DNA of 24,778 bases from a virus: the IMG/VR virus record IMGVR_UViG_3300020176_000089, positions 1-24,778 of that record; one strand, written 5' to 3'. The notes under the pieces are model-generated. The model was not told where the DNA came from, did no database searches, and saw nothing but the letters and a program-made list of their open reading frames with translations. Within the stretch, counting starts at the first letter, position 1, and the number at the start of each line of letters is the position of its first letter. Made by a program: the position numbers and the translations under genes. Below, one piece after another: positions 1 to 24,778 of this stretch.

Positions 1-17
1 TATTTAAGGTGGCGTAA
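1..17 (+). CDS. 3' end of an upstream late gene (partial)
   Basis: The first bases read as the last codons of a frame ending Phe-Lys-Val-Ala-stop. Its TAA shares its final A with the ATG of the holin gene (TAATG), the same junction type used repeatedly downstream in this operon. The product cannot be named from four residues. The call rests only on the overlap pattern. Confidence 0.35.
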
Positions 18-400
18 TGAGCATACTTGGATCACTTATAGGCCCAGCTACTCAGTTACTAGATAAAGTAATTGAGGACAAAGACGAAAAGAATCGTATC
101 GCCTTTGAGTTGAGCACTCTTGCAGAACGCCATGCCAATGAGTTAGCCAAGGGGCAGCTAGAAGTCAACAAGGTAGAGGCTGCTCATAAGTCTTTATTCG
201 TTGCCGGGTGGCGTCCCAGCATTGGTTGGTGCTGTAGTCTGGGTCTTCTGTATCATGTATTGATCGCACCTATCGCAGGTATTTGGGTAGAAGTTCCTGA
301 GATAGACCCATCACTACTGATGACTACAATGACCGGCATGTTAGGTCTGGGTGCTATGAGAAGCTACGAGAAGACCAGAGGCGTGAGCAGGGAGAAGTAA
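17..400 (+). CDS. Holin, three-helix GTA/phage type
   Basis: A 127-aa predicted inner-membrane protein that would form the lesion letting the endolysin reach peptidoglycan. The N-terminal half (about residues 10-58) is a charged, probably helical stretch. A conserved-looking AGWRPSIGW segment (63-71) then leads into a hydrophobic region (about 70-90), and another membrane segment lies at about 98-114. This arrangement matches my knowledge of the 3TM holin family of gene transfer agents and alphaproteobacterial phages. An AAGGTGG ribosome site lies just upstream, and the stop overlaps the next start as TAATG. The neighbouring lysozyme gene, which lacks a signal peptide, supports the role. The family call is good; the exact number of membrane passes is not certain. 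Confidence 0.82.
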   Translation: MSILGSLIGPATQLLDKVIEDKDEKNRIAFELSTLAERHANELAKGQLEVNKVEAAHKSLFVAGWRPSIGWCCSLGLLYHVLIAPIAGIWVEVPEIDPSLLMTTMTGMLGLGAMRSYEKTRGVSREK

Positions 401-825
401 TGGGTATTGAGCTAATAGGAATGTTGAAGCGTCACGAAGGTGTGCGTAGCCATGCGTACAAATGCTCAGAAAACATGATCACTGTGGGTGTCGGACGCAA
501 TATCGACGAAAAAGGCGGTTTAGGACTCTCTGAAGAAGAAATCGAGTATTTATTGGCTAACGACATCCGGCGTGTGCGAGAAGAGCTCGACGACACTTAC
601 TACTGGTTTGCCGCCCTCAACGAGGCGCGAAAAGATGCCATGATTGATATATGTTTCAATCTTGGTCTGACACGCTTGCGTGGGTTTGTAAAAGCCCTAG
701 AAGCGATGTCACGAGAGCAGTTTGATATCGCAGCCGACGAATTTATGGACAGCCGGTGGGCTACTCAGGTAGGTAATCGTGCATTAGAGGTGACTGAAAT
801 AATCCGCACAGGAGATTATCAGTAA
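400..825 (+). CDS. Endolysin, T4-type lysozyme (glycoside hydrolase 24)
   Basis: A 141-aa muramidase that would hydrolyse the N-acetylmuramic acid to N-acetylglucosamine bond of peptidoglycan at lysis. The catalytic triad spacing of T4-type lysozymes is present: Glu13, eight residues, Cys22, five residues, Thr28. Cys in place of the T4 Asp is common in phage members. Glycines after the triad (VGVGRN, 29-34) and the helical stretch with DAMIDICFNLGL (about 78-89) also fit the family. There is no signal sequence or signal-arrest helix, so export should depend on the adjacent holin. The length is slightly below the usual 150-180 aa, and both ends are set by TAATG overlaps with neighbours. Confidence 0.9.
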   Translation: MGIELIGMLKRHEGVRSHAYKCSENMITVGVGRNIDEKGGLGLSEEEIEYLLANDIRRVREELDDTYYWFAALNEARKDAMIDICFNLGLTRLRGFVKALEAMSREQFDIAADEFMDSRWATQVGNRALEVTEIIRTGDYQ

Positions 826-2711
826 TGCCGCTGCAAAAGTTTATCTTCAATCCGGGAATCAACAAAGAAGGCACCGACTACACCGCAGAGGGCGGCTGGT
901 TTGACGGTAATTTGGTGCGATTCCGCAAGGGCCTGCCCGAGAAGATAGGCGGTTGGCAAAAATACATACAAGCCTCGTACGAGGGCACCGGTCGTAAACT
1001 ACACGGGTGGGTCGATCTTGACGGTACAAAGCTCTTGGGCCTCGGCACACGGTTCAAGCTGTATATACAAGAGGGTGCGAGCTACAACGACATCACACCC
1101 ATACGCGAAACCACCAGTGCGGGCGACGTTACGTTTGCTGCCACCAACGGGTCTAGCACGATCACTGTCACAGATGCCGGGCACGGTGCTGTAAACGGAG
1201 ATTTTGTCACGTTTTCTGGTGCATCGAGCTTAGGCGGCAACGTCACGGCGGATGTTCTGAACCAAGAATACCAAGTGCAAACGGTCCCAACCGCGAACAC
1301 GTTTACAATCATTGCAAAAGACACCAGTAGCGTAGAGGTGACTGCAAACAGCAGTGACACGGGTAACGGTGGTGGTAGTGTCGTAGGAACTTACCAAATT
1401 AACTCTGGTTTGGACGTGTTTGTTGACGGCACCGGTTGGGGTGTTGGTACGTGGGGATCTGGTACGTGGGGATCGACCACGTCCTTGGGTGACGCAAACC
1501 AGCTACGTCTGTGGTCTATGGACAACTTCGGTGAGGACCTTGTGTCTAATCCTCGAGCGGGCAGCATTTACTACTGGGACAAGACAAACGGCTTGAACAC
1601 CCGTGCGGTGCCTTTAACTTCTTTGGCAGGAGCTAACCTCGCCCCTACGAAAGGATTACAGGTGTTGGTTTCCGACGTTGACCGACACGCAATTGTGCTA
1701 GGAGCCGATCCGATCAGTGGTGGCAGCCGCAGTGGTTCGATAGATCCGCTTCTCATTGCCTTTTCTGACCAAGAAAACATTGCAGAGTGGGAGCCGAAAG
1801 CTACAAATACGGCGGGATCTCTACGGTGCTCTGCGGGTTCAGAAATCATTGGCGGCCTACGTGCCCGTCAGGAGACGTTGATCTGGACGGATGTCGCGTT
1901 ATACAGCCTTCAGTTCATAGGCGCACCCCTTACGTTCGGTTTGAACCTGATCAACGAAGGTATCAGCCTGATAGGCCCGAATGCTGCGGTAAACGCGCCA
2001 AACGGCATTTTCTGGATGGACAAGAAAGGCTTTTATCTCTACAACGGCTCTGTTGCTCCGGTGCCCTGTAGCGTCCATTCGTACGTGTTTGATGATTTCA
2101 ACGAGGGTCAAGCATTCCAGTTCTTTGGCTTTCTCAACAAGCAATTCAACGAGGTTGGTTGGTTTTATTGCTCTGCAGACAGCAACACAATAGACCGCTA
2201 CGTGGTGTACAACTACGTCGAAAACCTTTGGTCGATTGGCAACTTGTCCCGCACCGCATGGCTAGACGAGGGGATCGTAGCGTTCCCAAGAGCCGCAGGC
2301 GTGAACAGTGACTCAAACAACTGCTTGTTCCAACACGAAACCGGTAACGACGACGATGGTAGTCCCATGAGCGGCGTCTTTATCGAGTCAGCGGACTTTG
2401 ATCTTGGCGATGGAGAAGAGTTCCAATTTATCAAACGTATGATCCCAGACGTCAAATTTACCGGCACTGGGGGCTCTGATCAGCAAATGAACGTGGTCGT
2501 CAAAGCAAGAAACTTCCCCGGCGACACACTGACCACGGACCAGACGTCTAGCTTCACTGCCACGACCACAAAAGTGGATATGCGAGCACGCGCAAGACAG
2601 TTGGCACTGCGTTTTGAGTCGGATGACGATGCGGATTTGTCAAACCGCGTAGGCTTGGGCTTCCGTTTGGGTGGCACCCGCCTCGATCTGCAGTCAAACG
2701 GGCGACGATGA
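825..2711 (+). CDS. Probable tail/head-completion structural protein (P22 gp10-like stabilisation protein)
   Basis: A 628-aa protein beginning MPLQKFIFNPGINKEGTDY, then GGWFDGNLVRFRKG and EKIGGW. This N-terminal signature is one I associate with phage proteins annotated as packaged-DNA stabilisation or tail proteins in marine podovirus-like genomes. Residues about 101-190 form a Thr/Ser/Gly-rich beta module (TFAATNGSSTITVTD, then VNGDFVTFSGA) that looks inserted relative to the rest. A short duplication GTWGS-GTWGS lies near residue 210. The remainder is rich in aromatic and beta-strand-like segments, as in beta-propeller tail hub proteins. It starts at TAATG after the lysozyme and overlaps the next gene as ATGA. 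Virion location is likely; the exact part is inferred from memory. Confidence 0.6.
   Translation: MPLQKFIFNPGINKEGTDYTAEGGWFDGNLVRFRKGLPEKIGGWQKYIQASYEGTGRKLHGWVDLDGTKLLGLGTRFKLYIQEGASYNDITPIRETTSAGDVTFAATNGSSTITVTDAGHGAVNGDFVTFSGASSLGGNVTADVLNQEYQVQTVPTANTFTIIAKDTSSVEVTANSSDTGNGGGSVVGTYQINSGLDVFVDGTGWGVGTWGSGTWGSTTSLGDANQLRLWSMDNFGEDLVSNPRAGSIYYWDKTNGLNTRAVPLTSLAGANLAPTKGLQVLVSDVDRHAIVLGADPISGGSRSGSIDPLLIAFSDQENIAEWEPKATNTAGSLRCSAGSEIIGGLRARQETLIWTDVALYSLQFIGAPLTFGLNLINEGISLIGPNAAVNAPNGIFWMDKKGFYLYNGSVAPVPCSVHSYVFDDFNEGQAFQFFGFLNKQFNEVGWFYCSADSNTIDRYVVYNYVENLWSIGNLSRTAWLDEGIVAFPRAAGVNSDSNNCLFQHETGNDDDGSPMSGVFIESADFDLGDGEEFQFIKRMIPDVKFTGTGGSDQQMNVVVKARNFPGDTLTTDQTSSFTATTTKVDMRARARQLALRFESDDDADLSNRVGLGFRLGGTRLDLQSNGRR
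1446..1475 (+). repeat. Two tandem 15-bp units inside the structural gene
   Basis: GGTACGTGGGGATC(T/G) occurs twice back to back (1446-1460 and 1461-1475) with one mismatch, giving GTWGS twice in the protein. It is in frame and probably reflects local duplication within a loop. Confidence 0.85.
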
Positions 2712-3037
2712 GCAAGCTTTTACAAGGGCGCTTACCCTTTTCTGTCGGCGAATCCGTGCCGACTAGCACGTACAACAAGGCTGTACGTTTATTAGAGATC
2801 AGTTTAGACTCTTTTGATCCGGACTCCACGCCACAGTTTACTGCGGGCAGAAGAGATGAACTGCAGTTTCGGGCGGGGGATATAATCTGGAATGTTACTG
2901 AGGGCGTCTTACAGGTTTATACTGGTAACGTCTGGCAGGACATATCTTCTCCGTCTACATCGGGGTTAAGCGCAACAGGTAGCATCGGAAACGTATCGGT
3001 CAGCACGAACGGTTCTGTTGTTGTAGATATCACATAA
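2708..3037 (+). CDS. Small unrecognised protein, probably virion-associated
   Basis: A 109-aa protein I do not recognise with confidence. It is mixed helix and strand in its first half (LPFSVGESVPTSTYNKAVRL), has a WNVTEGVLQVYTGNVWQDIS segment near residues 60-80, and ends in a Ser/Gly/Val-rich tail (about 81-109) typical of surface or fibre-associated proteins. The ATG overlaps the preceding stop as ATGA, which implies translational coupling to the putative tail protein. No catalytic motif, signal peptide or membrane helix is visible. Operon position suggests a tail accessory or decoration role, but this is inference only. Confidence 0.6.
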   Translation: MSKLLQGRLPFSVGESVPTSTYNKAVRLLEISLDSFDPDSTPQFTAGRRDELQFRAGDIIWNVTEGVLQVYTGNVWQDISSPSTSGLSATGSIGNVSVSTNGSVVVDIT

Positions 3038-3052
3038 GCGTACGATCACGAT

Positions 3053-5023
3053 ATGGGACAACCAGCATTTCAATACGACGAATTTGAAGATATCGAACCG
3101 ATAGAGGTTCCTGCCGGTGGCATAGCTACCTTTTTGACCGCGACCGAGGGCTCTTGGGCCACGGATGACGACGATGACATACCTCAAGCGGGTATCGCGT
3201 CGGTCAAACGTGTAGCAGATCAACTGGCAACCTTTGGTCGTCACGAAGACGAATACATGATTCACGCTGCGGAAGGCGAAACCGTTATCCCAATGGAGGT
3301 TTTCCGCAAAAACCCGATTCTAAAAGAGCGTATCTTTGCACAAATGCGCGACATGGGCATCGAGCCCGAGCGTTATGTGGTAGGTAACGAGCTTAATTCT
3401 CTGAACCCGGTCACCGGGCAACCAGAATTCTTCTTGAAGAAGCTGTTCAAGGGGCTCAAAAAGTTCGTAAAGAAAGCCGTCACGGTTGTATTACCGATCG
3501 TAGGTGCTGCTTTCCTCGGACCTTTGGGCGCGGCTGCCGGATCAGGCATCGCAACACTGATTAACGGCGGTAACTTGAAAGACGCGTTGAAGTCAGCAGC
3601 TTTGAGTGGACTCACAGCAGGTGTAATGAACGGTATTAGCGGTGGTATGTCCGCTGCCGGTGAAGGCGGTAGTTTCTTCCAAGGCTTCAAGGCGGGGGCC
3701 GTTGGCGAAGGAGCATTTACAAGAACTCTTGGAGAAGCCGCCGCTGCCGGTGGAGCACAAGCTGCTGAAGCAGCCGCTGCCGCGTCATCTTTAGAAAGCA
3801 TTGCAAACCCAACTGCCGCTTCGCAAGCGGCGTCAGCACAACAAGCTCAGTTTACTTACATGCCTGACGGTACGGCAGTGCCCGTAGAGGCCGCCGTAGC
3901 ACCTCCGCAAGCCATTCCGAGCGTAGCAACACCAGCAGCACAACAAGCTCAGTTTACTTACATGCCTGACGGTACGGCAGTTCCTGTTCGTGCTGCTACA
4001 ACCGCTGCTGCTCCCACCGCAACGACTCCAGCGACCATGCAAGCGGTGACGAAGCCAACGCAGGCGATGTACGACGCAAATGCCGGGGGCTTACGCGCTG
4101 TGGTAGATGCTGATCCTACTAATCCGTTGTATTCGGACATAACAACACGATCAGCCACTCCGGACATAATAAGAAGTGACACTGAAGCTTTACAACGCAT
4201 GGGCTTCAGTGACTCTCAAATACAGGATTACCAAGCTGGTACAGGGGCACCTACGACCGGTGTTGGCGGGGCTCCGGCAGGCGCAGGTGCAGCGGCAGGT
4301 GCCGGCATGGGGCCTCCCGCTCCTACTACAGTCCAACCACCGGGCGTAATGGACAGCGTCAAACAAATTTTTGGTATTGGTCCCGAGGTACAAGCACAAC
4401 CTATTGAAGGTTTGAAAAACCTTTTCTTGCCGGGCATGGACGTCAACGCTCAAGCTCAGGCAATCGCAGAGCGGGCCGCTGCACAGGGCACTTTGCCACC
4501 GGGTTACAATGTACAAACTTATGCTGCCAAACTAGCTAAAGATTCTCTTTCTGGCATCGGCGGTGCACTCCGTAAATTTGGCCCCGGTTTTGCCGGAGTT
4601 ATGGCTTTGGACGCCGTAACTCGCGAAGAGCCTGAAGATTTCAACGTCGCAGAACAAGTAACGGGTTTTGATTATCTGGAAGGCCCCGAAGGTTTTAAAT
4701 ATCGCCTTGGGTCAGACACTTTGAAGTTGCCAACGACATATACGATCCAAGATGTGACAGACCAATATGGCTTTTTGCAAGCGCCGGTTTTGCAACCCCA
4801 ACCCGGCGGGAAAGCAGAAGGTGGAGAGATCGATAACTTCCCGCGTATGAACGGACGTATTGACGGCCCCGGAACTGAAACCAGTGACGACATACCGGCT
4901 ATGTTGAGCGATGGCGAGTTTGTATTTACGGCGAAAGCAGTACGTGGCGCTGGTAACGGCAACCGCGAAAACGGAATGAAAAATATGTACGCTCTGATGA
5001 GCAAGTTCGAGAGAATGGCGTAA
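3053..5023 (+). CDS. Large internal virion/ejection-type protein with cationic amphipathic segment
   Basis: A 656-aa protein without a recognised enzyme domain. The N-terminal region (about 1-115) is acidic and carries an AAEGETVIP motif (72-80). Residues 126-141 are strongly cationic and amphipathic (Phe, Leu and Lys repeats) and run into a Gly/Ala-rich hydrophobic stretch to about 170, a plausible membrane-inserting element. The middle (about 220-430) is Ala/Pro/Thr-rich low complexity with a 34-residue duplication. The C-terminus has DDIPAMLSDGEFVFTAKAV (612-630), which I know from many phage virion proteins. It lies 15 bp after the preceding gene with no clear ribosome site, and its stop overlaps the next start (TAATG). 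An internal virion protein involved in DNA delivery fits best; a minor tail protein is the alternative. Confidence 0.6.
   Translation: MGQPAFQYDEFEDIEPIEVPAGGIATFLTATEGSWATDDDDDIPQAGIASVKRVADQLATFGRHEDEYMIHAAEGETVIPMEVFRKNPILKERIFAQMRDMGIEPERYVVGNELNSLNPVTGQPEFFLKKLFKGLKKFVKKAVTVVLPIVGAAFLGPLGAAAGSGIATLINGGNLKDALKSAALSGLTAGVMNGISGGMSAAGEGGSFFQGFKAGAVGEGAFTRTLGEAAAAGGAQAAEAAAAASSLESIANPTAASQAASAQQAQFTYMPDGTAVPVEAAVAPPQAIPSVATPAAQQAQFTYMPDGTAVPVRAATTAAAPTATTPATMQAVTKPTQAMYDANAGGLRAVVDADPTNPLYSDITTRSATPDIIRSDTEALQRMGFSDSQIQDYQAGTGAPTTGVGGAPAGAGAAAGAGMGPPAPTTVQPPGVMDSVKQIFGIGPEVQAQPIEGLKNLFLPGMDVNAQAQAIAERAAAQGTLPPGYNVQTYAAKLAKDSLSGIGGALRKFGPGFAGVMALDAVTREEPEDFNVAEQVTGFDYLEGPEGFKYRLGSDTLKLPTTYTIQDVTDQYGFLQAPVLQPQPGGKAEGGEIDNFPRMNGRIDGPGTETSDDIPAMLSDGEFVFTAKAVRGAGNGNRENGMKNMYALMSKFERMA
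3834..3981 (+). repeat. 46-bp perfect direct repeat, period 102 bp
   Basis: The segment 3834-3879 recurs identically at 3936-3981. The 102-bp offset keeps frame and repeats AQQAQFTYMPDGTAVPV in the protein 34 residues apart. Identity at the DNA level, including third codon positions, points to a recent in-frame duplication within the low-complexity region. Confidence 0.95.
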
Positions 5024-7092
5024 TGGCAGAGAATACAACCACAACCCAGATAGTCCGCGAAGCCCCGGAAATCGAGGCGTATAAAGCTGGGCTTTATCAA
5101 GACGCGTTAGATTACATGAAGCGCCTGCAGGGTGTTGACCCTGTCACTGGCGCAGCGATTCTTGACCCTGAGACCGGCTTGCCACGAGGCGCGATTCAAG
5201 CCCCAACTCAAGCTGTAGCAGGCATGACTGCCGATCAGATTGCGGCTGGAGAACTTATCCGTACTGGTATTGGCGGTTATGAGCCGTACTTGACAGGCGC
5301 ATTGGAGTCTACGCAGGCAGGTCAGGACGTCATTACAGCAGGTGCGTTGCCCGGTATCGAGGCCGCACTTCTAGCACAACAAGGCGGTTTGGGAACGTTA
5401 CGTGAAGCGCAAAGACTAGCTGCCGACACACGGGCAGAGCCCTACAGTTTCCGGGATCAAGCTATTCAAGGGCTTTCACAAGCTGCAACCGACATCACCG
5501 GTGCGGCTGCAGGTATACCTTTACAGGTGCAGGCCGCCCAGCAGGGGCTTTCTGCAGCAGACGTTGCAGCGCAGCGTGCAGCTTCTGACACTGCGACAAG
5601 ATTAGGGCTTGGAGCAGACCAAGCGCGCCAACTGGCTTCTGATGTAGGCATCGGGGCCCTCGGCACAGCCGAAGCTTTGGGTGGTCAACTAGGCACCGCC
5701 ACACGAGGCGGGCTACAAACAGCGGCCCAAACTCAGCAACAATTATTGCGTCAAGCGGGTAGAGCCGCAGGTACTACAGCAGGGGCGCAAAGCCGTCTAG
5801 GTTCTGCAGCACGACAGGCAGAACGAGAGGCTACCGTAGGACAAACCGGTATTCTTGGATCAAGAGGCGATATCGGGACTATTCGCACTGGATTAATTGA
5901 CGCTGGTGAGCAGTTTGACCCTAGTGGTATTGGTGCATTTATGGACCCGTACATGCAACAGGTCATCGAAGCCAATACGCAAGAAGCTATTCGTGCTGGA
6001 GAATTACAAAAACAAAGTGCTAGGGCACGCCAAGTCGCTGCAGGAGCCTTTGGGGGTTCACGCGGTGGTATTGAAGAGGCCGAGATTACTCGCGGCGTCA
6101 ACGAACAGATAGGCCGACAACGTGCAAACCTTCTAAGTCAAGGCTACGGACAAGCGTTACAAGCGGCACAGCAAGCGTTTGAAGCAGGCAAAGGGCGTGA
6201 ACTACAAGCGGCTGGTCTTGGTGGACAGTTAGCGCAGTCCGAAGCAGGGCTCGCGGCACAAGCCGCCCAAATGGGTATTAGCACACAGCAACTGAAAGCT
6301 CAGTTAGCTCAACAGCAAGCTGGTTTGGGACAGTCACAAGCGCAACTTGGAATGGCTGCCGCGCAACAAGGCGGTCAGATGGGCATGGCCGCCCAACAAC
6401 AAGCTGCTGCGAATGCACAAGCGCAAGCGCAAGCAGCGCAGGCGGCTCAACAGCTTCGCGGTCAAGTGGGTCTGCAAGCGGGTCAGATGGGCCAGCAGGC
6501 GGCACTTCAAGGTGGTCAGCTAGGCATGTCTGCGGCAGAAATGGCACAACGTGGCGCAATGCAAGGCGGCCAACTTGGTATGCAAGGACAACAAGCACTG
6601 GCGCAAATGGCGGGTCAACGTGCCGATCTAGCTCGCGCAGGCGGTCAGATGGGGCTACAGTTTGGTCAATTAGGCCAAGCAGACGTGGCGCAACTCGCCG
6701 CGTTGGCAGGTCAGCAACAACAAGCGGCACAAGGCATTGGGGCACTTGCCGGTCAGGCAGGCCAACTCGGTGGTCGTCTGGCCTCTATGGGTCAAATACA
6801 AGCGAGCTTAGGTCAGCAGGCGCAGCAACAACGCGCAGCAGACGCTTCACAACTGATGGGCTTCGGAGGCGTGCAACAGCAGCAGGCGCAAAATGTATTG
6901 AACGCGCAATTCGCAGCAGAGCGCCAAGCTTACGATCAGCCGTTCCAGCAGTTAGGTTTCTTGGCAGACATGACTAAGGCGTTGCCTTCGTCACAAAGTG
7001 CTGTATTCCAACAATCGTCACCTAGTCCGGGCTTTGCTCAACAAGTAGCGGGCTTGGCAACAGGTGCGGCTGGTTTAGCGAGGGCATTCTAA
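5023..7092 (+). CDS. Gln/Ala-rich large virion protein (AGAFGGSR-motif family)
   Basis: A 689-aa protein with an Ala/Gly/Gln-dominated sequence. The first 300 residues are predicted mostly helical. A central block has FMDPYMQQVIEAN (about 305-317) followed by AGAFGGSRGG (340-349), a motif pair I have seen in virion proteins of marine phages. From about 375 to 640 the chain is low complexity, with GGQ(M/L)G(M/L) recurring at residues 450, 497, 515 and 540, then a more ordered tail (QPFQQLGFLADMTKALPSS). No signal peptide or catalytic motif is seen. It is coupled to both neighbours by TAATG overlaps. An internal or ejection protein with long flexible helices is the likeliest role, inferred from composition and context. 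Confidence 0.6.
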   Translation: MAENTTTTQIVREAPEIEAYKAGLYQDALDYMKRLQGVDPVTGAAILDPETGLPRGAIQAPTQAVAGMTADQIAAGELIRTGIGGYEPYLTGALESTQAGQDVITAGALPGIEAALLAQQGGLGTLREAQRLAADTRAEPYSFRDQAIQGLSQAATDITGAAAGIPLQVQAAQQGLSAADVAAQRAASDTATRLGLGADQARQLASDVGIGALGTAEALGGQLGTATRGGLQTAAQTQQQLLRQAGRAAGTTAGAQSRLGSAARQAEREATVGQTGILGSRGDIGTIRTGLIDAGEQFDPSGIGAFMDPYMQQVIEANTQEAIRAGELQKQSARARQVAAGAFGGSRGGIEEAEITRGVNEQIGRQRANLLSQGYGQALQAAQQAFEAGKGRELQAAGLGGQLAQSEAGLAAQAAQMGISTQQLKAQLAQQQAGLGQSQAQLGMAAAQQGGQMGMAAQQQAAANAQAQAQAAQAAQQLRGQVGLQAGQMGQQAALQGGQLGMSAAEMAQRGAMQGGQLGMQGQQALAQMAGQRADLARAGGQMGLQFGQLGQADVAQLAALAGQQQQAAQGIGALAGQAGQLGGRLASMGQIQASLGQQAQQQRAADASQLMGFGGVQQQQAQNVLNAQFAAERQAYDQPFQQLGFLADMTKALPSSQSAVFQQSSPSPGFAQQVAGLATGAAGLARAF
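6370..6657 (+). repeat. Degenerate GGQ(M/L)G(M/L) coding repeats
   Basis: Codons for Gly-Gly-Gln-Met/Leu-Gly-Met/Leu begin at 6370, 6511, 6565 and 6640, separated by Gln/Ala-rich spacers of unequal length. The DNA copies differ at synonymous positions, so the similarity is kept at protein level and is older than the 46-bp repeat in the preceding gene. Confidence 0.75.
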
Positions 7093-10000
7093 TGGCTGTA
7101 ACAGATAGACCGTTATTTAGAGCCAATGGCGGCCAAATAGCACAAAACATTGACGAAAGCCCTTTTGCCACCACGCTCAGACAAAGTCAGACGACGGCCT
7201 TTCAACAACCTTCGTTTTTAAACAGTAATCCGCAGTATATCGGGCAAGGCCCACAGCTAGGTCAGGGAGGCCCAGACATATCAAACCGAGCGATTGGCGG
7301 GACAATCCAGCAGCAGATGCAGCAGATGCAGCAGAACCCTTTGGAAACTTACAAGGGTTATCTGGGTAACAAGTACATCGGACCCATGCAACAGGAACAA
7401 ATGCAAAAAGTCGACGAGTTTGTTGATTTAGTTCATCGTGCCGAGCAATCTCAGTTCGGTGGTGGGCCTTTGCAAGAGGCTCCAATGGGAGCCGGTGGAC
7501 CTATGATGCAACAACCGGACGTCATGCCTCGCTTGACTCATTCCATAGCTGAAATTAGTAACCGGACCCCGGGACCGGCTTTACTCGCAGATGGCGGTTC
7601 GGCAAACAAAAGCGACTTTCCCGATCTCAGCGGCGACGGCAAGATCACACAAAAAGACATTCTGATGGGCCGTGGCGTGATTGCCAAGCAAGAAGGCGGC
7701 CCGATCATGCCACAAGAAGCTGCTGGGCAAGTGCAAGTAGCCTCAGAAGCTGAAGGTCAGCAGGTTGGTCTTGATTACGTTGCCCAAACACTTGGTGGTA
7801 TCGACCAAGCCGAAGATATAGAAAGCATGATCAATGCCATACGTGGCAACGACATGCCGATCGAAGCACGGCGCACGGAACTGGCTGAGTTTGTAGGTCA
7901 AGACGACGCTATGGCCACGCCAGAGGCTGTTTTGGCTATGGTCCAGCCTGCGATTATGATGACCGAAGAAGGTGCCTTGAACAGTGGTATTGGCGATCTG
8001 ATGCGGGACATGACACAAGACGTGGACATGGCGACAGACGCTGGCGCTCCAACCGATATGGGTCAGGGCATAGGCGCTTTGATGATGGCCGGCGCTCCAA
8101 TGGAAGAGGCTCCGCAACAATTTGCGGCAGGCGGTGGTGTCCAAAAGCCCGTGCAAAAGTTTGCAGCGGCGGGTGCCGTTTACGATCCGTTTGATCCCAC
8201 ACCCTCTATAGACGCTCGCATTGCGACAATAGACCAAGTTGCTCCGTTGGGAGATTATTTGGGTGACGAGCGATTGATGGGCGCTCTTTTTCGTGAATCT
8301 TTACAACCTGCAGAAGTAGAAAGCGCAGAAGACGCGGCGGCTCGTTATGAGGCGTTGATGACAAAAGCTGCCGATCTGGGTGGTGCAGACGAAGCTCGTA
8401 AACAACAAATGGCACTGGACTTAGCGGCAGCAGGTTTCCAATTCGCCTCGGGACGAGATGCCCAAGGACGTAATATCGCAGGTCAGCCTTTTCTAGCGCA
8501 GTTGGGCGCAGCGGCTGCACCGTTTGCACAACGACAGGGCGAACGGCTTGCCAAACAACGTGAAACAGAACGTGCGATAAAGTTAGCAGCTATAAAGGAA
8601 GGTATTGGCACTGAAACCCGAGCCAAATCGGCGGCAGAGGCTCGTCGAGCCCAATCAATCGATTCTATCTTGGGCGCAGCAGCGCGTCGGCAGGATACGG
8701 CTTTCAAAGGAAAGCTATCTAAAGCGCAGATGGGCGCGGCTGCAGATACGTTGATGGCTGGTTACGGTTTCAACTTGTTCATGCAAAATGACCGGCAACA
8801 GTTTGAAACCGACACCAACGAGCAGTTGAACCGTATTAAACAAGAACAAATGACTTTGCAGGAAGAATTCAACACCGCTGCAAGAGATCAAAACGAAGAC
8901 ATTGCAAACCGTGCTCGTTTAAAGATGCAGGAGAACGCGATCGAGTTAGCGAATCTAGGTTTCGACCAAGACATGTCGAAAATCGCGCAAAATTTCCAAA
9001 ATACACAAGATCTTGCGCGACTAAACAACGAGCTAGGGATCGCTAGAGATCAGGCTCAAGGCGAAATCAACGCTGCGCTGCAAGAATCCCGGTTGCAGGT
9101 CACTCGTGACCAAAACGAGGCAATGAACCAATATCGTAACCAACTTCTGTCTCTGGACGAAGAGCGGTTTGATCTTGAAACCAAGATCGCAGAAGACACT
9201 TTAGCTCGTAAGCCAAGCACGGATGCTACCGGCTTGTTTGGCACCGGAGAATCAGAACAAGACCGCCTCAACGCGATCGACGAGCAGTATAAGGTGTTGC
9301 GAAACGAGGCCATGCAACAAGGCTTAAACATCGCAGCCTACGACCAACAACTCAACAGTTACCTTAATTTAAGAAAAGACGCACGGGCTCAGAACCAAGC
9401 GTTATTGGCAAATCAACAAGCGTTATTTGACGCCGCTGTAGCAACACAAGGCGGCTTACCGTATGGCACCGCTGCCGAGCAACAAACCCTTCTGGGCAGC
9501 CCCGACCTTATTAGGCAATATGCACAGGGCGTAACAATACCGGGCTTTGATCAAGCTTTGACTAACGTTTACGGACGGCAAAGTCTTGACGTTTCTGGTC
9601 GCCCAATGGCGGTTGTACCTCTACCTCCATCACTGCGTAGTGCGCTGCAAGCCCGTAAAGAGATGGGCATCGCGATACCGTCTCTACAAGGCTTCGCTCA
9701 AGGTGGACCGGTACAGCAACAGTTACCCGGCGGAGCTTTTGACCCAATTACCGGGCGCTTAGTTGTGCCGGGAGCGGGTCGTGAGGCAGCGCCCACGGCC
9801 AGCGGACAACGGTCGTTCCCGCCGCGTATCACGCAAGACATAGAGGACATCACGCTTGCAACAGGCGGCCGGGAGGCTATCGGCAGCAGGTTTGGTACAG
9901 TTGCAAACTTAGCCGGTAATATCATTTTCGGTATTGAACCCGGTATTGCACGGGACACTAAACAAGCACAAAAAGCGGTTGAAACGTTGAGCACCGTTGC

Positions 10001-10340
10001 TACGACCACTTTGATGGCCGCGATACCCGGCAAAGACAATGTGGAACTTCAACGAATGTTGAAGAATTTACAGGTTCCTGCAGGCGGTTTCTCTTTGCAA
10101 GACGAAGAAGCTCTGGACTATTTCAAAATAGCGCGTCAGACAATGGATCTCGGTATTGAAAACCAAACCGACTTGCTGGAAAACGCAAATCTAAACCGAC
10201 GTGAAATTGCAAAGGTGCAAGAAGATTTAGCGCAAATGAACGCCATCAAGGCCGAATACGACAACGTGATTCAAGCGTACGAAAACAAATTGAAGCCGTC
10301 CGAGGAAGTCTTTGATGAACTCGATAAGTTTTTTAAATAA
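7092..10340 (+). CDS. Very large internal virion-type protein with EF-hand-like loop and long coiled coil
   Basis: A 1082-aa protein. The first 170 residues are Gln/Met/Gly-rich. Residues 178-189 (DLSGDGKITQKD) match an EF-hand or dockerin calcium loop, with Asp178, Ser180, Asp182, Gly183, Ile185 and Asp189 at ligand positions 1, 3, 5, 6, 8 and 12. Residues about 200-350 are acidic and helical. About 480-715 is a long charged helical region, probably coiled coil, and the C-terminal 60 residues (about 1020-1082) are again helical and charged. Gly-rich linkers occur near 345 and 870. No lytic transglycosylase or other enzyme motif is seen. TAATG junctions couple it on both sides. Size and position resemble the large ejection proteins of podoviruses, but homology is not shown. 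Confidence 0.6.
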   Translation: MAVTDRPLFRANGGQIAQNIDESPFATTLRQSQTTAFQQPSFLNSNPQYIGQGPQLGQGGPDISNRAIGGTIQQQMQQMQQNPLETYKGYLGNKYIGPMQQEQMQKVDEFVDLVHRAEQSQFGGGPLQEAPMGAGGPMMQQPDVMPRLTHSIAEISNRTPGPALLADGGSANKSDFPDLSGDGKITQKDILMGRGVIAKQEGGPIMPQEAAGQVQVASEAEGQQVGLDYVAQTLGGIDQAEDIESMINAIRGNDMPIEARRTELAEFVGQDDAMATPEAVLAMVQPAIMMTEEGALNSGIGDLMRDMTQDVDMATDAGAPTDMGQGIGALMMAGAPMEEAPQQFAAGGGVQKPVQKFAAAGAVYDPFDPTPSIDARIATIDQVAPLGDYLGDERLMGALFRESLQPAEVESAEDAAARYEALMTKAADLGGADEARKQQMALDLAAAGFQFASGRDAQGRNIAGQPFLAQLGAAAAPFAQRQGERLAKQRETERAIKLAAIKEGIGTETRAKSAAEARRAQSIDSILGAAARRQDTAFKGKLSKAQMGAAADTLMAGYGFNLFMQNDRQQFETDTNEQLNRIKQEQMTLQEEFNTAARDQNEDIANRARLKMQENAIELANLGFDQDMSKIAQNFQNTQDLARLNNELGIARDQAQGEINAALQESRLQVTRDQNEAMNQYRNQLLSLDEERFDLETKIAEDTLARKPSTDATGLFGTGESEQDRLNAIDEQYKVLRNEAMQQGLNIAAYDQQLNSYLNLRKDARAQNQALLANQQALFDAAVATQGGLPYGTAAEQQTLLGSPDLIRQYAQGVTIPGFDQALTNVYGRQSLDVSGRPMAVVPLPPSLRSALQARKEMGIAIPSLQGFAQGGPVQQQLPGGAFDPITGRLVVPGAGREAAPTASGQRSFPPRITQDIEDITLATGGREAIGSRFGTVANLAGNIIFGIEPGIARDTKQAQKAVETLSTVATTTLMAAIPGKDNVELQRMLKNLQVPAGGFSLQDEEALDYFKIARQTMDLGIENQTDLLENANLNRREIAKVQEDLAQMNAIKAEYDNVIQAYENKLKPSEEVFDELDKFFK
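7308..7334 (+). repeat. CAGCAGATG short tandem repeat
   Basis: CAGCAGATG occurs twice in tandem (7311-7319, 7320-7328), flanked by more CAG units, encoding alternating Gln and Met. This is a small in-frame microsatellite in the Gln-rich N-terminus of the 1082-aa protein. Confidence 0.8.
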
Positions 10341-13300
10341 TGCCGATTCCTAGCACTTATCTACCGTCGACCGTCATCCAGCAAACCCGCGCTGGTTTAG
10401 ACAAAGAAGAAGAGGCTTTGGATGCGGCGCGACAAAAGTTGCAACAGCCGCTCGATTTTGATTTTTCGGGCGCTTACGAAATGTTGCGCGAAAAAGGCTT
10501 TGACGAAAGAACCGCAATGGACACGATTGCGAAGAAACTCGGTGAGAAAAACAATTTTGACGTGCAGGCTGCACGGAAAGCCGGGTTTACAAATGAAGTC
10601 ATTGTCGCCAAGTTGATAGGGAGAGACCCGGATGATTTGGTGGCTAGTCCCGGATACACGCTCGCAGAAGGATTCGGACGTGGTGCGGTTTCTGGTTTGC
10701 CTGCCGGTGCCGCCGGATACGCCGCTGCAACTGGTTTGGCTGCGTTAGGTGTCGCATCTGCTCCTGTCTTATTAGGCGGCGGCTTGCTTACCGCACTTGT
10801 AGTTGGTGCAACAGGTGCCGGAGAGGTTTTAGAAGACGTTGTTTTTGATGAACGCGAGTTACTTCCCTCTGAAAGACCTTTTGGGGTTGCAGGCGAAACA
10901 TTGGGTGCCGTTGCCTCTTTGAGCCCGACTACACAAGTTGGTTTGAAAGCCATACCGGACGCCGTCGATTTTGGATCAAAACGTTTAATGGCTCGTTTAC
11001 AGGCGCAGAGAGAGGCTGCTCTAAAGGTAGATCCTACAAGTGCTGTTGGAACCAAGGGTACTGGACAAATAGCTAGACGGCAGTTTTTAGAAGACGTGGT
11101 TAGCGGTGTTGGAAAAAGAGCACGGGAGGCAGGGCCTACCAAATTTGCTGCTCAAGAGTTGTTTTTGAGTGTCGTCCCGGCAGCAGCAGAAGGTTTCGCG
11201 GAAGCATATTATCCCGGTGATGACGAAGTGCGTTTAATTGCAGGTCTAGTAGGTTCGATTGTCCCCACACCCGGTGTAGGTTTAGTGGCTGAGGCTGCAC
11301 GGCCAGCGGCCGGCGTGATTGCAACTGATATTGACGAAAAAGGATTCAAAGGTTCTGCTGCAAACTTGTTTGGCTTACGAGATCGCGGTGATCGACTCCG
11401 ACGTCAAAAAGCCGCAGAGTTCATCGCTCGGGCGTATGAAACGTCTGGTGGCAAGCCCATAGAATTTGCAGACGAATTAGACCGTTTACGGGCCGCAGAT
11501 CCAGATTTCGCAAAATCTGTTACACCGGGACAACTAACCAACAACCCATTTTTCCTACTGCAAGAAGCTATTACTAGAAAAAACAACCCCATCTTGTCTG
11601 AGCAGACAAAAAGAGCGGGCGAAGACGCGTCTCGCAAAGTGTCTGAAATTATTGAAAATTTGAAAGACGTAGAAACTCAAGAAGCTTTGCAAGAAGCGGG
11701 AAGACTTGAAACGAAACTTTTTAGCACTCAACTGCAAAACCTTATCGATCAAGCCATGCTGAAGGCAGCTAACGCCGCAGAAAAAGCCGGTGCGGTGCGT
11801 CAAGGCGATCTGACTAGTGTGGACGTAAGTAAACAGCAGGGAGCGATTCTCAAAGACGCTGCTGTGCAAGCGATGAATGAGGCAAAAGAGGTACGTCGTA
11901 AGTTATACGCCGCCGTAGACAAACGCATGGTCATCGACACTACGCCGATTTTGCAGGCGTATCGACAACTTTCTGCGGACTTTTTACTGACTGCAGCAGG
12001 GGATTTAAAAGGCGATCTAGTTAAAGATTTGCAAAACTACGGTCTAGATCTAGGTGGCGACGTATTCGACAACATCGTGACAGAGGCTGGCAAACGCAAA
12101 AAGACGTTGAACAACCGCCTAAACACTATCGGCGCGACCTTCCAAAGGACCGCACAAAACGATCCAGAAGCATTCAGCGAGTTTGATTTATTAGTAGACA
12201 CGTTGGGTGGTCCTCAAAAACGTGGCTACGAAGCACGTTTAGATAAAGTCCTTGTTGGCTTTGGTAAAAAGGCAGACGAAGAAGGGGCTCTTGGCACAGA
12301 GTTACCGCAACGAGTACGCGCAAACGTCTTGAAGTTAGCACAAACGTCGAAAGAAGTAGAATCTGTGCAGCGCAACATTAAGACCATCGAAGACGATCTG
12401 AGCAAAATTTCTTTGTCTGATTTCGTGCAAGATGAAGCAGTGCCTCAAACGCTTGGTGAAATACTTGCTTTCCGCAATAAAATCCGACAAGCAAAAAGAA
12501 CTGCGGAAAAAGGTTTTATCGAGGGCCCGACAACGGCTCAACTGGCTGTTTTGGACAACGGTGTAAATGTTGCGATTCAACAACGAATCAACGACGGGCT
12601 GGCTGCCGGTAGAGACGCAAACTTAGAGGCTCTAGGCACGGCAGAAAGATACGCCAACGCATACAACCGGGTTTTCAATCAAACTTTTGCGGGGGAACTG
12701 GGGCGCACTAAAGCTGCAGGCGCAGATGTCATCGATCCAGAGACGGCTTTGGATCGTTTGTTCTTGGGCATGGACGGCACGCAAGCCAAACGCGTAGAAG
12801 ACATGCTGACTGCCATGCGGTTTGAGGGCGTGCAAGATGAGGACTTATTGGGATCTGTCACCGGCGCTATGGACGCTTTTCTACGTGACAAACTCGCACG
12901 TATTGCTACCCCGAGCAGCCGCGTGAACCCTATCACAGGAGAGCGAGAGGAGTTTCTACAACTCACTCAGAAACAACTAGATAGTTTTAAAAACCAATAC
13001 AAAAACACCATATTGGCCATAGACCCAAACGGTGCCCTGCTAGACGATCTATCTGACGTTTCCCGCGCTCAAACAGCTTTAGAGGCTGCATTTGATACCG
13101 CCAGTGATCGTGCAAAAACTAGGGCAAATGAAGCTAATTTGGGGTCGTTTTTAGAGGCAGAAAGCGCCGAAAAAGTTGTGACCAACATATTGATAGGCGA
13201 TTTTCCAGAGCAACGACTTGGTCAAATAGCAAAAGACATCAATCGAGCTTCGGGAAACGACGCCTACAAAGACTCGTTGCGCCGGGGTTTGTTTTCCACG

Positions 13301-14146
13301 GTTCTCGGGTCAGTGATCTCCAAAACCAGAGGGCCTTCTACACGCGACGGAAAAGCCGTGGTTGATTTCCGTAAACTTTACGATGTCTTGTACGACACAC
13401 AAAAAACTAAAGACGTCCACGGTTTTGGCAATTTCAAAGAGGGCGGCGTGCCTTTAGCTAAAGTTCTTGAGAACGCTGGAGTTTTGCCCGAGGCAGAGGC
13501 GAAGTCGCTGAAAGAGTTTTTGCAGCGCGGTAAAAACCTACAAGAGGCTCTGAGCGAGGGCGCAGACAACTTCATCGATTACAAAGACACCGATGCCATG
13601 AAAGACTTTGTAGCACGTTTCGGTGGCGCACAAGCGGTGTCAGAAGTCGCGAAGATGCTGGGCCTCAGTCCCACAATCCAAACCACAGGTGCAGGTGCCA
13701 AGCTTGCTCAAAACCAATTTTTGGGTCTTCCCCAAATGGCGTTCAAAGAAGTTTTAATAGACGTTTCCAAACCCGGTGGGGCTTCTGCTTTGGCTAAGGC
13801 GCTACGTGCTGGAGCAACTGAAAACGAACAAATAGCCGGTATAAGCCGCGTTTATGGTTATGTGGCATCTCGATTGTTAGGATCGCCCAGTTACTATTCC
13901 TCCGTTGCCGTACGACCAGTAGAGGAATCTGCACCAGACCCCACTCCCGCAGCCCCCGTGGCACCCCCGATCGCTGGGCCAGCACCTGCTGCTATGACAC
14001 CCCAGACGCCACCAGCAGCGGCACGACCGCCAGCGGCCCCCGATCCGACGATCAGACAACGTTACGCAGCGTTGTATCCAAACGATCCAGTGTCTTCACT
14101 GATCGAGCAACAGGGCATAGCCGGCTTACCACAAGCCCCTAGATAA
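10340..14146 (+). CDS. Giant internal virion/ejection-type protein (last gene of late operon)
   Basis: A 1268-aa protein, the longest in the window and close in size to T7 gp16 (about 1300 aa). A helical N-terminus (1-100) is followed by a Gly/Ala/Val/Leu-rich hydrophobic region at about 111-160, long enough for one or two membrane-inserting helices. Most of 340-1190 is charged and helical. A Pro/Ala-rich linker (about 1197-1236) leads to a short conserved-looking tail with RQRYAALYPNDPVSSLIEQQ (1239-1258), which may be a docking segment. I see no transglycosylase motif of the kind found in T7 gp16. The start overlaps the previous stop (TAATG). The stop overlaps the end of the opposing helicase gene by 8 bp, and a terminator follows. 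Confidence 0.6.
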   Translation: MPIPSTYLPSTVIQQTRAGLDKEEEALDAARQKLQQPLDFDFSGAYEMLREKGFDERTAMDTIAKKLGEKNNFDVQAARKAGFTNEVIVAKLIGRDPDDLVASPGYTLAEGFGRGAVSGLPAGAAGYAAATGLAALGVASAPVLLGGGLLTALVVGATGAGEVLEDVVFDERELLPSERPFGVAGETLGAVASLSPTTQVGLKAIPDAVDFGSKRLMARLQAQREAALKVDPTSAVGTKGTGQIARRQFLEDVVSGVGKRAREAGPTKFAAQELFLSVVPAAAEGFAEAYYPGDDEVRLIAGLVGSIVPTPGVGLVAEAARPAAGVIATDIDEKGFKGSAANLFGLRDRGDRLRRQKAAEFIARAYETSGGKPIEFADELDRLRAADPDFAKSVTPGQLTNNPFFLLQEAITRKNNPILSEQTKRAGEDASRKVSEIIENLKDVETQEALQEAGRLETKLFSTQLQNLIDQAMLKAANAAEKAGAVRQGDLTSVDVSKQQGAILKDAAVQAMNEAKEVRRKLYAAVDKRMVIDTTPILQAYRQLSADFLLTAAGDLKGDLVKDLQNYGLDLGGDVFDNIVTEAGKRKKTLNNRLNTIGATFQRTAQNDPEAFSEFDLLVDTLGGPQKRGYEARLDKVLVGFGKKADEEGALGTELPQRVRANVLKLAQTSKEVESVQRNIKTIEDDLSKISLSDFVQDEAVPQTLGEILAFRNKIRQAKRTAEKGFIEGPTTAQLAVLDNGVNVAIQQRINDGLAAGRDANLEALGTAERYANAYNRVFNQTFAGELGRTKAAGADVIDPETALDRLFLGMDGTQAKRVEDMLTAMRFEGVQDEDLLGSVTGAMDAFLRDKLARIATPSSRVNPITGEREEFLQLTQKQLDSFKNQYKNTILAIDPNGALLDDLSDVSRAQTALEAAFDTASDRAKTRANEANLGSFLEAESAEKVVTNILIGDFPEQRLGQIAKDINRASGNDAYKDSLRRGLFSTVLGSVISKTRGPSTRDGKAVVDFRKLYDVLYDTQKTKDVHGFGNFKEGGVPLAKVLENAGVLPEAEAKSLKEFLQRGKNLQEALSEGADNFIDYKDTDAMKDFVARFGGAQAVSEVAKMLGLSPTIQTTGAGAKLAQNQFLGLPQMAFKEVLIDVSKPGGASALAKALRAGATENEQIAGISRVYGYVASRLLGSPSYYSSVAVRPVEESAPDPTPAAPVAPPIAGPAPAAMTPQTPPAAARPPAAPDPTIRQRYAALYPNDPVSSLIEQQGIAGLPQAPR

Positions 14147-15584
14147 GCCAGCTACGCGCTTCCTCGCCCAGCACTTGTTGGGCGAGGTTTATCTTGCCTT
14201 TCAACGCTTGAATTATCTTTTCGTCTACAGTCTTGGGGCTGACCAGATCCACATACAACACATGATGTTCCTGCCCGATCCGGTGTGCGCGGTCTTCTGA
14301 CTGCAGCCGGATCTCAAGGTCGTACGAATTGTTGTAATACAGCACGTTAGTCGCGGCAGTAAGGGTCAGTCCATAGCCCCCGGTGCGTGGGTTCGCCACA
14401 AAGAAACGCGCCTCACTGTCCGGCTCTTGAAACTTGGCTACAATGTCGGCTCGCTCTTCAGCAGGCGTGGCACCGTAGAAAGTGACCACGGAACTTGGGC
14501 CATACGTGTCTTTGAGTGTTTGCTCTATCGCCTGTATGTCGTAAACGTAAGATGCCCAGATAATTACCTTGCCCATCATCTCGCTGATCACTTCGAGCAT
14601 TTCGTTCATGCGGTTGCTTGGCAGCGCCTGTATCTCACCGTCGTCAGTGCGTAGGTGGCCACAACAGATCTCTTGCAGACGCATGATTTGTGTGAGCACG
14701 CTCTGGGTTGTGGATAACTCCCCTTGGTCCAACATCGCCAGCGCGTATTGACGCATTTGCTCGTAGGCTTGCTTTTGTTCTTTTGTAAGCTCAACAGACC
14801 GCTGGGTGTAAATCTTATCTGGCAGATCAAGGCAGTCCTCTTTCAGCACACGGTGGCTAAAGCGTTCGAGCCGTTCGTTGAGTTCTTCAAGATTCCGATA
14901 CCCAACGATTTGTTGGAAGCTACGTGCGCCAAACTTGCGTTGCTGTAGTTGTGCGTAGCGACCTTGAAAGGCGTAGTAACTGTCAAAGCCTAGCTCTTTC
15001 GAGCCGAGAAACCCGCACTGTGAAAACAAATCCATAGGATTCTTTGTAATGGGTGATCCTGTCAGAATGCGTCGGTACTTGGCTTTCTTGCCCAACCCAA
15101 TAATGTTCTTGGTGCGTTGCGCTGCACGGTTCTTGATCGACGTGCTTTCGTCCACGACCACAAAGCTGTCCGGGTTGTAATCCAAAAATTTACTCGCCAC
15201 GTCTTTGCCCTTCTTTGTAGACAGGGCTTCCGTGTTCATTACAAAGATTCGAAGAATCCCCGAGGCTTTGCGCACGGCCACGTCCCGTAACTCCGCTTTG
15301 AACTTCTGTGTCATGTTCGGCTGCCACAGCACAACCTTACGCTCTATGCGGTCAGGCAGGTGCTGCGGGATTTCTTTGTTTACCCAGTTTGCGTACACGC
15401 CTTTTGGTGCGATGATCAGAGCGGCTTCTACCTGTCCGGCTTCATACAGCGCAGCTAGGGTGTCAATTGCCACCTTTGTTTTACCTGTGCCCATCTCCAT
15501 GAATAGGGCGTAGGCGTTGCGCTCCCACGATTTGTCGAAGGCTATTTTCTGGTGTTCGTAAGGCTCAGTTTTAAATTCGTACAT
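14139..15584 (-). CDS. SNF2-family superfamily 2 helicase/ATPase
   Basis: A 481-aa DNA-dependent ATPase with two RecA-like domains and little else. Visible motifs are MGTGKT (31-36, Walker A), APKGVYANW (59-67, motif Ia), VVVDEST (142-148, Walker B with DEST in place of DEAH), LTGSPIT (174-180, motif III), GGYGLTLTAATNVLYY (402-417, motif V) and HRIGQ (434-438, motif VI with the arginine finger). HRIGQ is characteristic of SNF2 proteins. No chromatin-binding or nuclease domain is attached, as usual for phage members, which may remodel protein-DNA complexes during replication or recombination. The upstream region is A-rich without a strong ribosome site. It is convergent with the late operon and divergent from the replication operon, so it is probably expressed early. 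Confidence 0.9.
   Translation of the reverse strand: MYEFKTEPYEHQKIAFDKSWERNAYALFMEMGTGKTKVAIDTLAALYEAGQVEAALIIAPKGVYANWVNKEIPQHLPDRIERKVVLWQPNMTQKFKAELRDVAVRKASGILRIFVMNTEALSTKKGKDVASKFLDYNPDSFVVVDESTSIKNRAAQRTKNIIGLGKKAKYRRILTGSPITKNPMDLFSQCGFLGSKELGFDSYYAFQGRYAQLQQRKFGARSFQQIVGYRNLEELNERLERFSHRVLKEDCLDLPDKIYTQRSVELTKEQKQAYEQMRQYALAMLDQGELSTTQSVLTQIMRLQEICCGHLRTDDGEIQALPSNRMNEMLEVISEMMGKVIIWASYVYDIQAIEQTLKDTYGPSSVVTFYGATPAEERADIVAKFQEPDSEARFFVANPRTGGYGLTLTAATNVLYYNNSYDLEIRLQSEDRAHRIGQEHHVLYVDLVSPKTVDEKIIQALKGKINLAQQVLGEEARSWLI
14162..14195 (+). terminator. Rightward intrinsic terminator of the late operon
   Basis: A perfect 9-bp GC-rich stem, CCTCGCCCA (14162-14170) with TGGGCGAGG (14179-14187), encloses an 8-base loop and is followed by TTTATCTT on the + strand. 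It starts 16 bases after the stop of the last late gene. The opposite strand has no T-tract after the stem, so it should act only rightward. The whole structure is inside the coding region for the C-terminus of the opposing helicase. Confidence 0.75.
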
Positions 15585-15686
15585 TTGATTTCTTTTTCGT
15601 TGACATAAAGGACAATATAAGATTAACCTGCGTTTGGGAAGTGTCGAAAGGCGCTTAATTCACTAAACACGACCGAGGACAACGAA
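15585..15686. promoter_or_regulatory. Divergent intergenic region, probable promoters
   Basis: This is the only gap between the leftward helicase gene and the rightward replication operon, so both transcripts probably begin here. A perfect TTGACA is at 15600-15605 on the + strand. The best AT-rich -10 candidate (TATAAG, 15616-15621) is only 10 bases away, so a standard sigma-70 promoter is not demonstrated. On the - strand, TATATT at 15619-15614 is a possible -10 box with a poor -35. A GAGG ribosome site precedes the start at 15687. AGGACAATAT at 15609-15618 resembles a sequence upstream of the ribbon-helix-helix gene near 22939. Confidence 0.45.
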
Positions 15687-16247
15687 ATGGGTCTACTAGA
15701 CGAAATGGAGGGTGACAGCAATAGCTCACTTGAAGTTCCCAACGATTCTGGACTTGGCGCGGTTGCAAAACTAGCGCAAAAAATTATCGCGCAGGAGCAA
15801 CACGTCAAACAACTAGAACTTGAACTAAAAGGTGCGAAAGCAACACTGTTGAAGATGACAGATGAAGATCTGCCGTCTGCAATGCAGGAACTCAACCTTT
15901 CTACGTTCAGTTTGCACGACGGGTCCAAAGTCACCATAAAGCCAACTTACGGCGCACGCATCAGTAAGGACAACGAGGACAAAGCCTTTGAATGGCTACG
16001 TGCTCGTAACGAGGGTGATCTAATCAAGAACACCATCACCTGCCGGTTCAACAAAGAACAGGACAATGAAGCGTCTGCGTTGTTTCACGACCTTGAAGAG
16101 CGTCAGCTTCAGCCAGAACGCAAAGCGGAAATCCACAGCGCAACTCTACGCAGTTGGGCTAAGGGCCGCATTGAAGAAGGCAAAGAGATTGACATGGAGC
16201 TTTTCGGAGTTTGGGTTGGCCAACGTGCAGAAATCAAGAGAGGTTGA
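15687..16247 (+). CDS. Conserved phage protein of unknown function, first gene of replication operon
   Basis: A 186-aa protein. Residues about 20-55 form a charged helix (AKLAQKIIAQEQHVKQLELE) that looks like a coiled coil. The C-terminal two thirds contain DGSKVTIKPTYGARISKDN (about 78-96), AFEWLRARNEGDLIKN (about 101-116) and a final LFGVWVGQRAEIKR. I recall similar proteins directly upstream of the putative ssDNA-binding protein in marine phages, but know of no experimental function. A GAGG ribosome site lies about nine bases before the ATG, and the stop is two bases before the next start. The context suggests a DNA replication or recombination accessory, for example a partner of the next product. 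Confidence 0.75.
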   Translation: MGLLDEMEGDSNSSLEVPNDSGLGAVAKLAQKIIAQEQHVKQLELELKGAKATLLKMTDEDLPSAMQELNLSTFSLHDGSKVTIKPTYGARISKDNEDKAFEWLRARNEGDLIKNTITCRFNKEQDNEASALFHDLEERQLQPERKAEIHSATLRSWAKGRIEEGKEIDMELFGVWVGQRAEIKRG

Positions 16248-16249
16248 TA

Positions 16250-17023
16250 ATGGCTAGTAAAGAAGTCAGTGAAGAGAAGAACAAAGACGTCGCAGTTGTC
16301 GACGCTACCATGTTCGAAGCGGATGCCGGTGTCGGCATGCAGATGGATCAAGACGATTTGGCATTGCCATTTCTCAAGATCCTGTCCGGTAACGACGAGA
16401 TCCTAGAGGTCATCGATGCGAAGCCGGGTGACGTGTACAACACGGTCACGGGCGCGATCTACAAAGGCAAAGAAGGCTGCAAAGTCATTCCTTGCCACTA
16501 CGAGCGCCGGTTCCTGATGTGGGCACCACGGGGCGCAGGCTCTGGGGCACCGCTGCAGAACTACGGTATCGAAGACGACCGCCCGGAAACCAAGCGTGAC
16601 GAAAGCGACAACAAAGACTACGTGGTCGGTGGTGAGGGCGAGTACCTCGAAGAGACGCACCAGCACTATGTGGTGGTGTTGGAAGACGACGGTACGTTCA
16701 GCACGGCGCTGATACCCATGAAGTCCACACAACTCAAGAAGAGTCGTAAGTGGAACTCCATGATCGCGTCACGGACCATGCTCAATGCGAAGGGCGAGGC
16801 GTTTCAGCCGCCGCGTTTTTCACATGTGTACAAGATGTCGACCATCAAAGAAGAGAACTCCAAGGGCTCTTGGCATGGTTGGAACATCGAACTGGACGGT
16901 CAGGTTGAGGACGCGAACGTCTACCGTAGTGCTAAATCGTTCTATGAATCCATTCGTGGTGGAGAAGTAACGGTGAAGCACACTGCTGACGTTCAAGAAC
17001 CAGAAGGGGCTGACCCCTTCTAA
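16250..17023 (+). CDS. Putative single-stranded DNA-binding protein
   Basis: A 257-aa soluble protein placed between a coupled small gene and the primase. The start at 16250 is chosen because the frame opens two bases after the preceding stop with an AGAGAGG ribosome site; the in-frame ATG at 16211 lies inside the previous gene. The core has DLALPFLKILSGN (about 32-44), an IPCHYERRFLMWAPRG segment and STQLKKSRKWNSMIASR, giving basic and aromatic residues suited to binding nucleic acid. It ends EPEGADPF, an acidic tip with a terminal Phe like those of bacterial SSB and T7 gp2.5, which recruit replication partners. No classical OB-fold signature can be confirmed by eye. Similar proteins are often annotated as DNA-binding in marine phages, as I recall. 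Confidence 0.6.
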   Translation: MASKEVSEEKNKDVAVVDATMFEADAGVGMQMDQDDLALPFLKILSGNDEILEVIDAKPGDVYNTVTGAIYKGKEGCKVIPCHYERRFLMWAPRGAGSGAPLQNYGIEDDRPETKRDESDNKDYVVGGEGEYLEETHQHYVVVLEDDGTFSTALIPMKSTQLKKSRKWNSMIASRTMLNAKGEAFQPPRFSHVYKMSTIKEENSKGSWHGWNIELDGQVEDANVYRSAKSFYESIRGGEVTVKHTADVQEPEGADPF

Positions 17024-17047
17024 CCGCAATAGGCAACCCGGTGTCTC

Positions 17048-17091
17048 AAGGCCCTGCATGCCGTTCTCAGCCGCAGGGCCGTCCGGGCCTT
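17048..17091 (+). other. Two mutually exclusive hairpins ahead of the primase gene
   Basis: In the 79-base gap, GGCCCTGC (17050-17057) pairs perfectly with GCAGGGCC (17073-17080). Alternatively, AAGGCCC (17048-17054) pairs with GGGCCTT (17085-17091). The two stems share the left arm and cannot coexist. No strong T-tract follows the first stem; the second runs into TTTGGAATAAT. This could be an attenuator, an RNA-processing site or a weak terminator that lowers primase expression relative to the ssDNA-binding protein. Confidence 0.5.
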
Positions 17092-17102
17092 TGGAATAAT
17101 AG

Positions 17103-18632
17103 ATGATAGATAAGTTTTCAACGATATTCGATGGATTACGGCTGGCATACGGCACGTTCAAGATCGAAGATCGCAACAGCAAAGGCAAAGCCACCGGTAA
17201 AGCGATGATCGTCCGTGAAGAACGGACTGAAGAGACGTGGCAAGCCCACCTTGATGGCACACAGTCTGTCGGGATCATCCCGATCAACGAAGACAACATG
17301 TGCCGCTGGGGTTGTATCGACATCGACGAATACAACTTCGACCACACCGCATTAATCAACAAGCTGACTAATCTGAAGCTGCCGCTAGTGGTCTGTAGAA
17401 GCAAATCTGGCGGCGCTCACGTCTTTTTGTTTACAACCGACTTCATACCCGCCAAAGACATGCAAGAAGTCTTAACGCGGCTCTCTGTCGGTCTGGGGTA
17501 CGGTGGCAGCGAGATCTTCCCAAAACAGATCGCATTGAACCTAGATAGAGGCGACGTCGGCAACTTTTTGAACATGCCGTACTTCGACCATGAGAACAGC
17601 CTGCGCTACGCGTTCAACCCAGACAGCAGTGCTGCAACCATAGAAGAGTTCTTTGAACTGGTTGCTGAAAACGTCCAGACACGCGAACAAGCGCTGGCCC
17701 TGATCGTCGAGCAGGACAGTAGCCTGCCCATACAGGACGGCCCACCGTGCCTGCAGACACTGTGCAAAGACGGGATTGGTGAGGGCGCACGTAACAACGG
17801 CTTGTTTAACGTCGGAGTGTATCTACGCAAAGCTTTTCCAGATACGTGGGAGTCCGAGATCCTGACGCACAACATGCAGTTCATCCACCCGCCACTACCG
17901 CTGGGTGAAGTCAATGCGGTCGCCAAGCAGCTACACCGAAAAGACTACGCATACAAATGCAAAGACGCCCCGATCAACTCGGTCTGTAACAAAGAACTGT
18001 GCATGACGCGCAAGTTTGGGATTGAGGCCGTGGTGTCGGGCGTGCAGATTGCCAACCTACGCAAGTACAACTCCGTGCCCCCGGTCTGGTTTCTGGACGT
18101 AGAGGGCAAGCCACTGGAGATGGGCACAGACGATCTGTTGAACCAGATGGCGTTTCAGCGGGCATGCGTCGAGCAGCTTAACTTTTACCCACGCACCATG
18201 AAAAAAGACATGTGGGAGACACGCATCAACGCTCTGCTGACTGAGATGCAAGAGACAGACGGGTCTATCATCGAAGTGTCAGAGGACGTCAGCGTCAACG
18301 GTATATTCAACGAGCACTTGGAAGAGTTTTGTACTGGACACCAAGCGGCTGAAGAAAAAGAACAGATCCTGCTCAAGCGCCCTTGGACAGACGAAGAAAA
18401 GAACGAGACATACTTCCGGCTCAAAGATCTGGAAGGCCACCTTCTCAAGGCTAACTTCAAGCATTTTAAGACTCACCAGATCGCACAGCGCCTGCGAGAC
18501 ATCAACGGTGAAGCCACGCAGTTACGCATTCAAAGCAAGGTCGTGCGCCTGTGGAAGATTCCGGCGCATAAGGTTACAAAGACACAGATTCGCGATCCAC
18601 GGTTTACGGCAGATGAAGAGGTTCCGTTTTGA
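17103..18632 (+). CDS. Archaeo-eukaryotic primase superfamily protein (TOTE-like primase)
   Basis: A 509-aa predicted DNA primase or primase-polymerase that would synthesise primers for the downstream family A polymerase. Key features are the metal-binding CIDID (71-75, motif I Asp73/Asp75), RSKSGGAH (99-106, motif II ending in His106), SEIFPKQ (136-142) and GNFLNMPYF (153-161). These are the sequence marks I know from the AEP-TOTE primase family. A C-terminal region has Cys216, Cys221, Cys286, Cys295 and Cys300, of which four probably bind zinc or an iron-sulfur cluster. Residues 310-509 carry no domain I recognise. The family differs from the DnaG/T7 gp4 primases used by most podoviruses. 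The stop overlaps a TTG start. Family call is good; primer-polymerase activity is inferred. Confidence 0.8.
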   Translation: MIDKFSTIFDGLRLAYGTFKIEDRNSKGKATGKAMIVREERTEETWQAHLDGTQSVGIIPINEDNMCRWGCIDIDEYNFDHTALINKLTNLKLPLVVCRSKSGGAHVFLFTTDFIPAKDMQEVLTRLSVGLGYGGSEIFPKQIALNLDRGDVGNFLNMPYFDHENSLRYAFNPDSSAATIEEFFELVAENVQTREQALALIVEQDSSLPIQDGPPCLQTLCKDGIGEGARNNGLFNVGVYLRKAFPDTWESEILTHNMQFIHPPLPLGEVNAVAKQLHRKDYAYKCKDAPINSVCNKELCMTRKFGIEAVVSGVQIANLRKYNSVPPVWFLDVEGKPLEMGTDDLLNQMAFQRACVEQLNFYPRTMKKDMWETRINALLTEMQETDGSIIEVSEDVSVNGIFNEHLEEFCTGHQAAEEKEQILLKRPWTDEEKNETYFRLKDLEGHLLKANFKHFKTHQIAQRLRDINGEATQLRIQSKVVRLWKIPAHKVTKTQIRDPRFTADEEVPF

Positions 18633-18856
18633 AGATCGAGAAAGGGCTAGACATTCCGTCCAAAGCGGGCTGGGGACGCTGGGTCAAGCTGGTGAGAGAC
18701 ATGGAAGTCGGCGATAGCATTGAGGTTGAAGAGGGCAAAGAGCGAAACGCTTTACGCAAAGCGATGGTTGACGCGGGCTACGGTGTCGTACAACGCAAGA
18801 ACCACAAAGATTCTACCGACGACAAGGTCTTGATTAGACTATGGCGGGTTAGCTAA
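18629..18856 (+). CDS. Small conserved phage protein (possible DUF7303-like)
   Basis: A 75-aa protein starting with TTG, whose last two bases begin the TGA stop of the primase gene (TTGA overlap). The start is supported by GAGG at 18618-18621, seven bases upstream. The sequence begins KIEKGLDIPSKAG and has DMEVGDSIEVEEG (about 24-36), then a basic helix with RNALRKAMVDAGYG and a final basic strand (VLIRLWRVS). I recall small phage proteins with this layout (a PSK/R segment then MxVGDS) grouped under DUF7303, and do not know a proven function. The basic second half and its location between primase and helicase suggest nucleic acid binding. Confidence 0.7.
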   Translation: MKIEKGLDIPSKAGWGRWVKLVRDMEVGDSIEVEEGKERNALRKAMVDAGYGVVQRKNHKDSTDDKVLIRLWRVS

Positions 18857-20379
18857 TGCAGCGTATCTTTGGGCCGCCCGGCACCGGTAAGACAACCACA
18901 CTGTTGAATCTAGTCGACAAGGCATTGGCTGATGGTGTACCGCCCACACAGATCGCGTTCTTTGCGTTCACGCGCAAGGCCGCTACCGAAGCAAAAGAGC
19001 GGGCTGCCGCACGTTTCAACCTCGATCCAAAGACTGACTTGCCGTTCTTCCGAACTATCCACAGTCTGGCGTTTCATCTGACCGGACTGAAGTCTGAGCA
19101 GTTGATGACTGCGCAGCACTACCGTGAAGTCGAGCGCAAGATTGGGATCGCACTGGTCAGCGGTGACGTCCCCATGTATGAGGTCGAAGAGGATCTGAGC
19201 AACAGCCTGCGCAAAGAGTCACCGATCTTACGGTTGATCACACTGTCCCGGCTCAAGAAGTCAGAGCTACAGACCGAGTACAATGCCAGTGATCTGGAAT
19301 ACACATGGCTCGAAGTGGACTACGCAGCACGGGCCTTGGCCCAGTACAAGAAAGAGTTTGGGGTCTACGACTACACAGACATGCTCGAGCTCTTTGCACG
19401 GTCTGCCCATGAGACGTGCCCGTCATTCAAGCTATCCATGCTGGACGAAGCGCAGGATCTGAGTCCGCTGCAGTGGGACATTGCCCACGCCATCGATGCA
19501 AAGTCAGAGCGCATGTATTGCGCAGGCGATGACGACCAAGCGATCTACAAGTGGTCTGGGGCAGACGTGGAGCATTTCATCAACCTGCCCGGCGGCAGCG
19601 AGGTGCTAGAGCAAAGCTTCCGTATCCCACGCCTTGTACACGAAGTGGCTGACCGGATCTCACGGCGCATCCGTAACCGGTTCCCGAAGTCGTATCTGCC
19701 CAAGACAGAAGAGGGCCGCATACAAAACATCTCGACCTTTGCAGAATTGGACATGGATCACGGCTCTTGGCTCTTCTTGTCGCAAGCGGCGTACTTTCTA
19801 AACCCGGTGCGCGACCATCTCAAAAGCCAAGGCTATTTCTTTGAGATACAGGGGCGACAAAGCTTACGGCTCAAAGTTCGCGAGGCCCTCGAGGCATGGC
19901 GGACATTGCAGCGCGGCCAGCCGATCACATACGATCTGGCCAAGGTGCTGTACAGTTACATGACAGGCAACGGCGTGCGTGTAGCGCGCGGTTACAAAAA
20001 GATTCTTGGGGAAGAAGACGATACGTTCACGTTCGAGGAGTTGCGGGACACCAACGGTTTGTTGGCAACGCTCGATATGTCGTGGAACGAGGCTCTGGAT
20101 AAAGTACCGGGTGTTGACGTCGCGTACGTTAACGCACTGGTGCGCCGAGGCGAAGACCTCACAGCGCCTCCCCGTATCAAACTATCAACAATCCACGGCG
20201 CAAAGGGCGGTGAAGCAGATAACGTGGTGCTGTTTACGGATTTGACGGTCGCTGCAGAGCGATCTATGGACGCAGATCCAGACAGTATGCATCGCGTGTT
20301 CTACGTTGCGGTTACTCGCACAAAGAAGAACCTGTTCACTGTCCTGCCAGAAAACTTTTATCGGAGTTACCAACTTTGA
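18856..20379 (+). CDS. UvrD/Rep-like superfamily 1 DNA helicase
   Basis: A 507-aa ATP-dependent DNA helicase. SF1A motifs are visible in order: GPPGTGKTT (6-14, Walker A), AFTRKAATEA (37-46, Ia), TIHSLAF (67-73, Ic), LDEAQD (196-201, Walker B), GDDDQAIYKW (224-233, III), EQSFRIP (252-258, IV with Arg256), STIHGAKG (V) and YVAVTR (483-488, VI with Arg488). It is shorter than E. coli UvrD (720 aa), so the 1B/2B insertions are reduced, as in phage Dda-type helicases. No nuclease domain is present. It begins by overlapping the previous stop (TAATG) and overlaps the next gene as TTGA. It probably unwinds the fork or supports recombination-linked replication, since no DnaB-type helicase is present in the window. 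Confidence 0.92.
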   Translation: MQRIFGPPGTGKTTTLLNLVDKALADGVPPTQIAFFAFTRKAATEAKERAAARFNLDPKTDLPFFRTIHSLAFHLTGLKSEQLMTAQHYREVERKIGIALVSGDVPMYEVEEDLSNSLRKESPILRLITLSRLKKSELQTEYNASDLEYTWLEVDYAARALAQYKKEFGVYDYTDMLELFARSAHETCPSFKLSMLDEAQDLSPLQWDIAHAIDAKSERMYCAGDDDQAIYKWSGADVEHFINLPGGSEVLEQSFRIPRLVHEVADRISRRIRNRFPKSYLPKTEEGRIQNISTFAELDMDHGSWLFLSQAAYFLNPVRDHLKSQGYFFEIQGRQSLRLKVREALEAWRTLQRGQPITYDLAKVLYSYMTGNGVRVARGYKKILGEEDDTFTFEELRDTNGLLATLDMSWNEALDKVPGVDVAYVNALVRRGEDLTAPPRIKLSTIHGAKGGEADNVVLFTDLTVAAERSMDADPDSMHRVFYVAVTRTKKNLFTVLPENFYRSYQL

Positions 20380-20684
20380 GTGACGAATACTTTGAAGTAA
20401 TGAACGGCAACAAAAAAGAGAAAGTCTTTTACAAAGACATTCCAAACGGTACGGCAGGCATGTTACCGGATATGGTCAACTCGCCGCCTCACTACGCTGA
20501 CTCCGAGATCGAATGTATCGATGCGATGGTGGCTGCCTTCGGGCGTGACGCCGTCAACACTTACTGCCGCCTTGCTGCGTTCAAATACAACTGGCGTGCA
20601 GGTAAGAAGTTCGATGCAGAAGAGGATCTGAACAAAGCTATCTGGTACTTGCGCTTCGCGAAGGGTGATGACCCAAGGAGCTAA
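20376..20684 (+). CDS. DUF3310-domain protein
   Basis: A 102-aa protein with the DUF3310 pattern: VNSPPHY (34-40), IECIDA (45-50), FKYNWRAGKK (69-78), EDLNKAIWYL (83-92). The TTG start overlaps the helicase stop as TTGA, with GGAG at 20363-20366 nine bases upstream; the next in-frame ATG (20400) has no ribosome site. DUF3310 is widespread in phages and is found in T7 gp1.7, which is reported to have nucleotide kinase activity. Whether this shorter protein has it is unknown. Position immediately before DNA polymerase supports a role in nucleotide supply or replication. Confidence 0.85.
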   Translation: MSDEYFEVMNGNKKEKVFYKDIPNGTAGMLPDMVNSPPHYADSEIECIDAMVAAFGRDAVNTYCRLAAFKYNWRAGKKFDAEEDLNKAIWYLRFAKGDDPRS

Positions 20685-20685
20685 C

Positions 20686-22593
20686 ATGGAAAAAGAAACG
20701 CGCTTGCAGTTTCCGCTGTTCACCCCGAACGCGGAATGGACTGCACCGTTCGAACTGAAAGACCTGACGGGTGCCAAAGAAATCGCTATCGACCTCGAGA
20801 CACGCGATCCACACCTCAAAGAGTACGGCCCCGGATGGCCTCGCAAAGACGGTGACGTCGTCGGCATCGCCGTCGCGACAGACGGTTGGGAAGCCTACTA
20901 TCCGATCGCGCACCTTGGCGGTGGCAACCTCGACAAGAACGTCGTGCTGCGCTGGCTGAAGAAGCAGTTATCCACAGACTGTCCGAAGATCATGCACAAC
21001 GCCCCATACGACTTGGGCTGGCTCAAAGCTTTGGACATCCCGGTCAACGGCCCGATCATCGACACCATGATCATGGCGGCGCTGCTGGACGAAAACCGGT
21101 ACAGCTACAGTCTTAACGCCCTGTCCTACGACTATCTGGGCGAAGCCAAGTCAGAAAAGCTCCTGACCCAAGCGGCAGTCGACTTTGGTGTCGATCCAAA
21201 AGCCGAGCTCTGGAAACTGCCGAGCCAGTTTGTCGGGCCCTATGCCGAGATGGACGCACGGTTAGCCTTTGATTTGTATAAGTTTTTTAAGCTAGAGATT
21301 GCCAAGCAAGACCTCAACACGGTTTGGGATCTCGAAACGCGGCTCACGCCTTGCCTGATCGACATGACCTTTCGGGGTATCCGGGTGGACATGGATCGCT
21401 GCGAGCGGACAAAGCAGGCACTGATCAAGCGCGAGAAAGCCGTGCTCAAAAAGATCGAAGCACAGGCCGGGGGCGAGGTAGAGATCTGGGCGGCGGCGTC
21501 ACTTGCGAAAGCGTTCGACAAACTGAATATCAAATACCCACGTACAGCGACCGGGCAGCCGTCGTTTACCAAGTCGTTCTTGAGTGACAACCCACACGAG
21601 TTTGCAAAGATGGTCGTTGAGGCCCGCAACCTCAACAAGGTGCAGGGCACGTTTGTGTCGTCGATCATGCGGTATGTGTCAAAAGAAGGCCGCATTCACG
21701 GCCACATTAACCAGTTGCGAAGTGATGATGGGGGCACCGTCAGCGGTCGCCTGTCCATGTCCAACCCAAATCTGCAACAGATACCGGCTCGCGATCCAGA
21801 ACTGGGACCTATGATTCGTAGTCTGTTCCTGCCAGAAGAAGATGAGCAGTGGGCTGCAATCGATTTCTCGCAGCAAGAACCACGGATCTTGGTGCATTAC
21901 GCGCAGATCTTTGGCAAATGGAAAAGCAAGCCGCTTGGCGGCGCTCAAGAGTTTGTAGACGGCTACAACAGTGACGCGAGCATGGACTTTCATACAATGG
22001 TCGCTGAGATGGCCCAAATCCCGCGTAAGCAGGCGAAAACGATCAACCTTGGGATGATGTATGGCATGGGTGTAAACAAGCTCGCAGACCAGCTAGACGT
22101 CGATGTTGACACTGCCAAAGAAATTACAAAGCAATACCACAACCGGGTGCCCTTCGTTAAAGAGTTGATGAATGGCGTATCACGGGCCGTGGATCAGAAA
22201 GACGACGGCTCGATCCGAAGTTTAAAAGGCCGCAAGTGCCGCTTCGATATGTTTGAGCCACTTGGCTATGAACTGAAGAAAGCACTGCCCAAGAAAGAAG
22301 CACGCGCCCAGTACGGCGACACAACGCCCCTGCGGCGTGCGTTCACGTACAAAGCACTGAATCGTTTGATACAGGCGTCTGCGGCTGACATGACCAAGCA
22401 AGCGATGGTCGATCTGTACGAAGCCGGCGAGCGTCCGTTATTGCAGGTTCACGATGAACTGGGGTGCAGTGTGCGCGATCTAGAGCACGCTAAGAAGATC
22501 CGAGAGGTAATGGAAGCGGCGATCACGTTACAGGTGCCGAACAAGTGCGACATTGATCTTGGGCCTAGTTGGGGTGAAGCCGTCGAGGTCTAG
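20686..22593 (+). CDS. Family A DNA polymerase with 3'-5' exonuclease
   Basis: A 635-aa replicative polymerase. The start at 20686 is chosen because AAGGAG (20675-20680) sits five bases upstream and the ATG follows the preceding stop; the in-frame ATG at 20665 lies inside the previous gene. The exonuclease domain has DLETR (36-40), HNAPYD (104-109) and YAEMD (186-190), all with acidic ligands intact. The polymerase domain has TVSGRLS (351-357), motif A DFSQQEPR (393-400), motif B with Arg447, Lys451, Leu455 and Tyr459, and motif C QVHDE (587-591). There is no 5'-3' exonuclease domain, as in T7 polymerase. Leu455 matches E. coli Pol I Phe762. It is the last gene of the + strand replication operon. 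Confidence 0.95.
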   Translation: MEKETRLQFPLFTPNAEWTAPFELKDLTGAKEIAIDLETRDPHLKEYGPGWPRKDGDVVGIAVATDGWEAYYPIAHLGGGNLDKNVVLRWLKKQLSTDCPKIMHNAPYDLGWLKALDIPVNGPIIDTMIMAALLDENRYSYSLNALSYDYLGEAKSEKLLTQAAVDFGVDPKAELWKLPSQFVGPYAEMDARLAFDLYKFFKLEIAKQDLNTVWDLETRLTPCLIDMTFRGIRVDMDRCERTKQALIKREKAVLKKIEAQAGGEVEIWAAASLAKAFDKLNIKYPRTATGQPSFTKSFLSDNPHEFAKMVVEARNLNKVQGTFVSSIMRYVSKEGRIHGHINQLRSDDGGTVSGRLSMSNPNLQQIPARDPELGPMIRSLFLPEEDEQWAAIDFSQQEPRILVHYAQIFGKWKSKPLGGAQEFVDGYNSDASMDFHTMVAEMAQIPRKQAKTINLGMMYGMGVNKLADQLDVDVDTAKEITKQYHNRVPFVKELMNGVSRAVDQKDDGSIRSLKGRKCRFDMFEPLGYELKKALPKKEARAQYGDTTPLRRAFTYKALNRLIQASAADMTKQAMVDLYEAGERPLLQVHDELGCSVRDLEHAKKIREVMEAAITLQVPNKCDIDLGPSWGEAVEV

Positions 22594-22653
22594 CCCGCCT
22601 TCGGTCAGGCGCGGACGGGAACGCGCTACGGGGGCTGATCAAGGCCCTGACCT

Positions 22654-22690
22654 AAAGCAAAACCCCACCTGATAGGCCGCACGGGTGGGG
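22654..22690 (-). terminator. Leftward intrinsic terminator of the small-gene cassette
   Basis: CCCCACC (22663-22669) and GGTGGGG (22684-22690) form a 7-bp GC-rich stem with a 14-base loop. Read on the - strand, the stem is followed by TTTTGCTTT (22662-22654). No T-tract follows on the + strand, so this should stop leftward transcription before it enters the polymerase gene. No convincing rightward terminator was found after the polymerase in 22594-22747. Confidence 0.7.
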
Positions 22691-22747
22691 GACGTGTTGG
22701 AAGGCTGTGATGTTGCCTTGGCCTGATAAGGAGACGAGTTAGACCCG

Positions 22748-22918
22748 TCAGTCGAGTACACCAAGATCTCGCGCTTCTTGCAACCGATCTTCTTGCCACT
22801 CTTTAAAAATTTTCCGTAGTTGACCACTGATCGAGCGGTCTTCTTCAAATGCGATCTTTTTGATGTCTCGGTAGACCTCTACCGGCACCAAAACTGATTT
22901 CCACTTGCTTGTATCCAT
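22748..22918 (-). CDS. Small ribbon-helix-helix-like regulator
   Basis: A 56-aa protein. A possible DNA-contacting strand KWKSVLVPVE (5-14) is followed by a helix VYRDIKKIAFEEDR (about 15-28), then SISGQLRKIFKEWQED (29-44) and a short acidic tail. The pattern strand, helix, short turn, helix with hydrophobic spacing resembles CopG/Arc ribbon-helix-helix repressors, which bind DNA as dimers of about this size. No strong ribosome site precedes the ATG. It is the last gene of the leftward cassette, 31 bases after its neighbour, with an AT-rich inverted repeat upstream that could be its operator. A competing 69-aa frame over the same bases looks less protein-like. The fold is inferred from pattern only. 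Confidence 0.65.
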   Translation of the reverse strand: MDTSKWKSVLVPVEVYRDIKKIAFEEDRSISGQLRKIFKEWQEDRLQEARDLGVLD

Positions 22919-22933
22919 GCGTTTTTATCTTGT

Positions 22934-22953
22934 TATATAGGACTGTATATCAA
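22934..22953. promoter_or_regulatory. AT-rich inverted repeat upstream of the ribbon-helix-helix gene
   Basis: ATATA and TATAT half-sites flank six bases (on the - strand ATATACAGTCCTATAT), spanning the end of the preceding gene and the 31-base gap. Ribbon-helix-helix repressors commonly bind short inverted or tandem repeats near their own promoter, so autoregulation is possible. No well-spaced -35/-10 pair is clear here. Confidence 0.35.
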
Positions 22954-23153
22954 ATTATGTCGGTCTTTTCGACCACATGCAACTGTTGGGGCCACCCGGC
23001 GCTCGGATCACGGATCTCGAACGAGTAAAAGTCTTCGCCCATGTGTTTTCGCGCCTCTGTCGTCGCGATGTTGACCGCTTCTTCTACTGTTTCTGCGTCG
23101 CACGCAAAAAACTTACGAGTCGTCACCAGTATTTCCAGATCGTGTCGTTTCAT
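22950..23153 (-). CDS. Unrecognised small protein, 67 aa
   Basis: I do not recognise this protein. The sequence alternates a strand (HDLEILVTTRKFFACDA), a helix (ETVEEAVNIATTEARKHMG) and a second strand (DFYSFEIRD), a compact alpha/beta layout with one cysteine. The start overlaps the preceding stop as ATGA and has AAGG a few bases upstream, so it is probably translated with its neighbour. It is part of the leftward cassette. No catalytic motif, signal peptide or membrane segment is visible. Confidence 0.65.
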   Translation of the reverse strand: MKRHDLEILVTTRKFFACDAETVEEAVNIATTEARKHMGEDFYSFEIRDPSAGWPQQLHVVEKTDII

Positions 23154-23374
23154 AAACCTTCGCCATTCAGATATTTGTTATGGGATTGCAAAGCAACCGC
23201 GTCCATTGGCATTGAGCGCATGCTCATGCCGATCAGACGATTGTGCTCAAACTTTGTCTCCATAGCGTCATTTATCTGTGCAAGCGTCAAACCCTGATAA
23301 ACTTCAGTTTGATAGCAGCCGGTTTTGTCTTGATAAGTCAGCACCATTTCCCAGTTCGTTCTCCGATTCTTCAT
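23150..23374 (-). CDS. Unrecognised small protein, 74 aa
   Basis: I do not recognise this protein. It starts MKNRRTNWEMVLTYQDKTG, suggesting a beta hairpin, followed by a helix (LTLAQINDAMETKFEHNRL) and a Met-rich strand (IGMSMRSMPMDAVAL). It is coupled to both neighbours by ATGA overlaps, with GGAG about ten bases upstream of the start. Similar size and alpha/beta composition to the next gene raise the possibility of interacting partners, which is speculative. Confidence 0.65.
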   Translation of the reverse strand: MKNRRTNWEMVLTYQDKTGCYQTEVYQGLTLAQINDAMETKFEHNRLIGMSMRSMPMDAVALQSHNKYLNGEGL

Positions 23375-23484
23375 ATCAGTTCAACTCCGATCATCAAAAA
23401 CAAAAAGATCGCCATGCAATCATAACCGCAGCGATCCCAAGCCCTACGCACACGATTCACAATGTAATCTTTTGCCGTCTTCAT
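23371..23484 (-). CDS. Possible 37-aa membrane protein
   Basis: A 37-aa frame: a basic N-terminal half (KTAKDYIVNRVRRAWDR) then a hydrophobic segment CMAIFLFLMIGVELI (23-37) that could span or sit in the membrane with the basic end inside. GAGG lies about six bases before the ATG, and its stop overlaps the next gene's start as ATGA. Its first 41 bases overlap the end of the zinc-ribbon gene in another frame. The frame extends upstream to 23574, but that part overlaps the zinc-ribbon gene and looks like a shadow. The hydrophobic stretch is short, so expression and membrane insertion are both uncertain. Confidence 0.4.
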   Translation of the reverse strand: MKTAKDYIVNRVRRAWDRCGYDCMAIFLFLMIGVELI

Positions 23485-23578
23485 CTTCGACCTCGTATAG
23501 TGGCTGGCCACAATCGTCACACAAAACCTCATCGTCGTCATATGGGTTATCAAAGGTCCAATCCGGTCGTTCAATCAT
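23444..23578 (-). CDS. 44-aa zinc-ribbon protein
   Basis: A 44-aa acidic protein with CDDC (20-23) and CESC (40-43) separated by 16 residues, the pattern of a small zinc ribbon binding one zinc ion through four cysteines. The N-terminus is acidic (DNPYDDDEV). The ATG overlaps the preceding stop as ATGA, which strongly favours this frame over the longer overlapping one. Zinc ribbons of this size are often nucleic acid or protein-binding adaptors; for phage early genes, binding host RNA polymerase would be one option, but nothing in the sequence proves it. Confidence 0.7.
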   Translation of the reverse strand: MIERPDWTFDNPYDDDEVLCDDCGQPLYEVEDEDGKRLHCESCA

Positions 23579-24369
23579 TTCTTTTGGCTCTTCCAATTGC
23601 GCCGCTGCACATTCTGAGTGATGTGTTGACGATGCTTTGCGGTGCCAAACCAGTGCCCGGCTTTGATCAACCGTATGATCACCGTTTCAAACGTGCATTT
23701 CTTGCCCATCTCGCCATTGATTCTCAAACCTAAGTCTCTGACCTCGCGGATGGTTTTGCCGTCTGTGAATGCCGACCACTCTTGCTCGTGGACGTAATGA
23801 GACAACGTCTTCTTTGGGGGCGGCTTTCTTTCCAGATCGACCTGCCCGTTGTTCACGAACCGCATGACGACCGAGTCGCACAGGCTTTCCCACTCGTTTA
23901 TCGTGTATCCCGCAAAGCGGCTCAGATCAAAATGCGTGGGGTCGGTGTCATCTACCGGGTTGTCTTCTAGATACTCAGCGATCTGTTCCTCTACGGACGG
24001 CTCCGGTGCTTTCTTTGGCTGGATTGGAATGACCGTCCGCTTGGACTTTTTTGGCTGTGGCCCCTCTTCGTAGACCTGCACGTCCATTTGGTGCCCGTCT
24101 AAAAAGATCAAACGCTTCACTTTCACGTCAGCGACTTCTGCACCCTCGTGATATTTCCACCGGTGCTGTTGATTGAGTTCTTTTAACTCAGCGTTGAAGA
24201 CCCCGTCATTACCGAGATTACCCATCCAAATGGCTTGGATGATGTGACCGCGCACTTGCCGCTCTTCAAGTTCTATGATCTCCCAAAACCGTTTGATGTC
24301 GTCAGGTTCTTCTGCTTTTCTTTGCAGAAACTCGTAAATCATGCCTTCGCGTAAATCGTGAAACTTCAT
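23575..24369 (-). CDS. Unrecognised protein, 264 aa
   Basis: The largest gene of the leftward cassette, and one I do not recognise. The N-terminal domain (about 1-95) is mixed alpha/beta with a helix starting KFHDLREGMIYEFLQRKAEE. A Lys/Pro-rich linker lies at about 105-125 (PKKSKRTVIPIQPKKAPEP). The C-terminal domain (about 125-264) has acidic then basic helices and ends strongly basic (RRNWKSQKK), consistent with nucleic acid binding. The start at 24369 makes an ATGA overlap with the previous stop, matching the rest of the cassette; an in-frame ATG at 24390 would add seven residues and has a weak ribosome site. No catalytic motif was found. Confidence 0.7.
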   Translation of the reverse strand: MKFHDLREGMIYEFLQRKAEEPDDIKRFWEIIELEERQVRGHIIQAIWMGNLGNDGVFNAELKELNQQHRWKYHEGAEVADVKVKRLIFLDGHQMDVQVYEEGPQPKKSKRTVIPIQPKKAPEPSVEEQIAEYLEDNPVDDTDPTHFDLSRFAGYTINEWESLCDSVVMRFVNNGQVDLERKPPPKKTLSHYVHEQEWSAFTDGKTIREVRDLGLRINGEMGKKCTFETVIIRLIKAGHWFGTAKHRQHITQNVQRRNWKSQKK

Positions 24370-24710
24370 TCTTTTTGATCTCCCGGCCATTCCTGCATCT
24401 CTTCATCGATTATCTCTTTGATGTCGATCAATAACGGTTCAGTAAACCTTTCTGCAGGGACAATTTTAAATCGAGAGCGAATGTGCGTACTGTGGGGTGC
24501 CATTTCTTCATGCATTGCCCACAGTGCGGCAGATTTGGTGACGCCCTTTTGCAACTGCTCTACCTTCACGTCTGTCACGCGAGCTTCTATCAGTGCTTTT
24601 TTGCAAACTTCTTCCATGATCTTTTGAGCTAATTCATCTCTCATGGTTTTTTTGATCTGTTGGAGTTCTTCACGGATCATGCTTCGCAAGGTTTCTTCTG
24701 TGCGTTTCAT
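24366..24710 (-). CDS. Unrecognised protein with N-terminal coiled coil, 114 aa
   Basis: A 114-aa protein. Residues 1-45 form a highly charged helix with hydrophobic spacing (MIREELQQIKKTMRDELAQK), probably an oligomerising coiled coil. The rest is mixed, with a basic segment (STHIRSRFKIVPAERF) followed by an acidic helix (IDIKEIIDEEM). It is linked by ATGA overlaps to both neighbours. No known family is recognised. An oligomeric accessory to the 264-aa protein is a possibility from gene order alone. Confidence 0.65.
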   Translation of the reverse strand: MKRTEETLRSMIREELQQIKKTMRDELAQKIMEEVCKKALIEARVTDVKVEQLQKGVTKSAALWAMHEEMAPHSTHIRSRFKIVPAERFTEPLLIDIKEIIDEEMQEWPGDQKE

Positions 24711-24778
24711 TCGTCGCCCTCATCTGACATAAACAACTTTTGCGTACCCACGTCGAACTTCCAACTCGTCCCGGTCTG
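24707..24778 (-). CDS. 3' end of a leftward gene (partial)
   Basis: On the - strand an open frame enters at the window edge and ends after 23 codons with VGTQKLFMSDEGDE-stop. Its TGA overlaps the ATG of the 114-aa gene as ATGA, the junction type used through this cassette. The acidic end is all that can be described; the product is unknown. Confidence 0.6.
   Translation of the reverse strand, partial: QTGTSWKFDVGTQKLFMSDEGDE

Follow-up and report, generated by a model that had tools for sequence, protein, structure and literature searches.

A candidate self-contained replication module with an archaeo-eukaryotic primase and shared SSB-like C-terminal tips in a marine podovirus

The archaeo-eukaryotic primase (AEP) of a marine phage and the gp34-like protein encoded beside it end in one and the same type of C-terminal tip, resembling that of single-stranded DNA-binding proteins (SSBs), and this correspondence is a new point of the present analysis. 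The DNA analyzed here (the window) is a whole record of 24,778 bases; its source phage most likely measures 55 to 61 kb, a size taken from relatives. With a confidence only slightly above even, we favor the reading that the source is a podovirus of the HTVC023P/DSL-LC04 type and that the window holds its self-contained replication module, in which an AEP primase is docked by its tail and no ring helicase takes part.

RESULTS

Organization and conservation of the module

The genes and domains of the module are as follows.

14139 to 15584, minus strand: SNF2-family translocase (PF00176, E 2.5e-26; DEST and QSEDRAHRIGQ motifs)
15687 to 16247, plus strand: gp33-like protein (DUF7307; PF23984, E 3.4e-26)
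16250 to 17023, plus strand: gp34-like protein of the Pam3_Gp34 family (PF23977, E 1.1e-58), predicted OB fold, tip GADPF
17103 to 18632, plus strand: AEP primase, 509 aa (Pfam AEP-TOTE, E 5.6e-15; PHROG primase family 21866, E 1e-101)
17103 to 17705, plus strand: AEP catalytic domain, primase residues 1 to 201 (model match to 7nqf)
17742 to 18020, plus strand: PriCT-like region, primase residues 214 to 306 (four invariant cysteines; weak PriCT_1 match)
18294 to 18572, plus strand: probable winged-helix domain, primase residues 398 to 490 (VIA-align Z about 7)
18612 to 18629, plus strand: SSB-like tip DEEVPF at the primase C terminus (conserved F and P)
18629 to 18856, plus strand: open reading frame of 75 aa between primase and UvrD (no family match in Pfam, PHROG, and NCBIfam profile searches)
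18856 to 20379, plus strand: UvrD-type SF1 helicase of 507 aa and candidate for DNA unwinding (PF00580, E 2e-30)
20376 to 20684, plus strand: DUF3310 protein (PF11753, E 1.6e-13)
20665 to 22593, plus strand: family A DNA polymerase (PolA) with 3'-5' exonuclease (PF00476, E 5.2e-65; PF01612, E 2.7e-12)

The replication module of primase, UvrD, SNF2, and family A polymerase that the initial annotation had proposed is borne out by these Pfam and PHROG matches and by a conserved gene order. The SNF2 protein is likewise real, but it had been placed within positions 17103 to 22593 and lies outside them, at 14139 to 15584 on the minus strand. Synteny was counted in 150 related viral contigs, each denominator being the number of loci with room for the gene, and the order is fixed as SNF2 (opposite strand), gp33-like, gp34-like, primase, UvrD, and PolA: the gp34 gene adjoins the primase locus in 109/109 cases and gp33 lies upstream in 98/98, UvrD (123/123) and PolA (77/77) follow downstream, and SNF2 occupies the strand opposite to the module in all 71 loci. 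The DUF3310 protein is present at 52 of 111 such loci, and the BLAST matches of the 75-aa frame among the 26 loci listed are confined to the window and one other contig (L017). The same order with an opposite-strand SNF2 gene is found in HTVC023P-type pelagiphages (available text of PMC9599517; MN698239, MN698241) and in DSL-LC04 (OR003939), with 44 to 55% identity of the SNF2 proteins and with the primase homolog annotated just as primase.

An AEP primase closest in fold to CRISPR-associated Prim-Pol

Sequence and model identify the 509-aa protein as an AEP primase, presumably active in priming, with intact catalytic motifs and a fold nearest to CRISPR-associated Prim-Pol (CAPP). Its assignment to the AEPs, already made in the initial annotation, is upheld by an HMM search (56 bits against a cutoff of 27 for Pfam AEP-TOTE, PF22548). 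Residues D73, D75, S102, H106, and E137 are invariant in 17/17 aligned relatives and include the DxD and SxGxH-type catalytic motifs of the AEP superfamily, with E137 presumably serving as the third catalytic acidic residue. The model of residues 1 to 201 matches the CAPP structure 7nqf with a Z score of 19.3 (rmsd of 2.9 over 184 residues), and a sequence search gives a match at E 2.7e-14; the fold match to the S-2L PrimPol has a Z score of 10.3. In a tree of 43 rows, branches are long and stand-alone AEPs are interleaved with long AEP fusions, which shows only that fused and stand-alone forms are mixed.

Downstream of the catalytic domain, C216, C286, C295, and C300 of the PriCT-like region are cysteines in 17/17 relatives; on sequence grounds they may form a PriL-type metal or Fe-S site, although the PriCT_1 match is under the cutoff and the structural matches span residues 1 to 201 and 399 to 487, hardly covering this region. 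A link between PriCT and the PriL Fe-S_N domain has appeared in print (available text of PMC5862659). Residues 398 to 490 probably adopt a winged-helix fold in the model, their Z score of about 7 against winged-helix chains lying under the VIA-align caution line of 8. As far as the available text of PMC8211822 goes, CAPP shares with the window primase the AEP fold and the PriCT cysteines; unlike CAPP, the window primase is not accompanied in the window by a TPR, reverse transcriptase, or Cas protein, stands in a phage replication context, and carries an SSB-like tip.

Polymerase, helicases, and the search for a ring helicase

The polymerase, initially annotated as T7-like, does belong to family A, but its motif RKQAKTINLG has Leu rather than the T7-type Tyr at what we take to be position 762. 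With this Leu and with SNF2 and UvrD as neighbors, the window would, by sequence, belong with the Leu762 group II PolA modules. Virioplankton modules of this group, as described in the available text of PMC6302109, likewise unite a Leu762 family A polymerase with UvrD-like and SNF2-like neighbors, so that the combination is already published and not new; it was the second most abundant in the virome studied there, with 16.4% of PolA-contig reads. That text makes no mention of the other features of the window, namely, its AEP primase, gp33/gp34 pair, and shared tips. The UvrD-type helicase of the window has UvrD N and C domains (PF00580, as listed above; PF13361, E 9.5e-10), carries Walker A and B motifs (GPPGTGKT and MLDEA), and scores 80.6 bits against the NCBIfam PcrA equivalog, far below its cutoff of 911; of 25 named phage records with a window-type primase, 24 also encode a UvrD protein.

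Because the window is part of a probably larger phage, the absence of a gene from it alone says little. Among relatives, DnaB_C was absent from 21/21 records, 11 of which are complete named phages, and Toprim_2 (DnaG-type primase) from 17/17, T7 being the positive control in both searches; neither the DnaB/gp4-type helicase nor the DnaG primase that would have told against the initial annotation turned up in these searches. The SF3-type domains PF19263 and PF05272 were missing from 17/17 relatives and present in 5/5 sister phages. No other primase was found, and the DnaG zinc ribbon search had a weak control, T7 itself scoring nothing. In Pfam scans of DSL-LC04 (28 larger proteins; 25 of 29 families listed) and SH-Ab 15497 (26 proteins; 25 of 36 families listed), the helicases among the families listed were UvrD and SNF2.

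A gp34-like protein as the probable single-stranded DNA-binding protein

Judged from its model, the gp34-like protein is probably a single-stranded DNA-binding protein. The model (pLDDT of 87; queries spanned positions 16256 to 17020, two residues short at the N terminus) has RB69 gp32 among its best VIA-align matches (Z score of 6.4) and matches many SSBs with Z scores of 4 to 5, all under 8. Foldseek alone returned no match under an E value of 0.001, a sequence search against the PDB no credible match, and no paper treating Pam3 gp34 as an SSB was among the literature matches listed. The Z-genome siphophages of the set carry a separate SSB-like protein ending in DDDIPF or DDDLPF, so gp34 is not the sole coat protein there.

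The primase and gp34 share a covarying C-terminal tip

In the window, both proteins end in an SSB-like tip (DEEVPF in the primase, GADPF in gp34). Among 55 representatives, the last residue is F in 49 primases and in 50 gp34 proteins, and P precedes it in 44 primases; the primase stretch upstream of the tip is variable. Aromatic-plus-acidic tails occur in 29/55 primases and 38/55 gp34 proteins, compared with a background of 70 in 1,178 open reading frames, and in none of the UvrD (0/51), PolA (0/34), SNF2 (0/33), and gp33 (0/46) proteins. In the HTVC027P clade, IV replaces PF in both proteins at 66/66 loci. Two clades are exceptions: HTVC023P-clade primases lack the tip and end in TGKFRT or similar while gp34 remains VPF-like (63 loci), and in Nanhaivirus the primase terminates in GEA but gp34 in PF. 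Although both HTVC023P and HTVC027P infect HTCC1062, their gp34 tails differ (SVPF versus DIV), which points to a phage-encoded rather than a host partner of the tips.

From one phage to the next, the two tips covary (48 representatives, z = 4.5, p = 0.0002), and this is the largest value of 15 protein pairs, the other 14 ranging from z = –1.8 to 2.2. The covariation persists in within-clade shuffles (p = 0.004) and recurs in the independent genome_contigs set of 16 representatives (p = 0.0008); in eight sister phages, F is the last residue of gp34 as well as of the SF3 primase-helicase, and the two tails covary (p = 0.0015). The shuffles behind these p values ignore the tree, and primase and PolA tails also covary weakly (z = 2.2, p = 0.02), a sign that some phylogenetic signal is still present. 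Duplicates (L001, L387) and loci with frame-broken gp34 ends (L004, L159, L334, L350) were removed from the 48-representative and within-clade tests, L001, L004, and L159 being omitted from one further analysis as well; near-copies (L411, L414) and a probably broken locus (L417) were removed from the independent set.

Shared tails of this kind are known from T7 (NC_001604), in which gp2.5 ends in EDGDF and gp4 in NDTDF; according to the available text of PMC12593628, PMC8472574, and PMC5686142, its primase-bearing protein and SSB are both acidic tailed with a terminal Phe and work alongside a family A polymerase, as in the window. T7, however, has a DnaG-type primase and a ring helicase, whereas the window has an AEP primase and an SF1 helicase; of the features of a T7-type replisome, both tails are found, and a ring helicase joined to the primase is missing from the 21 related records searched. 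Outside T7, no primase/SSB shared tail was found among the literature matches listed, from a search that covered few subscription papers. More telling than a comparison with TOTE systems is one with sister phages, in which an AEP/SF3 primase-helicase takes the place of the window-type primase. Yuavirus M6, Pam3, Vojvodinavirus CN2, Pbunavirus PB1, and Carpasina combine a RepB-type AEP with a DUF5906 or VapE-like SF3 helicase and have a Dda-like SF1 helicase, compared with the UvrD-like one of the window. M6 and Pam3 share the SNF2, gp33, and gp34 neighborhood of the window, and a matching F-ended tip is found on gp34 and the SF3-bearing protein in M6, Pam3, PB1, and Carpasina (gp34 of CN2 lies outside the stretch examined).

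DISCUSSION

In the reading that we favor, the AEP primase would lay primers, perhaps starting with a ribonucleotide and extending with dNTPs as its closest solved relative CAPP does, and the family A polymerase would extend them, while the gp34-like OB protein would coat single strands. Unwinding would proceed without a ring helicase, through UvrD, strand displacement by PolA, or both, and SNF2 may clear proteins off duplex DNA. The primase and gp34 tips would dock into one common phage-encoded pocket, with the polymerase and the gp34 cleft as candidate sites, and such shared docking could let the primer and the coating protein pass over at the fork, by analogy with the T7 gp4 and gp2.5 tails. 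No biochemistry on these phage proteins was found in the literature examined.

Which motor opens the fork is the point at which this proposal meets its closest competitor. A strand-displacing PolA may unwind the DNA, with SNF2 and UvrD accessory in repair, recombination, or protein clearance; we regard this as possible, though distinctly short of probable. The available text of Keown 2022 (PMC9069017) counts in its favor, as do the Leu762 kind of the window polymerase and the poor processivity of UvrD and PcrA stated in the available text of PMC6302109, whereas the constant place of UvrD downstream of the primase, its tracking of that primase across named records, and the missing ring and SF3 helicases speak against it. 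The tip covariation, for its part, could reflect shared ancestry of linked genes with generally acidic tails and no common partner. This explanation, which we hold to be rather improbable, would suit the tree-blind shuffles, the primase-PolA signal, and the two exception clades, but the 14 equally linked pairs stay below the primase-gp34 value, within-clade shuffles remain significant, and the pattern returns in the independent set and with another primase-helicase in the sister phages.

It is unlikely that the tips instead mimic the host SSB tip (DDDIPF) and recruit host PriA and, through it, host DnaB, making a replicative helicase of the phage's own unneeded. Many tips nearly reproduce the bacterial hexapeptide (motif in the available text of PMC5872125), and DnaB_C, Toprim_2, and SF3 searches of relatives found no phage replicative helicase. 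Against such mimicry, gp34 tips differ between phages of one host strain; the DIV, VM, PY, and EPEL tips depart from the host motif jointly in primase and gp34; in phages that infect Acinetobacter, Klebsiella, Salmonella, and Providencia, primases end in EF and gp34 in EF, EM, or DM, beside a separate DDDIPF or DDDLPF protein; and a DnaC-type loader over the cutoff was found in none of 18 records, T7 included. The differing tips on one strain and their joint drift led us to reject mimicry as the main reading. Very improbable is a counter-defense role of the AEP protein as a TOTE or CRISPR-associated conflict enzyme. Its nearest solved relative and profile are indeed CRISPR-associated Prim-Pol; however, it scores 27.5 bits against a cutoff of 200 for the NCBIfam CAPP model (NF040561), no TPR, TBP, effector, or Cas partner is among the 9 window proteins scanned, and PolA and a helicase always stand alongside where there is room, with no other primase found. 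A conflict role was dropped on these grounds and because PADLOC matches are at the domain level only, and the evolutionary link to TOTE conflict systems (acronym as expanded in the available text of PMC12458937) suggested in the initial annotation is not supported, the match being to the AEP domain alone; as a whole, the interpretation given there is partly supported.

Returning to tail docking without a ring helicase, its broadest form is tentative, and we think it doubtful: a T7-like docking code between primase and SSB, with lock-and-key tails, would have been built at least three times on unrelated engines, namely, DnaG-type primase with ring helicase (T7), RepB-type AEP with SF3 helicase (Yuavirus, Pam3, Pbunavirus, and related phages), and UvrD paired with a CAPP-like AEP (the window and its relatives). 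The terminal residues of both tails would coevolve with one phage-encoded pocket, perhaps the gp34 OB cleft, since the code persists with polymerases of either the family A or the PolIII type, and in the window and its relatives a monomeric or dimeric SF1 motor would open the ringless fork.

The PolA/UvrD/SNF2 arrangement is among the most abundant in one marine virome studied (available text of PMC6302109), and its priming and unwinding are not worked out in the literature examined. Matching C termini may serve as a sequence marker for the partner of the phage single-stranded DNA-binding protein in unannotated genomes, and the shared tips offer a direct and cheap probe of contacts within the replisome. 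If the proposal is true, the idea of a replisome lacking any ring helicase can be put to the test, and tail docking would be a rule of design on which phage replisomes have converged, not a quirk of T7.

Gene content and order of the replication block

The window comprises the entire IMG/VR record (24,778 bases). Its right half is a replication block in the order SNF2 protein (minus strand), gp33-like, gp34-like, primase, 75-aa ORF, UvrD-type helicase, DUF3310, and family A polymerase (PolA), which confirms the module of archaeo-eukaryotic-type primase (AEP), UvrD-type helicase, SNF2, and family A polymerase proposed in the initial annotation.

Features of the block and its downstream flank
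14139-15584, minus strand, SNF2 protein
17103-18632, 509-aa primase
18629-18856, 75-aa ORF between primase and UvrD
23575-24390, minus strand, 271-aa ORF downstream of PolA, without PHROG match and with only a sub-threshold Pfam match
24366-24710, minus strand, second ORF downstream of PolA

The gene order is identical in the complete relatives DSL-LC04, 023Pt_psg01, HTVC023P, and HTVC027P, and since these measure 57 to 62 kb, the window probably covers some 40% of a complete genome. Across 150 related viral contigs, counting only loci with room on the relevant side, gp34 (109/109), gp33 (98/98), SNF2 (71/71), UvrD (123/123), and PolA (77/77) always accompany the primase, and DUF3310 does so in only 52/111; because the contigs are relatives, many of them close, these counts describe a fixed block, not independent events. 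The window-type AEP was found in only 25 named phage records, of which 24 carry a UvrD homologue (the sole exception, MW202803, is a partial primase match); gp34 and SNF2 matches occur in 505 and 549 named records, respectively, mostly Pseudomonas phages. The 75-aa ORF is without a BLAST match in most relatives, and in DSL-LC04 and ct3Et533 small genes with doubtful names lie between primase and UvrD. Close relatives of the module are also present in Pirellulaceae, Maricaulis, and Flavobacteriaceae genome bins, on contigs (L398, L399, L400, and others) that probably belong to phages and were mis-binned.

The window polymerase carries the motif RKQAKTINLG, whose Leu we take to be position 762. 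Leu762 group II PolA genes are reported to have an SNF2 neighbour in 45% and a UvrD neighbour in 68% of cases, with UvrD always accompanied by SNF2, and the PolA/SNF2/UvrD combination is described as the second most abundant in the studied virome (PMC6302109, 2018). SNF2 neighbours have been linked to strand-displacing PolA (PMC9069017, 2022), and primase, helicase, and PolA serve as markers in the paper on HTVC023P-type phages, the available text of which does not remark on the AEP nature of the primase (PMC9599517). Because PolA/SNF2/UvrD is already in print in these sources, the module as a gene list is not new.

The primase and the absence of DnaB- and DnaG-type proteins from related records

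The primase matches Pfam AEP-TOTE at 56 bits (cut-off, 27) and falls in PHROG 21866, annotated as primase. Among 17 diverse sequences (relatives 25 to 64% identical to the window protein), D73, D75, S102, H106, and E137 are invariant, as are C216, C286, C295, and C300. In the AlphaFold model (pLDDT 80), residues 1 to 201 align with the Prim-Pol domain of the CRISPR-associated Prim-Pol (CAPP) 7nqf (Z 19.3, RMSD 2.9 over 184 residues), and searching PDB sequences with a profile again returned CRISPR-associated Prim-Pol (E 2.7e-14). CAPP enzymes are described as combining DNA primase and polymerase activity, with synthesis begun from a ribonucleotide, and as containing conserved cysteines in a PriCT region (PMC8211822); a relationship between PriCT domains and the PriL Fe-S domain has been proposed (PMC5862659). 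Modelled residues 398 to 490 resemble a winged-helix domain (Z about 7), a feature also reported for plasmid primase PolpTN2 (PMC5862659). Given the Pfam and PHROG matches, the invariant residues, and the CAPP fold, the AEP assignment stands, and TOTE is the name of a Pfam domain only; the initial interpretation is to that extent partly supported.

Neither a DnaB/gp4-type helicase nor a DnaG-type primase turned up in the related records searched. DnaB_C was found in 0/21 of them, made up of 11 named phages with complete genomes and 10 contigs (T7 positive control, 6.8e-20), and Toprim_2, which covers both DnaG and gp4 primases, in 0/17, with T7 again positive. The SF3-type domains PF19263 and PF05272 were found in 0/17 relatives and in 5/5 sister phages, each family being above cut-off in 3/5. 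No DnaC-like loader exceeded the cut-off in 18 records, T7 included; R5C and Pan1 gave sub-threshold matches.

Primase and gp34 share C-terminal tips that co-vary

The window primase ends in DEEVPF and gp34 in GADPF, both resembling the bacterial SSB tip DDDIPF (PMC5872125), and among 83 window ORFs of at least 80 residues only these two have an acidic P-aromatic end. In 55 representatives (under 85% identity), terminal F is found in 49 primases and 50 gp34 proteins and the preceding P in 44 and 45, and the 20 residues ahead of the tips are variable in both. Aromatic-ended tails with at least two acids occur in 29/55 primases and 38/55 gp34 proteins, against 0/51 UvrD, 0/34 PolA, 0/33 SNF2, and 0/46 gp33 proteins and a background of 70/1178 ORFs.

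Departures from PF tend to come in both proteins of one phage: both end IV in the HTVC027P clade (66/66 loci), ct3Et533 has PFV and PFA, several Z-genome phages pair EF with EF or EM, DL is paired with EL in two of the three contigs L384-L386, L413 and L424 pair PY with PY, and L407 pairs VL with VM. Shuffling partners, a procedure that does not model descent, gave P values for the last two residues of 0.0001 to 0.0002 (48 representatives), 0.003 to 0.004 (within clades), and 0.002 to 0.005 (17 representatives under 50% identity), and a separate set of 16 representatives from bacterial genome contigs gave 0.0008; the signal is smaller when only the last residue is compared (P = 0.01 with 48 representatives, not significant with 17). 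Among 15 pairs of module proteins compared at their last two residues, primase-gp34 stands out (z 4.5); primase-PolA (z 2.2, P = 0.02) comes next, then gp34-PolA (z 1.8, P = 0.04), and all others fall between -1.8 and 1.5. There are, however, counter-cases: primases of the HTVC023P clade (63 loci) have TGKFRT or QENN-like ends, with VPF-like ends retained on gp34, and in Nanhaivirus a primase ending in GEA is paired with a gp34 ending in PF. Within the HTVC023P clade, the primases of L082 and L246-L325 mostly have a conserved TGKFRT extension in place of the tip (DDDFHTGKFRT in HTVC023P).

Window gp34 belongs to the Pam3_Gp34 family. Its model (pLDDT 87) gave as top VIA-align matches the phage RDF protein 9teh (Z 7.6), RB69 gp32 (6.4), BRCA2-DSS1 (5.9), and T4 gp32 (5.4), followed by many SSBs. 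Since all scores are below Z 8 and Foldseek alone gave no significant match, the modelled OB fold is only probable, and we infer ssDNA binding. All four Z-genome phages examined have a second small protein ending in DDDIPF or DDDLPF, which in SH-Ab 15497 and K21lambda1 carries an ssDNA-binding annotation; gp34 is therefore not simply their sole SSB.

Small DDDIPF/DDDLPF proteins adjoining PolA in Z-genome siphophages
L088, 30226-30586
L091, 2550-2904
L092, 31330-31723
L087, 31349-31673

Sister phages, T7, and fused AEPs

The sister phages examined use a different initiator, a RepB-type AEP and an SF3 helicase that are carried by one protein or split over two. In eight of them, F is the last residue of both the SF3-bearing protein (chosen in JSF39 and Gekk3-15 by gene position plus length or annotation) and gp34, and the neighbouring residues match as well, as in PVF/PPF, EEF/EDF, DNF/DSF, and KGF/GGF (permutation P = 0.0015). 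The tip is absent from the Dda-like helicases and from the RepB-type primases that stand alone in PB1, Carpasina, and JSF39. T7 gp2.5 ends in EDGDF and gp4 in NDTDF; the gp4 tails are reported to bind polymerase (PMC12593628, PMC8472574), and for the gp2.5 tail a part in binding both polymerase and primase-helicase is implied (PMC5686142).

Bacterial genome contigs (Mesorhizobium, Rhodospirillales, Woeseiaceae) encode long AEP proteins in which AEP and/or PriCT is joined to SF3 (DUF5906) or, weakly, DUF927.

Long AEP proteins (729-911 aa)
L428, 9977-12235, AEP-TOTE fused to SF3, ends DEDIPF
L425, 10010-12310, AEP-TOTE fused to SF3
L433, 730-2916, PriCT plus SF3
L430 and L431, ending DEDIPF or DEDLPF

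The AEP-TOTE/SF3 fusion is plausibly either ancestral to the split form or a cousin of it; the tree does not order the two. A Mesorhizobium contig (L437, 9953-12055) encodes a protein ending in QEDLF in which AEP-TOTE is fused with an AAA_25 (RecA-like) domain.

A model for the replication module

The simplest account of the tips, by analogy, would be a T7-like organisation through docking tails on primase and gp34. HTVC023P and HTVC027P infect the same host strain and have different tips, which makes a phage-encoded partner likelier than a host-encoded one. M6, Pam3, and the window have a family A polymerase and Gekk3-15 one annotated as PolIII alpha, yet all follow the pattern, so the docking pocket may be located not on the polymerase but on gp34 itself, SNF2, or gp33.

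By elimination and linkage, UvrD is the best candidate for the fork motor. Strand displacement by PolA opening the fork in its place is a serious rival, favoured by the reported link between SNF2 neighbours and strand-displacing PolA (PMC9069017); however, the constancy of UvrD (123/123 loci with room, 24/25 named records with the window-type primase) speaks for UvrD as the motor. What is novel about the system is the pair of shared, co-varying tips, together with the replacement of an SF3 initiator by an AEP plus UvrD.
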